This document shows positions 1 through 64,000 of a stretch of DNA of 64,000 bases, one piece after another. The first letter of the stretch is position 1, and each line of letters starts with the position of its first letter. Location of the stretch: contig NZ_JACHWU010000004.1 of assembly GCF_014191605.1 (NCBI RefSeq), forward strand, positions 310,001 to 374,000. The letters run 5' to 3'. The stretch is from Prauserella isguenensis (GTDB taxonomy: Bacteria; Actinomycetota; Actinomycetes; Mycobacteriales; Pseudonocardiaceae). Below the pieces are notes generated by a model. The model did no database searches and had not been told where the DNA came from. It saw only the letters and a list, made by a program, of their open reading frames with translations. The position numbers were made by a program, and so were the translations under genes.

Positions 1-1123
1 CGAGCAGCCGTCCCGCCATGGCGAGTGCCGCGGCCGTGCCGTTGGTCAGTCCCCACTTCGCGAAGCCGGTGGCGAGGAGGATCCGGTCGTCGCCGGGCAG
101 TAGCTGACCGACGTAGGGAAGCCGGTCGATCGAGTCGTAGTCCTGTGCGGACCATTGCTCGCGTGGCACCGCGGACGGGAAGTGCGTCGTGGCCCAGTCG
201 ATGAGGGCGTCGACGTGGTCCTGTTCGGAGCCGGTCCGGCCCACGTCGTGCCCGAATCCGCCGACGAGCAGTGCCCGCTGCCGATCGCGCCACGCGTAGC
301 GCAGCGACACGGTCGGATCACCGGCGCGCAGGTACATCGAACGCGGAACCGGTTCGGAGATATCGAACGCCACGGAGTACGACCTGCGGGCTCGGAGACG
401 GCCGAAGAAGCCGCCCCGGTCGAGCAGCGGCGTGCCGGTCGCCAGGACCACGCTGTCGGCCTCGAGTGTCACGTCGTCGTCGAGCCGCACCCGGAGTGGG
501 CCGCGGCTGCCGAGGGTCGTTCTCGGACGCACGTCACGCACCCGAGTGCCCGCGTAGAGCTCCCCGCCGTGTTCCCGGAGGTCGGAGATCAGTGTGCTCA
601 GCAGCAGAATCGGGTCGAGTTGCGCCTGGTCGGGCAGCTCGACGGCGTCGGCCGTACGGAACGGCAGTTCGGTGGGCGCCGCCTTGCGCACCGGGAGTCC
701 GGCCGCCCGGCAGGCGCGGAACTCGGCGTCGACGGCGCCGGCGTCCCCGCGCTCGGTGGCGATCGTGACGGCCGATTCCCGGTCGACGTGAACCCCGTGG
801 TACTCGCAGTACCGCAGAAGCCAGGACTGGCCTTCCCGGTTCGCGTCGACGTAGGCGCGCAGGGTCTCCCGCCCGTGGCGTGCCGCGATCCCCGAGGCGC
901 GCGTGCCCTGCAGCAGGCTCAGTTTGCCGGTCGTGTTGCCGGTGGCCACGGCACCCGGGTGGCGGGCTTCCAGCACCGCCGTGGACCCACCGGCCCGAGC
1001 GAGCAGTAGGGCGGTGACCAGGCCGGTCAGCCCCGCGCCCACCACGACGTGGTCGTATTTCTCGCCGGGACGGGGCGCCGAGGCCGGCTCAGGTCTGTGG
1101 TCTCGCAGCCACAGTGATGTCAT
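1..1123 (-). CDS. FAD-dependent oxidoreductase (DAO family), 3' part outside the window
   Basis: Reading leftward from ATG 1123 gives about 374 residues that run off the window edge without a stop. The N-terminal part has a Rossmann dinucleotide-binding motif, VVVGAGLTGL followed by VLEARHPG, which marks an FAD-dependent amino-acid or glycine oxidase-like (DAO) enzyme. The visible end, FAKWGLTNG, is the second FAD-contacting part of the fold. Many actinobacterial relatives carry a C-terminal Rieske 2Fe-2S domain; that part would lie beyond the window and cannot be checked. The substrate is unknown. A hemerythrin-domain gene lies 19 bases upstream on the same strand, so the two may be cotranscribed, possibly in a redox or oxygen-linked unit (inference). 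Confidence 0.85.
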   Translation of the reverse strand, partial: MTSLWLRDHRPEPASAPRPGEKYDHVVVGAGLTGLVTALLLARAGGSTAVLEARHPGAVATGNTTGKLSLLQGTRASGIAARHGRETLRAYVDANREGQSWLLRYCEYHGVHVDRESAVTIATERGDAGAVDAEFRACRAAGLPVRKAAPTELPFRTADAVELPDQAQLDPILLLSTLISDLREHGGELYAGTRVRDVRPRTTLGSRGPLRVRLDDDVTLEADSVVLATGTPLLDRGGFFGRLRARRSYSVAFDISEPVPRSMYLRAGDPTVSLRYAWRDRQRALLVGGFGHDVGRTGSEQDHVDALIDWATTHFPSAVPREQWSAQDYDSIDRLPYVGQLLPGDDRILLATGFAKWGLTNGTAAALAMAGRLL

Positions 1124-1142
1124 GGGTTCGCTCCACGCAGGC

Positions 1143-1700
1143 TCAGCGCGTCGTGAGCGCGTCGCGGAGCCGGTCGATCAGGCCCGCGCCGGGATCCATG
1201 ATGCGGTTCGCGGGCGGAGTGTCCGGTGCGGAGGGGTGCGGCCGGGTCGGCGCGGTCTTCTTCGCTTCCAGGACGCGCTGTCCGAGCTCGCGGAGCTGCT
1301 CGTCCGAGCATGCGTTGCGGAGCTTGGGCAGCAGGTCGTTCTCCTCGTCCTCGATGTGGTGCCGGATGTCGTCCATCAGCTGGCCCACGAGCGCGTCGAA
1401 CTGCGGGTCGGTCGGCTCGACGTCCTCGAGGTCCTTCATGAGCCGTTCCGCGCCGGAGTGTTCTTCGATCTCGTGGTCGGCGATCTCGTCACCGTTGTCG
1501 AGATGCTCCCGCGCCGCCGGGTACATCCACTGTTCCTCGGCGACAGAGTGCCGCACCAGCTCGGTGATGACGTGGTCGACGAGCTTCCTGCGGTGCTCGG
1601 GCGAGCCGTCGTGCGACTCCAGCTCGCGGAAGACCGATTCCACGGCCCGGTGGTCGGCGGTGATGACCTCGATCAGATCGGCTTGCTGCGTGGTGGTCAT
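1143..1700 (-). CDS. Hemerythrin HHE-domain protein
   Basis: The protein has 185 residues and is rich in His and Glu. It shows the metal-ligand spacing of hemerythrin-like four-helix bundles: DHRAVE near residue 16, HSVAEEQWMYP near 51, DHEIEEHSGAERL near 75 and HHIEDEENDLLP near 114. Such proteins bind a non-haem di-iron centre and sense or handle oxygen, nitric oxide or peroxide in the cytoplasm. A GGAGG ribosome site lies just upstream of ATG 1700. The C-terminal 35 residues are Pro-rich and probably disordered. The downstream FAD oxidoreductase is close enough for one transcript. Confidence 0.9.
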   Translation of the reverse strand: MTTTQQADLIEVITADHRAVESVFRELESHDGSPEHRRKLVDHVITELVRHSVAEEQWMYPAAREHLDNGDEIADHEIEEHSGAERLMKDLEDVEPTDPQFDALVGQLMDDIRHHIEDEENDLLPKLRNACSDEQLRELGQRVLEAKKTAPTRPHPSAPDTPPANRIMDPGAGLIDRLRDALTTR

Positions 1701-2214
1701 GAGTTACCTCCGTCAACGGTCGTCAGCTCCGGTCTTCGCCTGCGTACCCACGGAGCGCAGTGTTTAACGATCCGCCGCGCGGCTGCGGTGGACGCCGCCG
1801 TCCGTGCCACCGCCCCGGCACCGTCGAGCCCAATGTCGGGGAGGTGGCGCGGCCCCTCGTGGCCGACTCGGTCGTTGTCGCCGTGAGTTCGCACCACGAC
1901 TCGCACCACGACGGCGGTGTGGTCGTCGACCGCCCACGGTGCCCAGGTGCTCGCCGCGCGGACGTACCCGAACGCGCGGGCGTCCCGGTGGAGGCGCCCG
2001 CGCGAGGCCGCCGAAGGTGCCGGGTCCTACGGCGGCGGCACGACCGGCGCCGGCAAGACGAGTCGTTGTCGCAGACACCTACGCGCGACTCGAACCGTGG
2101 CTGCGCGCACCGTTGCGGGAGGAGATGAATCGCCGGGGCAACGACCCGGGGCATGACCGTCCGACCGAGGGGGCGTGCCCCGTGTCCTGCAGCTGACCTG
2201 CAGGCCAGAGAGGG
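1701..2214. other. 514-base gap with GC-rich open frames but no recognisable gene
   Basis: No protein family is recognised here. On the minus strand a frame runs from about 2030 to 1697 without a stop and ends in a TGA overlapping the hemerythrin ATG (ATGA). Its third codon positions are strongly GC-biased from about 1910 down, but it lacks a clear start and any motif. The opposite strand is also open over much of the span, so GC bias alone does not choose. It could be a small unrecognised gene, a gene remnant or a noncoding leader. Near the tRNA-Arg gene there is a small hairpin at 2186-2204. Confidence 0.35.
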
Positions 2215-2288
2215 TGCCCCCGGCAGGACTCGAACCTGCGACCTAGAGATTAGAAGGCTCTTGCTCTATCCAGCTGAGCTACGGAGGC
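2215..2288 (-). tRNA. tRNA-Arg (TCT anticodon)
   Basis: The minus strand folds as a 74-nt tRNA. The acceptor stem GCCTCCG pairs with CGGGGGC, the discriminator is A, the D-arm is GCTCAGCTGGATAGAGC and the T-loop is TTCGAGT. The anticodon loop CTTCTAA places TCT at 2254-2252, which reads AGA, a rare codon in so GC-rich a genome. CCA is not encoded. Confidence 0.95.
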
Positions 2289-2689
2289 TCGGCGCGACCT
2301 CGCCGGCCGCGGTGAGCCAGCTTAGTCATCGCCGTGTATGTGATCGCGCGATGTGCCCGATTCGTTTCACTCGTGTCTCATGGTGCTACGTGGATCACAT
2401 TCGCACCGTGGGCGGGCCGCGTTGTCCGCATCACTGTCGCGGCGAACTCCGGGGCGCCGCGACGTGGGCCCAGGATACGGCGACGGCCCCCGTCCGCGAA
2501 CGAGGAGGGCCGTGGGGGCGCCGGGCGCGGGACGGAGCGCGGGGAGCACGCTCCGCCAGACGGCGCCCCCACGGCGACGCGGTCACGTTCGGGGCGGCGT
2601 GACCGCGCCCTGGCCTGCCCTCGCGGCGCCGCGGGTTCCCCCTCCGCGACGCTCGCGCGAGCCGACCGGGCCTGGGGTCGGCGGAGGCG
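2289..2689. other. Intergenic region with a long nested stem-loop
   Basis: No gene is seen between tRNA-Arg and the I36-type inhibitor gene. The region contains a perfect 15-bp inverted repeat (2509-2523 with 2561-2575) whose 37-nt loop holds a second 7-bp hairpin (2533-2539 with 2549-2555). It lies about 115 bases past the stop of the inhibitor gene. Confidence 0.5.
2509..2575. terminator. Nested stem-loop, possible terminator of the inhibitor gene
   Basis: A 15-bp perfect stem beginning GCCGTGGGGGCG encloses a second hairpin with arms CGGAGCG and CGCTCCG. No U-tract follows, as is common in high-GC actinobacteria. It could end transcripts coming leftward from the I36-type gene; a structured RNA role is equally open. 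Confidence 0.45.
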
Positions 2690-3166
2690 TCACTCCCAGA
2701 TCTGAATCGCACGTACGACGTACGGCGCCTGTGGAACGAACGTTCCTGGCCCCGGGTAGGTGCTGAAATCCGCATGGGTCGCACATTCCCGGTCCTGATA
2801 GACCGTCACGTGCCGTTCCATTCTGGTGGCGAACGAATGTGCCTCCATGGCATTGTCGAGTGTGACGCATTGTTCCGTGTGCGTGTTGCGAAGGTCGAAC
2901 CGCTGGAGCTTCCCGCCGTAGAACTCCTCCTGCCAGGCGCAGAACTCTCCCGAGTTGCAGACGAATTCCGGATGCTGGGGGCTCGGCGACTCGTCGGAGC
3001 CCGGCGCTGCAACTGCGAGCGAGGGCGCCGACGAGGACATGCGGTGCGTCGACATGCCGCTCGGGGTTTCCGCGGCGGCAGGTGCCGCGAGGCCGGCGAC
3101 GGTCGCGACGGTGCTGAGCAGAACGGCGGGCAGGGCCGTGCGGAAGGCGACGTGGCGTCGGGTCAT
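2690..3166 (-). CDS. Secreted peptidase inhibitor I36-like protein
   Basis: The start chosen is ATG 3166 (MTRRHVAFRT), which gives 158 residues with a classic signal peptide: MTRR, a hydrophobic stretch, then a cleavage site near APAAAE. The mature part begins with a Ser/Pro linker. The folded domain carries CNSGEFCAWQ, which opens the beta-gamma-crystallin-like fold of I36 inhibitors such as the Streptomyces metalloproteinase inhibitor, and has several paired Cys. It is probably exported and binds an extracellular protease, though many family members are untested. An upstream ATG at 3244 would place 26 residues before the signal peptide and is unlikely. Confidence 0.8.
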   Translation of the reverse strand: MTRRHVAFRTALPAVLLSTVATVAGLAAPAAAETPSGMSTHRMSSSAPSLAVAAPGSDESPSPQHPEFVCNSGEFCAWQEEFYGGKLQRFDLRNTHTEQCVTLDNAMEAHSFATRMERHVTVYQDRECATHADFSTYPGPGTFVPQAPYVVRAIQIWE

Positions 3167-3257
3167 CGGTTTTCTCCCCCATGTGTGAATCGTCGTGTTC
3201 GGGTCTGGTGTCACGATGGCGAACGTCGAGTGGAATGTCAGCACGAAAACGGGATTC

Positions 3258-3326
3258 TGTGGACAACTCGCCCAGAACGACTCGTTCGAGTTACGGGTAC
3301 CTACTCACGTTCGGCGGTTGTCCACA
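3258..3326. promoter_or_regulatory. Pair of inverted consensus DnaA boxes
   Basis: TGTGGACAA at 3258-3266 and TTGTCCACA at 3318-3326 are exact actinobacterial DnaA boxes in opposite orientation, 51 bases apart. They lie between the divergent inhibitor and copper-protein genes. No dnaA, dnaN or origin-like cluster is present, so a titration or regulatory site, or chance, is more likely than an origin. Confidence 0.4.
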
Positions 3327-3450
3327 GTTTTCGGGAAACGCCTTGTCGCGGGTGTCGATTGCTGCTAATGAAGCGCGGTCCGGGCGCGTGCCGGGCGTCA
3401 CGTTCCGACCGGCGGATCCGGGCGCAGGCCGTCGGCCTACCCTCGTAGAC

Positions 3451-5466
3451 GTGTCCACCGAAGCCGACCCAGAGCCCGGCGTCCGCGCCTCACGCGGGGC
3501 TGGAATCGCACCCCTGCTGACCGTCGGTGCACTCCTCGGCATCGTCGTCGCCGTCGGACTGGTCGCCATGACGGGCGGACTCGGCGCGGTCGCCGGCATC
3601 TCCGACCCCGGCCCGCTCACCACCTACGGCATCACGGTCGTGCGCGTCGCGGCCGACCTCGCCTCGGCGGTGTGCATCGGTTCGTTGCTGCTCGCCGCGT
3701 TCCTCGTGCCACCACAGCGGTCCGGGACGCTCGCCGTCGACGGCTACGCCGCCGTCCGCACGGCCGGTCGCGCCGCATGGGCCTGGTTCGTCTTTGCGCT
3801 GACCTCGGTGTTCTTCGTGGCCGCCGACGGTGCGGGCCGCCCCGTCACCGAGCTGCTCGCCCCCGAGGTCCTGATCAACTTCGTCGGCGCCATCGAACAG
3901 CCGAAGGCCTGGCTCATCACCTCGGGCATCGCCCTGCTGCTGGTCGTCGGCTGTCGCGTGGTCCTCACGTGGGGATGGACGACGGTGCTGTTCTTCGTGT
4001 CGGTCTTCGGGCTCATCCCGGTCGCCGTGACGGGGCATTCGGCCAGTGGTGGCTCCCACGACCTGGCCACGAACAGCCTCCTTTACCACCTGCTCGGCGC
4101 GGCGCTGTGGGTCGGCGGACTGATCGCGTTGCTCGCGCACGGGCGCAGGCGTGGGGCCTACCTGACACTCGCCGCCACCCGATTCTCGAAGATCGCGTTG
4201 GTCGCCTGGATCGTCATGGCACTGTCCGGCGTCGTGAACGCACTCGTCCGCGTCGCACCCGGGGACCTGCTCACCACCGACTACGGGCTTCTGGTCCTGG
4301 CGAAGGTGGTCCTTCTGCTGATGCTCGGGGTGTTCGGACAGCAACAGCGGAGCCGCAGCATCACGGGCCTGCGCGACGGCGAGGGCGGCGGCCAACTGCT
4401 GCGGCTGGCGGGCGTCGAAGTGCTGATCATGCTCGCCACCATCGGACTGGCCGCCGCACTCGCACGGACCCCACCACCTGCGGAGATCGCGGCGCAACCG
4501 TCCACCGTCGAGCTTCTGCTCGGCTACGAACTCTCCGGCGAACCGACATTCTGGACGCTGCTCACCGCGTGGCGGTTCGACCTGATCTACGGCACCGCGG
4601 CGATCGTGCTCGCGGGCCTGTACCTGGCGGGCGTACTGCGGCTGCGGCGGCGCGGTGACGCGTGGCCCGTCGGCCGCACGTGGGCGTGGGTGCTCGGCTG
4701 CGCGATGCTGCTCGTGGCGACCTCGTCCGGGATCGGCCGCTACTCGCCGTCGATGTTCAGCATGCACATGGTCAGCCACATGTTCCTGTCGATGGGTGTG
4801 CCGGTGCTGCTCGTGCTCGGCGGGCCGGTCACGCTCGCGCTGCGGGCGCTGCAGACCGCAGGCAGGGACGCCCCACCTGGGCCGCGAGAGTGGCTGCTGG
4901 CCCTGGTCCACTCGCCCGTGACCCGCGTCCTCACCAACCCGGTGGTCGCGACGCTGCTGTTCGTGGGGTCGTTCTACGGGCTCTACTACTCGGGGATGTT
5001 CGACTCGGCGCTCAACTACCACTGGGCGCACCTGGCGATGAAGGCCCACTTCCTGCTGGCAGGCTATGTCTTCTACTGGCCGGTGATCGGGATCGATCCG
5101 TCGCCGCGCCGACTGCCGCACCTGGCCAAGCTCGGCATGGTGTTCGCGTCCATGCCGTTCCACGCGTTCTTCGGCGTGACCCTGATGAACATGCAGACCG
5201 TGATCGGCGAACCGTTCTACCGGGGACTCGGTCTGCCCTGGGTCGAGGACCTGCTCCTGGATCAGCGGACCGGCGGCGGCATCGCGTGGGCTACGGGCGA
5301 GATCCCGGTGGTGATCGTGATGGTCGCCCTGCTCGTGCAGTGGGCGAGAGCCGACGACCGCGAGGCGCGCCGCCGCGACCGGCGCGAGGACGTCACCGGC
5401 GACCAGGATCTGGCCGCCTACAACGCGATGCTCAAGGAACTCGCGAGCGGGAACCGGCGCGAATAG
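3451..5466 (+). CDS. CopD/CtaG fusion membrane protein (cytochrome c oxidase assembly)
   Basis: The start is placed at GTG 3451, where the membrane protein proper begins; this gives 671 residues with more than a dozen transmembrane helices. The N-terminal half resembles CopD copper-import proteins, with GHSASGGSHDLATN and LLGAALWVGGL segments. The C-terminal half, from about residue 350, is a CtaG-type domain found with caa3 oxidases, with MHMVSHMFLSMGVP and His-rich MPFHAFFGVTLM segments likely to bind copper. The protein probably delivers copper to cytochrome oxidase at the membrane. The charged C-tail (DREARRRDRRED) is cytoplasmic. ssb follows 154 bases downstream and is not obviously cotranscribed. 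Confidence 0.88.
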   Translation: MSTEADPEPGVRASRGAGIAPLLTVGALLGIVVAVGLVAMTGGLGAVAGISDPGPLTTYGITVVRVAADLASAVCIGSLLLAAFLVPPQRSGTLAVDGYAAVRTAGRAAWAWFVFALTSVFFVAADGAGRPVTELLAPEVLINFVGAIEQPKAWLITSGIALLLVVGCRVVLTWGWTTVLFFVSVFGLIPVAVTGHSASGGSHDLATNSLLYHLLGAALWVGGLIALLAHGRRRGAYLTLAATRFSKIALVAWIVMALSGVVNALVRVAPGDLLTTDYGLLVLAKVVLLLMLGVFGQQQRSRSITGLRDGEGGGQLLRLAGVEVLIMLATIGLAAALARTPPPAEIAAQPSTVELLLGYELSGEPTFWTLLTAWRFDLIYGTAAIVLAGLYLAGVLRLRRRGDAWPVGRTWAWVLGCAMLLVATSSGIGRYSPSMFSMHMVSHMFLSMGVPVLLVLGGPVTLALRALQTAGRDAPPGPREWLLALVHSPVTRVLTNPVVATLLFVGSFYGLYYSGMFDSALNYHWAHLAMKAHFLLAGYVFYWPVIGIDPSPRRLPHLAKLGMVFASMPFHAFFGVTLMNMQTVIGEPFYRGLGLPWVEDLLLDQRTGGGIAWATGEIPVVIVMVALLVQWARADDREARRRDRREDVTGDQDLAAYNAMLKELASGNRRE

Positions 5467-5620
5467 CACGGCCCACCGACGACATCCGCGTGATGCCTCC
5501 TCGTCGGCGCCGTTCGTCCACAGCGCCACCGGCTGTCCACAGATTCGCCGCGTCGGCGCTGCGCTGCGCTCTCGCAGGGCACGGTGGAACCCACCGAAAC
5601 CCCGCGAGAAAGGAACGGCA

Positions 5621-6061
5621 ATGGCGATCGGTGAGACCACGGTGACCGTGGTGGGCAACATCTCCAGCGACGTGGTCGTGAAGGACACCCACAGCGGCCC
5701 GGTGGCCGGATTCTGGCTGCGCAGCAACGAACGGCGATACGACAAGGAGTCGGGGGAGTGGTGCAACGGCCGCTCCCTCGCCGTGCGGGTGTCGTGCTGG
5801 CGGCGGCTCGCCGAGAACGTGCGGGACTCGCTCGCCAAAGGCGACCCCGTCGTGGTGAGCGGCCGGTTGTACACGACCGAGTTCGTCACGGACGGGCAAT
5901 CACGCACGGTCGCCGAGCTCGACGCGCAGGCCGTGGGCCCGAACCTGTCGTGGTGCACCAGCAGTGTCCGGCGGCCTTCCCGCGACAGGAACCGTCCCGA
6001 GACTGGTCACGGAGCCGGGAACGCGGCGGAGCCGGTGGTCGCGGCCGCCTCGGCGGCGTGA
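5621..6061 (+). CDS. ssb: Single-stranded DNA-binding protein
   Basis: The protein has 146 residues with an N-terminal OB-fold: VTVVGNISSDVVVKDTHSGP, FWLRSNERRYD, the conserved aromatic-basic SCWRRLAENV and GDPVVVSGRLYTTEF. It binds and protects single-stranded DNA. The C-terminal third is short and ends VVAAASAA, lacking the acidic DDDIPF-type tip that recruits partners in canonical SSB. This is therefore probably the second, non-essential actinobacterial SSB, corresponding to M. tuberculosis Rv2478c, which also sits beside ettA. The ribosome site GAGAAAGGAA precedes ATG 5621. Confidence 0.92.
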   Translation: MAIGETTVTVVGNISSDVVVKDTHSGPVAGFWLRSNERRYDKESGEWCNGRSLAVRVSCWRRLAENVRDSLAKGDPVVVSGRLYTTEFVTDGQSRTVAELDAQAVGPNLSWCTSSVRRPSRDRNRPETGHGAGNAAEPVVAAASAA

Positions 6062-6190
6062 TCGCGTCCGCCACCGCGGAGCGCCGGGCCGCGGACCGTC
6101 GCCTCGCCTCGGCTCGCGGACGACCCCGTGTCGCCCGCGACAAGGCGAGGCGCCGTCAGTCGGTTCGCGGCTCGGCTCTACGATCGCGGT

Positions 6191-7867
<1,677 letters not shown>

Positions 7868-8025
7868 TCACCCGGGCCAGGGACCGCTGCAACGTTGGAT
7901 AGGGTCGGTCTCTCACGAGTCGGCGGCCGGGCCGCGTCACCCGCGTACGGGTACCCGGTTCGGGACCGCCGGCTCGTCGGCACGCCCGTCTGCAGGAATG
8001 GAAGGCCTCACAGAGCGGAGTCCCC

Positions 8026-11010
8026 GTGGTTGCCACTGAGTCGGCCGGTACGCACGCGGTCAACGGCCGCGACACTGCGGTTCCTCGTGGTGTGCACCGA
8101 GACGACCTCACCTCCGGTGTCGGCGACCTGGCCGCGGTGGAACAGCTCCTCGACCGTGCCGACACGATGGAATGGCGTGCGCCGGAACTCGCGGCGATCC
8201 TCGGGGAACGGGCCGCGAGCCTGGCCGAGGCCGCGGGCGCGAACGCGCTGTGGGTCCGTGCCGAGGCCACGGTCGTCCATGCGCACGTCCTGCTCGGCCA
8301 CCGGGCGTCGACTGTTGGTCGCGCGGTGGCCGCGCTGCGGGCCGCGGAGGACGCCGAACTGCCGGTGATCGCCGCGCAGGTCCGCACCGACCTGGCGGTG
8401 TGTGCGCGCAGTGTCGGTGCGCCGCTCACCGGGCTGGCGATCCTGCGGCCCGTGCTCACCGTCAGCGGCCTGTCGACCGTGCGCCGCGCGACCGCGCTGT
8501 GCCACCTCGTCGGCTGTCTCGGCACGCTGGGACGCAAGGCCGAGCTCGACCGCGTGCTGCTCGAAGGCGACCGGCTCGTGGCCGGGGACGCCACGCTCCA
8601 CGACGACGACAAGCTCATGGCGCGTGGCATGATCCGCCTCGGCGTCTCCGCGCACCGCAGGCGACACGGTGACACGATGGGTGCCGCCGACGCGGCCAGA
8701 ACCGGCATCGGTTTTCTGGACCGCATGGCGGATCCCTCACGCGACGGCGGTGTCGCCAGGGTCCGGCTCGTCCTCGAACTCGTGTGCTCACTACTGGACC
8801 GTGGCGACGGCGAACCCGCCCTGGAAGCCGCTCAGCCCCTGTTCGACGAACCCGAACGTGCCGCCGCCGTCGCACCGACGGCGTGGCTGCGAACCGCGTT
8901 GGCCACCCGGGCCCTGTTGACCAACGGTGTCGCCGAATCCGCCGCCACGATGCTGCGCGACGCGCTGTACAGCGTCGTGCGCCACGACCTCGACGCGGTG
9001 GTGTCACGACTGTGGCTCGAACTGGCCAACGTCGAGGAACGCATCGGGAACCCCTCCGAAGCCGTGACGTGCCTGCACAACGCACGGGCTGCCGAACAGC
9101 GGTACGCACGCGCACGCAGCCAGGCGCGCGCGGTGCTGCACGGCGAGTTCGGCTCCGGGGAACAGGCGCCGGTGGATCTGGCGGAGATCGTGACCTCGGC
9201 ACGCCCACAGCAGACCGCACAGGCCGCCGCGGAGACGACCGCCGTCAACGGCGCCGTGCGACATACAGGCGTGCCGTCGGCAGGCGGCGAGCGGTCCGCG
9301 CCGGCCGACTTCGCGCCGGCCAACTTCGCGCCGGCCAACGGAGCCTCCGGCCGCCGGGCAGCGGCAGCCGCTCCGGCCGGGGTCAACGGTAGCGCTCTCG
9401 CGAACGGTCATTCACCGATCAACGGCCACGGTGCGGCCATGCGCAACGGAGCGGCCGTCGCCGGCTCTGCGGCGTCGGGCGCCGATACCGACCGTGCGCA
9501 CGCGAACGCTCCGGGGCCAGCGGCGGACGAGGAGACACCGACGACCGAACCGGCCGAGGGCGCGGCCGAGTCGACGATGGTCATGCCCGTGATCCCGCGC
9601 TTCGACGAACAAGCGAGCACCCGGTCCGCGGCAGCGAAGGCGAGTGCTCGGGCGGAGGCCGGCGGCAGCGCGATCGACGGCGCTTCCGCGGCTGCGGGGC
9701 ACGCAGCCGCCGAGCCCGTGACCACGGAAGCCGGTGCCACCGCACCCGCCGCCGAGGAACCCAGCACGTACGAACGCTTCGCGTCCGAACCCACGGCTTC
9801 GGAACCCGCCGCGGCCGGCCCCACCGTGTCGGCACCCACCGTGTCCTCACACTCGGTGTCCGCGCCCCGTATGTCCGTGCCCCCCGCGTCCGAGCCCCCT
9901 GTCGCCGAACCCGTTGGGCCCGCGTCCGTCGCGGAGGCGGGCGCGTCGGTGGACGAGAACTCGTCCGGGCACGACAGCGCAGCATCCGAACAGTCCGGCT
10001 CACGGAAGCGGCGACGGCACGACGTCGAACACGGCTCGGTCACCGCGCGCTCCGTGCTGGACCGACTGGGCATCTCCCCGTCGCGTAGCGGCGGCCGGCG
10101 TCACGCCTCCGGCCCCGATTCGACCGACACCGGGGGCACCAGCGAGGCGGCATCGCAGCCGGTGTCGTCCGGAGAACCGGCGTCGCCGGAGTCGTCGCCG
10201 ACCGAGCCCGCGTCGCCCGACGTCCTCGATTCGGGGACCGCCGGGGCGAGTGTCGAACCGATCCTGGCCGCCGCGACCGCCTCCGCGCCGCAGAACGACG
10301 CGACGGCGATCCTGCCCGCCGTCAACGACGACATCCGGGATCCGTCGGCGGCTCAGGTCGATACCGCCGGTTCCGGCAGGGACAGGTCCGCCGACGACTC
10401 CGATGCGCCGGTCGGCGAATCCGTGGCCGATCCCTGGCTGCCACGGGTAAAACTGCCCCCGCCGTTACTGCCCGTTGACGGGTTCACCGCGGACGGGGAC
10501 CCGGTCGGCGGCCACACCCGTGCGGCCGAGCCGGGACCGACCGCGCCGGAGCCGGCGGCGTCGGAACCAGCGGTCTCGGAACCCGCCACACCGGAACCCG
10601 CGGTAGGGGACACGGGCGCCGCGGAGTTCGCGCCCGCGGACTCCGCGGGAACCCGCTCTGCCCCGTCGGTCTCCGCACCCGAACCGGCGGAATCCGAACC
10701 CGCCGAGGCCGCACCCTCCTACGCCGAGCCCGCGGACGTGCAGTCTGCCGACGCGCAGCCCGCGGGCGGTGTTCCCGACCTGCCGCGGCACGAACTCCCG
10801 CTCGACGAGCCACCGGAGGACGCCGGGCTGGCGGAACTGCTCGCCCGCGCGCTCGCGGAACACCAGGTCGCGTCCGGTGCCGCCCTCGCGTCGACGCCGG
10901 GCGGGCACGATCGGGAGAACCACACCGTTGGCAGCGGGGCGGGCGTGAACGGCAGCCGCCGCAACGGCAGTGCACACGCCCACACCCGCGGTCGGCGTCA
11001 CGATCGATAA
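8026..11010 (+). CDS. Bipartite protein: TPR-like helical N-half, Ala/Pro/Glu/Ser-rich C-half
   Basis: The protein has 994 residues from GTG 8026, with a GCGGAG ribosome site. Residues 1-380 are helical and Ala/Leu-rich (LLDRADTMEWRAPELAAILG, ALATRALLTNGVAESAATML, AVTCLHNARAAEQRYA), resembling tetratricopeptide-type solenoids. From about residue 390 on it is low-complexity, with runs such as FAPANFAPANG near 430 and repeated SEPA, APEPA and VSAP near 580-630 and 830-890; it is probably disordered. Short predicted helices return near the end (LAELLARALAEHQ), before a His/Arg-rich tail. It lies 99 bases upstream of gdh in the same direction and may be cotranscribed. No function is known; a scaffold or regulator of the neighbouring dehydrogenase is only an inference. 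Confidence 0.75.
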   Translation: MVATESAGTHAVNGRDTAVPRGVHRDDLTSGVGDLAAVEQLLDRADTMEWRAPELAAILGERAASLAEAAGANALWVRAEATVVHAHVLLGHRASTVGRAVAALRAAEDAELPVIAAQVRTDLAVCARSVGAPLTGLAILRPVLTVSGLSTVRRATALCHLVGCLGTLGRKAELDRVLLEGDRLVAGDATLHDDDKLMARGMIRLGVSAHRRRHGDTMGAADAARTGIGFLDRMADPSRDGGVARVRLVLELVCSLLDRGDGEPALEAAQPLFDEPERAAAVAPTAWLRTALATRALLTNGVAESAATMLRDALYSVVRHDLDAVVSRLWLELANVEERIGNPSEAVTCLHNARAAEQRYARARSQARAVLHGEFGSGEQAPVDLAEIVTSARPQQTAQAAAETTAVNGAVRHTGVPSAGGERSAPADFAPANFAPANGASGRRAAAAAPAGVNGSALANGHSPINGHGAAMRNGAAVAGSAASGADTDRAHANAPGPAADEETPTTEPAEGAAESTMVMPVIPRFDEQASTRSAAAKASARAEAGGSAIDGASAAAGHAAAEPVTTEAGATAPAAEEPSTYERFASEPTASEPAAAGPTVSAPTVSSHSVSAPRMSVPPASEPPVAEPVGPASVAEAGASVDENSSGHDSAASEQSGSRKRRRHDVEHGSVTARSVLDRLGISPSRSGGRRHASGPDSTDTGGTSEAASQPVSSGEPASPESSPTEPASPDVLDSGTAGASVEPILAAATASAPQNDATAILPAVNDDIRDPSAAQVDTAGSGRDRSADDSDAPVGESVADPWLPRVKLPPPLLPVDGFTADGDPVGGHTRAAEPGPTAPEPAASEPAVSEPATPEPAVGDTGAAEFAPADSAGTRSAPSVSAPEPAESEPAEAAPSYAEPADVQSADAQPAGGVPDLPRHELPLDEPPEDAGLAELLARALAEHQVASGAALASTPGGHDRENHTVGSGAGVNGSRRNGSAHAHTRGRRHDR

Positions 11011-11109
11011 GACCTGCGCCATCCGGCGACCCGTAGGGCAGCGTCCCGATACAGTGGCGACGACCGAACGGCACGTCCGCGCTGTCATCGCCAGAGTTGG
11101 AGAGTTGCG

Positions 11110-14100
11110 TTGCCCGACATGAGCTCGACCGGTGTCCAGGCCCGTCCACAGGACGCGGTGCGGGAAGGCCCCACGCCCAGCCGGCGTAGCCCGGAACAAC
11201 TCCGGGACGACCTCGTCGCCAGCGCGGCGGCGCAGGCCCCGGACATCGCCGATCTCATCGGTCACTATTACCGCTTGATTCCCGCCGAGGAGATCATCGG
11301 TGAGAGCCCCGGCGATCTCGTGGGCGCCGTGCGCTCGCACCTCGAACTGGCGCGCAACCGTGTACCGGGCAGGCCGGCGCTGCGGCTGTTCAACCCGACG
11401 ACCGCGGAGGACGGCTGGTCCAGCGAATCGACCGTCATCCAGGTCGTCACCGACGACATGCCGTACCTGGTCGACTCGGTCGTGGCCGAGCTGGCGCGCG
11501 GCGGCGTGCAGGTGCAGCGCATCGTCCACCCGATCATGCTGGTCACGCGCGACATGTCCGGCGGTCTGCAGCAGCTCCACCCCGGTGGCGACGTCGAGCG
11601 GCCGCCTACGGGCGCGATCGTCGAGTCGTGGATGTACCTCGAGATCGACACGATCACCGATGTGGACCGTGCGCGCGACTGTGAGCACCGGCTGCTGGCG
11701 GTGCTCGAGGACGTGCGCGAGGTCGTCGAGGACACCGATCGCATGGCCGCGGCCGCGCTGTCGCTCGCCGACGAACTCGACAACACGCCTCCGCCACGGC
11801 CCGAGCAGGAGGTCCACGACGGTGCGCAGCTGCTGCGCTGGCTCGCGGACGGCCACCTGACGTTCCTCGGTTACCGGCACTACGAGGTGATCGACGACGG
11901 CGGCGAGCCTGCGCTGCGTGCCGTGCTCGCGTCCGGCCTCGGCGTGCTGCGACAGGACAGTCTCGCCGCGCGCAACCTCACCGCGGGACCGGATTCGACG
12001 GCGCAGGCGCTGAAACCGGAACTGCTGGTGCTCACACAGGCCGGTGCACCGTCCACAGTGCACCGTCCGATCTACCCGTATTACGTGGGCGTCAAGACGT
12101 TCGACGCCGACGGCAACGTCACCGGGGAGCACCGGTTCCTCGGCATGTTCACCACGACCGCCCTGCACGAGGACGTGCTCGATATCCCGGTCGTCGAGCG
12201 CCGAGTGCGGGAGGTCATCCACCGCGCCGGGTTCCCGATGCAGTCCTACTCCGGTCAGCGGATGCTCGAGGTGCTGCAGAACTGGCCGCGCGCGGATCTG
12301 TTCTCGGCGGATCCGGATTCGCTGTACGCCACGGCCACGGGCGCCATCACGCTGGCCGACCGCCGCAGGCTGCGGTTGTTCCTGCGGCGCGACACGTACG
12401 GCCGGTTCTACTCGTGCCTGGTGTTCCTGCCGCGCGACCGGTACACGACCCGGTCGCGGCTGGCGATGCAGCAGGTGCTGCTCGACGAGCTCGAGGGCAC
12501 CCATCTGGAGTACGCGACGCGGCTGGGAGAGACGCAGCTCGCGCAGGTGCACTTCACCGTCCACACCGACCCGGCCGCGACCGTCGAGCCCGAGACCCTG
12601 CGCATCCAGGAGCGGCTCTCCGAGGCCATGCGCAGCTGGGACGACCTGATGGTCGAGGCGATCCTCGCGGAACGGCGCGAGCGCGCCGGGGACGGCAAAG
12701 CCGTCACGTTCGCGGGCGAGGAGTCGGCCACCGAGCAGGCGCATCGCTACGCCACGGTGTTCCCGGAGGCGTACAAAGAGGATTTCGACGCCGAGTCGGC
12801 GTTGCGCGACCTGCGCATGTTGGAGTCCCTCGACGGGCGCGGCGACGTGCGGATGTCGTTCTACCTGCCGCCCGACGCGGCGCCGGGCGAGCGCCGGTTC
12901 AAGCTCTACACCCAGGGCGACGGGGTGACCCTGTCGACGATGCTGCCGTTGCTGCAGCGCATGGGCGTCGAGGTGGTCGACGAGCGGCCGTACGAACTGT
13001 CGCGGGAGGACGGTGCCCGGCTGTGGATCTACGACTTCGGCCTGCGCATCGATGCCGACGTGCTCGCCGCGGTCGAATCCGAGGACGACCTGCAGGTGCG
13101 GTTCCAGGACGCGTTCGCGGCCGAATGGCGCGGTGACGCCGAGGTCGACGGGTTCAACGCCCTCGTGCTGCGTGCCGGACTCGACTGGCGGCAGGTCGCG
13201 GTGCTGCGCGCGTACGCCCGGTACCTGCGCCAGGCGGGTTCGCCGTACTCGCAGGACTACATCGAGACGACGGTGCTGGCGCACACCGACATCGCCACGG
13301 CGCTGGTGCGGCTGTTCGAAACCCGGTTCGGTCCGGACGACGCGCACCGCGAGGACCGTGCGAGCGAACAGGTCGACGAGATCAACTCGATGATCGACGA
13401 GGTCACGAGTCTCGACCAGGACCGGATCCTGCGCAGGCTGTTGTCGGTGATCGTGGCGACACTGCGCACGAACTACCGCGTCACCGACGCCGACGGGAAC
13501 CCGCGCCGGTACCTCGCGTTCAAGCTCGACCCCCAACAGGTTCCCGACCTGCCCGAACCGCGCCCGGCGTACGAGGTCTTCGTCTGCTCGCCGCGGGTCG
13601 AAGGTGTCCACCTGCGGTTCGGTTCGGTGGCCCGGGGCGGGCTGCGCTGGTCGGACCGTCGGGAGGACTTCCGCACCGAGGTGCTGGGCCTGGTGAAGGC
13701 GCAGGCGGTCAAGAACGCGGTCATCGTGCCGGTCGGCGCGAAGGGTGGGTTCGTCGTCAAGCGGCCGCCGGTCGCGACGGGAGACGCGGGTCTCGACCGG
13801 GAGGCGCACCACTCGGAGGGCGTCGCCTGCTACCGCATGTTCATCTCCGGCCTGCTGGACCTCACCGACAACCTGGTCGACGGCGTGACGGTGCCCGCGC
13901 GTGACGTCGTCCGCTACGACGGCGACGACAACTACCTCGTCGTCGCGGCGGACAAGGGGACGGCGACGTTCTCCGACATCGCCAACGAGGTCGCCAAGAG
14001 CTACGGCTTCTGGCTGGGCGACGCGTTCGCCTCGGGCGGGTCCGTGGGCTACGACCACAAGGCCATGGGCATCACGGCGAAGGGGGCGTGGGAGAGCGTC

Positions 14101-16059
14101 AAGCGGCACTTCCGCGAACTCGGGGTGGACACGCAGAGCCAGGACTTCACGGTCGTCGGCATCGGCGACATGGGCGGCGACGTGTTCGGCAACGGCATGC
14201 TGCTGTCCGAGCACATCCGCCTCGTGGCCGCGTTCAACCACCTGCACATCTTCCTGGATCCGAACCCCGACGCGGCCAGTGCGTTCGCCGAGCGCTCGCG
14301 GTTGTTCGAACTGCCGCGCTCGACGTGGGACGACTACGACCGGTCGCTCATCAGCGAGGGTGGAGGGATCTACCCTCGCAGTGCGAAGACCGTCCCGATC
14401 ACGCCGCAGGTGGCGCAGGCGCTCGGGTTGCAACCCGGCGTCGAGAGCATGTCGCCCGCCGAACTGGTCCACGCGATCCTGCAGGCACCGGTCGATCTAC
14501 TGTGGAACGGCGGTATCGGCACGTACGTGAAGGCGTCCGACGAACGGCACGCCGACGCGGGCGACAAGGCCAACGACGCCGTCCGGGTCAACGGCTCCCA
14601 GGTGCGCGCCAAGGTCATCGGTGAGGGCGGCAACCTCGGGCTCACCCAGCGCGGGCGGATCGAGTTCGCCCGCGCCGGCGGCAAGGTCAACACCGATGCG
14701 CTCGACAACTCGGCAGGCGTCGACTGCTCCGACCACGAGGTCAACATCAAGATCCTGCTCGACAAGCTCGTCGAGACGGGGGAGCTGGACGTCTCCGAGC
14801 GCAACGCGCTGCTCGAAGTGATGACCGACGAGGTCGGCGAACTCGTGCTGCGGGACAACTACACGCAGAACGGTGTGCTCGGCGTCTCCCGCCATCACAC
14901 CGACTCGATGGTGTCGGTGCACCGCAGGCTCGTCGGCGCGCTCGAAGCGAAGGGTGCGCTGGACCGCGAACTCGAGGCGCTGCCCACCGACGCCGGGTTC
15001 GGCGAGCTCGAACAGGCTGAGGAGGGGCTGACCTCGCCCGAACTGGCCACGGTACTGGCGCACGTCAAGCTGGACCTGAAGGACGAGATCCTCGCCAGCG
15101 AACTGCCCGACGCCGAGGTGTTCAGCCGCCGCGCCGTCGAGTACTTCCCGTCGGCGCTGCGCAACCGGTTCGGCGCCTCGGTGGCCAAGCATCCGCTGCT
15201 GCGGCAGATCACGACGACATGGCTGGTCAACGAGGTCGTCGACGGTGCGGGGCTGACGTACGCGTTCCGCCTGGCCGAGGAGCTCAACGCGACGGCGACC
15301 GACGCGGTGCGGGCCTACTCGGTGGTCACGAACGTCTACGGTCTACCCGAGGTGTGGCAGGCGATCGCCGAGCTCGACAACGTCGTGGCGACCGAGATCG
15401 CCGACGAAATGACCTTGGAGACCCGCCGGTTGCTCGATCGGGCATCGCGGTGGTTCCTGACCAACCGGCCGCAGCCGCTGCCCGTCGGGGCCGAGATCAA
15501 CCGGTTCGGCGAACCGGTGCGTGCGCTGACCGGTGAGTTGGGCAAGCTCGTGCGCGGGCGAGAGTCCGAGAAGGTGCGCGCCGAGGTCGGCAGGCTGACC
15601 GAGGCAGGCGTGCCCACCGAGCTCGCCGAGCGCGTGAGTGAGCTGCTGCTCGGCTACGCCCTGCTGGACATCACGGAGGTCGCGGAGCTCGCCGAGCCGG
15701 ACGGGGACGGCACGCCCGTGGACGTCGCCGAGCTGTACCTCGCGCTGTCGGACCACCTGGGTTTCGACCACATGCTGGCGTCGGTGAACCAGCTCGAGCG
15801 CGACAACCGGTGGCACGCGCTGGCCAGGCTCGCCCTGCGCGACGACCTGTACGGCTCCCTGCGCGCGATCACCCTGGATGCGTTGCGGCACAGCGACCCC
15901 GGCGACTCGGTCGACGACAAGATCGCCAAGTGGGAGGAGGCCAACGCCTCCCGGCTGGCGCGTTCGCGGGTCACGCTCGACGAGATCTCCCGGTCCGGGC
16001 GGATCGACCTCGCGACGCTGTCGGTCGCTGCACGCCAGATCCGGAGCACCGTCGGATGA
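11110..16059 (+). CDS. gdh: NAD-specific glutamate dehydrogenase, large type
   Basis: The protein has 1,649 residues, the length of the L-180 class of NAD-glutamate dehydrogenase. The enzyme converts glutamate to 2-oxoglutarate and ammonium in the cytoplasm (EC 1.4.1.2). N-terminal ACT-like and helical regulatory parts (VTDDMPYLVDSVVAELARGG) precede the catalytic core near residues 830-1210. The core shows GGLRWSDRREDFRTEVLGL, KNAVIVPVGAKGGF with the catalytic Lys, and the nucleotide-binding VVGIGDMGGDVFGNGML. TTG 11110 fits the GGAG site at 11099-11102 best; ATG 11119 is the alternative. In mycobacteria this enzyme is controlled by GarA. The stop overlaps the next start (ATGA). Confidence 0.95.
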   Translation: MPDMSSTGVQARPQDAVREGPTPSRRSPEQLRDDLVASAAAQAPDIADLIGHYYRLIPAEEIIGESPGDLVGAVRSHLELARNRVPGRPALRLFNPTTAEDGWSSESTVIQVVTDDMPYLVDSVVAELARGGVQVQRIVHPIMLVTRDMSGGLQQLHPGGDVERPPTGAIVESWMYLEIDTITDVDRARDCEHRLLAVLEDVREVVEDTDRMAAAALSLADELDNTPPPRPEQEVHDGAQLLRWLADGHLTFLGYRHYEVIDDGGEPALRAVLASGLGVLRQDSLAARNLTAGPDSTAQALKPELLVLTQAGAPSTVHRPIYPYYVGVKTFDADGNVTGEHRFLGMFTTTALHEDVLDIPVVERRVREVIHRAGFPMQSYSGQRMLEVLQNWPRADLFSADPDSLYATATGAITLADRRRLRLFLRRDTYGRFYSCLVFLPRDRYTTRSRLAMQQVLLDELEGTHLEYATRLGETQLAQVHFTVHTDPAATVEPETLRIQERLSEAMRSWDDLMVEAILAERRERAGDGKAVTFAGEESATEQAHRYATVFPEAYKEDFDAESALRDLRMLESLDGRGDVRMSFYLPPDAAPGERRFKLYTQGDGVTLSTMLPLLQRMGVEVVDERPYELSREDGARLWIYDFGLRIDADVLAAVESEDDLQVRFQDAFAAEWRGDAEVDGFNALVLRAGLDWRQVAVLRAYARYLRQAGSPYSQDYIETTVLAHTDIATALVRLFETRFGPDDAHREDRASEQVDEINSMIDEVTSLDQDRILRRLLSVIVATLRTNYRVTDADGNPRRYLAFKLDPQQVPDLPEPRPAYEVFVCSPRVEGVHLRFGSVARGGLRWSDRREDFRTEVLGLVKAQAVKNAVIVPVGAKGGFVVKRPPVATGDAGLDREAHHSEGVACYRMFISGLLDLTDNLVDGVTVPARDVVRYDGDDNYLVVAADKGTATFSDIANEVAKSYGFWLGDAFASGGSVGYDHKAMGITAKGAWESVKRHFRELGVDTQSQDFTVVGIGDMGGDVFGNGMLLSEHIRLVAAFNHLHIFLDPNPDAASAFAERSRLFELPRSTWDDYDRSLISEGGGIYPRSAKTVPITPQVAQALGLQPGVESMSPAELVHAILQAPVDLLWNGGIGTYVKASDERHADAGDKANDAVRVNGSQVRAKVIGEGGNLGLTQRGRIEFARAGGKVNTDALDNSAGVDCSDHEVNIKILLDKLVETGELDVSERNALLEVMTDEVGELVLRDNYTQNGVLGVSRHHTDSMVSVHRRLVGALEAKGALDRELEALPTDAGFGELEQAEEGLTSPELATVLAHVKLDLKDEILASELPDAEVFSRRAVEYFPSALRNRFGASVAKHPLLRQITTTWLVNEVVDGAGLTYAFRLAEELNATATDAVRAYSVVTNVYGLPEVWQAIAELDNVVATEIADEMTLETRRLLDRASRWFLTNRPQPLPVGAEINRFGEPVRALTGELGKLVRGRESEKVRAEVGRLTEAGVPTELAERVSELLLGYALLDITEVAELAEPDGDGTPVDVAELYLALSDHLGFDHMLASVNQLERDNRWHALARLALRDDLYGSLRAITLDALRHSDPGDSVDDKIAKWEEANASRLARSRVTLDEISRSGRIDLATLSVAARQIRSTVG

Positions 16060-16493
16060 GTGCCGCGGAATACGTGACACACGTGCGGCCCCGCTGGTCC
16101 GACATGGACGCCTTCGGGCACGTCAACCACGCGTGCATGGTGACACTCCTGGAGGAGGCGCGTGTGCCGCTGCTGTTCGACGACGCGACCGCGCGGGGCC
16201 TGGGCGAGTTCGCCAAGGGCACGGTCGTGGTCAAGCTCGGCGTCGACTACAAGGCGCCGGTGATCGTCGACGGCAAACAGCTGCGCGTCGGCATCACGAT
16301 GCCGCGACTGCGGCAGGCCTCGTTCACCCTGGCCTACCGTGTCCACAACGGACCGTCCGCATCGGACCCGGTCGCGGTGACGGCGTGGACGTTGCTGGCG
16401 CCGTACGACGTCGGTGCGGCCCGGCCGCGCAGGCTCGTCGCGCAGGAACGCGACTTCTTGACGGAACACATCCCGGAGGCCGACGGTGCCTGA
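16056..16493 (+). CDS. Acyl-CoA thioesterase, hot-dog fold
   Basis: The protein has 145 residues and belongs to the 4-hydroxybenzoyl-CoA thioesterase/YbgC group. The signature RPRWSDMDAFGHVNHACMV near residues 12-30 carries the catalytic Asp and the N-terminal end of the hot-dog helix, and LGVDYKAPV follows. It hydrolyses acyl-CoA thioesters in the cytoplasm; the acyl chain is unknown. Its ATG overlaps the gdh stop by four bases, so translation is coupled. The same order, with the following gene, occurs next to mycobacterial gdh (Rv2475c and Rv2474c, from memory). Confidence 0.88.
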   Translation: MSAAEYVTHVRPRWSDMDAFGHVNHACMVTLLEEARVPLLFDDATARGLGEFAKGTVVVKLGVDYKAPVIVDGKQLRVGITMPRLRQASFTLAYRVHNGPSASDPVAVTAWTLLAPYDVGAARPRRLVAQERDFLTEHIPEADGA

Positions 16494-17121
16494 GCTGCGA
16501 ATCCCCGATCCCGCGGACCGCGAGTCGCTGGGCGCGTTCATCGCCAGGGCGGTGCGGCTCGACGCGCAGGCGATCGTGCGGTTGCGCATGCGCGCACCCG
16601 GTGTGCTCGAGGCCTGGGCGAGCACACCGTTCGAGGTGCTCGTGACGCGGGCGGTGGAGGGCGACGTCGAGCCGGGCGACGTGACCGTGTCCGGATCGGA
16701 GCTCCTCGCGGCGCTGACCGTCGCACCCGGCGAGCGGATGGACCCGGGACCGTCCCGGGACCTGCTGTGGCGGTCCGAGTTGCCTGCAGGCAAGGGATGG
16801 CGACAGGTCGACACGTTGCCCGCGGCCGTCGTCGCCGACCTGGCCGACCGCGGCGTCGCGCTCGCCAGGGAGAACGTCGGCCCGCAGGGAACCCCACCCG
16901 CGTCGTTGATGGATCAGACGGTACTCACCGTGTCCGGCGACGACACCGAGCTCGAGGTGCCGATGCGGTGCCTGTTCGCGATGTCCGGCATGGGTTTCGT
17001 CGACTCGTCGGTCTCCGGCGACGTCGTGCGCGTGGCGGCCACCGACGCGTGGTTGCGGCTCGACGGCCGCTACGGTGCGGTCGTCCGCCGTAGGCACGCC
17101 CTGCTGCCGCTGCTGTTCTGA
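16486..17121 (+). CDS. Conserved hypothetical protein coupled to the thioesterase
   Basis: The protein has 211 residues from GTG 16486, overlapping the thioesterase stop by eight bases, which implies coupled translation. It has no signal peptide or membrane segment. The visible parts are an N-terminal helix (SLGAFIARAVRLDAQAIVRL), a beta-rich middle (FEVLVTRAVEGDVEPGDVTV) and a C-terminal stretch ending RRRHALLPLLF. No catalytic motif is recognised. A gene of similar size and place follows the thioesterase in mycobacteria. Function is unknown; genomic linkage to gdh and ettA is the only clue. Confidence 0.8.
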   Translation: MPELRIPDPADRESLGAFIARAVRLDAQAIVRLRMRAPGVLEAWASTPFEVLVTRAVEGDVEPGDVTVSGSELLAALTVAPGERMDPGPSRDLLWRSELPAGKGWRQVDTLPAAVVADLADRGVALARENVGPQGTPPASLMDQTVLTVSGDDTELEVPMRCLFAMSGMGFVDSSVSGDVVRVAATDAWLRLDGRYGAVVRRRHALLPLLF

Positions 17122-17316
17122 GCGCACTCGCCGGCCGGGTGACCGGCGGCGAATCGCCGGCACGGACCGATTCCGGTGTCATGGTCGGAGGACAGGCGTA
17201 CGACGAGCACGCCGACCAGTCCTTCGACCCCGATGGGATCGGCGACATGGGCATGGGCGCGGAAGGCTGACCGCGAGCCCTGCTCACCGGACTCGAGGCG
17301 CTCGCCGATCAGGGCG
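17122..17316. other. Intergenic region with a 29-codon ORF of doubtful status
   Basis: The gap between convergent genes holds GC-rich inverted stretches just after the stop at 17121. ATG 17181 opens a 29-codon frame ending at 17270 with an acidic, Gly-rich product, but no ribosome site precedes it. No other feature is seen. Confidence 0.3.
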
Positions 17317-17580
17317 TCACGTCCGGAGGTGTCGTTCCGCTTCGCCCTGTTTGGTGAGCTCGGCGTAGAAGTGCGGATCCTCGAGGTCCGATTCGTGGAC
17401 GACCCACGAAGACCACGGAACAGGGCACGGAGGCTCGTGCTCCGGATCGGGGCACAGCAGCCGGACGAACCGCTCTTTGAGCTCGTTCGCTTCGGCTTCG
17501 GTGGCGTAGACGCCGATGCGAATTTCCCAGACGCCCGGTTGTTCACCCTCGGGATCGTCACGACCTGGGTCGCGTGGCAT
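17317..17580 (-). CDS. Small SPOR-like hypothetical protein
   Basis: From ATG 17580 (MPRDPGRDDP) it encodes 87 residues; ATG 17598 would add six. After an acidic N-terminus comes WEIRIGVYATEAEANELKERFVRLLC, a pattern like SPOR or ligand-like beta-alpha folds. Then come CPDPEHEPPCPVPWSSW and an acidic stretch. Three Cys lie close together (near residues 42, 50 and 51), which might bind metal. It has no signal peptide. Function is unknown. It converges with the gene ending at 17121. Confidence 0.7.
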   Translation of the reverse strand: MPRDPGRDDPEGEQPGVWEIRIGVYATEAEANELKERFVRLLCPDPEHEPPCPVPWSSWVVHESDLEDPHFYAELTKQGEAERHLRT

Positions 17581-17791
17581 CGATAACCCCTCGTACATCG
17601 TGCCCTTTACGTGGCGCCGTTCCGGAGCACGACGCTACGGTTCGGCTCCTGTGCCGGACGGTACCAGTGGCGTGGGACGTCGCAACGCCGTTTTCGACGC
17701 CGCAGACGGTTACGCACGGTGCGAACCAGGCCAAGTGGCGAACCGTCAACGGCGGCGATCGAGGGGTGGCGCCGGCGATCACGCCCGCTGA

Positions 17792-18196
17792 TCAGACCCA
17801 GCTGTTCATCATCGACTGGGCCGCCATCTCGAGGTAGTCCCACAGCTGTGTGCGGTACGGCTCGGCGATTCCGGTCTCGTCGACGGCGATGCGCATCGCC
17901 CGCAACCAAGCGTCACGTTCGATGGGCCCGATCTTGTACGGCGCGTGCCGCATCCGCAGCCGCGGATGGCCGCGCTGCTCGGAATAGGTCTGCGGCCCGC
18001 CCCAGTACTGCATGAGGAACAGCCGCAACCGGTCCTCGGCCGGGCCGAGATCCTCCTCGGGATACAGCGGGCGCAGCACCTCGTCGTCGGCGACCTCGGC
18101 GTAGAACCGCGCCACCAGCTTCCGGAACGTCTCCTCACCGCCCACCGCGTCGTAGAACGTGCGGGGGTCGGCGGATCCGTCGCTGGCCTCAGACAC
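17792..18196 (-). CDS. glbO: Truncated haemoglobin, group II (trHbO)
   Basis: From GTG 18196 it encodes 134 residues. The globin shows [18 protein letters not shown] with the B10 Tyr, LYPEEDL with the CD1 Tyr, the group II signature [23 protein letters not shown] with the proximal His, and ERDAWLRAM with the G8 Trp. Group II haemoglobins bind oxygen tightly and react with nitric oxide and peroxide. The start is uncertain. An ATG at 18294, thirteen bases past the mscS stop, opens a repeat-bearing N-terminal extension in another frame that would fuse to this globin after a one-base shift (see findings). The place corresponds to Rv2470. Confidence 0.88.
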
Positions 18197-18208
18197 TTCG
18201 GAATACCT

Positions 18209-18255
18209 CGGCTTTTCGAACTCGGGGGCTTTTCGACCCCGGGGGGCTTTTCGAA
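18209..18255 (-). repeat. Three short tandem repeats in the glbO leader or N-terminal extension
   Basis: GGCTTTTCGA occurs at 18210-18219, 18227-18236 and 18245-18254, embedded in units of 17 and then 18 bases with CCCGGGG-like ends. Read on the minus strand the units encode [12 protein letters not shown] and EFEKPR. The 17-base unit breaks the frame. Confidence 0.75.
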
Positions 18256-18306
18256 CCCCGGGACGTCTCGGACGATGACAGGGCTGCGGTCCATTGTCCT
18301 CGTGGG

Positions 18307-19347
18307 TCAGGCACCCGTGCCGCCGCCGCTCTGGAACAGTCGTTTCAGCGGCGGTTGGAAGCCGGCCCGCTCGAAGGCGGCCATCGCGTCGGCACGCAGC
18401 GCGCGCTGGATGGCCCACTGCTTGCCGGGCCGGACCTTCACGGTCAGGCGCAGCAGCACCGCCTCGGGGGTGACGCTCTCGACGCCCAGCACCGTGGGGG
18501 GTTCGAGGATGTCCGGCGCGAGGTCCTCCCGCTCGGCAGACGTGGCGAGGACCTCCTGGAGCATCCTCGTCGCACGGTCCAGGTCGGCGTCGTAGGCCAC
18601 CGGGATGTCGACGACACCGACCGCGAAGCCCTGGCTGAAGTTGCCGACGCGGAGCACCTCGCCGTTGCGCACGTACCAGACGGTGCCGTTGAGGTCGCGC
18701 AACGTCGTGATCCTGAGGCCGACGGCTTCGACGGTGCCGATGGCCTCTCCGACGTCGACGACGTCGCCCACGCCGTACTGGTCCTCCAGCATCATGAAGA
18801 TGCCGGACAGGAAGTCGCGCACGAGGTTCTGGGCACCGAACCCGACGGCGACACCGACGATGCCCGCCGACGCGAGGATCGGCGCGAGGTTGATGCCCAA
18901 CTCGCCGAGGATGAGCACCACGGCGATCGTGTAGACGACGACGGTCGTGATCGACTTCAACACCGAGCCGATGGTCCTGGCGCGCTGCCTGCGGCGCTCG
19001 AGGATGCCGGGCCCGACGAGATCGGGGGCCTTCTCCTTGAGCGGCTTCAGCAGGGCCGGGGTCCTGGTCTTGTCCTTGCCGTCGTCTTCCGGCGTGCGGG
19101 TCATTCGGTCGATGAGCCTGCGGATGAACAGCCGCACGGTGAACGCGATGACCGCGATGACGAGGATGGTGAACGGTTTGGCGATGAGCCAGTTCGCCGA
19201 ACCGGCCAGCCATTCGTTACCGGTGAGCTGCCAGATCTGCTGGCACCAGGTGCCCGCCTCCTGAATGCAGGACGGGGGTTCGCTGAGCAACTGGTCCACG
19301 GGGAGAAGCGTTTCCTTCCATAACATGGGCGTGGCGAACATGATCAT
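18307..19347 (-). CDS. Small-conductance mechanosensitive channel (MscS family)
   Basis: The protein has 346 residues. An N-terminal periplasmic or linker part is followed by a membrane helix ([17 protein letters not shown]), a charged Lys/Glu-rich loop and a second helix ([19 protein letters not shown]). The pore helix is [20 protein letters not shown], the Gly/Ala-rich TM3 of MscS, and [21 protein letters not shown] opens the beta domain. It releases solutes under membrane tension during osmotic downshock. No strong ribosome site is seen before ATG 19347; ATG 19326 is another candidate start. It is transcribed toward glbO, 110 bases away, and could be cotranscribed with it. Confidence 0.92.
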
Positions 19348-19517
19348 GAGGGGGTGTGATGCCGCCCACTTCAGTGGTCCCGTCGGGGTACGGGTAAGGC
19401 ATGTTGGCCACGTCGAACTCCACAGCCACGGTACTCGGAGTGGACACGTGCGTTAACACACGTGCGTTCCAGGGGCGATGTGTGGTCGACTAGGGCAGCA
19501 CCGGTGGAGGTGGTCGC

Positions 19518-20252
19518 GTGCCAGACCGACAACCGAGCCCTCACGGCGCTCACCCCCGGCAGCCGGCCGGGACGGCGTCGGAGGTCATGCTGTGCGCGCC
19601 GGCGTCCGGCGCGAACCGCGGTGGAACGGCTCCGACGGGGCCGCATCCCACCGGCCCGCCGCGCGCGGGCAGGGTTCCTCGAACGCCGGGGGCATGGCGT
19701 TCCCGTGAGGCCGGCTCTGGTTCGTCCGGTCCTGGTTGGGGCAAACGCCGGGTCCTGTTGCTGAACGCGACGTTCGAACCGCTGACGGCGCTGCCGTTAC
19801 GCCGGGCGATCGTCCTGCTGGTCTGCGGCAAGGCCGAAGTCGTGCACGAAGATCCCTCGGGACTCACGCTGCACGCCGCGACGATGACCGTGGACGTGCC
19901 TTCGGTGATCCGGTTGTCGAATTATGTGCGGGTACCTTATCGAGCGCAGGTGCCGCTCACGCGTGCCGGTCTGATGCATCGCGATCGCTTCCGCTGCGCC
20001 TACTGCGGCGGCCGGGCCGAGACGATCGACCACGTCCAGCCGCGCAGCCGCGGCGGCGAACACTCGTGGGAGAACTGCGTGGCCTGCTGCGCCAAGTGCA
20101 ACCACCGCAAGGCGGACAACCTGCTCTCGGAGCTCGGCTGGACGATGCGGACCATTCCGCGTGCCCCGCACGGGCCGCATTGGCGGTTGCTGGCGCACGC
20201 GAAGGAGACCGATCCGCAATGGCGGCCGTACCTCGGAGCGCCGGCCGCCTAG
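19518..20252 (+). CDS. HNH endonuclease-domain protein
   Basis: The protein has up to 244 residues from GTG 19518. The first 75 are Pro/Gly/Arg-rich and may not be translated; no good internal start precedes the conserved RRVLLLNATFEPLTALPL, so the start is uncertain. The nuclease core carries two zinc-knuckle Cys pairs around the HNH motif: CAYCG, then TIDHVQPRSRGGEHSWEN, then CAKCNHRK. Such small housekeeping HNH proteins are widespread in actinobacteria, and this one sits at the place of Rv2469c, but the substrate is not established. Confidence 0.85.
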   Translation: MPDRQPSPHGAHPRQPAGTASEVMLCAPASGANRGGTAPTGPHPTGPPRAGRVPRTPGAWRSREAGSGSSGPGWGKRRVLLLNATFEPLTALPLRRAIVLLVCGKAEVVHEDPSGLTLHAATMTVDVPSVIRLSNYVRVPYRAQVPLTRAGLMHRDRFRCAYCGGRAETIDHVQPRSRGGEHSWENCVACCAKCNHRKADNLLSELGWTMRTIPRAPHGPHWRLLAHAKETDPQWRPYLGAPAA

Positions 20253-20402
20253 CGTGTCGGCCGTCCCGGCACTGAGTAGTCGGGCAGGCGCACGCAGAAG
20301 CTCCGGCGGCGTGGAACGCGGCCGCCGGAGCGATGTCTGCGACTTTCGTCGTGCACGTCGCCGATGCGGGAACGGCGCGGCGGCGTGCCGGGTCGTAGGA
20401 GA

Positions 20403-20804
20403 TCAGACGGTGACGCGGGTACCCATCGTCACGCGAGTGCCCATCGTGACGCGGGTGCCGCGGGTGACTCGGGTGCCCATGGTGGCGGGGGTGTCCATGG
20501 TGACGCGGGTGCCGCGGGTGACTCGGGTGCCCATGGTGGCGGGGGTGTCCATGGTGACGCGGGTGCCGCGGGTGACTCGGGTGCCCATGGTGACGCGGGT
20601 GCCGCGGGTCACCCGTGTGCCCATGGTGACGCGGGTGCCGCGGGTCACCCGTGTACCGCGCGTGACGCGCGTGCCTGCTGTCACTCGGGTGCCACACGTG
20701 ACGCGGGTACCGCGCGTGACTCGCGTTCCGAGCTCGGCGGGGCGGGCGACGTCCGTCGACGTCGCGTTGTCGCTCGTCGCGGCGGGGCTCAGGACGTGAA
20801 ACAT
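20403..20804 (-). CDS. Hexapeptide-repeat protein (18 x GTRVTx)
   Basis: The protein has 133 residues from ATG 20804, preceded by AGGAGG at ideal spacing and by a near-consensus promoter. Residues 1-25 (MFHVLSPAATSDNATSTDVA and five more) form a non-repetitive leader. Residues 26-133 are exactly 18 hexapeptides running to the last codon: sixteen are GTRVTx, with x being R, M, C, A or V, and two are DTPATM. The array is very basic and Thr-rich, with no signal peptide or membrane helix. The regular T-x-x-T spacing could build a beta-solenoid; a short leader before a repeated core also recalls multi-core peptide precursors, but no modifying enzyme lies nearby. No known family is recognised. The opposite strand is also open (VTRVPx) but lacks start signals. 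Confidence 0.75.
   Translation of the reverse strand: MFHVLSPAATSDNATSTDVARPAELGTRVTRGTRVTCGTRVTAGTRVTRGTRVTRGTRVTMGTRVTRGTRVTMGTRVTRGTRVTMDTPATMGTRVTRGTRVTMDTPATMGTRVTRGTRVTMGTRVTMGTRVTV
20406..20727. repeat. 18-bp tandem repeat array with 54-bp and 36-bp higher-order copies
   Basis: Eighteen-base units with core GGTGACGCGGGT fill this span. Two identical 54-bp copies occupy 20473-20526 and 20527-20580, and two identical 36-bp copies occupy 20581-20616 and 20617-20652. This shows recent tandem duplication in multiples of the codon frame. There are no unique spacers, so it is not a CRISPR array. Confidence 0.9.
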
Positions 20805-20877
20805 GTGGGCCTCCTGTGACAGGCGGAAATCAGTGGCGGTTGGGAACATCGGGGCGCAAGAACCCGTACGTGTGAAA

Positions 20878-20906
20878 AACGTACGAGGGCCGTTCACCTG
20901 TGACAA
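20878..20906 (-). promoter_or_regulatory. Promoter of the hexapeptide-repeat gene
   Basis: On the minus strand the -35 TTGTCA (20906-20901) and -10 TACGTT (20883-20878) are separated by exactly 17 bases, a good match to the principal actinobacterial sigma factor. The predicted start of transcription is near 20871. A palindrome with arms CGTACGT (20865-20871) and ACGTACG (20879-20885) overlaps the -10 and could be an operator. Confidence 0.65.
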
Positions 20907-21098
20907 GCACGATGCGGTCGGTGAGTCCGGGTGTACGTCGAGTTGCAACCGTCTGCCAGGAGCGCTTCGGCTCAACGTGCCATTACGTCTCCGGCAAGCG
21001 GCGGACGGTGGTCGGGATGCGGCGAGCGGCGCGGATCAAGGCGGCGTGGCGGCACGGCAGGTGGTCACACGTGGGGACTCGTCGGATACCCTTCGCTC

Positions 21099-21320
21099 GT
21101 GAGCATCCTCGAGACGACCCTGGTCTTCGCGGTGGTCCCGCTCGCCATCTGCGGCGTATTCGCCCTGGTCACCCTGCGTTCGAAGTTCGCGGGCCGGCCA
21201 CGGTATCGCCCGGGGCAGGAATGGGACCACCCCGCGACATGGTGGAGTGCCAACCCGGTGAGTGCCGGTACGGCCGGCAGCCCGTCTACGGACCGAGGAG
21301 GTGCCCGTGGCAACTGGTGA
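21099..21320 (+). CDS. Small single-span membrane protein
   Basis: The protein has 73 residues from GTG 21099. One hydrophobic helix near the N-terminus (TTLVFAVVPLAICGVFALVT) is followed by a basic turn (LRSKFAGRPRYRPGQEW) and a short hydrophilic tail. The orientation is probably tail-inside. It overlaps the start of the DUF5130 gene, so the two are likely translated together. A small membrane protein in this position next to the DUF5130 gene suggests a partner role, but the function is unknown. Confidence 0.7.
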   Translation: MSILETTLVFAVVPLAICGVFALVTLRSKFAGRPRYRPGQEWDHPATWWSANPVSAGTAGSPSTDRGGARGNW

Positions 21321-21804
21321 ACTGGTGCACGACCGTGCTTCCGACGTCGATCCCGCGGACCTGCCGTCCGGCGCCGCGGTTACGACGAGCGGACGCATCT
21401 CCCGCGCCCAGGAGTATGCACCCGATACTCCGAAAGGCCCATTCTCGACGCAGCAGTTGAGCCGGATCGACGAGGCGCTCGCGCTGGCGACGCGCGACAC
21501 CGGCATCGAATTCAGCATCTACCTCGGTCCGCTCGGTTCCGAGGACACTCGCGCCGCGGCGGAGCAGTTGCACGATCGGCTTGGTGAGCAGGGTGATGAC
21601 GCCGTGCTGATCGCCGTGTCTCCGGGGGAGCGGGTCGTCGAGGTCGTCACCGGCGCCAACACGACGCAGCGAGTGCCCGACCGTGCCGTGAAACTGGCCG
21701 TCATGAGCATGGTCGCCTCGTTCAAGGAAGGCGACCTGATCGGTGGCTTCGTCAGCGGCCTCCGCATGCTGGCCGACCAGGCGGGGAGCAATCCCGCGCA
21801 CTGA
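21307..21804 (+). CDS. DUF5130 (TPM-like) protein
   Basis: GTG 21307 lies six bases after GAGGAG and gives 165 residues; GTG 21301 is an alternative. The domain has the alternating pattern of TPM-like folds: FSTQQLSRIDEALALATRDT, FSIYLGPLG, DDAVLIAVSPGERVVEVVTG and a C-terminal helix FKEGDLIGGFVSGLRMLADQ. No transmembrane segment is present. The family is common in mycobacteria and relatives, but its biochemical role is unknown. It overlaps the upstream small membrane-protein gene and converges with pepN across two strong hairpins. Confidence 0.82.
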   Translation: MATGELVHDRASDVDPADLPSGAAVTTSGRISRAQEYAPDTPKGPFSTQQLSRIDEALALATRDTGIEFSIYLGPLGSEDTRAAAEQLHDRLGEQGDDAVLIAVSPGERVVEVVTGANTTQRVPDRAVKLAVMSMVASFKEGDLIGGFVSGLRMLADQAGSNPAH

Positions 21805-21860
21805 CGGCCGATCACCTGGGCCGACATCGCCGCGCGCGGCCGCGTGGCGTGACCGAAACG

Positions 21861-21897
21861 AGCGCCCCGGCACCGATCCGTTCGGTGCCGGGGCGCT
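21861..21897. terminator. Perfect 15-bp hairpin ending the DUF5130 gene
   Basis: Arms AGCGCCCCGGCACCG (21861-21875) and CGGTGCCGGGGCGCT (21883-21897) enclose a 7-nt loop. It lies 56 bases after the DUF5130 stop in a convergent region and is likely bidirectional. Confidence 0.75.
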
Positions 21898-21962
21898 GTG
21901 TCTCCGGAGTCTGTCCGTGTGTGTCTTCCCGGAGTCTGCCTTCACGCACGCGGGTGCGGGCT

Positions 21963-21993
21963 CGCCGGTGCCCGGGCGGGCCGGGCACCGGCG
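21963..21993. terminator. 13-bp hairpin ending pepN
   Basis: Arms CGCCGGTGCCCGG (21963-21975) and CCGGGCACCGGCG (21981-21993) surround a 5-nt loop, seven bases past the pepN stop. It forms a back-to-back terminator pair with the hairpin at 21861-21897. Confidence 0.7.
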
Positions 21994-22000
21994 GTGACCG

Positions 22001-24577
22001 TCAGCTCTCGTCGAACTCCCGCGCCGCGAGCGCACGCACGATGCCTGCGCGGCCTTCCGAGACGAGCCTGCGCAGCGCGGGCGCGTGGTCGCCTTCCAGC
22101 CACGCGTCGGCCGCGGCGATGCACTCGCGCGTGACCGACCACGACGGGTACAGACCCACCACGGTGGGCTGGGCGGCCTCGCTGGAACGGCGTGCCCACA
22201 CTTCGTCGATCGTGGCGAAGTACGTGGCGACGTAGCCGTCGAGCAGGTGCTTCTGCCCTGGATGGGAGAAGCCGGCGATGATCGCCTCGTTCACCGCGTT
22301 GGGCAGCTCGTCGTCGTGCACCGCGCGTTCCCACGCCTCCGCCTTGGCCTCGGCGGTCGGCCGCAGCGCGCGTGCGCGCTCGGCATGGCGGCGGCCCGTG
22401 GCGGTGTTGTCCCGTTCGTGTTCGGCCGCGATCTCCGCTTCGCCCGCCTTGCCGTGGGCGACGAGTGCGTGGAGCAGTCGCCAGCGCAGGTCGGTGTCGA
22501 CGACGAGGCCCTCGAGAGATGCCGAACCGTCGAGCCAGCCCGCCAGCACCGACACAGTCTGCTCGTCGAGTACCGCCGACGCCAGTGCGTTGACGAACGC
22601 CAGTTGGTGGTCCGAACCGGCCTCGGCGGTGCGTGCCAACTCCAGCAGTCGCGCGGCGAAGGCGGGCCAACCCCGCTCTGCGGCCCAGCTGGGCTCCGCG
22701 TAGGAGTTGAGCGCCGTCTGCGCCTGCATCAGCAGCCGCTGAACGACGCCGACCTCGGTCTCCGCACCGATGCCGCGCTGCACGAGCGTGACGAAGTCGC
22801 GCGCCTTGAGCTCCGCCTCGCGGGTCATCTCCCACGCGGCCGACCAGCACAGGGTGCGGGGAAGCGGGTCGGTGATGTCGCCGATGCGGTCGATCAGCGT
22901 CACGAGCGAGTCGTTGTCGAGGCGCATCGTGCAATAGGTCAGGTCGTCGTCGTTGACCAGCACGAGCTTGCCGCGGTCGGCGCCGACGAGGTCGGGCACG
23001 TCGGTGCGCTCGCCGTCGATGTCGAGTTCGACGCGCCGGGTACGCACCAGCCTGCCGTCGACGTCGTCGTAGATGCCGACCGCCGCACGGTGAGTGCGTA
23101 GCTCGCCCGCGCCCGGCTTGGCGCCGCCCTGCAGGATCGTGAAGGAGGTGAACCTGCCGTCGGCGTCCGTGTCGAACACGGGGCGCAGGGAGTTGAGGCC
23201 CGTCGTCTCGAGCCACTGGGCGCTCCACCACGACAGGTCGCGGCCGGACGCCTCCTCGAGCGCGGAGAGCAGGTCGGCCAGAGTCGCGTTGCCCCACGCG
23301 TGGCGGTCGAAGTACAGCCTCAGTCCCGACAGGAAGTTGTCCTGCCCGACGTAGGCGACGAGCTGCTTCAGGACGCTGGCACCCTTGGCGTAGGTGATGC
23401 CGTCGAAGTTCACTTCGACCGCCTGAAGGTCGACCATGTCGGCGGCGATCGGGTGCGTCGAGGGCAGCTGGTCCTGCCGGTAGGCCCACGACTTCTCGAT
23501 GTTGGCGAAACTCGTCCACGCGCCGGTGTACTCGGTCGCCTCGGCCTGGGCGAGAACGCTGGCGAACGTCGCGAACGACTCGTTCAACCACAGGTCGTCC
23601 CACCAGCGCATGGTGACGAGGTCGCCGAACCACATGTGGGCCATCTCGTGCAGCAGCGTCTCGGCGCGGCGTTCGTAGGAGTAGCGCGTGACGCGGCTGC
23701 GGAAGACGTAGTCCTCGCGGAACGTCACAGCGCCCGCGTTCTCCATGGCCCCGGCGTTGAACTCGGGCACGAACAGCTGGTCGTACTTCGAGAACGGGTA
23801 GGTCACGCCGAAATTCTCGTGGTAGAAGCCGAAGCCCTGCTTCGTCTCGGTGAAGAGCCGGTCGGCGTCCATGTACTCGGCCAGCGAGGCGCGGCAGTAG
23901 ATGCCGAGCGGGATGGTGCCGTGCTCGTCGCGGTACTCGTCGCGCCACTCGGCGTACGGGCCCGCCACGAGGGCGACCAGGTAGGTCGAGATGCGCTCGG
24001 ACTCGGCGAACACGAGTCGCACCGCACCCTCGGGCGTCTCGGACTCGGATTCGACCCGCGCGTTGGAGACGACCTTCCAGCCCTTCGGCGCGATGACGGT
24101 GAGGCGGTAGGTGGCCTTGAGGTCCGGTTGGTCGAAGCAGGCGAACATGCGCTTGGCGTCGGCCGTCTCGAACTGCGAGTACAGGTACACCGACTCGTCC
24201 ACCGGGTCGACGAAGCGGTGCAGCCCCTCGCCGGTGTTCATGTACCGGCAGTCGGCCTCGATCGTGAGCTCGTTCGTCTCCGCCAGATCCGGCAGGGTGA
24301 GGCCGTCGTCCTCGACGTACCCGTCGACCGGGAGCGAGGCACCGTTGAGCGTCGCCGACCGCACGCCCTCGGCGACGATGTCCACCCAGGACTCCGCCCC
24401 GGGCCGCGCGGCCGCGAAGGTGATCGTGGTCCTGGAGTCGAACGTCTTCTCCCCGGGACGGCCCCGGCCGTCGGTGAGGTCGAGAAGGATGTCGTAGGAC
24501 TGGACGTCGAGCAGGTCGGCGCGCTGCTGCGCGGCGTCCCGGGTCAGGTTGGGCGCGGGCACGGACACCTCGGTCAT
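22001..24577 (-). CDS. pepN: Aminopeptidase N (M1 metallopeptidase)
   Basis: The protein has 858 residues, the usual length. The exopeptidase motif GAMEN is at 276-280. The zinc site HEMAH at 310-314 is completed by Glu333 in WLNESFATF. The C-terminal ERAP1-like helical domain follows from about 540. It removes N-terminal residues from peptides in the cytoplasm. It may finish the breakdown of peptides released by ClpP, whose genes lie 31 kb away, although no direct link is shown. It is transcribed divergently from the nitroreductase homologue, with 200 bases between. The position corresponds to Rv2467. Confidence 0.96.
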
Positions 24578-24777
24578 CGGTCGTGGATGGGCAACAGGAC
24601 GTCCGCCGATCCAATCATGGCCGCCGCCGCGCGCGCACGGGGAATCGCCAGGTGTGCGGGCGGCGGGCCGTGGGGCCCGGCGTGACGCGTCCGCACGGCC
24701 CGTCGCGCGGGAACAACCCGCCTTGGCGCGGTGTTGCCCCGGACGGACCCACCAGGCCGACCGAGGAGTTACGTTCC

Positions 24778-25389
24778 ATGACCGAGTCCCGCACCCGCGT
24801 CGACTTCTACTTCGACCCGATCTGCCCGTTCGCGTGGATCACTTCGCGCTGGATCCTCGAGGTGGAGAAGCGTCGGGACATCGACCTCAACTTCCGCGTG
24901 ATGAGCCTGGCCGTGCTGAATTCCGGGCGCGACCTGGCCGACGAGTACGTCGAGCTGATGAACAAGGCGTGGGGCCCGGTGCGGGTCGCCGTCGCGCTGG
25001 CGCAGCAGCAGGGAGAGCAGGTGCTGCGCGACTACTACACGGCCTTCGGCACGCGGTATCACAACCAGGACAACAAGGACATCGACCTGGTGCTCAAGGA
25101 GGCGCTCGCCGAGGTGTCGGCGCCACCGGAGCTGCTCGACGCGGCGACGTCGAGCGACTACGACGAGGCCCTGCGCAAGAGCCACCACGAGGGAATGGAC
25201 CCGGTGGGCATGGACGTCGGTACGCCGACCCTGCACGTCGACGGCGTCGCGTTCTTCGGCCCGGTGCTCTCGTCCATCCCGCGCGGTGAGGACGCGGTGA
25301 AGCTGTTCGACGGCGCCGTCGCCATGGCGAGCTACCCCGACTTCTACGAGCTCAAGCGGACCCGCACCGGAGACCTCAACTTCGACTGA
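24778..25389 (+). CDS. DsbA-family protein, homologue of mycothiol-dependent nitroreductase Rv2466c, CPFA active site
   Basis: The protein has 203 residues from ATG 24778, with GAGGAG nine bases upstream. It has a thioredoxin fold with a helical insertion. The N-terminal [16 protein letters not shown] aligns with the FWFDPLCPWCWITSRW of Rv2466c, and [20 protein letters not shown] and [13 protein letters not shown] are also conserved. Rv2466c uses a CPWC dithiol with mycothiol. Here the codons read Cys-Pro-Phe-Ala (TGC CCG TTC GCG), so the second Cys is missing and the enzyme would have to work as a monothiol or have changed role. The neighbour pepN is the same as in mycobacteria. Confidence 0.88.
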
Positions 25390-25407
25390 GCACGGAGCGT
25401 GCCCCGC

Positions 25408-26130
25408 TCACCCGTCGGTGAGTCGCCCGCTCGTGTCCTTCAGTTGCACGCCGGTGGCCTCGATGCGGCGGGCTCCGGCGATGAGCCGGGCCAGGGTGCG
25501 GGCCGCGTCGGCGTGGCCGAGACCGTGCGGGCGGCGGATGTTCGACACGCAGTTGCGCGCCGAGTCCGCCGTTCCCGGTGCCGGGGCCCAGGTCACGTAG
25601 GCACCCAGGCTGTCGTGTGCCGACAGCCCGGGGCGTTCCCCGATCACCACGACACACAGCCTGGCCTCCTGGGCGGCGCCGATGTGGTCGGCGAGGGCCA
25701 CCCGAGCCTGCGTCGCGATGATCGGCGGCCCGACCGTCAGGTCGCCGGGCAGCTCCGCAAGCAGTGCCGCGAGCACGCCGGCAGCGTGCAACGCCGTGGC
25801 CTCCGCGGACAGCCCGTCGGCGACGACGAGCGTGAGGTCCGCAGGAGCGAGCACCGGCACGTCGGCAGGACGGCGTCCCAGGTCGGGACGGCTCAGGTAC
25901 GTCGCACGGTCCGGTGCCGCCGACGGCACGTGGACCGGCTCGCCGATTCCCAACGCGCGCAGCTCGTCCCCGAGCCGGTCGACGTCGAGGCTCCCGTGCA
26001 CGGCGTCGCGGGCCAGTGCGAGAGCCTCCGCCGATTCGAGTACGTGACGGGTCCGCGCCGCGTCCCCGACCCGGTCCAACCCGATGCGGGCGGGTGTGCG
26101 GTGCCGCAGCGGATCCCAGAACGTGCTCAC
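25408..26130 (-). CDS. eutC: Ethanolamine ammonia-lyase small subunit
   Basis: The protein has 240 residues. The conserved RIGLDRVGDA, LSRPDLGRRP, VVADGLSAEA, VVIGERPGLSAHDSLGAY and RNCVSNIRRPHGL segments are typical of EutC. With EutB it forms the adenosylcobalamin-dependent enzyme that turns ethanolamine into acetaldehyde and ammonia. GTG 26130 overlaps the eutB stop (GTGA), so the two are coupled. No shell-protein, eutR or permease genes are present, so a microcompartment is not indicated here. Confidence 0.95.
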   Translation of the reverse strand: MSTFWDPLRHRTPARIGLDRVGDAARTRHVLESAEALALARDAVHGSLDVDRLGDELRALGIGEPVHVPSAAPDRATYLSRPDLGRRPADVPVLAPADLTLVVADGLSAEATALHAAGVLAALLAELPGDLTVGPPIIATQARVALADHIGAAQEARLCVVVIGERPGLSAHDSLGAYVTWAPAPGTADSARNCVSNIRRPHGLGHADAARTLARLIAGARRIEATGVQLKDTSGRLTDG

Positions 26131-27542
26131 GCGCCCGCCTTCGCCGTCAGTTCCCGCAAGGGAGAGTCGCCGGGATCGACGGCGCGCACTCTGCCGGCGT
26201 CATCGAGCATTCCCAGCCCCTCCAACCAGGCCTCGAACTCCGGTGCGGGTCGGGTGCCGGTGACCCGGCGCGTGGTCAGCACGTCGTGGAAAGAGGCCGA
26301 CTGATAGCCGAGCATGACGTCGTCGGCGCCCGGAACGGTGATCACGAACGTGCAGCCCGCCGCGGTCAGCAACAGCAGGAGCGTGTCCATGTCGTCCTGG
26401 TCGGCCTCGGCGTGGGTCGTGTAGCAGACGTCGACCCCCATCGGCAGTCCCAGCAGCTTGCCGCAGAAGTGGTCCTCGAGCCCGGCGCGAATGATCTGCT
26501 TGCCGTCGTACAGGTACTCCGGCCCGATGAAGCCGACGACGGTGTTGACGATGAGCGGATCGAACACCCGCGCCAGACCGTAGGCGCGGGCCTCGAGGGT
26601 CTGCTGGTCGACAGGGCGCCCGCCGGTGCCGTGGTGCCCGTCGGCGGACAGGGCGGCTCCCTGGCCCGTCTCGAAGTACAGGACGTTGTCGCCGACGGAA
26701 CCGCGCGCGAGCCCGCGTGCGGCGTCGTTCGCCTCGGCCAGCATCGCCGGGGTGACGCCGAATCCGTCGTTGGCACGCTGGGTGCCCGCGATGGACTGGA
26801 ACGGGAGGTCGACGGGTGCGCCCTGCGCGATCAGGTCGATCGTCGTCGTCACGTGGGTCAGGACGCTCGATTGGACGGGGATCTCGTAGCGCGTCCGGAT
26901 GTCGTCGAGCAGATGAAGCAGGTCGCGGACCGTGCGGGGGTTGTCCGAGGCCGGATTCACCCCGATCACGGCGTCGCCCGCGCCGAGCAGCAACCCGTCG
27001 AGCACCGCTCCGGCGACGCCCGTGGGGTCATCGGCGGGATGGTTGGGTTGCAGTCGTGTCGCCAGCCTGCCGGGCAGTCCGAGCGTGGTCCGGAACGCCG
27101 TGGTCACCGACGTGGCGGCGGCGACCGACACGAGGTCCTGGTTCCGCATCAGCTTCGAGACGGCGGCGACCATCTCGGGGGTGAGTCCCGGTGCGAGGGC
27201 GGACAGCCGGGTGGCTGCGTCGGGCCCCGCCGCGGTGTCCAGCAGCCAGTCGCGCAGCTCGCCGACCGTGTGGTGGCGGACGAGGGAGAAGGCGTCGCCG
27301 TCGTGCGTGTCCCAGATCAGCCGGGTGACGTTGTCGGTTTCCGGCGGCACGACGGGGTCGGTGAGGAAGGTGGTCAGCGGTACGTCGGCCAGTGCCCACC
27401 GCGCCGCGACGCGCTCGGCGTCGGAGTCGGCGGCGCATCCGGCCAGCCGGTCGCCGGAACGGTCGGGCGCGGCCTTGGCCAACAGATCGACCAGTCCGTC
27501 GAAGGTGTAGGTGCGATCGCGGACAGTGTGCGAGTACCGCAT
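26127..27542 (-). CDS. eutB: Ethanolamine ammonia-lyase large subunit
   Basis: ATG 27542 (MRYSHTVRDRTYTFDGL) gives 471 residues, the expected length. EutB landmarks are LMRNQDLVSVA, the LQPNHPADDP segment, IGVNPASDN, the active-site stretch LYFETGQGAALSADGHHG, and FIGPEYLYDGKQI. It carries the substrate site of the adenosylcobalamin radical enzyme. No cobalamin riboswitch is recognised in the 118 bases between this gene and the divergent desaturase gene. The eutBC pair lies between the conserved nitroreductase homologue and rpiB/nei2 genes, suggesting a lineage-specific insertion. Confidence 0.95.
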   Translation of the reverse strand: MRYSHTVRDRTYTFDGLVDLLAKAAPDRSGDRLAGCAADSDAERVAARWALADVPLTTFLTDPVVPPETDNVTRLIWDTHDGDAFSLVRHHTVGELRDWLLDTAAGPDAATRLSALAPGLTPEMVAAVSKLMRNQDLVSVAAATSVTTAFRTTLGLPGRLATRLQPNHPADDPTGVAGAVLDGLLLGAGDAVIGVNPASDNPRTVRDLLHLLDDIRTRYEIPVQSSVLTHVTTTIDLIAQGAPVDLPFQSIAGTQRANDGFGVTPAMLAEANDAARGLARGSVGDNVLYFETGQGAALSADGHHGTGGRPVDQQTLEARAYGLARVFDPLIVNTVVGFIGPEYLYDGKQIIRAGLEDHFCGKLLGLPMGVDVCYTTHAEADQDDMDTLLLLLTAAGCTFVITVPGADDVMLGYQSASFHDVLTTRRVTGTRPAPEFEAWLEGLGMLDDAGRVRAVDPGDSPLRELTAKAGA

Positions 27543-27660
27543 GCGGCAAGGGTAATCGTCCGGAGGCGCCCTGTCGGCGTGGAAACGGGGGCTTGCACCA
27601 GCGGGACGTCGGGGGAGCGCAGGATGTCGCCGCGGCGGCGACGCGGGCCAGTGTGGGGGC

Positions 27661-28827
27661 ATGACGCCCACCTCGGCCGATACGGCCTCCGCATCCGACA
27701 CGGCCTCCGCATCCGCGCCCGACGAATCCGCCGAGACCCGGCGTGGCAGCGATTTCGCCGTGTTGTCCCGGCGTATCGCAGCCGCGGGGCTGTTCGCCCG
27801 GCGCCCCGGCTACTACGCCGCCCGCGCGGGCATCGTCGCCGCTCTGTACGGCGGCGGCATCGCCGCGTTCGTCCTGCTCGGTGACACGTGGTGGCAGCTG
27901 CTCGTCGCCGCGTTCTTCGCTGTCGTGTTCGCGCAGGTCGCGCTGATCTCGCACGACCTGGCGCACCGGCAGGTGTTCCGCACTCGGAGGGCGGGCGAGA
28001 TCGCCGGGTTGCTCGCGGGCAACCTCGGCGTCGGCATGAGCTACGGCTGGTGGATGGACAAGCACACCCGGCACCACGCCAACCCGAACCACGAGGAACA
28101 CGATCCGGACGTGGTGCCGGACATCCTGGTGTGGTCCCGGGAGCAGGCCGTGGCCAGCAGGGGACTGCCCCGGATCATCGGACGCAGGCAGGCGGTGCTG
28201 TTCTTCCCGTTGCTCACGCTGGAAGGGTTCAACCTGCACTTCTCCAGCGTGCGAGCGGTGATCGGCCGGCGTGCGAATCGGCGCATCAAGCATCGGAGTG
28301 TCGAGGCGTTGCTGCTCGCCGCCCACTTCGCCTGCTACCTCGGTGCACTGCTGCTCGTCCTGTCGCCGGAGAAGGCGCTCGCGTTCCTCCTGGTGCACCA
28401 GGCGCTCTGGGGTGTCTACATGGGATCGGTGTTCGCGCCGGGACACAAGGGCATGCCGACGTTGAAGGCGGGGGAGAAGCTCGACTTCCTCCGCAAACAG
28501 GTGCTGACGACCCGCAACGTCCGCGGCGGCGTGCTGGTCGACAACCTGATGGGCGGCCTGAACTACCAGATCGAACACCACCTGTTCCCGCACCTGCCGA
28601 TGCCGCATCTGCGCAAGGCGCAGCCGATCGTGCGCGGCTACTGCGAGGAGATCGACGTGCCGTATCACGAGACCGGCCTGGTCGCGTCGTGGCGCGAGGC
28701 GCTCGGCCACCTCCACCGGGTCGGCGAGCCCCTGCGCAGCGGCGAGTCTCTGCGCAGCGGCGGGTCTCTGGGCGGCGTGGACACGGCGGATCCCGCGGAG
28801 CCAGGGCGCCCCGGCGACGTGCCCTGA
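27661..28827 (+). CDS. Membrane fatty acid desaturase
   Basis: The protein has 388 residues. The three His boxes of membrane di-iron desaturases are present: HDLAHRQ, HTRHH and QIEHHLF. Hydrophobic segments (AALYGGGIAAFVLLG, LLLAAHFACYLGALLLVL) anchor it in the membrane. It introduces a double bond into a fatty acyl chain with oxygen and an electron donor; the position cannot be read from the sequence. The N-terminus starts with Ser/Ala repeats (DTASASDTASASAP) and the C-terminus holds the short repeat LRSGESLRSGGSLGG, both probably disordered. It is divergent from eutB. Confidence 0.93.
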   Translation: MTPTSADTASASDTASASAPDESAETRRGSDFAVLSRRIAAAGLFARRPGYYAARAGIVAALYGGGIAAFVLLGDTWWQLLVAAFFAVVFAQVALISHDLAHRQVFRTRRAGEIAGLLAGNLGVGMSYGWWMDKHTRHHANPNHEEHDPDVVPDILVWSREQAVASRGLPRIIGRRQAVLFFPLLTLEGFNLHFSSVRAVIGRRANRRIKHRSVEALLLAAHFACYLGALLLVLSPEKALAFLLVHQALWGVYMGSVFAPGHKGMPTLKAGEKLDFLRKQVLTTRNVRGGVLVDNLMGGLNYQIEHHLFPHLPMPHLRKAQPIVRGYCEEIDVPYHETGLVASWREALGHLHRVGEPLRSGESLRSGGSLGGVDTADPAEPGRPGDVP

Positions 28828-28836
28828 CCCGGTGTG

Positions 28837-29646
28837 TCAGGTCAGCGCGGCCCGGCTGACCTCCGGTGGCAGGGGAGCGGCCTCGAGGGCGCCGGCGGGG
28901 GTGAGCGTGCCGGCCCGGACTGCTGTGCGCAGGTCCGCGAGGGTGCGCAGATCGTCCCGGGCGCGCGTGACGAACGGGGCGTCGACGGGGTCGCCGTGGC
29001 CGGGTAGGACGACGCGTGGCCGGTGGGTGAGCACGTGGTCGAGTGCCGTCGGCCACGCGTCGAGATGGGCGTCGGGCCCGAACGACTCCTCGGTGAACGA
29101 GCCGCCGGGTACGTGTTCGACGAGGTCGCCCGCGAACAGCACGTCACCGGCGACGGCGATCACGTCGTGGTCGGTGTGCCCGGGCCCCGGGTGAACGAGC
29201 TCGACGGTGCGGTCGCCGAGGTCCACCCGTGCGCTGCGCTCGAACGTGTGCGTGGGGGCGGCGATCGGGGTCGCGGAGAGGTCGTCGACCAGGGCGTGCT
29301 CGCCGCAGGCGCGGTACCGCTCCATCCATTCCCGGCGGTCGTGCTCGCCGTGGTTCGTGAGGGCCCTCCGGCATCCGGTGTGTGCCCATATCGGACGGTC
29401 CCCGAACGCCGCGGACAGCGCTGCGGCGCCGAAGGCGTGGTCGAAGTGGGCGTGCGTCAGCACGATCTCGGGCGGCGCCGACGTCACCTCGCGGACCGCG
29501 GCGGCCAGCTCCTCGCCCTGACCGCGCGAGCCACGGGTGTCGACGATCAGGCAACGCTGCGACCCGACGACGAGGCCGACGGTCAGGTCCAGTTCGGCGT
29601 ACCGGCGGGTGTACACGCCGCAGGCCTGCTCGGCCCAGTCAGGCAC
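28837..29646 (-). CDS. MBL-fold metallohydrolase
   Basis: The start is GTG 29646 (VPDWAEQACGVYTRR), overlapping the upstream ComB-like stop by eight bases, which gives 269 residues; starting at ATG 29682 would add 12 residues inside that gene. The metallo-beta-lactamase signature is THAHFDHAFG near residue 65; HPGPGHTDHDV, LFAGDLVEH and VLPGHGDPVD supply the other metal ligands. Such enzymes are di-zinc or di-iron hydrolases of varied thioesters, lactones and phosphoesters; the substrate is unknown. Coupling to the ComB-like gene suggests a shared pathway. Confidence 0.88.
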   Translation of the reverse strand: MPDWAEQACGVYTRRYAELDLTVGLVVGSQRCLIVDTRGSRGQGEELAAAVREVTSAPPEIVLTHAHFDHAFGAAALSAAFGDRPIWAHTGCRRALTNHGEHDRREWMERYRACGEHALVDDLSATPIAAPTHTFERSARVDLGDRTVELVHPGPGHTDHDVIAVAGDVLFAGDLVEHVPGGSFTEESFGPDAHLDAWPTALDHVLTHRPRVVLPGHGDPVDAPFVTRARDDLRTLADLRTAVRAGTLTPAGALEAAPLPPEVSRAALT

Positions 29647-30361
29647 CGGTGAGCACTCCGTCGGCGCCGAGTCTCGGCACACACGGCGACGCGCCGACCT
29701 CGACGGCGCGTTCGAGCAGCTCGCCGTCGCCGTGTGCGGCCAGCTCGCGGCCCGAGGCCGAGCCGCGTACCGCCGCGGGTACGTCGGCCACGGCGAAGGC
29801 CTGGGCCGCCACGACCGCTTCGGGGGAGATGTCGCCGTACGACTGCAGCCCCGCGACGACCGCGCCGGAGCCGAGCTGGTCCTCGAGGCACGGGCGCAGC
29901 GGACCGTCGGACCCCGCCGTCGTGCCGGCCTGTACGCCCCACCGTTCGCCCGCGGCCAGCACGCCGATCGGCCCGCCCGCCGCCAGCTCCGCGGCGAGCT
30001 TCGCCACGCCGTCCGCGTTGCGCAGGCAGGCGGTGAGCACGTGCGCGCCGGTCGTACCGGCCTCGACCGTGAGTGTCGCGCCGTTCGGTGACCGCAGTGG
30101 CTCGGGGTCGCCGCCGTCCGTCTCGGGCAGCGGATCGGCCCACCGGACCGGTCGCACCGCGCCGCCCGCGGTGAGCGCCAGGTCCACTCGGGTGCAGAAG
30201 GAGAGGACGTCGACGATCACCAGCACCGCGCAGGCACCGCCCAGGGCCGCCAGCCCGGACTCGCCCCAGTCGAACCGCACGGCGTGACCGTCCTGCGTCA
30301 GCGTCGGGGCCTGGGCGCTCGCGGGGGCCGGTTGCGTCGGCGTCGGAGTCACATCCGTCAT
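29639..30361 (-). CDS. 2-phosphosulfolactate phosphatase-like protein (ComB family)
   Basis: The protein has 240 residues. ComB features are VIVDVLSFCTRVD, LRSPNGATLTVEA, NADGVAKLAAEL, VLAAGERWG, CLEDQLGSGAVV and SPCVPRLG at the end. In methanogens ComB removes phosphate from phosphosulfolactate on the way to coenzyme M. Bacteria with this gene alone mostly lack the rest of that pathway, so the true substrate here is open. It is divergent from rpiB with 59 bases between, and its stop overlaps the start of the MBL hydrolase gene. Confidence 0.88.
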   Translation of the reverse strand: MTDVTPTPTQPAPASAQAPTLTQDGHAVRFDWGESGLAALGGACAVLVIVDVLSFCTRVDLALTAGGAVRPVRWADPLPETDGGDPEPLRSPNGATLTVEAGTTGAHVLTACLRNADGVAKLAAELAAGGPIGVLAAGERWGVQAGTTAGSDGPLRPCLEDQLGSGAVVAGLQSYGDISPEAVVAAQAFAVADVPAAVRGSASGRELAAHGDGELLERAVEVGASPCVPRLGADGVLTGA

Positions 30362-30420
30362 GGCTCACACCCTGCCGGGTGGCCCGAGGCCATGTGCAGC
30401 GGGGATGGCACACTGCCGCT

Positions 30421-30894
30421 GTGCGTGTCTATCTGGGATCCGACCATGCCGGCTTCGAGCTGAAGAATCACCTCGTCGCCCATCTGGAGAAGCAGGGCCA
30501 CGACGTCACCGACGTCGGCCCGCACGTCTACGACGCCGCCGACGACTACCCGCCGTTCTGCATCGAGACCGCGCGCCGGGTCGTCGCCGACGAGGGGAGC
30601 CTCGGCATCGTCATCGGCGGCTCCGGCAACGGCGAGCAGATCGCCGCCAACAAGGTGCCGGGCTGCCGGGCGGGCCTGGCGTGGAGCGTGGAGACCGCCC
30701 AGCTCACGCGTCAGCACAACCACGCCCAGGTCGTCGGCGTCGGTGCGCGCATGCACAGCACGGAGGAGGCCACGGGCATCGTCGAGGCGTTCCTGGACAC
30801 GCCGGTGGACGACGGCCCGCGGCACACGCGCCGGGTGCAGCAGCTGACCGACTTCGAACAGACGGGCGACGCCCCCGCGCTGCCGGAGGCCTGA
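30421..30894 (+). CDS. rpiB: Ribose-5-phosphate isomerase B
   Basis: The protein has 157 residues from GTG 30421. It interconverts ribose 5-phosphate and ribulose 5-phosphate in the pentose phosphate pathway. Landmarks are YLGSDHAGFELK, DYPPFC and GGSGNGEQIAANKVPG. As in the M. tuberculosis enzyme, the catalytic Cys of the E. coli type is absent and Glu in GNGEQ is the likely base. The stop and the nei2 start share one base (TGATG), so the genes are coupled, matching Rv2465c-Rv2464c. Confidence 0.96.
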   Translation: MRVYLGSDHAGFELKNHLVAHLEKQGHDVTDVGPHVYDAADDYPPFCIETARRVVADEGSLGIVIGGSGNGEQIAANKVPGCRAGLAWSVETAQLTRQHNHAQVVGVGARMHSTEEATGIVEAFLDTPVDDGPRHTRRVQQLTDFEQTGDAPALPEA

Positions 30895-31703
30895 TGCCCG
30901 AAGGGCACACCCTGCACCGGCTCGCCCGGCTGCATCAGCGGCGCTACGCGGGCGCGCCGGTGCGGGTGAGCAGCCCTCAGGGCCGGTTCGCCACCGAGGC
31001 GGCACAGCTCGACGGCGCCACGTTCCTGCGTGCCGACGCCCACGGCAAGCACCTGTTCCACGACTACGGACCGCTCGGTGTCGTCCACGTCCACCTGGGG
31101 CTGTACGGGACATTCACCGAGTCGAAGCTCCCCGAGACCGAGCCGGTCGGCCAGGTTCGGCTGCGACTGTCCGGACGGACACATTGGACGGACCTGCGCG
31201 GTCCGACGCGGTGCGAACTGCTCACCGAGCCCGAGGCCGACGCCATCATCGCCAGGCTCGGCCCCGACCCGCTGCGCCGCGACGCCCGGCCGGAGCCCGC
31301 CTGGCAGCGGATCACGCGGTCCCGCACGTCGATCGCGGCGCTGCTGATGGACCAGAAGGTGCTGTCGGGGGTCGGCAACGTCTACCGCGCCGAGGTCCTG
31401 TTCCGCCACGGCCTCACCCCGATGCTCGCGGGCCGCGACCTCGACGAGACGGTGTGGAAGGCGATGTGGGACGACCTCGTCGCCCTCATGCGGGCGGGCG
31501 TGCGGAGCGGACGGATCGACACGGTCGCCGACGAACACCTGCCCGAAGTCACCGGCCGCGCGCCGCGGAAGGACCGGCACGGCGGCGAAGTGTACGTCTA
31601 CCGGCGCGCCGGGCAGCCGTGCCTGGTCTGCGGCACTTCGGTTGCGCACACCGAACTGGCGGGCAGGCACCTCTACTGGTGCCCGACCTGCCAGCCCGCG
31701 TGA
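30894..31703 (+). CDS. nei2: Fpg/Nei-family DNA glycosylase
   Basis: The protein has 269 residues. After Met removal the N-terminus PEGHTLHRL carries the catalytic Pro and Glu. Conserved Lys (DAHGKHLFH), the helix-two-turn-helix DQKVLSGVGNVYRAEVLF and a C-terminal zinc finger (CLVCG with CPTC) complete an endonuclease VIII/MutM-type repair enzyme for oxidised bases. It belongs to the Nei2 group beside rpiB in actinobacteria. Confidence 0.93.
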   Translation: MPEGHTLHRLARLHQRRYAGAPVRVSSPQGRFATEAAQLDGATFLRADAHGKHLFHDYGPLGVVHVHLGLYGTFTESKLPETEPVGQVRLRLSGRTHWTDLRGPTRCELLTEPEADAIIARLGPDPLRRDARPEPAWQRITRSRTSIAALLMDQKVLSGVGNVYRAEVLFRHGLTPMLAGRDLDETVWKAMWDDLVALMRAGVRSGRIDTVADEHLPEVTGRAPRKDRHGGEVYVYRRAGQPCLVCGTSVAHTELAGRHLYWCPTCQPA

Positions 31704-31742
31704 CGGACCGATCACGGCCCACGGAGTGACGAGCCGGGGCGG

Positions 31743-32519
31743 TCAGAACCCGAAGTCGAACCCGCCCATGTCGCCCATATCGCCGCCGAAATCGCCGCCC
31801 ATGTCGCCACCGGCGTCGCCGCCCATGTCGCCGTCGCCTCCGGCGTCGCCGCCGTCACCGCCCGCATCGCCGCCGTCGCCGCCCATGTCGCCGCCGTCGC
31901 CCATGGCGCCCGCGGGGACACCCGCCATGCCGGAGAACATCGCGCTGAACAGCATCATCGACCCGAGGCCCCATGCGCCCGCGACCAGCGCCGGTTTCCA
32001 CCACGGCTCGCTGTACCAGCCCTGCGGCACGGGCCTGCCCGCGACGCGGCCGCCCGGGTAGTAGTGCGGGGTGTCGGCGCCGGGCTCGGGCGAGGCCTCG
32101 TAGTGCCTGCCCTCGACGTCGACGGAACGGTGCTCGGTGACCTTGCCCGCGGCCTGCCGTTCACGGTCCTCCGGCAGTGCCGGCCCCGGGTCGAGGCCCA
32201 TGGCCTCCCGCGCGGCCCGGACGTAGTAAAGGCCTTCGAGCGCGGTGTCCTTGACGAGTTTCGCCTGCTCCTCGGTCTGCGCCTGTTCCATCTGCGATCC
32301 GGCGGCGTTGTAGCGCTCCGAGGCGTCCGCCAGTGCCTGTTGCGACGCCGTGTCGGTGCCGGTCAGGTTGAGCACCTGGCCGCCGAGCCGCTCCACCCAC
32401 CGGCGGGCGTCGGCCTTCGCGTCCTCCAGCCGGTTGCGTTTGGCCTGTTGGTGGGATCGCAACAGGTAGTACCCGCCACCGACGATGATCAGTACGAGGA
32501 CGACGAGGACGAGCTCCAT
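31743..32519 (-). CDS. Membrane-anchored protein with Gly/Asp-repeat tail
   Basis: The protein has 258 residues. An N-terminal signal-anchor (MELVLVVLVLIIVGGGYYLL) is followed by a charged helical region, about residues 25-115, with coiled-coil character (RYNAAGSQMEQAQTEEQAKL). A short second hydrophobic segment near 175-195 (WKPALVAGAWGLGSMML) precedes a tail of some 55 residues built of GGD, GDM and GDA units that ends GGFDFGF. The layout resembles actinobacterial proteins labelled DUF1542-like. Function is unknown; the acidic repeats could bind calcium or stay disordered. It converges with nei2 and lies 111 bases from the NlpC/P60 gene on the same strand. Confidence 0.78.
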   Translation of the reverse strand: MELVLVVLVLIIVGGGYYLLRSHQQAKRNRLEDAKADARRWVERLGGQVLNLTGTDTASQQALADASERYNAAGSQMEQAQTEEQAKLVKDTALEGLYYVRAAREAMGLDPGPALPEDRERQAAGKVTEHRSVDVEGRHYEASPEPGADTPHYYPGGRVAGRPVPQGWYSEPWWKPALVAGAWGLGSMMLFSAMFSGMAGVPAGAMGDGGDMGGDGGDAGGDGGDAGGDGDMGGDAGGDMGGDFGGDMGDMGGFDFGF

Positions 32520-32630
32520 GAGGTACTCCCGGGGCGTACGCGGTTCCGGCGGAGTCCGCCGGGGACCGGACAGACTCCTTCGAACCGGACAACGCCCGCG
32601 GCGCCCGGGGAGTTCCCGGCATGATCATGG

Positions 32631-33422
32631 TCACCAGGCGCGGCCGGTGTAGTACGTGTCCGTCCAGATCCGCTGCTTGCGAACGACGTCGCCGCTCTCC
32701 GGGGCGGCCCAGACGTGGTTGCCTCCCGCGTAGATGCCGACGTGGTAGACCGAGCCGCCCTGGTGGAAGAAGACCAGGTCGCCGGCCACTTTCGCGTGGT
32801 TGGCGACCGGTCGCACGGCCCGGTGCTGTGCACTGGAGGTGCGCGGAAGCTGGATTCCGACCTGACGGTGCACGAACTGCGCGAAACCGGAGCAGTCGAA
32901 GCGCTGCGGCCCCGTGGCGCCGTAGGCGTACGGCTTGCCCGCGTGGGACGCCGCGACGTCCACGATCTGCTTGCCGCTCGGCTTCGCGGACTGCTCGGGC
33001 CGTGCCGGCTTCGGCGGTGGTGGCGGAGGAGGAGGAAGACGCACGTCGACCCGTTGCGGCGGTGAGGCCGACGGGTCGAGGAACGTGCTGCCGTCGTAGG
33101 TCACTCGCCACTCGGCGGTTCGCTGCGGGGTGCGTCGGAACGTGACGGTGCCGTCGTCGCCGGTGGTCGCGGTGTCGACGGTCTGCCAGCCCCCGTCACC
33201 CGCGCGGCGCTCCAGCGCGACCCGCTGGTCGCTCACCGGCCGGTCCCGCAGTCCGGTGAGGGTGCCCGACAGGGCGACCTCGGTTCCTTTCTCGACGCTG
33301 TCCGGTGTGTCGTGCAGGGACTGCTCGCTGGGTGCGACGGCCGCCGCGTTGCCCGCGAAGGCCACGAGGGCCGTGCCGCCGACCAGTCCGATGACCGCTG
33401 TGCGCTTCCACGGTGTGGACAC
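32631..33422 (-). CDS. Secreted NlpC/P60 peptidoglycan endopeptidase
   Basis: GTG 33422 with GGAGG upstream gives 263 residues. A signal peptide (TAVIGLVGGTALVAFAGNAAA) leads to a beta-sandwich domain of about 100 residues (GTEVALSGTLTGLRDRPVSD), then a Pro linker with eight consecutive prolines. The C-terminal NlpC/P60 domain has the catalytic Cys in RFDCSGFAQFVH and the His in VYHVGIYAGG. It probably cuts stem peptides in the cell wall during growth or division. Such genes are often c-di-AMP riboswitch targets in actinobacteria; no convincing ydaO motif was seen in the 230-base leader. Confidence 0.92.
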   Translation of the reverse strand: MSTPWKRTAVIGLVGGTALVAFAGNAAAVAPSEQSLHDTPDSVEKGTEVALSGTLTGLRDRPVSDQRVALERRAGDGGWQTVDTATTGDDGTVTFRRTPQRTAEWRVTYDGSTFLDPSASPPQRVDVRLPPPPPPPPKPARPEQSAKPSGKQIVDVAASHAGKPYAYGATGPQRFDCSGFAQFVHRQVGIQLPRTSSAQHRAVRPVANHAKVAGDLVFFHQGGSVYHVGIYAGGNHVWAAPESGDVVRKQRIWTDTYYTGRAW

Positions 33423-33628
33423 GCTGATCCTCCAGTAAGGAGCTCGCACGTCCGGTCCCCCGACCTCGCCGAGGCCCTCGTGGCATCGGCACCGTGCTCG
33501 GCCGATGGGGTGACCCACCTGCCGTGACGACCGTAAACACGGGTTTCGTGGCGGCCGCGACTCGAGAGCACCCACACCAGTGAAACCGCGAACGGCACCG
33601 GATCGTCGTCGAGCCTGGCGCAACAAAC

Positions 33629-33642
33629 TAGAACACGTTACT
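33629..33642 (+). promoter_or_regulatory. KstR-like operator
   Basis: TAGAACACGTTACT matches the TNNAACNNGTTNNA motif of the steroid-catabolism repressor KstR at all but the last fixed base. It lies ten bases before the ATG of the F420-type oxidoreductase gene, where such operators overlap the promoter. Confidence 0.45.
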
Positions 33643-33652
33643 GTTTTGCGGT

Positions 33653-34522
33653 ATGAGGTTCACACTGTCGGTGGCCCTGACCCCGCTGGATCAGCTGACC
33701 GAACTGGCCGTCACGGCCGAGGAGTGCGGGTTCTCCTCGATCGCCCTTCCCGACTCGCTTTTCTATTCCGAGCAGGTGTCCGCGGACTATCCGTACACTC
33801 CGGACGGAAGTCGGTTCTGGGACGAGAACACCCCGTGGGTCGACCCGCTGATCGCGGCGGCGTCGATGGGGGCCGCCACGAAAGAGATCACGTTCTACAC
33901 GTCGGTGCTGAAACTCGGCTCGCGCAATCCGGTGCTGTTGGCTCGTCAGGTGGGTTCGGTCGCGAACCTCACGGGCGACCGGTTCGGGCTCGGTCTCGGC
34001 GTCGGCTGGGCGCCGGAGGAGTTCGAGTGGTGCGGGGTGCCGTACCGGCGGCGTGGCAAGCGGGTCGATGAGGCGATCGACGTGCTCCGGCTGATCCTCG
34101 ACGGCGGAATGGTCGAGTACCACGGCGAGTTCTACGACTTCGACAAGCTGTGCATGAGCCCGGCCCCGAAGCGGCACGTGCCGTTCTACGTCGGCGGGCA
34201 CAGCGAACCGGCGTTGCGCCGCGCCGCGCGCGTGGGCGACGGCTGGGCGTCGGCGATGATGAAGCTGGACGACCTGCGCGACACGATCGCACGGCTGAAC
34301 ACGCTGCGCGCCGAGTACGGCCGCGCCGACGAGCCCTTCGAGTTCCAGGCCGTGTGCATCGACCGGTTCGGCCTCGACGGCTATCGCGAGCAGGCAGACG
34401 TCGGCGTCACCGACGTGATCACGGTGCCGTGGGTGTTCGACGGCCTCGGTTTCGACGCCCCGGTGGAGCAGAAGAAGGACTCGATCAAGAAGTTCGCCGC
34501 CGACGTCATCGCACGGTTCTGA
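33653..34522 (+). CDS. LLM-class F420-dependent oxidoreductase
   Basis: The protein has 289 residues with a luciferase-like TIM barrel. It shows the N-terminal MRFTLSVALTPLDQLTELAV, the TSVLKLGSRNPVLLARQVG strand-helix, GLGVGWAPEEFEWCGVPYRRRG and the F420/FMN phosphate-binding FYVGGHSEPALRRAA. F420-dependent enzymes of this class reduce or oxidise a wide range of substrates. A KstR-like site at the promoter and the following SnoaL-like gene suggest a steroid or cyclic terpenoid route (inference). No strong ribosome site is seen, so the transcript may be leaderless. Confidence 0.9.
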   Translation: MRFTLSVALTPLDQLTELAVTAEECGFSSIALPDSLFYSEQVSADYPYTPDGSRFWDENTPWVDPLIAAASMGAATKEITFYTSVLKLGSRNPVLLARQVGSVANLTGDRFGLGLGVGWAPEEFEWCGVPYRRRGKRVDEAIDVLRLILDGGMVEYHGEFYDFDKLCMSPAPKRHVPFYVGGHSEPALRRAARVGDGWASAMMKLDDLRDTIARLNTLRAEYGRADEPFEFQAVCIDRFGLDGYREQADVGVTDVITVPWVFDGLGFDAPVEQKKDSIKKFAADVIARF

Positions 34523-34535
34523 GGAGGTCCGCCGG

Positions 34536-34991
34536 ATGAGTGTCACCGTGTGCTGGGACGTCGACGCGCAGCAGCCGCCTGCCCGGGTGGCGGCGTTGCG
34601 ATCCATGGAGGCCGTCGCGGCGGGGGACAAGCAGCGCTGGCTGGACCTGTTCGATCCGACGGCGGTGATCGAGGACCCGGTCGGCCCCTCGGGGTTCGAC
34701 GAGGAGGGCAAGGGCCATCACGGCGCGGACGGCATCTCGGCGTTCTGGGACCTCACGATAGCGAATGTGCAGCGGTTCCGGTTCGTCGTCCACGATTCGC
34801 ACGCGGGTGGCGACGAGGTCGCGAACGTCGCGACGATCACGACGCTGTTCGACGGCGGATACCGTGTCGACACCGACTGCGTGATCGTCTACAAGGCAGG
34901 CTCGGACGGACGTCTCTTGTCGGTGCGCGCGTTCTGGGAGCCCGAACGCGCGGCGGCCACAGCACGGCAGGACGACGACACGTCGCCGTGA
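34536..34991 (+). CDS. SnoaL-like/NTF2-fold protein
   Basis: The protein has 151 residues from ATG 34536 after GAGGAGG. The cone-shaped NTF2 fold is suggested by an N-terminal helix (ARVAALRSMEAVAAGDKQRW), LFDPTAVIEDPVGPSGFDEE, GADGISAFWDL and the strand-rich end (YRVDTDCVIVYKAG). Members include ketosteroid isomerases and polyketide cyclases. It lies 13 bases after the oxidoreductase gene, so the two form an operon under the KstR-like site. Confidence 0.85.
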   Translation: MSVTVCWDVDAQQPPARVAALRSMEAVAAGDKQRWLDLFDPTAVIEDPVGPSGFDEEGKGHHGADGISAFWDLTIANVQRFRFVVHDSHAGGDEVANVATITTLFDGGYRVDTDCVIVYKAGSDGRLLSVRAFWEPERAAATARQDDDTSP

Positions 34992-35121
34992 TGCTCGCTG
35001 TGACCCGTGACGCCTGGCTGTGACGTGGCCCGGTGGCGGCTGGACGGACTGTCACCGGAGTGATCTCCTTCCGGGAACGCCTCGGTCGCGAGCCAGCGGG
35101 GCAGGGCATGCGGAGGTGTCG

Positions 35122-35865
35122 GTGTCGTCTCACCTGTACGACCGCATCGGCACCGATTACGCCCGGGGCCGGCGCACCGATCCTCGGTGGATGGCGCACA
35201 TCTCCGGTGCCGTGGGGCACGGCACCGTCGTCGATGTCGGCGCCGGTACGGGTTCGTACGAGCCGGAAGGGTCGACCGTGCTGGCGGTCGAGCCGTCACG
35301 TCGCATGCTCGCGCAGCGAATCGGCCCGGTTCCCGCCGTGCAGGCCGTCGCCGAGCACCTGCCGTTGCGAGACAGGGCTGCCGACGTCACGTTGGCGGTA
35401 CTCACGGTGCATCACTGGCGCGACTGGCGTCGCGGTCTCGCCGAACTGCGGCGCACTTCCCACCGGCAGGTGGTGGTGGCATACGAAACCGATCTGCACG
35501 CCGAGTTCTGGCTGACTCGTGACTACGTTCCCGAGGTCGCCGAGCTGGAGGCCTCACGGCCGTCGGCGACGGACATCGCCGACGAGCTCGGCGCCGACGC
35601 CGTCACCGTGTTGCCTGTCCCGTGGGATTTCGCCGATGGTGTATTTCCTGCGCATTGGAGACGTCCCGAGGGCTATCTTGACGCGGGGGTCCGCCGAAAC
35701 TGTTCGGCTTTGGCTCAGACCGACCCCACGGCGGTCGCACGGGGCGTCGAGCGGTTGCGTGAGGATCTGGCGTCCGGTCGCTGGTACGAACGCCACAGCG
35801 ACCTGTTGACTCGGGAAGAACTGGATGTCGGTTTTCGACTCGTGACACGCGGCCGGCCGAGGTGA
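35122..35865 (+). CDS. SAM-dependent methyltransferase
   Basis: GTG 35122 after GCGGAGG gives 247 residues. The class I methyltransferase motifs are VVDVGAGTGSYEPEG (motif I), VLAVEPSRRMLAQR (acidic loop), VQAVAEHLPLRDRAADVTLA and a post-I HHWRDWRRGLAELRR. The N-terminal half is a typical SAM-binding fold; the C-terminal half probably sets substrate choice. The substrate is unknown. It stands alone, 130 bases after the SnoaL-like gene. Confidence 0.85.
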   Translation: MSSHLYDRIGTDYARGRRTDPRWMAHISGAVGHGTVVDVGAGTGSYEPEGSTVLAVEPSRRMLAQRIGPVPAVQAVAEHLPLRDRAADVTLAVLTVHHWRDWRRGLAELRRTSHRQVVVAYETDLHAEFWLTRDYVPEVAELEASRPSATDIADELGADAVTVLPVPWDFADGVFPAHWRRPEGYLDAGVRRNCSALAQTDPTAVARGVERLREDLASGRWYERHSDLLTREELDVGFRLVTRGRPR

Positions 35866-36050
35866 CGGGACGGTGACGAGCCGGCTCCGCGGTTGAGCCC
35901 GGCCGACGCCGATCGCCGGACCGTTGCCTTGACGTGGGGGATCCTTGTTACGGCACTGTGCAGATCGGTGAGAGGCACAGGTCAGTGCTGTGGAGACCGA
36001 ACGAGGGTTCTGGAAACGATCGGCCACACGACACCGAGCACGGAGCGATT

Positions 36051-36557
36051 ATGTCCAGTAACTGGATCACCCGCGTGGAGAGCGGCGCGGACATCCCCAT
36101 CGTCCACGAGATCAACAGCGCTGCTTTCACGACTACGGATGAGGCGCATCTGGTCGATGCTTTGCGCGACGACCCGCACTGGATTCCCGAACTGTCGATC
36201 GTCGCCACGGACGAATTAGGTATCGTCATGGGGTGCGCCCTGCTGACCAGGTGCCACATCGGCGAAACGCCGGCACTGTGTCTGGGACCGTGCGCCGTTT
36301 GGCCACAGCATCAGCGGACCGGCGCTGGATCCGCTGCCATTGAAAGCGCGTTGCTCCGGGCCCGTAATCGGGGCGAGAAGTACGTTGTCGTCCTCGGGCA
36401 TCCGAGCTATTACCCGAGATTCGGGTTCGGCAGGGCGAGCGTGCACGGCATTCGTCTTTCCATCGATGTTCCCGATGACGCCCTGATGGCGATGTCGCTC
36501 GACGGGAGTCCGCTGCCTGGCGGTCAGGTCCGCTACGCAGCACCTTTTGGAATCTGA
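36051..36557 (+). CDS. GNAT N-acetyltransferase
   Basis: The protein has 168 residues. The YhbS-like GNAT fold shows the N-terminal helix ADIPIVHEINSAAFTTTDEA, the central LGPCAVWPQHQRTGAGSAAIE with the acetyl-CoA pyrophosphate loop QRTGAGS, and VLGHPSYYPRFGFGRA near residue 122. It transfers acetyl from acetyl-CoA to an amine; the acceptor is unknown. Codon use is less GC-biased than in the core genes, as in the accessory segment that begins here. Confidence 0.88.
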   Translation: MSSNWITRVESGADIPIVHEINSAAFTTTDEAHLVDALRDDPHWIPELSIVATDELGIVMGCALLTRCHIGETPALCLGPCAVWPQHQRTGAGSAAIESALLRARNRGEKYVVVLGHPSYYPRFGFGRASVHGIRLSIDVPDDALMAMSLDGSPLPGGQVRYAAPFGI

Positions 36558-36769
36558 CCGGTGCCGATGGGCGGAAAGGTCATCGCTCACGGTGCTCTTC
36601 CACCGATGCGATGTCGTTCCCGTCTGACTTGAGGTCGGCGGCTCCACCGGAGGCGATTCACCGAGTTCGCCAGGCGTAGTCGGTAGCTATGGCTGTTGCT
36701 AGGGGCTGCTGAAGGGGTGTGTGACATCTGAGTTCGCTTGCCGAGAGGTGGGCGTGGAAGGATGTTGTT

Positions 36770-37078
36770 GTGCCCAAGCCGTATCCCCGTGAGTTCCGTG
36801 AGGACGTCGTCCGGGTCGCGCGTAACCGCGAGTCTGGTGTGACTTTGGCGCAGGTCGCCGCGGACTTCGGTGTTCACGAGATGACGTTGCAGAAGTGGTT
36901 GCGTCAGGCTGATGTCGAGGACGGCGCCAAGCCGGGTGTGTCCTCGGATGCGGCGGCTGAGTTGCGTGAGCTCAAGCGCCGTAACCGGCTGTTGGAGCAG
37001 GAGAACGAGGTGTTGCGTCGGGCTGCGGCGTACTTGTCGCAGGGCAACCTGCCGGGAAAAGGCTCTACCCGCTCGTAA
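36770..37078 (+). CDS. IS3-family transposase OrfA
   Basis: The protein has 102 residues: an N-terminal helix-turn-helix (PREFREDVVRVARNRESGVT, then LAQVAADFGVHEMTLQKWLR) and a leucine-zipper-like end (ELKRRNRLLEQENEVLRRAA). It binds the terminal repeats. The AAAAGG slip site at 37057-37062 near its 3' end would allow a -1 shift into orfB to make the OrfAB transposase. Confidence 0.94.
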   Translation: MPKPYPREFREDVVRVARNRESGVTLAQVAADFGVHEMTLQKWLRQADVEDGAKPGVSSDAAAELRELKRRNRLLEQENEVLRRAAAYLSQGNLPGKGSTRS

Positions 37079-37083
37079 GGGAG

Positions 37084-37950
37084 TTGGCCGCCCCCGATGC
37101 CCCGATTCGGGTGCCGGTGGCGGTGGCGTGCCGGGTGCTCAAGCTCGACCGCCAGCACTACTACGCCTGGCTGCGCAGGCCGGTCACCGACACCGAGTAC
37201 GACGAGGCCTACGCGGCGAACGCGATCTTCGACGCTCACCGCGAGGACCCCGAGTTCGGGTATCGCCTGTTGCACGACGCGGTCACCGCCACGGGCGTCG
37301 AGGTGTCGGACCGCACGGTGTGGAAGATCTGCTCGGACAACGAGTGGTGGTGCGTGTTCGGGAAGAAACGCCGCAGCCGCAAGGCCCGGCCCGGTCCGCC
37401 CGCGCACGACGATCTCGTGCGCCGCGAGTTCACCACTGACAGACCGAATCGCCTGTGGCTGACCGATATCACCGAACACCCCACCGGTGAGGGCACGCTC
37501 TACCTCTCCGCGGTCAAAGACGTGTGGTCGAACCGGATCGTGGGCCATTCCATCGCCGACCGGATGACCTCCCAGCTCGCCCTGGACGCGCTGGAATCGG
37601 CCGTCGCCCGCCGTGGTGGCCACGTCGCCGGCTGCACGCTGCACAGCGATCGCGGAGGTCAGTTTCGCAGCACGAAGTTGCAACAAGCGTTGTGGCGCCA
37701 CCACATGCGCGGCTCGATGGGCCAGGTCGGCTCAGCCGGTGACAACGCCGCCATGGAGAGCTTCTTCAGCCTCCTGCAACGCAATGTGCTCAACCGCCGC
37801 ACATGGGCCACACGCGAAGAGCTCCGCATCGCGATCGTGACCTGGATCGAACGCACCTACCACCGACGCCGCAGACAAGCCCGCCTCGGCCGCTTGCCCC
37901 CCATCGAATACGAAACCATCATGAGCCACACCGCCACCCCGGCGGCCTAA
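37084..37950 (+). CDS. IS3-family transposase OrfB (DDE integrase)
   Basis: The protein has 288 residues in the -1 frame relative to orfA. The HTH_21 region (AYAANAIFDAHREDPEFGYR) precedes the rve integrase core. The DDE residues are in WLTDITEH (Asp), TLHSDRGGQF (Asp) and NAAMESFFSLLQ (Glu). Reading through the AAAAGG slip site joins OrfA to RLYPLVRELAAPDAPIRV in this frame, as in other IS3 transposases. The frame looks intact, so the element may be active. Confidence 0.94.
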   Translation: MAAPDAPIRVPVAVACRVLKLDRQHYYAWLRRPVTDTEYDEAYAANAIFDAHREDPEFGYRLLHDAVTATGVEVSDRTVWKICSDNEWWCVFGKKRRSRKARPGPPAHDDLVRREFTTDRPNRLWLTDITEHPTGEGTLYLSAVKDVWSNRIVGHSIADRMTSQLALDALESAVARRGGHVAGCTLHSDRGGQFRSTKLQQALWRHHMRGSMGQVGSAGDNAAMESFFSLLQRNVLNRRTWATREELRIAIVTWIERTYHRRRRQARLGRLPPIEYETIMSHTATPAA

Positions 37951-38124
37951 ACCACTGTCACAGTTTCCTTCAGCAGCCCCCTATCGTCAGCCTGGCTCGA
38001 GCCGTGAACGCTGGCACGGGTAGACCGCCGGATCGACTGAGCAACAGCTTTGTCCACAAGCGACCTTCGGGTGCGTGCGCATGGACAAGCTCCGGCGCGG
38101 TGCTCGTGGAGCGGGTGTCTCGGT

Positions 38125-38619
38125 TCACTGAACGACGGGGGGATTGCGTGGGCGAACCGGGGTGGAGACGCTGATCGCGCTGGTGGTTTGACCGTGTAGC
38201 AGGAAACGATCCAGTATGCGTTCCAAGCTACTGAGCGAGGGCGCGTGTACATGGAGAAGGAAGCAGTCGTCGCCGGTGACGCGGTGGCACTCGCTGATCT
38301 CGGGAGTGTGCTCGGCGAGCTCGATAACTTTGGGAAGCTGCCCGGGCCCAGGTCGCACCCGAACCCACGCGGAGATCAGGTAACCCAGTGCGGCGGGATC
38401 GAGTTCGAGACGGTACCCGCGAATTACTCCGAGACGTTCGAGTCGGGCGATCCGGCTGGACACAGTCGGAGTGGATAAGCCGGATCGACGAGCCAGCGCA
38501 GATTTCGACAACCGTGGGTCCTCGTTGAGCGCGGCAAGAAGCGTGCGATCGACATCATCGATAACGCTGTTTGCCGAAATGCTCTCGCTCGCTGCTGCCG
38601 CTTTCGGATCAGTAAACAT
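38125..38619 (-). CDS. Lrp/AsnC-family transcription regulator
   Basis: The protein has 164 residues. An N-terminal winged helix-turn-helix (DDVDRTLLAALNEDPRLSKS, then ALARRSGLSTPTVSSRIARL) is followed by a C-terminal RAM ligand domain (GYLISAWVRVRPGPG, CHRVTGDDCFLLHV). It is divergent from the aminotransferase gene and probably controls it in response to an amino acid, as is usual for this arrangement (inference). Confidence 0.92.
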   Translation of the reverse strand: MFTDPKAAAASESISANSVIDDVDRTLLAALNEDPRLSKSALARRSGLSTPTVSSRIARLERLGVIRGYRLELDPAALGYLISAWVRVRPGPGQLPKVIELAEHTPEISECHRVTGDDCFLLHVHAPSLSSLERILDRFLLHGQTTSAISVSTPVRPRNPPVVQ

Positions 38620-38750
38620 CGTTGGCTCCGATTGCTCTGAATGATAAAGCGTGGTCGATGGATCTGATGCAGTCTAGAGTCATGAGCGGATCCCCGGCGG
38701 CCCGAGCGGTAGACTGCGATGCCCGAGAGTGTGGCGATGGCGACGTGGCA

Positions 38751-39941
38751 ATGGACGGTGCTACACGCGCGGTGAATGCGGACGCATCAACGGGAGTGGT
38801 CCTATCAGGGCAGCGAGCGGCGTTCGAGATGCCTCCCGAGGTGGCGTACTTCAACACCGCGAACCTTTCTCCCTTGCTGCATTCGGTGCGGGTTGCGGGC
38901 GAGGAGGCTTTGCAGCGCCGCGCGCGACCATGGACGATCACGGCGCACGATTGGTTCGCGGACGTGGAACGCCTTCGATCGTTGTTCGCCGCGCTGATCG
39001 GCGGCAGTGCAGGCGGCGTCGCGTTGATCCCCGCAACGAGCTATGGGTTTGCGGTCGCTGCGAACAACATCGCCCTCCGCCCCGGCCAGCGCGTGCTGGT
39101 GCTGGCTGAGGAGTATCCGTCAGGTGTGTACACGTGGCAGGCCGCAACGCGCGCGGTGGGCGCCGAGATGCTTACCGTGCACCGAGGCTCGGGACAGAGC
39201 TGGACCGAGGCTGTGTTGGAGGGTCTCGACGACCGCGTCGCGGTGGTCTCGGTCCCGCAGGTGCATTGGATTGATGGTGCGCTGGTGGATTTGGTCGCGG
39301 TCGGCGCGCGGGCGCGAGAGGTCGGTGCTTACCTGGTCATCGACGGTAGCCAATCGATCGGGGCGATGCCGTTCGATGTGGCCGCCATCCGGCCCGACTT
39401 TGTCATCAGCGTGGGTTACAAGTGGTTGCTCGGCCCGTTCGGAGTCGGGTACCTCTACGCGGCGGAAGAACATCGGTCAGGCCGACCGATCGAGCACAAC
39501 TGGATTCTACGGCATGGTGCGGAGGATTTCGCGCGCCTGACCGACTACCGGGACGAGTATCAGCCCGGCGCGCGCCGGTTCGATGTCGGGGAGCGGACCA
39601 AGTTCGAGTTGGTACCGATGGCTGTCGCCGCCCTTGAGCAGCTCCACGCTTGGGGAATCGACGAGGTCCTGGCCGCGTTGTCCGCGGTCACGGGGCAGAT
39701 CGCCACCCGGGTTTTCCAACTCGGCCTTGCCCCGTCGCCGACCGATCAGCGCGGTGGGCACATGCTCGGGGTCGCGCTGCCCGACACGATTCTGGCTGAG
39801 GTCTTACCTGCGCTGGCCGCAGCCAACTGCTACGCCTCGGTCCGGGGGCGATCGTTGCGGCTGGCGCCCCACCTGCACGTCACGGACACCGATATCGACC
39901 AGCTGCTCGATGCTCTCACAACAGTCGTGCGAGGACGGTGA
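38751..39941 (+). CDS. PLP-dependent class V aminotransferase
   Basis: ATG 38751 gives 396 residues, a usual length; ATG 38682 would add 23 poorly conserved residues, and no start has a strong ribosome site. It is a fold type I PLP enzyme of the cysteine desulfurase/selenocysteine lyase class, with PEVAYFNTANLSPLL, LVIDGSQSIGAMPFD with the PLP-binding Asp, and SVGYKWLLGPFGVGYLY with the Schiff-base Lys. No NifS-type catalytic Cys loop is evident, so a lyase or transaminase role is more likely. The divergent Lrp regulator suggests an amino-acid substrate. Confidence 0.88.
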   Translation: MDGATRAVNADASTGVVLSGQRAAFEMPPEVAYFNTANLSPLLHSVRVAGEEALQRRARPWTITAHDWFADVERLRSLFAALIGGSAGGVALIPATSYGFAVAANNIALRPGQRVLVLAEEYPSGVYTWQAATRAVGAEMLTVHRGSGQSWTEAVLEGLDDRVAVVSVPQVHWIDGALVDLVAVGARAREVGAYLVIDGSQSIGAMPFDVAAIRPDFVISVGYKWLLGPFGVGYLYAAEEHRSGRPIEHNWILRHGAEDFARLTDYRDEYQPGARRFDVGERTKFELVPMAVAALEQLHAWGIDEVLAALSAVTGQIATRVFQLGLAPSPTDQRGGHMLGVALPDTILAEVLPALAAANCYASVRGRSLRLAPHLHVTDTDIDQLLDALTTVVRGR

Positions 39942-39970
39942 GCGGCCGTGGACGGAGTGCAGGGCGGGTC

Positions 39971-40672
39971 CTACGGGGTCAACGCTGTGATGGAGTCGAG
40001 CAGGATGTCGGCGATCGTCGCCGGCTCGGTCACGGGGGCCAGGTGATGGGTATCGATGCGATGGATTGGCCAGCCGCGCTGCGCGGCTCGTGCGGAGGCT
40101 GTCGCGTAGGCCCGGCTGAGTTGGATGTAGCTGGCCGGCCCGGCCCAATCCGCTGCCGGTCGTGGCTCGGCCAGGAACGCCGCCGCCACCTCGGGCTCCT
40201 CGTCGATGAGGGTTGTGCGTAGTACGTCGTCGGGTACCAGGCCGGCCAGCAGGTCGCCGTCGAACCACCGGTGCCACGGCGGCAACCGCGAGTCCCGTAC
40301 CCGTGACCGCAATTGATCGACCAGCTCGACGGGTGCCGTTTCCTCCCAGCTGTGTCCCGGCGTGGGTAGTTCGGCATCCACATAGGTGAGTGCGGCTACC
40401 GGATGACCGGCCGACGCGGCGAAAGCCGGCAGCAGCGGTCCGGCACCGCTGTGTCCGACGAGCACGAGTGAGGCCGTCGCGGGTGCGCTGGACACGGCAC
40501 TGGCGAACTCGGAGACGAGCCGTTGATGCACTGGTGCGTCGGTCACCGCGGGGCGCAGGTCGGGCACGAGTGCCGTGACGCCGCAGGCGGCCACGTGGTC
40601 GGCCAGTGCTTCCAGGCTCTTCGGCCCAAGAAACGGGCTGTGTGCAAGGACGACGGTGGGTGTGCTCGTCAT
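39971..40672 (-). CDS. Alpha/beta hydrolase
   Basis: The protein has 233 residues. The fold shows VVLAHSPFLG (oxyanion region) and the nucleophile elbow LVLVGHSGAGPLLPAFA, with Ser in GHSGAG near residue 74; the terminal HHLAPVTEP supplies the likely catalytic His. There is no signal peptide, so it acts in the cytoplasm. The substrate is unknown. It converges with the aminotransferase gene and is followed upstream by the epimerase gene on the same strand, 67 bases away. Confidence 0.87.
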   Translation of the reverse strand: MTSTPTVVLAHSPFLGPKSLEALADHVAACGVTALVPDLRPAVTDAPVHQRLVSEFASAVSSAPATASLVLVGHSGAGPLLPAFAASAGHPVAALTYVDAELPTPGHSWEETAPVELVDQLRSRVRDSRLPPWHRWFDGDLLAGLVPDDVLRTTLIDEEPEVAAAFLAEPRPAADWAGPASYIQLSRAYATASARAAQRGWPIHRIDTHHLAPVTEPATIADILLDSITALTP

Positions 40673-40739
40673 GGTGGCCCTTTCTGTGTCGTGTCACCTG
40701 CGGGGGTAGCCCTGCCCGCCCGGCGCGGCTTCAGGGCGG

Positions 40740-41684
40740 TCATCGCCGCTCGCTGTCGTCGAAGCGCAGCGCACCCAGTCCATCCCGGTACGACGGGTAG
40801 TGGGGTGTCCAGTCGAGTTCGCGTTTGGCTTTGGCGTTGGACAAGCTGATTCGGGTGGCCACCATGAGCGCGTGCATGTAGGGCACTGGGGTGAGTAGCC
40901 AACCGGGGATGGTCGGTGGTGCAGGCGCGTGAACGTGGTCCGCGATTGCAGCAACGTAAGCGCCGAAGTCCACCGGCTGGTCGTCGACGATGTTGTACGC
41001 CTCTCCGGCGTGTCCGCGTTCGAGCGCGGCGACGGTCGCCGATGCGGCATCGTGGATGTGGATCAGGGAGGTGGTGCCCGAAGGGTGAGGTACCGGAAGC
41101 CTACGCCGAGCGACGAGTGTGGCCAGCCGCCGAGTTGCTGGTTCTGGCCCATAGAACATGCCGTAGCGCAGGGCGATCCCGTCGATGCCAGCCGTGTTGA
41201 GTGCCTGATGCTCGTTGGAGCGCATCGAGTCCATGTGCCGATCGAATGCCCGGTGACCGGTCGGTTCGGCGAAGGCGGTGTCCTCAGTGATCGAAGCGTC
41301 GCCGTGGTCGCGGTAGCCGTAGCCGAGGAAAAACGACTGGGTGAGGAATCGGTGGGCGCCGACGAGCTCGGCAGCGCGCAGCAGGTTCGTCGTGCCGCGA
41401 TCGCGCAGCCTGTCGGTGGCGTGGAGGTCACGGTGCCGCAGCGGTACGCCCTCGATTGCCGTGGCCTGATGGATCACGGCGTCAGCTCGGCGTCCCGCCA
41501 AAGCCCTCAACAGTCCTTCGCCATCGAGTACATCGGTACGTACCGCCTCGGCGCCCGCTGCTGCGAGCTGCGTGGCGCCGTGTGCGCAACGGGTCAGTCC
41601 GACCACGCTGTGGCCCGCGGCGAGCAGCTGGGGCACCAAGTGACGGCCGATGGCACCGGTGGCACCGGCAAGGACAGTTCTCAC
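40740..41684 (-). CDS. NAD(P)-dependent epimerase/dehydratase (extended SDR)
   Basis: The protein has 314 residues from GTG 41684 after GGGAGGGGG. The N-terminal Rossmann motif is VLAGATGAIGRHLV, and DVLDGEGLLRALAGRRADAV and RYGMFYGPEP follow the extended SDR pattern. The usual active-site YxxxK is not clear: HRAFDRHMDSMR occupies that region without the standard Tyr-Lys pair, so catalysis may differ (atypical SDR). The start overlaps the stop of the upstream membrane gene by four bases. Confidence 0.85.
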   Translation of the reverse strand: MRTVLAGATGAIGRHLVPQLLAAGHSVVGLTRCAHGATQLAAAGAEAVRTDVLDGEGLLRALAGRRADAVIHQATAIEGVPLRHRDLHATDRLRDRGTTNLLRAAELVGAHRFLTQSFFLGYGYRDHGDASITEDTAFAEPTGHRAFDRHMDSMRSNEHQALNTAGIDGIALRYGMFYGPEPATRRLATLVARRRLPVPHPSGTTSLIHIHDAASATVAALERGHAGEAYNIVDDQPVDFGAYVAAIADHVHAPAPPTIPGWLLTPVPYMHALMVATRISLSNAKAKRELDWTPHYPSYRDGLGALRFDDSERR

Positions 41685-42091
41685 GGTCGACCCCCTCCCG
41701 TCGTCTCCTGCATCCGGCTTCGCCGGCCGAGCTGGCGGACGCGTAGCACCACTCCGACCGCGCCCACGGCGGACAGCGCCAGCAACAGCCAGGGGTCGGC
41801 GGTGTTACCGCCGCGATGCAGATCAAGGACGTGGTTGACGGCGTGAAAGGTGTTGGTCACCACGAATCCGGCCAGCACGACGGCGATCGTGTCCCGCCAT
41901 AACAGCGCGGCCAGCATCGTCAATCCGATGCCGATCTGGAACACCCCTGCGTCGTGCAGGAAGTGTGCGTGGTGTGGCCAATTTGCGAAATCGGCGAAAC
42001 CGACCGGGTCCCATCGTGCCCATATGCCGAACGCCAGCATCGACGACGCCGTCACGACCACAGTCGCGCGGACGGCCCAGGAACTGCGCAC
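41681..42091 (-). CDS. Four-helix membrane protein (DoxX/DUF4345-like)
   Basis: The protein has 136 residues with four predicted transmembrane helices: VVVTASSMLAFGIW, AGVFQIGIGLTMLAALLW, TIAVVLAGFVVTNTFHAVNH and LLLALSAVGAVGVVLRV. HAHFLHDAG and HAVNHVLDLH place several His at the membrane edge. Size and layout suit DoxX-like or DUF4345 proteins. It overlaps the epimerase start by four bases and so is translated with it. Function is unknown. Confidence 0.78.
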   Translation of the reverse strand: MRSSWAVRATVVVTASSMLAFGIWARWDPVGFADFANWPHHAHFLHDAGVFQIGIGLTMLAALLWRDTIAVVLAGFVVTNTFHAVNHVLDLHRGGNTADPWLLLALSAVGAVGVVLRVRQLGRRSRMQETTGGGRP

Positions 42092-42178
42092 TGTCCATCA
42101 CCCTCCCGCTCGCATGCGTTCCGATGACGGGGCGGCAGCGAGCCCCGTCATCCACCTGACGGGGCGGCCGGAGTCGGT

Positions 42179-42208
42179 GTGACAACCGTGTGTTTCCGGT
42201 CATATATG
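42179..42208 (+). promoter_or_regulatory. Possible promoter toward the TetR gene
   Basis: GTGACA (42179-42184) and TATATG (42203-42208) are spaced by 18 bases, a moderate match to consensus, within the divergent region between the DoxX-like and TetR genes. The palindrome CATATATG coincides with the -10. The TetR start is 160 bases downstream. Confidence 0.35.
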
Positions 42209-42367
42209 GCACATCGAGTGGGGCCTCACCCGTGTGCGTGGGTCGTCGGGTGGTCAGGCTTTTCGTCGGCGGTCGCCACCAGCGCAGCTGCGCAGAGCGG
42301 CCACCCCTGGTGGTCGGGAAGGATGCCGGCTTGCGCGCCTGTGCACCGACGCAGCAGGTTGATCGTC

Positions 42368-42976
42368 ATGCACATGGTCGGAGGAGGCCGCACCCCCAGA
42401 CAGCGGCGCGTCACGGACGCAGCGATCGAGGTCATCGCCACGGACGGGATGCGAGGGTTAACCCATCGGGCGGTAGATATGGAGGCGGGCTTGCCTGCCG
42501 GTAGTACCAGCAGCTGCTTTCGGACGCGGCTCGCGCTGCTCGGTGGAGTGCTCGACCGGCTCGTGGAGCTCGACGAAGCGGTGCTCGAGCAGCTGCCAAC
42601 CACCGGCTGGGACAGCCGTTCGATCGAACATCGGGACCGGCTGGTCGAGCGCCTGACTGAGCTGCTCACCTACTGGCTCGGGCCGGCACGTTCGCGTACC
42701 CGCGCTCGGCTGGAGCTGTACTTGGACGCGGCCCGGCGCCCGGAGCTGGGCGATGCGCTCCAAGCGGCGAACCGGCGTTTCCTTGATCGTGCGAGCGCGG
42801 CGATAGGGGCCTCCGGAGCTCCCGTTCCGGAAGAAACGGCACGGTTGCTGCTCGCAGGGCTCGACGGCGTGCTCTACGACGCCCTCGCGCGTCCGTTTCT
42901 CGGCGGTGATCACCCGTCCAGGCTGCGGCGGGCCGTCGAAGCTGCGGTCGACGGCGCCATCCCCCGGACCACCTGA
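42368..42976 (+). CDS. TetR-family transcription regulator
   Basis: ATG 42368 gives 202 residues; ATG 42374 is two codons on. The helix-turn-helix domain is TPRQRRVTDAAIEVIATDGM followed by RGLTHRAVDMEAGLPAGSTS; the C-terminal ligand domain is helical and Leu-rich. It lies 51 bases before the P450 gene on the same strand. The palindrome CTACAGGTGTAG in that gap is a candidate target, so it may repress the P450 and perhaps the divergent DoxX/epimerase operon. Confidence 0.85.
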   Translation: MHMVGGGRTPRQRRVTDAAIEVIATDGMRGLTHRAVDMEAGLPAGSTSSCFRTRLALLGGVLDRLVELDEAVLEQLPTTGWDSRSIEHRDRLVERLTELLTYWLGPARSRTRARLELYLDAARRPELGDALQAANRRFLDRASAAIGASGAPVPEETARLLLAGLDGVLYDALARPFLGGDHPSRLRRAVEAAVDGAIPRTT

Positions 42977-42983
42977 AAAGTTG

Positions 42984-42995
42984 CTACAGGTGTAG
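42984..42995. promoter_or_regulatory. Palindrome before the P450 gene, candidate TetR operator
   Basis: CTACA-GG-TGTAG is a perfect 5+5 palindrome, 32 bases before the P450 ATG and overlapping a weak promoter (TTGCTA, 17 bases, TATCGG). A TetR gene ends directly upstream. Confidence 0.4.
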
Positions 42996-43027
42996 TACGT
43001 TGCTATCGGAGTGGGAGAGGAGGGTGC

Positions 43028-44350
43028 ATGGACCCCGTGCCCGAGAGCGCCCATACCGCGCGTGCTGTCGCGCGGTGGAGTGGCCACACGGTGTCGTACC
43101 CGCCCGGTGAGATCCTGCTGGCCGCGTATCGACGACGCGGACCGGTAACCGGCATCGGCCGGTACGTGTACCTGCTCGGTCCCGAGGCGAATCGGTTCGT
43201 TTTCGCACACTCCGAGTTGTTTCGTTGGCGCGAGGCCTTCGAGGGCTTGATCCCCGTGGACGGATCGACGTCGCTGATCGTCAGCGACGGGTCTGCGCAC
43301 CGGCGCCGACGGCGGCTGGTCCAACCCGCGCTGCATCACCGGCAGGTCGAGAGCTATTTGGAGATCATGGCCGACAACGCCGACGCCACCGTCGACGAGT
43401 GGAGGCCGGGGCAGCGAGTGGATCTCTACCGGCAGTTCCGCTCTGCGATCCGACGCAGCACGATCGAATCGTTGTTCGGCAGACGCCTCGCGGCGGAGTC
43501 TGCGTTCTTCGGAGCGCAGCTACAGGCGCTGCTCGACCTGGTGGACCATCTGCCACAGGTCGTGACCTGGCAGCGTCGGTTGCGCACACGGCAGTGGCGG
43601 CGCGCGATGCGCGCGCGAGCCCGAGTCGACGAACGAATCGCGAGCGAGATCTCGCGAGCGCGCAGCGGCTCGATCGATGACGACGACCACGTGTTGGCCT
43701 CGCTCGTGCACGGTCGGGACGAGACGGGTGACGGTTTGAGTGACGAGGAGGTCCGCGATCAGGTGGTGACGCTCATCGCCGCGGGCTTCGAGACCACTAG
43801 TGCAGCGGCGGCCTGGGCGGTCTACGCCATGCTCACGACGCCCGGAGTGTGGGAGCGCGCCGCTGCCGAGGTGAGTGAGGTGCTCGGCGACCGACCGCCC
43901 GGTCGTCAGGATCTGGCACGGCTCACCTATCTGGACGGTGTCGTCCACGAGACCTTGCGGCTGTACCCACCGGCGGTCGTCTCCGCGCGCAAGGTCGCGA
44001 CCGGGTTCGAGTTCGGTGGGAGGGAGGTTCGGGCCGGAAGCATGCTGCTCTACAGCCCGTACGTGACGCACCGACTCCCCGAACTGTGGTCCGAGCCCCT
44101 GCGCTTCCGACCGGAACGCTGGATGACGACCGATCCCGACCATCCGAAACGGGGCTTGCACGAGTACCTGCCGTTCTCCGCAGGCGCCCACCGGTGCATC
44201 GGCGCGACGTTGGCCACGACCGAGCTCACTGTGATGCTTGCCCGGCTTCTCGCCCGGAGGGACCTCTGCCTTCCCGAGCAAGATATTCGACCGACCAGCT
44301 TCGCAGCCATGCGGCCGAAACACGGTCTGCTCGTCGACATCTGCGAGTAG
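43028..44350 (+). CDS. Cytochrome P450
   Basis: The protein has 440 residues from ATG 43028 after GAGAGGAGG. The I-helix oxygen-activation motif is AAGFETTSAAAAW, the K-helix is HETLRLYPPAVV, then FRPERWM, and the haem loop FSAGAHRCIGA has the axial Cys at 390. The ETLRLYPPAV pattern resembles fatty-acid or terpenoid hydroxylases of the CYP4/CYP102-like branch more than macrolide P450s. No signal or anchor is present, so it is soluble and needs separate redox partners, none of which are in the window. It is probably controlled by the TetR gene just upstream. Confidence 0.94.
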   Translation: MDPVPESAHTARAVARWSGHTVSYPPGEILLAAYRRRGPVTGIGRYVYLLGPEANRFVFAHSELFRWREAFEGLIPVDGSTSLIVSDGSAHRRRRRLVQPALHHRQVESYLEIMADNADATVDEWRPGQRVDLYRQFRSAIRRSTIESLFGRRLAAESAFFGAQLQALLDLVDHLPQVVTWQRRLRTRQWRRAMRARARVDERIASEISRARSGSIDDDDHVLASLVHGRDETGDGLSDEEVRDQVVTLIAAGFETTSAAAAWAVYAMLTTPGVWERAAAEVSEVLGDRPPGRQDLARLTYLDGVVHETLRLYPPAVVSARKVATGFEFGGREVRAGSMLLYSPYVTHRLPELWSEPLRFRPERWMTTDPDHPKRGLHEYLPFSAGAHRCIGATLATTELTVMLARLLARRDLCLPEQDIRPTSFAAMRPKHGLLVDICE

Positions 44351-44579
44351 CACGGCGAATCGAGCTTCGGGCACACGCTGCGGAAGCCGTCCCTGTGCGG
44401 CAACCAGCTGCGCCGGCGGACGCATTGCCGAACGCGGCGTTGCCCAGCGCGTGCGCTGCTCACTCGATGCCATCGGGATCCGCCGGCCCGAGTGTGTCGT
44501 CCGCCGCCGAACGGCGGGCCGCCCTTGATCGCGAGAGGCTCGTGGCGTCACGACATGCTCGTCGCCGAAACAGACGAAA

Positions 44580-44606
44580 GGCCAGGGCCCTGATGGGCGC
44601 CTGGCC
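44580..44606 (-). terminator. Terminator of tRNA-Gly
   Basis: GGCCAGG (44580-44586) pairs with CCTGGCC (44600-44606). On the minus strand the stem is followed by TTTCGTCTGTTT, a fair U-rich tract. It sits 18 bases beyond the tRNA-Gly 3' end. Confidence 0.65.
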
Positions 44607-44623
44607 TGGGGATTCGTGCTTTG

Positions 44624-44694
44624 AGCGGGCGACGGGAATCGAACCCGCACCACCAGTTTGGAAGACTGGGGCTCTACCATTGAGCTACGCCCGC
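44624..44694 (-). tRNA. tRNA-Gly (TCC anticodon)
   Basis: The minus strand folds as a 71-nt tRNA: acceptor GCGGGCG with CGCCCGC, discriminator T, D-arm GCTCAATGGTAGAGC, anticodon loop CTTCCAA with TCC, and T-loop TTCGATT. CCA is not encoded. It is divergent from tRNA-Pro. Confidence 0.95.
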
Positions 44695-44769
44695 ATGCCG
44701 CCGGTGACCGGCTGCGTGGGCAGTCTACCGGTAGCGCTATGGTGAGTGCACACCACCCCGCGTGGTGGA

Positions 44770-44843
44770 CGGGGCGTGGCGCAGCTTGGTAGCGCATTCG
44801 CTTTGGGAGCGAAGGGTCGCAGGTTCAAATCCTGTCGCCCCGA
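44770..44843 (+). tRNA. tRNA-Pro (TGG anticodon)
   Basis: A 74-nt cloverleaf: acceptor CGGGGCG with CGCCCCG, discriminator A, D-arm GCGCAGCTTGGTAGCGC, anticodon loop TTTGGGA with TGG, and T-loop TTCAAAT. CCA is not encoded. A 9-bp hairpin follows within ten bases. Confidence 0.95.
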
Positions 44844-44849
44844 CCGTCG

Positions 44850-44896
44850 GAAACCGCCTCTGACCTGCAGGAACCCTGCGGGGCGGGGGCGGTTTC
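44850..44896 (+). terminator. Terminator-like hairpin after tRNA-Pro
   Basis: GAAACCGCC (44850-44858) pairs perfectly with GGCGGTTTC (44888-44896). The closing stem bases and its place seven bases after tRNA-Pro suggest an intrinsic terminator. Confidence 0.55.
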
Positions 44897-44954
44897 GCCG
44901 TTGCTGTGCCCGGTACGTGCCCGGCGTCGGTAGTGGAGCGACCGCGGGCCGCGT

Positions 44955-45401
44955 TCAGCATCTGACCCAGCCGCGGCCGTTGCCCCAGCCGCACCCGTCG
45001 AGCCATCGACCGTGGGCATCGCGCAGAGTGGCCCCGTCGCCGATGTTGTTCCAGACATACGAGGTGCGGCCCCAGTAGCGATGCCACGGGTTGTTCTTCC
45101 CTCGGCCGGTGTGCACCGTGATCTCTTTGCCGGGCATCACGGTCGTCTGCGGGAAGCGATACGTGTGTCCCTGGCGATCGTGCAGCCGGAACCGAGTGAT
45201 GTTGACCGGCACCCGGGAGGTGTTCCGGAGCTTCACCCACTCGGCGTTGAGGCTGCCGTTGCCGCCGCGATCCTGTCCGGGCGAGTCGTACTGGACAGCA
45301 GCGATCTGCATCCGTGCCGCCGCCTCCGCCGGAAGCGCCGTGACGAGGCTGAACGTCATGATGCCGACGGCTAGCAGGGCTGTGCTGAGGGAACGTCGCA
45401 T
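44955..45401 (-). CDS. Secreted lamin-tail-domain protein
   Basis: The protein has 148 residues from ATG 45401 after AAAGG. A signal peptide (MRRSLSTALLAVGIMTFSLV) probably ends near AEAAA. The mature protein is one lamin-tail Ig-like domain: IAAVQYDSPGQDRGGNGSLN, AEWVKLRNTSRVPVNITRFRL, VHTGRGKNNPWHRYWG and VWNNIGDGATLRDAHG. The end carries a short Trp/Gly/Cys-rich stretch (CGWGNGRGWVRC) that may form a disulfide. Such small exported LTD proteins are common in actinomycetes, with unknown roles at the cell surface. Confidence 0.88.
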   Translation of the reverse strand: MRRSLSTALLAVGIMTFSLVTALPAEAAARMQIAAVQYDSPGQDRGGNGSLNAEWVKLRNTSRVPVNITRFRLHDRQGHTYRFPQTTVMPGKEITVHTGRGKNNPWHRYWGRTSYVWNNIGDGATLRDAHGRWLDGCGWGNGRGWVRC

Positions 45402-45583
45402 GGCGAAACCTTTCGGGACCGCGGCCCGGGGTGACCCGGGGCCGGCCGAGGAATGTGCCTTGACGTCGGAGCGCGGGGCGTGGTTGTTACAGCTCCGCGC
45501 TGCGCATCCGCACTGCGACCGTCGGCACTGCTGCGTGGCCCGCCCCGGCAGGCGGCGGACCGGGCTGCGGCGAACGGGACGAG

Positions 45584-46795
45584 TCAGCCTGCCGCCGCGA
45601 TGTCCTCGACCGCGGTCACGAGCCGCTGCACCTCGGATTCCGTGGTGTACGGGGCGATTCCGGCGCGGACCGCTCCCGCGTCGCCGAGGCCCAGTCGCCG
45701 CGAACACTCCAGCGCGTAGAACGTGCCCGCCGGTGCGTTCACCCCGCGCTCGGCCAGCCGGGCGTAGACATCCGCCGGTGCGAGGCCATCCACCGAGAAC
45801 AGCACCGTGGGCGTCCGCCGCCGCGCCCGAGAACCGTGCAGCGTGACACGGCGGGTCGCGGCGAGGCCGTCCTCCAGGCTCGCCATGAGCGCGTCCTCGT
45901 GTCGTGCCACGGCGTCGAACGCGGTGGCGAGCGCAGCACGGCGCGACTCCGCGTCCGGTGCGACGCCGGCGACGAAGTCGATCGCCGCCGTGGTGCCCGC
46001 CAGCAGTTCGTACGGCAGCGTGCCGAGTTCGAACCGTTCCGGGACGGCGTTGGTGGACGGCGCGAGCTTGTCCGGGCCGAGCGTCTCGAGTAGTTCCGGC
46101 CGCGCGGCGACGAATCCGAGGTGCGGCCCGAAGAACTTGTACGGGGAGCACGCGTAGAAATCCGCGCCCAGGGCGTCGACGTCGACGAGCGCGTGTGGTG
46201 TGAGATGCACGCCATCCACATAGGACAACGCGCCCATCTCACGGGCGGCGGCCGTGATCGCGGGAACGTCCGGGCGGGAGCCGAGCAGGTTCGACGCGGC
46301 GGTCACGGCGACCACCCGCGTGCGCTCGGACAGCAGCCCCGTCACCGCGGCGGCATCGAGTTCCCCGGAGGTGGGGTCGAGATCCGCCCACCGAACCGTG
46401 GCGCCGCGGGCCTCGGCGGCCTGCACCCACGGCCGGATGTTCGCGTCGTGGTCCAGCGTCGTCACCACCACCTCGTCGCCGGGACCCCAGTTCTTCGCGA
46501 GCGTGCGCGCGAGGTCGTAGGTCAGTTGAGTCATGCTGCGCCCGAACACGATCCCGTCGGCCGCGCCTCCGACGAGGTCGGCCGCGGCGCGGCGCGCGTC
46601 GAGCACAATCGCGTCGGCGCGCCGCTCGGCGGCTGTGTTCCGCCCGCGGTTCGCGATCGCCGAGCAGAGCGTGTCCGCCACGGCCGAGACGACCGGCCGT
46701 GGCACCTGGGAGCCGCCGGGCCCGTCGAAGTGCACGGCGCCCTCGGCGAGAGCGGGGAAGTGGGAGCGGAACTGGGTGACGTCGAAACCGGCCAT
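45584..46795 (-). CDS. Cysteine desulfurase-like PLP enzyme
   Basis: The protein has 403 residues and is related to the TIGR01976-type cysteine desulfurase-like group. It shows VHFDGPGGSQVPRPV, LDHDANIRPWVQAAE, LSYVDGVHLTPHALVDV with the PLP-binding Asp and His, and YACSPYKFFGPHLGF with the Schiff-base Lys. The NifS or SufS catalytic Cys loop is not evident, so sulfur transfer is unproven. It stands alone, transcribed leftward, with a strong hairpin upstream that closes the symporter operon. Confidence 0.9.
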   Translation of the reverse strand: MAGFDVTQFRSHFPALAEGAVHFDGPGGSQVPRPVVSAVADTLCSAIANRGRNTAAERRADAIVLDARRAAADLVGGAADGIVFGRSMTQLTYDLARTLAKNWGPGDEVVVTTLDHDANIRPWVQAAEARGATVRWADLDPTSGELDAAAVTGLLSERTRVVAVTAASNLLGSRPDVPAITAAAREMGALSYVDGVHLTPHALVDVDALGADFYACSPYKFFGPHLGFVAARPELLETLGPDKLAPSTNAVPERFELGTLPYELLAGTTAAIDFVAGVAPDAESRRAALATAFDAVARHEDALMASLEDGLAATRRVTLHGSRARRRTPTVLFSVDGLAPADVYARLAERGVNAPAGTFYALECSRRLGLGDAGAVRAGIAPYTTESEVQRLVTAVEDIAAAG

Positions 46796-46820
46796 GCCCC
46801 GAGTATGGACCAGTCCACGC

Positions 46821-46859
46821 GAAGGGCCGCCCGGCGCAACACGCGCCGGGCGGCCCTTC
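46821..46859. terminator. Perfect 17-bp hairpin ending the actP operon
   Basis: GAAGGGCCGCCCGGCGC (46821-46837) pairs perfectly with GCGCCGGGCGGCCCTTC (46843-46859) around a 5-nt loop. It lies 21 bases past the actP stop and just before the next gene on the same strand. Confidence 0.8.
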
Positions 46860-46879
46860 CTGCGGTGCGGGACTGCTCG

Positions 46880-48490
46880 TTAGTGCGCGGTCGCCTTCTC
46901 GGCGCCTGCGCCCGTGAGCGAGCGGACCTCCATCTCCTTGTGCTTCTCCTCGAGGTGCTCCTTCGACGTGAGCGTGCCGATGGCGCCGAGCAGGAACGAC
47001 AACGGGATCGAGACGATGCCCGGGTTCGACAACGGGAACCACGCGAAGTCCGCGCCCGGGATCATCGCGTCGTCACTGCCCGACACGGCGGGGGAGAACA
47101 CGATCAGTACGAGCGTCGTCGTCAGACCGCCGTAGATCGACCACAGCGCACCGCGGGTGTTGAACCGCTTCCAGAACAGCGAGTACAGGATCGTCGGCAG
47201 GTTCGCCGACGCCGCGACCGCGAACGCGAGCGCCACGAGGAACGCCACGTTCTGTTCCTTCGCGAGGATGCCGCCGATGATCGCGACGGCACCGATCACG
47301 CAGGCGGTGATCCGGGCGACCTTCACCTCGGTGGTCTTGCTGTCGACCTTGCCCTTCTTGATCACGTTGGCGTAGACGTCGTGTGCGAACGACGCCGAGG
47401 CCGTGATCGTCAGGCCCGCCACGACCGCGAGGATCGTCGCGAACGCCACGGCCGCGATGAAGCCGAGCAGTACCGGTCCGCCGAGCTCGAGTGCCAGCAG
47501 CGGTGCCGCCGCGTTCTCGCCACCCGGTGCGTTGGTGATCGTGTCCGTACCGACCAGCGCCGCGGCACCGTAGCCGAGCACCAGCGTGAACAGGTAGAAC
47601 AGACCGATCCAGGCGATTGCCCACACCACGCTGCGCCGCGCCTCCTTCGACGTCGGCACCGTGTAGAAGCGCATCAGCACGTGCGGCAGGCCCGCCGTAC
47701 CGAGGACCAGCGCGATACCGAGTGACAGGAAGTCGAGCTGTGTCGTGCCGCTCTCGCCGTACTGCTCACCCGGGTTCAGCAGCGCGTCGCCGCCGCCCGC
47801 TGCCTGCGACGCCGAGCCGAGCAGCTCCGACAGGTTCAGGCCGTACTTGCCGAGCACCCACACCGTCATGACGGCCGTACCGGCGATCAGCAGGCCCGCC
47901 TTGATGATCTGCACCCACGTGGTGCCCTTCATGCCGCCGACCAGCACGTAGATGATCATCACGATGCCGACGACGGCGATGACGACGCTCTGGCCGACGT
48001 CGCCCTCGACACCGAGCAGCAGCGACACCAGGGCGCCCGCACCGGCCATCTGCGCCAGCAGGTAGAAGAACGACACCGCCAGCGTCGACGTGGCGGCCGC
48101 CGCGCGGACCGGACGCTGCCGCATGCGGAACGCCAGCACGTCGCCCATCGTGAACTTGCCCGTGTTGCGCAGCAGCTCCGCGACGAGCAACAGGGCCACG
48201 AGCCAGGCCACCAGGAAGCCGATCGAGTACAGGAAGCCGTCGTAGCCGTAGACGGCGATGGCGCCGGCGATGCCGAGGAACGACGCCGCCGACAGGTAGT
48301 CACCGGCGATCGCGGTGCCGTTCTGCGGCCCCGAGAACGAGCGTCCTGCCGCGTAGTAGTCGGACGCGGTCTTGGTGTTCCGGGAGGCACGGAACACGAT
48401 CACCAGCGTGATGATCACGAAGAGGGCGAAGATGCCGATGTTGACCAGCGGGTTACTGCCTTCGACACTGCCCTGGGCAAGTGTGTTCAC
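46880..48490 (-). CDS. actP: Sodium/acetate symporter (ActP-like)
   Basis: The protein has 536 residues, a solute:sodium symporter with about 13 transmembrane helices. Conserved parts are SDYYAAGRSFSGPQNGTAIA, GDYLSAASFLGIAGAIAVYG, VVGIVMIIYVLVGGMKGTTW and LPHVLMRFYTVPTSKEARRS. It takes up acetate or related short carboxylates with sodium. The start overlaps the stop of the DUF485 gene (GTGA), the usual yjcH-actP arrangement. Substrate is inferred from family and pairing. Confidence 0.92.
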   Translation of the reverse strand: MNTLAQGSVEGSNPLVNIGIFALFVIITLVIVFRASRNTKTASDYYAAGRSFSGPQNGTAIAGDYLSAASFLGIAGAIAVYGYDGFLYSIGFLVAWLVALLLVAELLRNTGKFTMGDVLAFRMRQRPVRAAAATSTLAVSFFYLLAQMAGAGALVSLLLGVEGDVGQSVVIAVVGIVMIIYVLVGGMKGTTWVQIIKAGLLIAGTAVMTVWVLGKYGLNLSELLGSASQAAGGGDALLNPGEQYGESGTTQLDFLSLGIALVLGTAGLPHVLMRFYTVPTSKEARRSVVWAIAWIGLFYLFTLVLGYGAAALVGTDTITNAPGGENAAAPLLALELGGPVLLGFIAAVAFATILAVVAGLTITASASFAHDVYANVIKKGKVDSKTTEVKVARITACVIGAVAIIGGILAKEQNVAFLVALAFAVAASANLPTILYSLFWKRFNTRGALWSIYGGLTTTLVLIVFSPAVSGSDDAMIPGADFAWFPLSNPGIVSIPLSFLLGAIGTLTSKEHLEEKHKEMEVRSLTGAGAEKATAH

Positions 48491-48828
48491 TGCTTGTCAC
48501 CACCTTCGACCTCGGCCCGGACGCTCTCGGCGATCGGGTCCAGCTTGCGGTTCGCGTAGCGGACGTAGAGCCCGGTGATGACGAACGTGGACACGAACTG
48601 CAGCAGGCCGAGGATCAGACCCAGGTTGATGTTGCCCATCACCTTGATCGACATGAAGTCGTGGGCGTAGTCGGCCAGCAGTACGTAGGTCAGATACCAG
48701 ACCAGGAACAGCGCGGTCATGGGGAAGACGAAGTTCCGCAGCCGTTTGCGCAGCCGCTGGAAATCCTCGCTCGCATGGACTCGCGCCCACGTTTCAGCCT
48801 CAGGTGGCTGAGGCTCGGTGGAATTCAC
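48487..48828 (-). CDS. DUF485 membrane protein (YjcH-like)
   Basis: GTG 48828 with AAGGAGG at good spacing gives 113 residues. Two transmembrane helices (FVFPMTALFLVWYLTYVLLA; LGLILGLLQFVSTFVITGLY) follow the conserved RVHASEDFQRLRKRLRNF. DUF485 proteins accompany ActP symporters and are thought to aid assembly or activity. It overlaps actP by four bases. Confidence 0.92.
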   Translation of the reverse strand: MNSTEPQPPEAETWARVHASEDFQRLRKRLRNFVFPMTALFLVWYLTYVLLADYAHDFMSIKVMGNINLGLILGLLQFVSTFVITGLYVRYANRKLDPIAESVRAEVEGGDKQ

Positions 48829-48921
48829 GGTGACCTCCTTGTCACGGTGCACGCCTCGAAAAGGCACGGGGAGTGTGCTGTGCGCGACACCGTAAGCACG
48901 GGCCGGACCCGGGTGAACCGG

Positions 48922-50706
48922 TCAGCGGCCCAACCGGCGTGTGATGCGACGAACGGCCGACGAGCGGCGTGCGGGCCACGACGAGTGGCCCAGGTCACGC
49001 GCCGCGCTGTCGCTCTGAGGGCGGGCCACGAACGGTGACAGGCGGTGTTCGTGAAGGTGCAGTCGCAGCATCGCGGCGGTCGCCCACGGCGCGGGCCTGC
49101 CGAGCCGCGACACGACCACCATGGTGAGGAACGCGAGCGGCACCGTCCACGGTGCGGGCTGGGCGACGAGGATCGCCACCCAGCCGTGCAGATCCGGCCC
49201 TGCGACGTTGACCAGGAACGAGCCGATGGTGGACACGAGGCCGGCCGCGACGCCGCTGAGCGCGCCGGCGGCCGTGAGTCTGCGCCACCAGATTCCCAGC
49301 ACGAGCAGGGGGCAGAACGTCGAGGCCGCGACCGTGAACCCCCACGTGACGAGCGTGCCCGCGTCGAAGGCGGCCGCGGGCAGCGCGAGGAGGACGATCA
49401 CCGCCGCCGCGCCGATGACGGCGAGCCGCAGCTGTCTCAGCCCGCCGGGGACGAGGTCGTGGGAGATCGCACCCGACACCACGAGCAGCAACCCCAGGGA
49501 GGTGGCGAGGAACGCGGCGAAGGCGCCCGCGGTGAGCAACCCGGTGAACACGGTGCCCGCGGTGCCGTCGTCGACCTGAGCGGGCAGCGCGACGACCGCG
49601 CTGTCGGTCGCGCCCGTCAGGTACAGGTGCGGCACGAGCACCCGGCCGAGCACGCCGTAGATGCCGGGGAACAGGTAGAACACGCTCAACAGGGCGACGG
49701 TGAACGCGGCCGTGCGGCGCGCGGCGCGTCCGTCGGGGCTGGTGTGGAAGCGCATGATCACGTGTGGCAGCCCCATCGTGCCGAGCATGGTCGCGATCAG
49801 CACGGACCACGTGCCCAGCAGCGGATAGCCCTCGTCGTCGAAGTCGAGCAGCGGCCGTTCCCAGCCGTCGGAGCCGGGCACGGCCTCCCCTCGGACCTCG
49901 GGCACCGGCGTGCCGTCGGCGAATGTGACGGTCGTTCCCGGCGGCACTTCCCAGGCGCCGGGCCGGAGCGCACGCGGTCCGCCCTCGCGGTCGACCACCT
50001 CGGCCCCCGGCGGGACGTCGAGGGTCGCACCCACCCGGAACGTGACCGTGGTGTCGTCGCTGAAGTGGGTGAACTCACTGGGCTGCACGGCCTCGGTCCG
50101 CACTTCCGGTCCCGCCTGAATGAGCAGCCACATCGCGGGCACGATGAACAACACCAGCTTGAACACGAACTGGAACGCCTGCACGTACGTCGCGGCCCGC
50201 ATGCCGCCCAGCGCGAGCGTGGCGCTGACGACGCCGCCCGCGAGGACGACACCGACCCAGTAGGGCGTCTCGGTGACGACGCTGAGCACGAGCCCTGCGG
50301 TGCGGAACTGCGGCACCAGATACAGCACGCCGATCACGAGCACGACCACCGCCGCCAGCCTGCGCAGCGCGGCGGAGCCGAGTCTGGCCTCGGCGAAGTC
50401 CGGCACGGTGAGCGCGCCGGATCGGCGCATCGGCGCGGCGACCAGCGCCAGCATCGCGATGTACCCGGCGGTGAAACCGACCGGGTACCAGAGCGAGCCG
50501 ATGCCGTCCTTGACCACCAGGCCCGCGACGCCGAGGAACGACGCGGCCGACAGGTACTCGCCGGACACCGCCGCCGAGTTGAGCAACGGCGACACACGCC
50601 GGGACGCGACGAGGAAGTCCGACGTGGTGCGCATCGCCGCGACGCCGCGCAGGCCGATGAGCATCGTCACCAGCACGACCGGCGCGACGGCGAGGGCGAC
50701 GATCAC
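48922..50706 (-). CDS. Solute:sodium symporter with a long extramembrane insert
   Basis: The protein has 594 residues, a second ActP-like symporter (TTSDFLVASRRVSPLLNSAA, SGEYLSAASFLGVAGLVVKD, LPHVIMRFHTSPDGRAARRT). Between helices near residues 200 and 300 it carries an insert of roughly 95 residues, rich in Thr, Val, Gly and acidic residues (FSDDTTVTFRVGATLDVPPG, VPEVRGEAVPGSDGWERPLL), that is shorter in the neighbouring ActP. A basic tail ends the protein. Its GTG overlaps the upstream small membrane gene by four bases; it is the last gene of the LytS-LytTR operon. The substrate may be a carboxylate. Confidence 0.9.
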   Translation of the reverse strand: MIVALAVAPVVLVTMLIGLRGVAAMRTTSDFLVASRRVSPLLNSAAVSGEYLSAASFLGVAGLVVKDGIGSLWYPVGFTAGYIAMLALVAAPMRRSGALTVPDFAEARLGSAALRRLAAVVVLVIGVLYLVPQFRTAGLVLSVVTETPYWVGVVLAGGVVSATLALGGMRAATYVQAFQFVFKLVLFIVPAMWLLIQAGPEVRTEAVQPSEFTHFSDDTTVTFRVGATLDVPPGAEVVDREGGPRALRPGAWEVPPGTTVTFADGTPVPEVRGEAVPGSDGWERPLLDFDDEGYPLLGTWSVLIATMLGTMGLPHVIMRFHTSPDGRAARRTAAFTVALLSVFYLFPGIYGVLGRVLVPHLYLTGATDSAVVALPAQVDDGTAGTVFTGLLTAGAFAAFLATSLGLLLVVSGAISHDLVPGGLRQLRLAVIGAAAVIVLLALPAAAFDAGTLVTWGFTVAASTFCPLLVLGIWWRRLTAAGALSGVAAGLVSTIGSFLVNVAGPDLHGWVAILVAQPAPWTVPLAFLTMVVVSRLGRPAPWATAAMLRLHLHEHRLSPFVARPQSDSAARDLGHSSWPARRSSAVRRITRRLGR

Positions 50707-51170
50707 GAGGCGCCCTCGCCCGCCGGCTTGTCAGGACCAGTGGTCTTGTCAACTGTGCCGAAACCGGCGGTCTCGACATCAGCGTCGGCGTCGGCGCCGA
50801 TGCCCTGGTCCGCATCCGCGTCGAGCAGGTCGCGTTCCGCCCGCTCCGCGCGTCGGAGCTGCCAGAACGCCATGGCGACCATCGCCGGGAACGGTACGAG
50901 CACGATCGCCGCCCATGACACGGGCACTCCGGCCACCCGCACGTCGTCCAGCGTCGGCCACAGCCACAACAGGAACGGGAGCCCGAAGATCAACGCCCCG
51001 AGCGCGGCGAGCGCGGCGACGGCGCGACTGCGCCCCTCCCGGTACAACGCGATCGCGCGCGGCATCTCCGCCGGATCGAGCGTCGTCGGCCGCCACGGGC
51101 CGCGGTAACGCCTCCGAGCGTGCGCGAGGCGGGTCTGGGGGCTCGTGACGGCGACACGGCGGCCGGTCAT
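50703..51170 (-). CDS. Small two-helix membrane partner of the symporter
   Basis: The protein has 155 residues. A basic N-terminus leads to two transmembrane helices (AVAALAALGALIFGLPFLLW and VSWAAIVLVPFPAMVAMAFW), then a charged segment and an acidic tail (DADADQGIGADADADVE). Layout and place match the DUF485-type partner of the other symporter, though similarity is weak. It overlaps its neighbours by four bases on both sides, so all are translated together. Confidence 0.8.
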   Translation of the reverse strand: MTGRRVAVTSPQTRLAHARRRYRGPWRPTTLDPAEMPRAIALYREGRSRAVAALAALGALIFGLPFLLWLWPTLDDVRVAGVPVSWAAIVLVPFPAMVAMAFWQLRRAERAERDLLDADADQGIGADADADVETAGFGTVDKTTGPDKPAGEGAS

Positions 51171-51982
51171 GTCGGCCGTTCGAACTCGCCCTGCTGCGCG
51201 GCCTTCAGGAGCCGTTCCCGGAGCTGGCGTGCGTGCCTCCTGCTCACGGGCACGTCGCCGAGATCGGTATGGGCCAGCACCCCTCCGACCGAATCGCTCC
51301 GCAGCTCCCGGACGGCCGACAGTGCGACGAGGAACCCGCGGTGGGTCCGGACGAATCCGGCACCCTCCCAGTACTCCTCGAGCCGCGAGATCGGCATGCG
51401 CACCAGGTGCACACCCGACGGTGCGTGCAATCGGACGTAGTCGCCGTGCGCCTCGGCGAAACGCACCTCACTGCGCTGCACATACCGGGTCCGACCCCCG
51501 ACCTCGACCGGCAGGGCGGCCATCGCGTCCGGCACCGGTGCGTCCGCGCCCGCCCGCGGGGGCTGCTCGTCGGCGCTCGCCATGCGCGCGACCCTGCCCA
51601 GCGCGTCGGCGAGGCGTTCCGCGCGCACGGGTTTGAGCAGGTAGTCGACCGCCCCGATGCCGAACGCGGCGATCGCGTGCTCGTCGTAGGCGGTCACGAA
51701 GACGATCACCGGTGGCGTGGCGAGCTTACGCAGCAGCTCACCCAGTTCGAGCCCGTCGAGCCCCGGCATCGCGATGTCGAGGAACACCGCGTCGTACTCG
51801 CCGCCCCGGATGGAACGCAGCGCGTCGAGCGGATCCGCTGCCGCGGTCACCGAGGCGACCTCGGGGGCCTCGCGCAGCAGGCTGCAGAGGTCGTCGAGCG
51901 CGGCGGGCACGTCGTCGACGGCCAGCACCCGGAGCCCGGGGGCCGACGTCTGCAGCGGCTGGGGGTTCTCCTGCACCGTCAC
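51167..51982 (-). CDS. LytTR-family response regulator
   Basis: The protein has 271 residues. The receiver domain has acidic AVDD near 21-24, phospho-Asp69 in AVFLDIAMPG, Thr in VFVTAYDEHA and Lys in YLLKPVRAERL. The C-terminal LytTR DNA-binding domain covers about 165-260 (YVQRSEVRFAEAHGDYVRLH, FVRTHRGFLVALSAVRELR). Paired with the LytS-like kinase (4-bp overlap), it probably controls the downstream symporter genes; LytTR proteins bind paired direct repeats. Confidence 0.94.
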   Translation of the reverse strand: MTVQENPQPLQTSAPGLRVLAVDDVPAALDDLCSLLREAPEVASVTAAADPLDALRSIRGGEYDAVFLDIAMPGLDGLELGELLRKLATPPVIVFVTAYDEHAIAAFGIGAVDYLLKPVRAERLADALGRVARMASADEQPPRAGADAPVPDAMAALPVEVGGRTRYVQRSEVRFAEAHGDYVRLHAPSGVHLVRMPISRLEEYWEGAGFVRTHRGFLVALSAVRELRSDSVGGVLAHTDLGDVPVSRRHARQLRERLLKAAQQGEFERPT

Positions 51983-53064
51983 GGCACGACCCCCGGCTGG
52001 AACCGCGGCACCCGCATCACGACGCGCGTGCCCTCGTTCTCGGCGGTCTCCACCACGAGCCCGAACCAGGGCCCGTACACGTTGCGCAGTCTCCGGTCCA
52101 CGTTGGCCAGTCCCATGCCTCCGGTATCCCGTGTGTCGGCGGCGCCGCCCGTCGCCAGCAGGCGCTCGGCGTCGCGGGGGTCCATGCCCGCCCCGTCGTC
52201 CTCGACGCTGATGACGCAGTCCGATCCTTCCGCCTCGCCGAGCACGTGGACGGCCCCACCCCCGGTGCGGCGTTCGATGCCGTGGCGAACAGCGTTCTCC
52301 ACCAGCGGTTGCAGCACAAGGTAGGGGATCGCCACGGCGAGGACCTCGGGTGCGACCCGGACCTGCACCTTCAACCGGTCGCCGAGTACCGCGCGCTGCA
52401 ACGCCAGGTACGTCTCGATCGCGTGGAACTCATCGGCCACGGTCGTGTACTCACCGTGGCCGGCAAGGCTGTATCGGATGTAGTCGGCGAAGTCGAGCAG
52501 CAGTTCCCGGGAACGCGCAGGGTCGGGGCGTACCAGTCCCGCGACGACGGTGAGCGCGTTGTAGACGAAGTGCGGGGAGATCTCGGCCCGCAGCGCCCGC
52601 AGCTCGGCCTCTGCCGCCTCCTCCGCGGACGCCTCCAGCCTGCCGCGCTCCAGCGCGGCGACCAGGACACCGCTCACCTCGCGCAGGGCCGACATCCTCG
52701 TCGTTCCGGCGACCACGAGCACCCCGGCCAGTTCGTCGTGGACCACGAGCGGCTCGGCGACGACCTCCGCCCGGCGGCGCCGGTGCTCGGTGTGCAGCAC
52801 GTCGTCGACGATCGCCGCGATGTCGACGTCCCGGGGGAGCGAACCCGCGACGGTGAGCTCACCCGACAGGTCGGACAGACCCACGCCGTCCGACGCCAGC
52901 AGCCGACGGATGCCGCGGACGGCGGAGCGGACGCGCGGGCCGCTGAGGCCGTCGACGAGGTCGTCGGCGATGTGTCGGGCCGTGCGCAGGATCGCCGCCG
53001 GGTCGCGCAGCCTGCGCGGCCAGGCGAGCCCGCCCACGGACTCCTGCTGCGCGGGAACGGACAT
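51979..53064 (-). CDS. LytS-type sensor histidine kinase
   Basis: The protein has 361 residues with no transmembrane segments. The N-terminal part (LRDPAAILRTARHIADDLVD, then a GAF-like SDLSGELTVAGSLPRDVDIA) is a likely cytoplasmic sensor. The His_kinase domain has ISPHFVYNALTVVAGLV with the phospho-His. The ATPase domain has NAVRHGIERRTGGG, EDDGAGMDP and GGMGLANVDRRLRNVYG. It signals to the LytTR regulator; the ligand is unknown. It begins the four-gene operon, and short direct repeats lie upstream. Confidence 0.93.
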   Translation of the reverse strand: MSVPAQQESVGGLAWPRRLRDPAAILRTARHIADDLVDGLSGPRVRSAVRGIRRLLASDGVGLSDLSGELTVAGSLPRDVDIAAIVDDVLHTEHRRRRAEVVAEPLVVHDELAGVLVVAGTTRMSALREVSGVLVAALERGRLEASAEEAAEAELRALRAEISPHFVYNALTVVAGLVRPDPARSRELLLDFADYIRYSLAGHGEYTTVADEFHAIETYLALQRAVLGDRLKVQVRVAPEVLAVAIPYLVLQPLVENAVRHGIERRTGGGAVHVLGEAEGSDCVISVEDDGAGMDPRDAERLLATGGAADTRDTGGMGLANVDRRLRNVYGPWFGLVVETAENEGTRVVMRVPRFQPGVVP

Positions 53065-53438
53065 GCGAACTCCCGGTAGCGCCGACGACTGTGTCCTACG
53101 TGTGTGTTCTACCTGGTGCGTCCTGCATGACGATTGCGTCCCACGTCCTGCGTCCCACGTCCTGCGTCTTGCGTTTCCACGTCCTACGTTTCCAGGTCGT
53201 GCGTTTCCAGGTAGGCCCTGGGCGGTTCACCGATGCGGACGACCGACAGCGTGAATCTAGCGGCCCGGCGTACCGAGCGTGAAGCCCGTGCACCGCGTGC
53301 GCCGGGGTCGCCCCAGGGCGCCGCGTACGTACCGGCGGCCGACGGCGGTACCGCACCGGGGAAACACGTGAAAATCGATGCCGGTCGGGACTGTCCGTAA
53401 CGGCCGGGTTGATCCATAATCGGAGGTGGTGATGCCGT
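53065..53438. other. Divergent region with degenerate short repeats
   Basis: The 374 bases between the kinase gene and the DUF3040 gene hold the repeat block at 53136-53216, close to the kinase start, and otherwise no recognised gene. The GGAGG that serves the DUF3040 gene is near 53422. Confidence 0.6.
53136..53216 (-). repeat. Two families of short direct repeats upstream of the LytS operon
   Basis: Two exact 14-bp copies of GCGTCCCACGTCCT lie at 53136-53149 and 53150-53163. They are followed by three 15-bp units starting CGTTTCCA at 53172, 53187 and 53202. Regular phasing of 14-15 bp and place before the kinase operon are notable. They could be a hypervariable tract or regulator-binding sites. 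Confidence 0.75.
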
Positions 53439-53849
53439 ATGGGCCTGCGGGACGAGGAACGGCGACAGCTCGCCGAGATCGAACGCCGCCTGGGCGAGGA
53501 TGATCCGCGTCTGGACCGGCGCCTGGCCACCCTGCGGCCCGGCACGTCGCGGACGCTGTGGACGGTCGTGGGCCTGATCGGCCTCTTCGTCGTCGGCGGC
53601 GTCGTCATTGCACTCGGTGCGGGAGCCGGTGCGCCCGTCGTGGTGGCGATCGGGGTGATCGTCGCCGCCGGGGTTCCCACCGCCGTCATCTGGCGACTGT
53701 GGTTGCGCAAGCTCGGCAACGGTATCGGTGACGGCTCCGACGACGCTGCCGGCACGCCTGGCAAGGGCTCCGGCAAGGGCAAGGGAGGCTCCGGTGGGGC
53801 CGGTGGGGCCGGTGACGGCCCGGACGGGGGCCGCGGGCCCGCCGACTGA
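53439..53849 (+). CDS. DUF3040 membrane protein
   Basis: The protein has 136 residues. The conserved N-terminus MGLRDEERRQLAEIERRLGE is the DUF3040 signature. Two hydrophobic helices follow (LWTVVGLIGLFVVGGVVIAL and VVVAIGVIVAAGVPTAVIW), and then a Gly/Lys/Asp-rich tail (GKGSGKGKGGSGGAGGAG). The family is restricted mainly to actinobacteria, with unknown function at the membrane. Confidence 0.88.
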   Translation: MGLRDEERRQLAEIERRLGEDDPRLDRRLATLRPGTSRTLWTVVGLIGLFVVGGVVIALGAGAGAPVVVAIGVIVAAGVPTAVIWRLWLRKLGNGIGDGSDDAAGTPGKGSGKGKGGSGGAGGAGDGPDGGRGPAD

Positions 53850-54071
53850 CCGCCCGGCGCGAGACGGTGCGCGCACGGTCCGTGAGGGGCGGCCCCGCCG
53901 CCGGCGGCCCGCTGACTTAGACTCGGACATCGGTTCCCCATCGTCACCTGCGGTGCCCGTGGGCGAGCCCGTGAACCATACGCACGCCGCCGCGCCCACG
54001 GGTACGGACCCGCGCGTGCGACATGAGTCCGAAATACCGACCGATACCACTGTCCCGGCTAGGAGAAAACG

Positions 54072-55481
54072 TTGAAGAGCACCGTCGAGCAGCTGAGCCC
54101 GACGCGCGTGAAGATCAATGTCGAGGTGCCGTTCGACGAGCTCAAACCGAACTTCGACCGCGCCTACAGCAAGATCGCTCAGCAGGTCCGGATCCCCGGC
54201 TTCCGCCCCGGCAAGGCACCGGCCCCCGTCCTCGAGAGCAGGATCGGCCGTGCCCCCGTGCTCGACGAGGTCGTCAACGAGGCCATTCCGGCCAAGTACA
54301 TGGAGGCCGTGCAGACCGGTGACGTCCGCACGCTCGGCCAGCCCGAGTTCGAGGTCACCAAGCTCGAGGACAAGAACGTCCTGGAGTTCACCGCCGAGGT
54401 CGACGTCCGGCCCGAGATCACGATCCCGGATCTGGACGATCTCAGTGTGACCGTGTCCGACGTGGAGGTCACCGACGACGAGGTCAGCGAGGAGCTCGAC
54501 AACCTGCGGGCGCGCTTCGGCACGCTGATCGGCGTCGACCGGCCCGCCGCGAACGGTGACTTCACCTCGATCGATCTGTCCGCGACGGTCGACGGCCAGG
54601 AGGTCTCCGAGGCCTCCACGTCCGGCCTGTCGTACGAGATCGGTTCCGGCCAGCTCATCGACGGCATCGACGACGCGCTGATCGGTCTGTCCGAGGGCGA
54701 GTCGGCCACCTTCACCACGAAGCTCCTCGCCGGTGAATACGCGGGCAAGGACGCCGAGGTCACCGTCACGCTCGGCAGCGTCAAGGAGCGCGAGCTGCCG
54801 GAAGCCGACGACGAGTTCGCGCAGCTGGCCAGCGAGTTCGACACCATCGACGAGCTGCAGACCGACCTGCGTGAGCGCCTCGCCCGGTCGAAGCGCATGC
54901 AGCAGGGCGTCGAGGCGCGCGACAAGGTGCTCGAGCAGCTCCTCGAGCGCGTCGACGTTCCGGTGCCGGAGAAGGTGCTGCAGGGCGAGATCGACAACGC
55001 CAAGCACGACGCGATCCACCCGTACGACCACGACGAGGAGGCCTACAAGAAGGCCCTCGAGGCTCAGGGCACCGACCCCGAGGAGTGGGAGAACGGCGTC
55101 CGTACCGAGGCCGAGAAGTCGGTCCGCACGCAGCTGCTGCTCGACACGCTCGCCGACGAGAAGGACGTCCAGGTCGGCGACCAGGAGCTGACCGAGCGGA
55201 TCATCTACCAGGCCCAGCGTTTCGGCGTCAGCCCGGACGAGTACATCCAGCGCGCCCAGCAGTCGGGTCAGCTGGGTGCGATCTTCGCCGACGTCCGCCG
55301 GGGCAAGGCGCTCGCCGTCGTCGTGCGCGGCGCCACGGTGACCGACGAGTCGGGTGAGGCGCTCGACCTGGCCGAGCTGTTCGGTGAGGACGAGGACGAA
55401 GCCGCCGACGCGGAGACCGGTGCCGACGAGACGCAGGAGGAGACCACGGCCGAGGAGACGGACACGTCCTCGGACAAGTGA
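54072..55481 (+). CDS. tig: Trigger factor
   Basis: The protein has 469 residues from TTG 54072 with AGGAGA upstream. The N-terminal ribosome-binding domain has GFRPGKAP near 44-51. The middle FKBP-type prolyl isomerase domain spans about 150-240, and the C-terminal helical arms follow. The end is a strongly acidic tail ([20 protein letters not shown]). It binds nascent chains at the ribosome exit. It is followed by clpP1 after a 13-bp hairpin, the usual tig-clpP1-clpP2 order. Confidence 0.97.
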
Positions 55482-55500
55482 TTTCTCTTCATGCTCTGAG

Positions 55501-55542
55501 CGAACTCGGGCGGTGTCAGGACTTCTGCGCCGCCCGAGTTCG
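55501..55542 (+). terminator. 13-bp hairpin between tig and clpP1
   Basis: CGAACTCGGGCGG (55501-55513) pairs perfectly with CCGCCCGAGTTCG (55530-55542). It lies 19 bases after the tig stop and 47 bases before clpP1, suggesting partial or full termination. Confidence 0.65.
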
Positions 55543-55589
55543 TTAGGGTCGGTTGCAAGATCTGAGACTTCGAAAAAAGGCAGGCAGAC

Positions 55590-56201
55590 GTGACGCAGCA
55601 CATGCCCGAGGGGCGCACCAGCACCGCGGGACTGAACCTGACCGACTCGGTGTACGAGCGGCTGCTCCAGGAACGCATCGTGGTGCTGGGCTCCGAGGTC
55701 AATGACGAGGTCGCCAACCGCATCACGGCGCAGCTGTTGCTGCTGTCGGCGGAGGACTCGCAGTCCGACATCCGCTTCTACATCAACTCGCCGGGTGGCT
55801 CGGTCACGGCCGGTTTCGCCATCTACGACACGATGCAGCTCATCGAGCCGAACGTGGCCACCTACGCGATGGGCATGGCGGCCTCCATGGGCCAGTTCCT
55901 CCTGTCGTCGGGTACGCCCGGCAAGCGCTACGCGTTGGAGCACGCGCGCATCCTGATGCACCAGCCGTCGGCGGGGGTCGGTGGTACGGCGTCGGACATC
56001 GCGATCCAGGCCGAGGTCTTCGGCAAGTGGAAGCAGGAGCTGGCTCGTATCACGGCCGACCAGACCGGCCAGACGGTCGACCAGATCCTGGCCGACGGTG
56101 ACCGCGACCGCTGGTTCACCGCGCAGGAAGCCCTGGACTACGGCTTCGTCGACCAGGTGCTGACGCGTGAGAACCCGGCACCGGGCTCGAACTCGAACTG
56201 A
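55590..56201 (+). CDS. clpP1: ATP-dependent Clp protease proteolytic subunit 1
   Basis: The protein has 203 residues from GTG 55590; ATG 55602 is a possible internal start. The serine peptidase triad is Ser99 (AMGMAASMG), His124 (ILMHQPSAG) and probably Asp169 ([10 protein letters not shown]). Actinobacterial ClpP1 assembles with ClpP2 into a mixed tetradecamer that degrades proteins fed by ClpX or ClpC1. Only 25 bases separate it from clpP2. Confidence 0.96.
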
Positions 56202-56226
56202 CCGGGACCCGAGAAGGAGACGATCG

Positions 56227-56856
56227 ATGAGCAACTTCCAGCTTCCTCAGTCCCGGTACGTGATGCCCTCCTACGTGGAGCGCACCAGCTACGGGATCAA
56301 GGAGTCGAACCCGTACAACAAGCTCTACGAAGAGCGCCAGATCATGCTGGGCGTGCAGGTGGACGACGCGTCGGCCAACGACGTGATGGCCCAGCTGCTC
56401 CACCTCGAGCACGAGGACCCGGACAGGGACATCATGATCTACATCAACTCGCCCGGTGGCTCGTTCACCGCGTTGATGGCGATCTACGACACGATGCAGT
56501 TCGTGCGTCCCGACATCGCCACGGTGTGCCTCGGCCAGGCCGCCTCGGCCGCGGCCGTGCTGCTGGCCGCCGGCACGAAGGGCAAGCGGTACGCGCTGCC
56601 GAACGCCCGCGTGCTGATCCACCAGCCCGCCACCGAGGGCACCTACGGCCAGGTGTCGGACCTGGAGATCCAGGCCGCCGAGATCCAGCGGATCCGCCGG
56701 CTCATGGAGTCCACGCTCGCCCAGCACACGGCCAAGAGCGAAGAAGAGGTCCGCAGGGACGTCGAGCGTGACAAGATCCTGACGGCCGAGGACGCCAAGG
56801 AGTACGGGATCATCGACGAGGTACTGCCGTACCGCAAGGGCACCGGCTCGAACTGA
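56227..56856 (+). CDS. clpP2: ATP-dependent Clp protease proteolytic subunit 2
   Basis: The protein has 209 residues from ATG 56227 with GAAGGAG upstream. Ser107 (CLGQAASAAAV) and His132 (VLIHQPATEG) belong to the triad, and EEVRRDVERDKILTAEDAKE carries the Asp. The long N-terminus (MSNFQLPQSRYVMPSYVERT) is typical of ClpP2 subunits, which contact the ATPase. It forms an operon with clpP1. Confidence 0.96.
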   Translation: MSNFQLPQSRYVMPSYVERTSYGIKESNPYNKLYEERQIMLGVQVDDASANDVMAQLLHLEHEDPDRDIMIYINSPGGSFTALMAIYDTMQFVRPDIATVCLGQAASAAAVLLAAGTKGKRYALPNARVLIHQPATEGTYGQVSDLEIQAAEIQRIRRLMESTLAQHTAKSEEEVRRDVERDKILTAEDAKEYGIIDEVLPYRKGTGSN

Positions 56857-56864
56857 TCGACCCG

Positions 56865-56911
56865 CCGCCGGGCGGGAGCGTGTCGTCACCCGACAGGTTC
56901 CCGCCCGGCGG
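56865..56911 (+). terminator. 13-bp hairpin after clpP2
   Basis: CCGCCGGGCGGGA (56865-56877) pairs with TCCCGCCCGGCGG (56899-56911), nine bases after the clpP2 stop and well before clpX. Confidence 0.65.
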
Positions 56912-57078
56912 GCTATGGTGTCGGGAAGGCCGTCGACACGGGCGGCGGACTCCCATCGGTACCGCGCGGCGGGTACCGTCAAGAGACAGCGCGTGGCGCC
57001 TGTTCACAGTGTCCACCAGGCGGCACCGAGAACGAGTCAGGTGCACCTGACGCACCGGAGGGGACGAGGTCAGCGGCC

Positions 57079-58374
57079 ATGGCACGCATCGGCGAGGGCG
57101 GAGACCTGCTCAAGTGCTCGTTCTGTGGGAAGAGCCAAAAACAGGTGAAGAAGCTCATCGCCGGACCAGGCGTCTACATCTGCGATGAGTGCATCGATCT
57201 CTGCAACGAGATCATCGAAGAGGAACTGGCGGAGGCCGGCGACGTCAAGCTCGACGAGCTGCCGAAGCCCGCGGAGATCCACGACTTCCTCGAGCAGTAC
57301 ATCATCGGCCAGGACGAGGCGAAGCGCTCGCTGGCCGTCGCGGTGTACAACCACTACAAGCGCATCCAGTCGCAGGGGTCGGCGGGCCCGAAGGATTCGA
57401 AGGACGAGCCGGTCGAGCTCGCCAAGTCGAACATCCTCATGCTCGGCCCGACGGGCTGCGGCAAGACCTATCTCGCGCAGACGCTCGCGAAGATGCTCAA
57501 CGTCCCGTTCGCGATCGCCGACGCCACGGCGCTCACCGAGGCCGGTTACGTCGGCGAGGACGTCGAGAACATCCTACTGAAGCTGATTCAGGCCGCGGAC
57601 TACGACGTCAAGCGCGCCGAGACGGGCATCATCTACATCGACGAGGTCGACAAGATCGCCCGCAAGTCGGAGAACCCGTCGATCACGCGGGACGTCTCGG
57701 GCGAGGGCGTGCAGCAGGCTCTGCTGAAGATCCTCGAGGGAACGACCGCGGCGGTGCCGCCGCAGGGCGGCCGCAAGCATCCGCACCAGGAGTTCATCCA
57801 GATCGACACGACGAACGTGCTGTTCATCGTGGCCGGTGCGTTCCAGGGGCTCGAGGCGATCGTCAACGAGCGCGTCGGCAAGCGCGGCCTCGGTTTCGGC
57901 GCGGAGATCCGCACGAAGCAGGAGATCGAGCAGAGCGACGTCTTCAGCGAGACGATGCCGGAAGACCTGATCAAGTTCGGGCTCATCCCCGAGTTCATCG
58001 GCCGGGTACCGGTCATGGCCAGCGTGACGAGCCTGGACAAGGCCGCGCTCGTGCAGATCCTCACGGAGCCGCGGAACGCGCTCACGAAGCAGTACACGAA
58101 GCTGTTCGAGCTGGACAACGTCGAGCTCGAGTTCACGGACACGGCGCTCGAGGCGATCGCGGACCAGGCGCTGCTGCGCGGCACCGGTGCGCGCGGGCTG
58201 CGGGCGATCATGGAAGAGGTGCTGCAGCCGGTCATGTACGACATCCCGAGCCGCGAGGACGTGGCGAAGGTCGTCATCACCGAGCAGACGGTGCGCGAGA
58301 ACGTGAACCCGACGATCGTGTCGCGGCAGCCGTCCCGGCGCCGCGGTGGTGAGCGCGGGGAGAAGTCCGCCTGA
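57079..58374 (+). CDS. clpX: ATP-dependent unfoldase ClpX
   Basis: The protein has 431 residues. The zinc-binding domain has C13-x2-C16 and C35-x2-C38. The AAA+ domain has Walker A GPTGCGKT (123-130), Walker [14 protein letters not shown] and sensor motifs up to [17 protein letters not shown]. ClpX recognises and unfolds substrates and threads them into ClpP1P2. It lies 222 bases after clpP2, so it probably has its own promoter. ATG 57079 follows GGAGGGGACG at a longer spacing. Confidence 0.97.
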
Positions 58375-58391
58375 CCGGGCGGACGCCGCCG

Positions 58392-58760
58392 ATGACGACG
58401 TCGCAGGACCTGCCCGTGTGGGAGACGTCGACGTCGCAGCGGACGGCTGGGGACATGGTGAACGAATCCGACGACGTGGCGGCACGTCTGGTCGCGGCCC
58501 TGCGCCTGCGGCAGCCGCGGGTACAGCTGGCGATCGCAGGCTGCCTGATCGTGTTCATGGTGGTGTGCGTGATCGCCACGATCACGAGGATGTCGTTGTG
58601 GCCGCTGCTGCCGCTCGTGTCGTTCGCCGGGGCCTCGGTCGCGGCCTGGCGGGTACGCACCGCCGACGACGACCGGCAGGCCTTCGCATGGCTCGTGGTC
58701 ATGGCAGGTGGGGTGGCGCTGGGCTTCTGGCTGCTCGGCATGATCAACCGGGTGTGGTGA
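58392..58760 (+). CDS. Small membrane protein after clpX
   Basis: The protein has 122 residues. A hydrophilic N-terminus of about 45 residues is followed by hydrophobic segments: LAIAGCLIVFMVVCVIATIT, LWPLLPLVSFAGASVAAWR and WLVVMAGGVALGFWLLGMI, giving three or four membrane helices. An internal ATG at 58458 may be the true start. It lies 17 bases after clpX and could be cotranscribed. Function is unknown. Confidence 0.75.
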   Translation: MTTSQDLPVWETSTSQRTAGDMVNESDDVAARLVAALRLRQPRVQLAIAGCLIVFMVVCVIATITRMSLWPLLPLVSFAGASVAAWRVRTADDDRQAFAWLVVMAGGVALGFWLLGMINRVW

Positions 58761-58854
58761 GGGCCCGCACTCGTCCTCACGAGGTTTCGCGGGCTCACGT
58801 CGTGGCTAGCCCGTCCCGGTAGGGTGTGTGCCGACGCGAAGAGGACGTCACGCT

Positions 58855-59793
58855 GTGACCACGATGGGCGAGCTCGCCACCGGCGAGTTCTCGCACGAGG
58901 CCTTGCTCTACCGCGACGAGGCCGCCTACGTACAGGCGATCACGACGTTCGCGGTGGACGGCGTCGCCAACGGCGAGCCCGTCGCGCTGGCATTGCCGGC
59001 CGACAAACTCGCGACGGTGTCCCGCGCCCTCGGTGACACCGCCCGCGAGGTGGAGCTCGTGAACATGAGTGCGGCCGGACGCAACCCCGGCGCGATCCTG
59101 AGCGGGGTGCTGGGCGCCTTCGCCGACAGTCATCGCGGCCGCGTGCGGGTGGTCGGCGAACCGATCTGGCCCGAGCGTTCCGCCGTCGAGTACGTCGCGG
59201 CTGTGGAGCACGAGGCGTTGATCAACAAGGCCTTCGCCGGGAAGCCCGCGGTGATCCTCTGCCCTTACGACGCGACGCGGCTGGGCCGGGGCGTGCTGGA
59301 CGACGCCGTGGCGACGCACCCGGACCTCGTCGACGAGACGGGCAGGCATCACAGCACCGCCTACGATCCGCACGCGGTGATCGACGGCTGCAACCGGCCG
59401 TTGCCCGTACCGTCCTCGGGGCCCGCGTTCCGGTTCGACCTGCACACGCTCGCCGAGGCACGGCGCTTCGCGATCGCGCACGCGGAATGCCTCGGTGCCC
59501 CGCGCGGCAGGTTCGAGGACATCGCGCTCGTCGTCGGCGAACTGACCGCGAACAGCGTGCAACACGGTGGCGGCACCGGAACGCTGTGCGTGTGGCAGGA
59601 AGCCTCGACCGGTGCGGTCGTCTTCCAGGTGGACGACTCAGGCTGCCACACCGACCTGCTCGCGGGCCGGGTTCCCGTGCCGCCGGATCGCATCGGCGGA
59701 CGCGGCCTGTTGCTGGTGAACCGGCTGGCCGATCTCGTGCGGACCTATCGCGGCGCCGGCCACACCGCCACCCGGGTGTGGTTCGACCGGTAG
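58855..59793 (+). CDS. RsbA-like anti-sigma regulator: MEDS sensor plus HATPase
   Basis: GTG 58855 with AGAGGA upstream gives 312 residues. The N-terminal MEDS (DcmR-like) domain is about residues 8-165 (HEALLYRDEAAYVQAITTFA, LPADKLATVSRAL, CPYDATRLG). The C-terminal HATPase_c domain resembles anti-sigma kinases such as RsbW (VGELTANSVQHGGGTG, VDDSGCHTDLL, GGRGLLLVNRLADLV). This domain pair is common in actinobacterial stress signalling and probably controls a sigma factor or an anti-anti-sigma partner, none of which is in the window. Confidence 0.88.
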   Translation: MTTMGELATGEFSHEALLYRDEAAYVQAITTFAVDGVANGEPVALALPADKLATVSRALGDTAREVELVNMSAAGRNPGAILSGVLGAFADSHRGRVRVVGEPIWPERSAVEYVAAVEHEALINKAFAGKPAVILCPYDATRLGRGVLDDAVATHPDLVDETGRHHSTAYDPHAVIDGCNRPLPVPSSGPAFRFDLHTLAEARRFAIAHAECLGAPRGRFEDIALVVGELTANSVQHGGGTGTLCVWQEASTGAVVFQVDDSGCHTDLLAGRVPVPPDRIGGRGLLLVNRLADLVRTYRGAGHTATRVWFDR

Positions 59794-59797
59794 TCGC

Positions 59798-60673
59798 TCA
59801 GGTACGGGGCTCTGCCGGTATCGGCGTGTGCCTGCCGAGGAACGCGACGAGGCCGGGCATGGCGGAGGTGTAGAAGTCCCCGGTGTGCCCGCCGTCGCTG
59901 AACACCGCCACGTCCGGGTCGGCGCGGCGCACGAATCGTCGCGTCCCGGCCACGAAGGGATCCGACGTGCCGCACCAGACTCCGAGCGGCGTGCCGTCGA
60001 GTGTCTCCGGATGCCGCAGCGGATCGAGAGCCGCCCATGCCCGCCGGTCGCGGAACGCCTCGCGTTCGCGCATCTCCTCCCAGTCGGTCAGCAGTGCCGG
60101 GGCGAGCACACCGGTGGCGGCGAGCGGCCTGCCGCGTTCGCGTCGCCTGCGGGTGTAGACCAGTGCACCGAATCCGCCCATCGACGTCCCGGCGGCCGCG
60201 AACGGGTGTCCGGAGTCGTCGCCGAGGCCGTGGTCGGCCAGCCACACCGGCAGCTCCTCGAGCAGCATCGCCATCGGGTCGTCGCCGGGGTCCGACTCGT
60301 GCCAGTAGGCGTACGGGCCGCCGTCGACCGCGGCCAGACCGAACGGCGGTACTCGGCCGGTCGCGACGGCCTGCGACAGGTACCGGGCCATCCCGTTCGG
60401 CGCCGCTCCGCGTGCCGACCCGCCGCGCGCGTGCAGCATCGTCACCATCGGCAGTCCGTGCGCGGGGCGCTCGGACGGCAGGATCAGCACGAGGTCGACG
60501 TACTGCCCGCGGGCCCGCGAGAACACCGATTCGGAACGGATGTCCGGGGCGGTCGCGACGACGGACCGATGCGCCGCGGACGACCCCGTCAGCGCGGCGA
60601 TCCCCGCCGTCGCCAGAACCGCGGCCCCGCCGAGCACCGCGGAACGGCGATCAGTCCCCGGCAACCCGATCAC
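59798..60673 (-). CDS. Exported alpha/beta hydrolase (esterase)
   Basis: The protein has 291 residues from GTG 60673, overlapping the fdhD end by 23 bases. The N-terminus [20 protein letters not shown] carries a Tat-like twin Arg before a hydrophobic stretch. The fold resembles feruloyl-esterase and mycolyltransferase-type hydrolases: nucleophile elbow [32 protein letters not shown] with the acid and [11 protein letters not shown] with the His. It is probably exported and hydrolyses an ester; the substrate is unknown. Confidence 0.88.
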
Positions 60674-61490
60674 CCCTCGTGTAGACGTTCATGCTGGCCC
60701 CCCGCAGGAACCCGACGAGTGTCATGCCCTGTTCGGCGGCCAGCTCCACGGCCAACGACGACGGCGCGGAGACGGCGGCCAGCATGGGGATACCCGCCAT
60801 CGCCGCTTTCTGCACCAACTCGAACGAGGCACGGCCGGAGACGAGCAGACCGCGGTCGGCTGCGGGTATGGCACCGTCGAGCAGGGCTTTGCCCAGAACC
60901 TTGTCGACGGCGTTGTGCCTGCCGACGTCCTCACGCACGTCCAGCAACGTTCCGTCTGCGGTGAACATCGCCGCGGCGTGCAGCCCGCCGGTGCTGGCGA
61001 ACACCTTCTGCCGTTCGCGCAGCGCGTCGGGCAGGGCCGACAGGGTCTCGGGGGTCACGGGGAACGAGGCTTCGGCGGGGGAGAAGCGGGTGCTGAGTTT
61101 CACCGCGTCCAGCGCCGCCTTGCCGCACACCCCGCAGGACGAGGTCGTGTAGAAGTTGCGCTCCACACCGGGGTCGGGCCCCGGCACGCCGGGGGAGAGC
61201 GCGACGTCGAGGACGTTGTAGGTGTTCCGGCCCTCGTCGTCGGTACCGGCGCAGTACCGGGCCGTCATGACGTCCTCGCGGCCGCCGACGACGCCTTCCG
61301 ACAGCAGGAACCCGTGCGCGAGCTCGACGTCGTGCCCCGGCGTGCGCATCGTGACCGCGAGCGGCGTGCCCGCCACCCGCAGTTCCAGGGGTTCCTCGGC
61401 GGCGAGCGCGTCCGGGCGGGTGCGTTCGCCGTTCGGCGTGAGCATGCGTACCGGCCTGCGTACCGTCACTCGGCCCATCGGTGCGTCCAC
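60651..61490 (-). CDS. fdhD: Formate dehydrogenase accessory sulfurtransferase FdhD
   Basis: The protein has 279 residues. FdhD carries sulfur from IscS-type desulfurase to the molybdenum cofactor of formate dehydrogenases. The redox CGVC motif lies at C119-C122 in [12 protein letters not shown]. Further signatures are [46 protein letters not shown] and the end [14 protein letters not shown]. No formate dehydrogenase is in the window, but an OFA transporter is divergent next door. Confidence 0.96.
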
Positions 61491-61584
61491 TCCAGACGTG
61501 GTTCGGGGATTCGGGGGTGCGACGTCACGGCCGGGTGGCCTACTGTGGCGCGTGCACCATGACTCCAGCGTAGGAGATGAGCGA

Positions 61585-62952
61585 ATGGCCCTCGGTTTCC
61601 TCGACCGTTCGCGGACCGTCGCGCCGCCGGACTGGAGCCGCTGGCTCGTCCCGCCCGCGGCCCTGGCCGTGCACCTGGCGATCGGGCAGGTCTACGCGTG
61701 GAGTGTGTTCAAGCCTCCGCTCGAGGACTCCCTGGGGCTGACCGGTACGCAGAGCGCGCTGCCGTTCCAGCTGGCCATCGTGATGCTGGGGTTGTCGGCG
61801 GCCTTCGGCGGGACGGTCGTCGAGCGTAACGGCCCCCGCTGGGCGATGTTCGTGTCGATGACGTGCTTCTCGTCGGGTTTCCTGATCTCGGCGCTGGGTG
61901 TGGCCACGGAACAGTTCTGGGTGGTCGTGCTCGGCTACGGCGTCGTCGGCGGCGTCGGTCTGGGCATCGGGTACATCTCTCCGGTGTCGACGCTGATCAA
62001 GTGGTTCCCGGACCGGCCGGGCATGGCCACCGGCATCGCGATCATGGGCTTCGGCGGCGGCGCGCTGATCGCGTCGCCGTGGTCGGCCCAGATGCTGGCG
62101 TGGTTCGGCACCGGCAGCGGCGGTATCGCGACGACGATGCTCGTGCACGGTGTCGTCTACTTCGGATTCATGGGCCTCGGGGTGGTGCTGGTGCGCGTGC
62201 CCGCACCGGACTGGACCCCGCCGGGAGCGCCGGTGCAGCAGGCCGGTGGCCGCACGGTCGCGGTGTCGGCCAACAACGCGCTGCGCACGCCCCAGTTCTG
62301 GCTGCTGTGGCTGGTGCTGTGCCTCAACGTGACGGCGGGCATCGGCATCCTCGAGAAGGCCTCGCCGATGATCAGGGAGTTCTTCCGTCACACGGCGATG
62401 CCCGTGAGCGTCGCAGCGGCCGCCGGCTTCGTCGGTGTGCTGTCGCTGACGAACATGCTGGGCAGGTTCGTGTGGTCGTCCACGTCGGACATCGTGGGCC
62501 GCAAGAACATCTACCGGCTGTACCTCGGTGTGGGTGCGTTGCTGTACCTGACGATCGCACTGACGACGAACTCCTCGACGTTGCTGTTCGTGCTGTGCGC
62601 GGCGCTCATCCTGTCGTTCTACGGCGGTGGGTTCGCCACCATCCCGGCGTACCTGAAGGACCTGTTCGGCACCTACGAGGTCGGCGCGATCCACGGGAGG
62701 CTGCTCACCGCGTGGTCGACGGCCGGCGTGCTGGGCCCGCTGATCGTCAACGCGATCGCCGACAGTCAGGAGGCGGCGGGCAAACAAGGGCCGAGTCTGT
62801 ACTCCATGTCGTTGCTGATCATGATGGGTCTGCTGATCGTCGGCTTCGTCGCGAACGAGTTCGTTCGGCCCGTGCATCCACGTTTCCACGAGCCCGGTGA
62901 GGGTCAGTCCGACGATTCCGAGGCCGGCGACCCCGCGCGGGAGAGGCGATGA
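61585..62952 (+). CDS. OFA-family MFS transporter (oxalate/formate antiporter type)
   Basis: ATG 61585 after AGGAGAT gives 455 residues with twelve transmembrane helices. The OFA family signature [20 protein letters not shown] opens the protein, and [20 protein letters not shown] and [13 protein letters not shown] follow. Family members exchange oxalate, formate or similar carboxylates; the exact substrate is not known. A short C-tail ([17 protein letters not shown]) is cytoplasmic. It is divergent from fdhD, suggesting formate traffic, and is followed by its small partner gene. Confidence 0.92.
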
Positions 62953-62998
62953 CCCGGGCTGCAGAGGTGTGGACCGAAGCGGCGGAGAGGTGAATCGA

Positions 62999-63154
62999 AT
63001 GGCAGAGGGTACGAACGGAGCGACGGAGGGGGCGAACGGGACGGCACAGCGTCGCAGGGGCCTGCTGATCCTGGCGTGGCTGTGGGTCGGACTGCCGTTC
63101 GCCTACGGAGCGTTCGAACTGGCGCGGAAGATGGTGCAGCTCTTCGGCGGCTGA
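62999..63154 (+). CDS. MFS transporter small subunit
   Basis: The protein has 51 residues from ATG 62999, with GGAGAGG nine bases upstream. A polar N-terminus of 17 residues leads to a single membrane helix (GLLILAWLWVGLPFAYGAFE) and a short tail. It matches the small partner found directly after OFA transporters in actinobacteria. It lies 46 bases after the transporter gene. Confidence 0.82.
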   Translation: MAEGTNGATEGANGTAQRRRGLLILAWLWVGLPFAYGAFELARKMVQLFGG

Positions 63155-63304
63155 CCGGTCGCGCCCGGCCGTCGGGGTGGGAGATTGCGGCGGCCGGGTG
63201 GTTTTACGTCCGCGTTACCCGCAGAGTCTTGCGGCGGTCGTTAGCCGTGCGAAAGGCTGGGCGGCCGACCCCGACAGGGGCGCAGCTGCCGACCGGAGGT
63301 TCTC
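63155..63304. other. Intergenic region before the M14 carboxypeptidase
   Basis: The 150 bases contain GC-rich inverted stretches and the GGAGG ribosome site of the next gene, near 63295. No other feature is seen. Confidence 0.4.
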
Positions 63305-64000
63305 GTGGCCGTATCCCGCTCCGTCCGCCGTGGACTCGCCGCCCTCGCCGTCCTCGTGACGGTATCCGCGCTGACGACACCCGCCGGGGCGCAGGAGCCG
63401 CCCCCGGGCGGGACCGGAGATACGACTTACCGCGAATCCGGCCTTCCCGGTCGGAGCGCGGACGCGGCCACACCCGGGCGGGCCACGGCGGCGGGGGAGA
63501 ACCGGCCGGTCGGACAGCAGGCGGGCTATCCGCGACAGACCAGCCTGCGGGAGTTCCCCGAGAACCCCGACGACAAGGCGATCAAACTCGGACTGACGCC
63601 GTACCACGACATCGCGCCGCAGCTGAACGAGCTGCAGGAACGCAGCGACCGGGTCTCGGCGGAGGTCGTCGGGCAGAGCACGCAGGGCCGCGACCTGTAC
63701 CTGGTGACGCTCACCGCCCCGGAATCGCCCGCGGAAGCGGCACGGCAGGCGCGCTGGCGCGAGCTGATCGAGGACGACCCGACGGCTGCGGCCGACAACG
63801 AACGGCTGGCGCGGGAGTACAAGGCCCCGGTGTGGATCAACGCCAACATCCACGGCGACGAGTGGGAGGGCACCGACGGCGCGCTGGACGTCATCGAGCG
63901 CCTCGCCACCGGCGACGACCCGGCCGAGGCCGCGCTGCTCGAGTCCACTCGGATCTATCTGACCGTCACCAACAATCCCGACGGTCGCGTGGCCGGTACT
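63305..64000 (+). CDS. Secreted M14 zinc carboxypeptidase, 3' part outside the window
   Basis: From GTG 63305, after CCGGAGG, 232 codons run to the window edge. The signal peptide (SVRRGLAALAVLVTVSALTT) ends near PAGAQ. A disordered linker precedes the peptidase start (KLGLTPYHDIAPQLNELQER). The zinc motif HxxE is in NANIHGDEWEG near residue 186, and TNNPDGRVAG near the edge matches the substrate-binding Asn-Pro-Asp-Gly-Arg of M14 enzymes. The second zinc His and catalytic Glu would lie beyond the window. It probably digests peptides or wall material outside the cell. Confidence 0.9.
   Translation, partial: MAVSRSVRRGLAALAVLVTVSALTTPAGAQEPPPGGTGDTTYRESGLPGRSADAATPGRATAAGENRPVGQQAGYPRQTSLREFPENPDDKAIKLGLTPYHDIAPQLNELQERSDRVSAEVVGQSTQGRDLYLVTLTAPESPAEAARQARWRELIEDDPTAAADNERLAREYKAPVWINANIHGDEWEGTDGALDVIERLATGDDPAEAALLESTRIYLTVTNNPDGRVAGT

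Follow-up and report, generated by a model that had tools for sequence, protein, structure and literature searches.

A pentapeptide-array gene with a conserved promoter region, kept at one locus across the Pseudonocardiaceae

The gene for AfsS (AfsR2) of Streptomyces adjoins that of the SARP regulator afsR. According to two reports, AfsS itself is a protein of 63 aa with three 12-aa repeats that are thought to be crucial (PMC2267785), and its promoter is specifically controlled (PMC6988585). These texts differ on its relation to DNA, one giving no obvious DNA-binding site (PMC2267785) whereas the other has it bind upstream of regulatory genes (PMC6988585), and S. erythraea is reported to be without an AfsS-like protein (PMC3733707). 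We analysed a repeat protein encoded in a 64-kb stretch of Prauserella isguenensis DNA, hereafter the window, for which AfsS may be the nearest functional analogue that we found; the likeness is one of description, and we claim no family membership. Both are small actinomycete proteins made of short repeats behind what appears to be a specifically controlled promoter but, unlike AfsS, the array protein has no afsR-like gene among the scanned window neighbours. Left-handed beta-helix proteins of the LpxD/DapD/NeuD type, whose hexads follow [LIV]-[GAED]-x2-[STAV]-x, share with it a hexad period, a three-hexad rhythm in one class of arrays (GTRVT) and weak profile matches; they differ in that the second place is Thr in the window protein instead of G/A/E/D, that its scores lie far below the curated cut-offs and that other genera are not hexad-spaced. 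As in multi-core RiPP and repeat peptide-hormone precursors, a leader is followed by near-identical short cores but, unlike in the former, this leader appears poorly conserved and no modification or export gene occurs among the scanned neighbours. Finally, natural mycobacterial Clp substrates with a C-terminal degron include ClgR, CarD and WhiB1 (PMC5515868). Many relatives of the array protein similarly have a degron-like motif at the C-terminus, of AA/LAA type and resembling the tmRNA tag; unlike the array proteins, the mycobacterial substrates are given no array architecture in that text (PMC5515868).

Translation of the window confirmed what a sequence-only reading had described, namely an ORF of 133 codons on the minus strand with a 25-residue leader and exactly 18 hexapeptides up to the last codon, preceded by AGGAGG and by the hexamers TTGTCA and TACGTT. 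The features are as follows.

20403..20804, minus: array protein ORF, 133 aa plus stop, from the ORF translation
20730..20804, minus: 25-aa leader MFHVLSPAATSDNATSTDVARPAEL, which is conserved in the genus but differs from genus to genus
20406..20729, minus: array of 18 hexapeptides (16 GTRVTx, 2 DTPATM), running to the last codon
20532..20585, minus: 54-bp copy 1, units 9-11
20478..20531, minus: 54-bp copy 2, units 12-14, identical to copy 1
20810..20815, minus: Shine-Dalgarno sequence AGGAGG
20901..20906, minus: -35-like TTGTCA; CTTG is conserved there in relatives
20878..20883, minus: -10-like TACGTT, at 17-bp spacing from TTGTCA
20855..20879, minus: conserved element, presumed transcript start, window copy TTTTTCACACGTACGGGTTCTTGCG, from the family comparison
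19701..20252 (start provisional), plus: convergent HNH endonuclease gene, the synteny anchor
21262..21804 (ORF limits), plus: DUF5130/TPM gene on the other flank, source of the neighbour tree

The array matches itself exactly over 93 bp at a shift of 54 bp and over 38 bp at a shift of 36 bp, in agreement with the proposed expansion in whole-codon steps through identical 54-bp and 36-bp copies, and the protein ends in GTRVTV. Two of its units are DTPATM; DTPATM or DTDATM units also lie between GTRVTM and GTRVT units in several genomes of the window's genus (L004, L005, L006, L008), and we noticed none in the other genera read. Scanned neighbours with Pfam names are HNH, MscS, DUF5130, PepN (M1) and Rv2466c-like, and no modification or biosynthetic enzyme and no exporter was found among the scanned neighbour ORFs in the window. 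Farther off, a 258-aa ORF (31743-32519, minus) with an N-terminal membrane-like stretch and a Gly/Asp-rich C-terminal tail had no Pfam match at E ≤ 1e-5, and short tandem repeats (14- and 15-bp units) lie at 53135-53212, upstream of a DUF3040 gene and tig.

We assessed whether the array is maintained as protein. Aligned in register, the 18 window units gave a pS of 0.45 and a pN of 0.064, and all core differences outside the two DTPATM units fall at codon position 3. In the 75 arrays with at least five units, the median pN/pS was 0.047 and the maximum 0.43, values biased downwards by the choice of units with at least three of five consensus matches; in the same consensus-selected set of 1213 units, each of the five core positions is kept in 96.5-99.3%. 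The window's codon pattern alone cannot name the strand, since VTRVP, the antisense frame of GTRVT, contains no stop in the window and is likewise fourfold degenerate throughout, at the same sites; a statement that the plus-strand frames have no coding pattern was therefore rejected as untrue for the window's own array. In 30 of 30 non-GTRVT arrays, however, the minus strand has a lower pN/pS than the corresponding antisense frame, and over all 75 arrays the medians are 0.047 and 0.124, respectively. Arginine is encoded by both CGN and AGR codons (595 and 74 in GTRVT arrays) and serine by both AGY and TCN. The relatives' arrays, together with the conserved ribosome-binding site (RBS), ATG and tail, establish that the minus strand is the coding one. 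The repeat exceeds chance, as judged from in-register pS and pN and from its conservation across a bacterial family, and purifying selection has kept most units intact. These values and the conservation in Pseudonocardiaceae bear out the proposal of a real protein with a kept frame. In six of the seven same-genus genomes, the window's own included, frame and leader have not been lost while the repeat persists; in the seventh, the L010 array is frameshifted after the sixth unit and further units lie in another frame. This array (L010/L182) is that of Saccharomonospora sp. CUA-673, a genome within the window's genus g1, and its frameshift reflects either decay or an assembly error.

The array gene keeps its place across the family. 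The HNH anchor gene was found in 128 of 130 family genomes and in 54 of 61 genomes of the order, six of these from Pseudonocardiaceae, and up to 4 kb beside it was read at 81 family loci and at 19 loci of other families; with the window locus and five same-genus loci from the repeat-protein search, this makes 87 family loci. Arrays occupy the HNH-DUF5130/pepN site in 80 of these 87, representing 39 of 46 genera, against none of the 19 loci from elsewhere in the order, where the equivalent place held at most one unit-like match per frame. The element, RBS, ATG and at least two units were recovered by script at 77 of the 87 loci, a set that includes L152, which is frameshifted, and two short arrays, L078 and L112; three further arrays were recognised by eye, in L060 (element present; its start was missed by the stricter script), L086 (element not found) and L119 (poor element). 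No array was seen in genera g3, g4, g5, g29, g58, g59 and g64, one locus having been read in each; in g3, g4, g29, g58 and g59 the HNH gene is followed within about 150-235 bp by a small, RYRPG-containing ORF that we take to be CtaJ-like. With the repeat protein as query, 31 of 60 genomes gave a match at E ≤ 0.001; a second search, at E ≤ 1e-5, was positive in 96 of 200 family genomes. The own genome is counted in each, and both searches miss other motif types and include some chance matches. Element, RBS and ATG accompany the array in 80 of 80 named loci retained from 111 confirmed ones, which were chosen by a GTRVT-like pattern and thus do not sample the motif types. The matches at L021, L022, L002 and L003 we judged to be chance. 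One record, L211, titled Rhodococcus rhodnii NRRL B-16535, is probably mislabelled and would belong to family genome G121 of genus g28.

Beyond the family, an array profile run at E ≤ 1e-9 against 396 genomes of the phylum matched in four, the own genome and three with unrelated runs (GTRVP, GVRVWL and GTRVWL), a search that leans to GTRVT and that other motif types could escape; phages and plasmids gave no match. In a tree of the DUF5130 neighbour (83 of 87 loci), motif types group largely by clade, as expected from vertical inheritance with few switches, and GTRVT and GVRVT occur in sister genomes of g21. The array gene is apparently ancestral in Pseudonocardiaceae.

Comparison across genera redefined the repeat. 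What the sequence-only reading took for a strict hexapeptide is a conserved pentapeptide, [GS]-[TVI]-R-[VI]-[TSHEN], with dominant types GTRVT, GVRVT, GTRIT, GIRVT, GVRIS, GVRIH, GVRIE, GVRIN, GVRVN, GIRVN and SVRIT. Most GTRVT arrays have single-residue spacers; in other genera the spacer measures from 1 to more than 10 residues, and 3- and 4-residue spacers can occur side by side within an array, with outliers above 10. At the 77 loci the arrays hold between 2 and 51 units and the proteins are 49 to 461 aa long (31 aa for L119, by eye). Thus the unit is conserved and the architecture is not: types are clade-specific, copies and spacers vary, and so does spacer charge. Arrays of just 2-4 units occur in L112, L078 and L119; the shortest may be decaying copies, L112 having a long non-repeat tail and L119 a poor promoter element. 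The net charge per 100 array residues has a median of +24 in GTRVT arrays and of +0.6 in SVRIT arrays (range -6.3 to 7.0); SVRIT arrays being near neutral, what is conserved is not a bulk positive charge, and the idea of a general basic or polyanion binder is not supported. The comparison of relatives that had been proposed gave a variable repeat number together with a leader kept within the genus and variable between genera, with a pN/pS of 0.82 in Amycolatopsis-type proteins (n=33). A TPxQ-like stretch recurs in leaders, and no signal peptide was seen by eye.

We then examined the control region. At the 77 loci, CTTG lies 27-31 bp before a TTTCAC element in 75 and a TANNNT hexamer occurs around the -10 place in all, within a permissive window; the family consensus of the 22-bp element is TTTCACCTGTACGG.yCTTGCG and its distance to the ATG is 70-76 nt, being exactly 73 nt in 40 of 77. 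The array gene thus has its own conserved promoter region, as had been supposed, in which hexamers, element and near-fixed ATG distance are kept across the 77 loci, but the qualifier 'strong' is not supported: TTGTCA-17-TACGTT was not among the calls of a strict sigma-70 consensus scan. Transcription would start at the TTTCAC element. A search of 15 genomes with a degenerate version of the element, up to two mismatches being allowed, recovered the array promoter in each of the 11 that bear an array, where it was the only exact or best match, G020 having a second one-mismatch site. Ten other sites with one or two mismatches, 7 in five of the 11 array-bearing genomes and 3 in G034 (array-less HNH locus), were taken as chance, and a shared regulon was rejected. 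A stricter element search of the own genome gave no match because the own copy carries an extra base; in 296 genomes of the class, the own included although its copy escaped the pattern, there were one exact match, in G074 of Pseudonocardiaceae, and four one-mismatch sites. A reading of TTTCACC as a PHO box, a single unit seen by eye, was dropped. RNAalifold predicted no pairs common to the 77 5' leaders, and Rfam gave no match at E ≤ 1.

ClpX recognises LAA ends. Among 132 distinct array proteins, in which Amycolatopsis weighs heavily, the C-terminus reads AA in 68, LAA in 47 and [DE][FYL][AST]LAA in 41; in the HNH-anchored set the counts are 31 of 77 for AA and 15 of 77 for LAA. The tmRNA tags end in [FY]ALAA in all 12 genomes examined, 10 of them from Pseudonocardiaceae (for the own genome, ARAGORN gives a second, overlapping tmRNA candidate with another tag, which was set aside), and the L053 tail RGDFALAA resembles the tag ANKSRADFALAA of the same genome, G007. 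The 41 of 132 proteins with a DFALAA-like tail are probably short-lived, as candidate substrates of ClpXP; the window protein, which has neither LAA nor a tmRNA-tag-like tail, is not one of them. In the window, tig, two clpP genes and clpX lie in a row at 54072-58374 (plus), some 33 kb away from the array gene. Mycobacteria have a comparable arrangement of these genes, and we do not take this proximity as functional linkage.

Library searches agree with the earlier view of an unrecognised family. At E ≤ 1, Pfam placed the window protein in no family. Among 15 members it gave only scattered matches, each family in one or two of them; the strongest were DUF6799 (1.3e-9) and Hexapep (1.8e-7), in one member each. 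The Pfam pentapeptide-repeat family (A[DN]LxX type) matched neither the window protein nor any of the 15. In NCBIfam the best score of the window protein was 20.8 bits against a cut-off of 242.5, and the CcmN profile matched one other member at 2.1e-10. No solved structure matched below E 0.06, and the searched literature, largely of journals outside subscription, yielded no description of the array family. In the structure prediction that had been suggested, AlphaFold drew short strands at most hexads, and no confident fold emerged from its two predictions (pLDDT 53 and 45). Foldseek returned nothing at E ≤ 0.001; among the 50 matches listed, E was at least 0.39 and TM at most 0.42, and many were other beta-helix proteins by name.

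Our preferred explanation, held tentatively, is a cytosolic multivalent motif array that would bind a partner through its repeated Arg pentapeptide and, in many genera, be degraded by Clp. The unit would be a short beta-strand-like pentapeptide with a central Arg between beta-branched residues, of which 2 to 51 would be displayed on spacers; the repeated motif would bind one or more partner macromolecules, and the array would act as a scaffold or a titrating decoy. The dedicated promoter, with its presumed transcript-start element, would set the level of the protein, and in many genera a C-terminus that mimics the tmRNA tag would contribute through rapid degradation by ClpXP. The main competitor, possible and on balance doubtful, is a beta-solenoid or beta-roll in which every three GTRVTx hexads (18 residues) would form one triangular coil of a stack; residues 2 and 4 would point inwards and the rod would display ladders of Arg on its surface, with longer turns in other genera. 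Most GTRVT arrays are indeed strict hexads. In 83 runs of at least six contiguous hexads, units three apart (lag 3) share the same x in 0.466 of pairs versus 0.347 after shuffling, with depletion to 0.189 at lag 2, and the rhythm holds for pairs differing at three or more of 15 core bases (0.472 and 0.181); but values above those of the shuffles are also seen at lags 4-6 (0.40, 0.39 and 0.43 versus 0.35), so that the rhythm is not purely three. Moreover, R, A, M, C and S together account for 988 of 996 x residues, with 81 Cys to one His although a CpG transition of CGC yields either. These strict hexads, restricted x and three-hexad rhythm look structural and speak against the motif-array reading. 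Redundant binding sites, furthermore, should each be under weak selection, and the observed units are nearly all perfect, which fits an ordered stack at least as well as an array of binding motifs. The weak matches to left-handed-helix (hexapeptide) acyltransferases are in line with a stack too; collagen-like profiles, however, are matched by a similar number of members, and such matches may reflect composition. We nevertheless place the motif array above the solenoid because of the poor AlphaFold confidence in spite of the strands drawn, the lack of a convincing Foldseek match, the mixed spacers and the 2-4-unit arrays, which a fold dependent on stacking would hardly accommodate.

Two further readings were weighed against the motif array. 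A multi-copy precursor, fed to ClpXP by the tag-like tail, from which proteolysis frees GTRVT, GVRIS or SVRIT as signals or modified products would accommodate the repeated identical cores, the variable spacers, the strong selection on the core and the degron-like tail, and the Phr pentapeptides of Bacillus resemble the units in small size and basic/Thr character; we consider it improbable, given that no signal peptide was seen by eye, that the scanned window neighbours offer neither biosynthetic enzyme nor exporter and that the Amycolatopsis-type leader is nearly unconstrained. That the DNA or RNA repeat, and not the protein, is functional, or that the repeat expands neutrally, has very little to commend it: copy number does vary with partly recent expansion, one same-genus copy is frameshifted and the transcript-start element is kept before the very short arrays of L078 and L112, but the amino-acid motif is kept while the DNA diverges, on the minus strand and not in the antisense frame, RBS and ATG are kept, and neither a common leader structure nor an Rfam match was found.

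If the motif array is the right explanation, the gene may have a regulatory role. It is conceivable, but quite unlikely on present evidence, that it represents a new regulatory class, a short-lived array that conserves nothing but a five-residue code and is read by a co-evolving receptor, with its dose set by copy number and by tmRNA-tag-like degradation; it would then possibly be a Pseudonocardiaceae counterpart of AfsS in the control of physiology or antibiotic production, in a family to which S. erythraea presumably belongs. The array gene is kept at one locus by antibiotic producers of the soil, among them Amycolatopsis, Saccharomonospora, Prauserella, Actinokineospora and Kibdelosporangium, and shows the unusual pattern of a pentapeptide under strong selection while copy number and motif drift by clade. 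This natural series of motif variants means that a receptor could be sought by co-variation; the members that copy the end of the tmRNA tag are candidate natural ClpX substrates, and the family-wide transcript-start element offers a clean handle on the control of the array gene.
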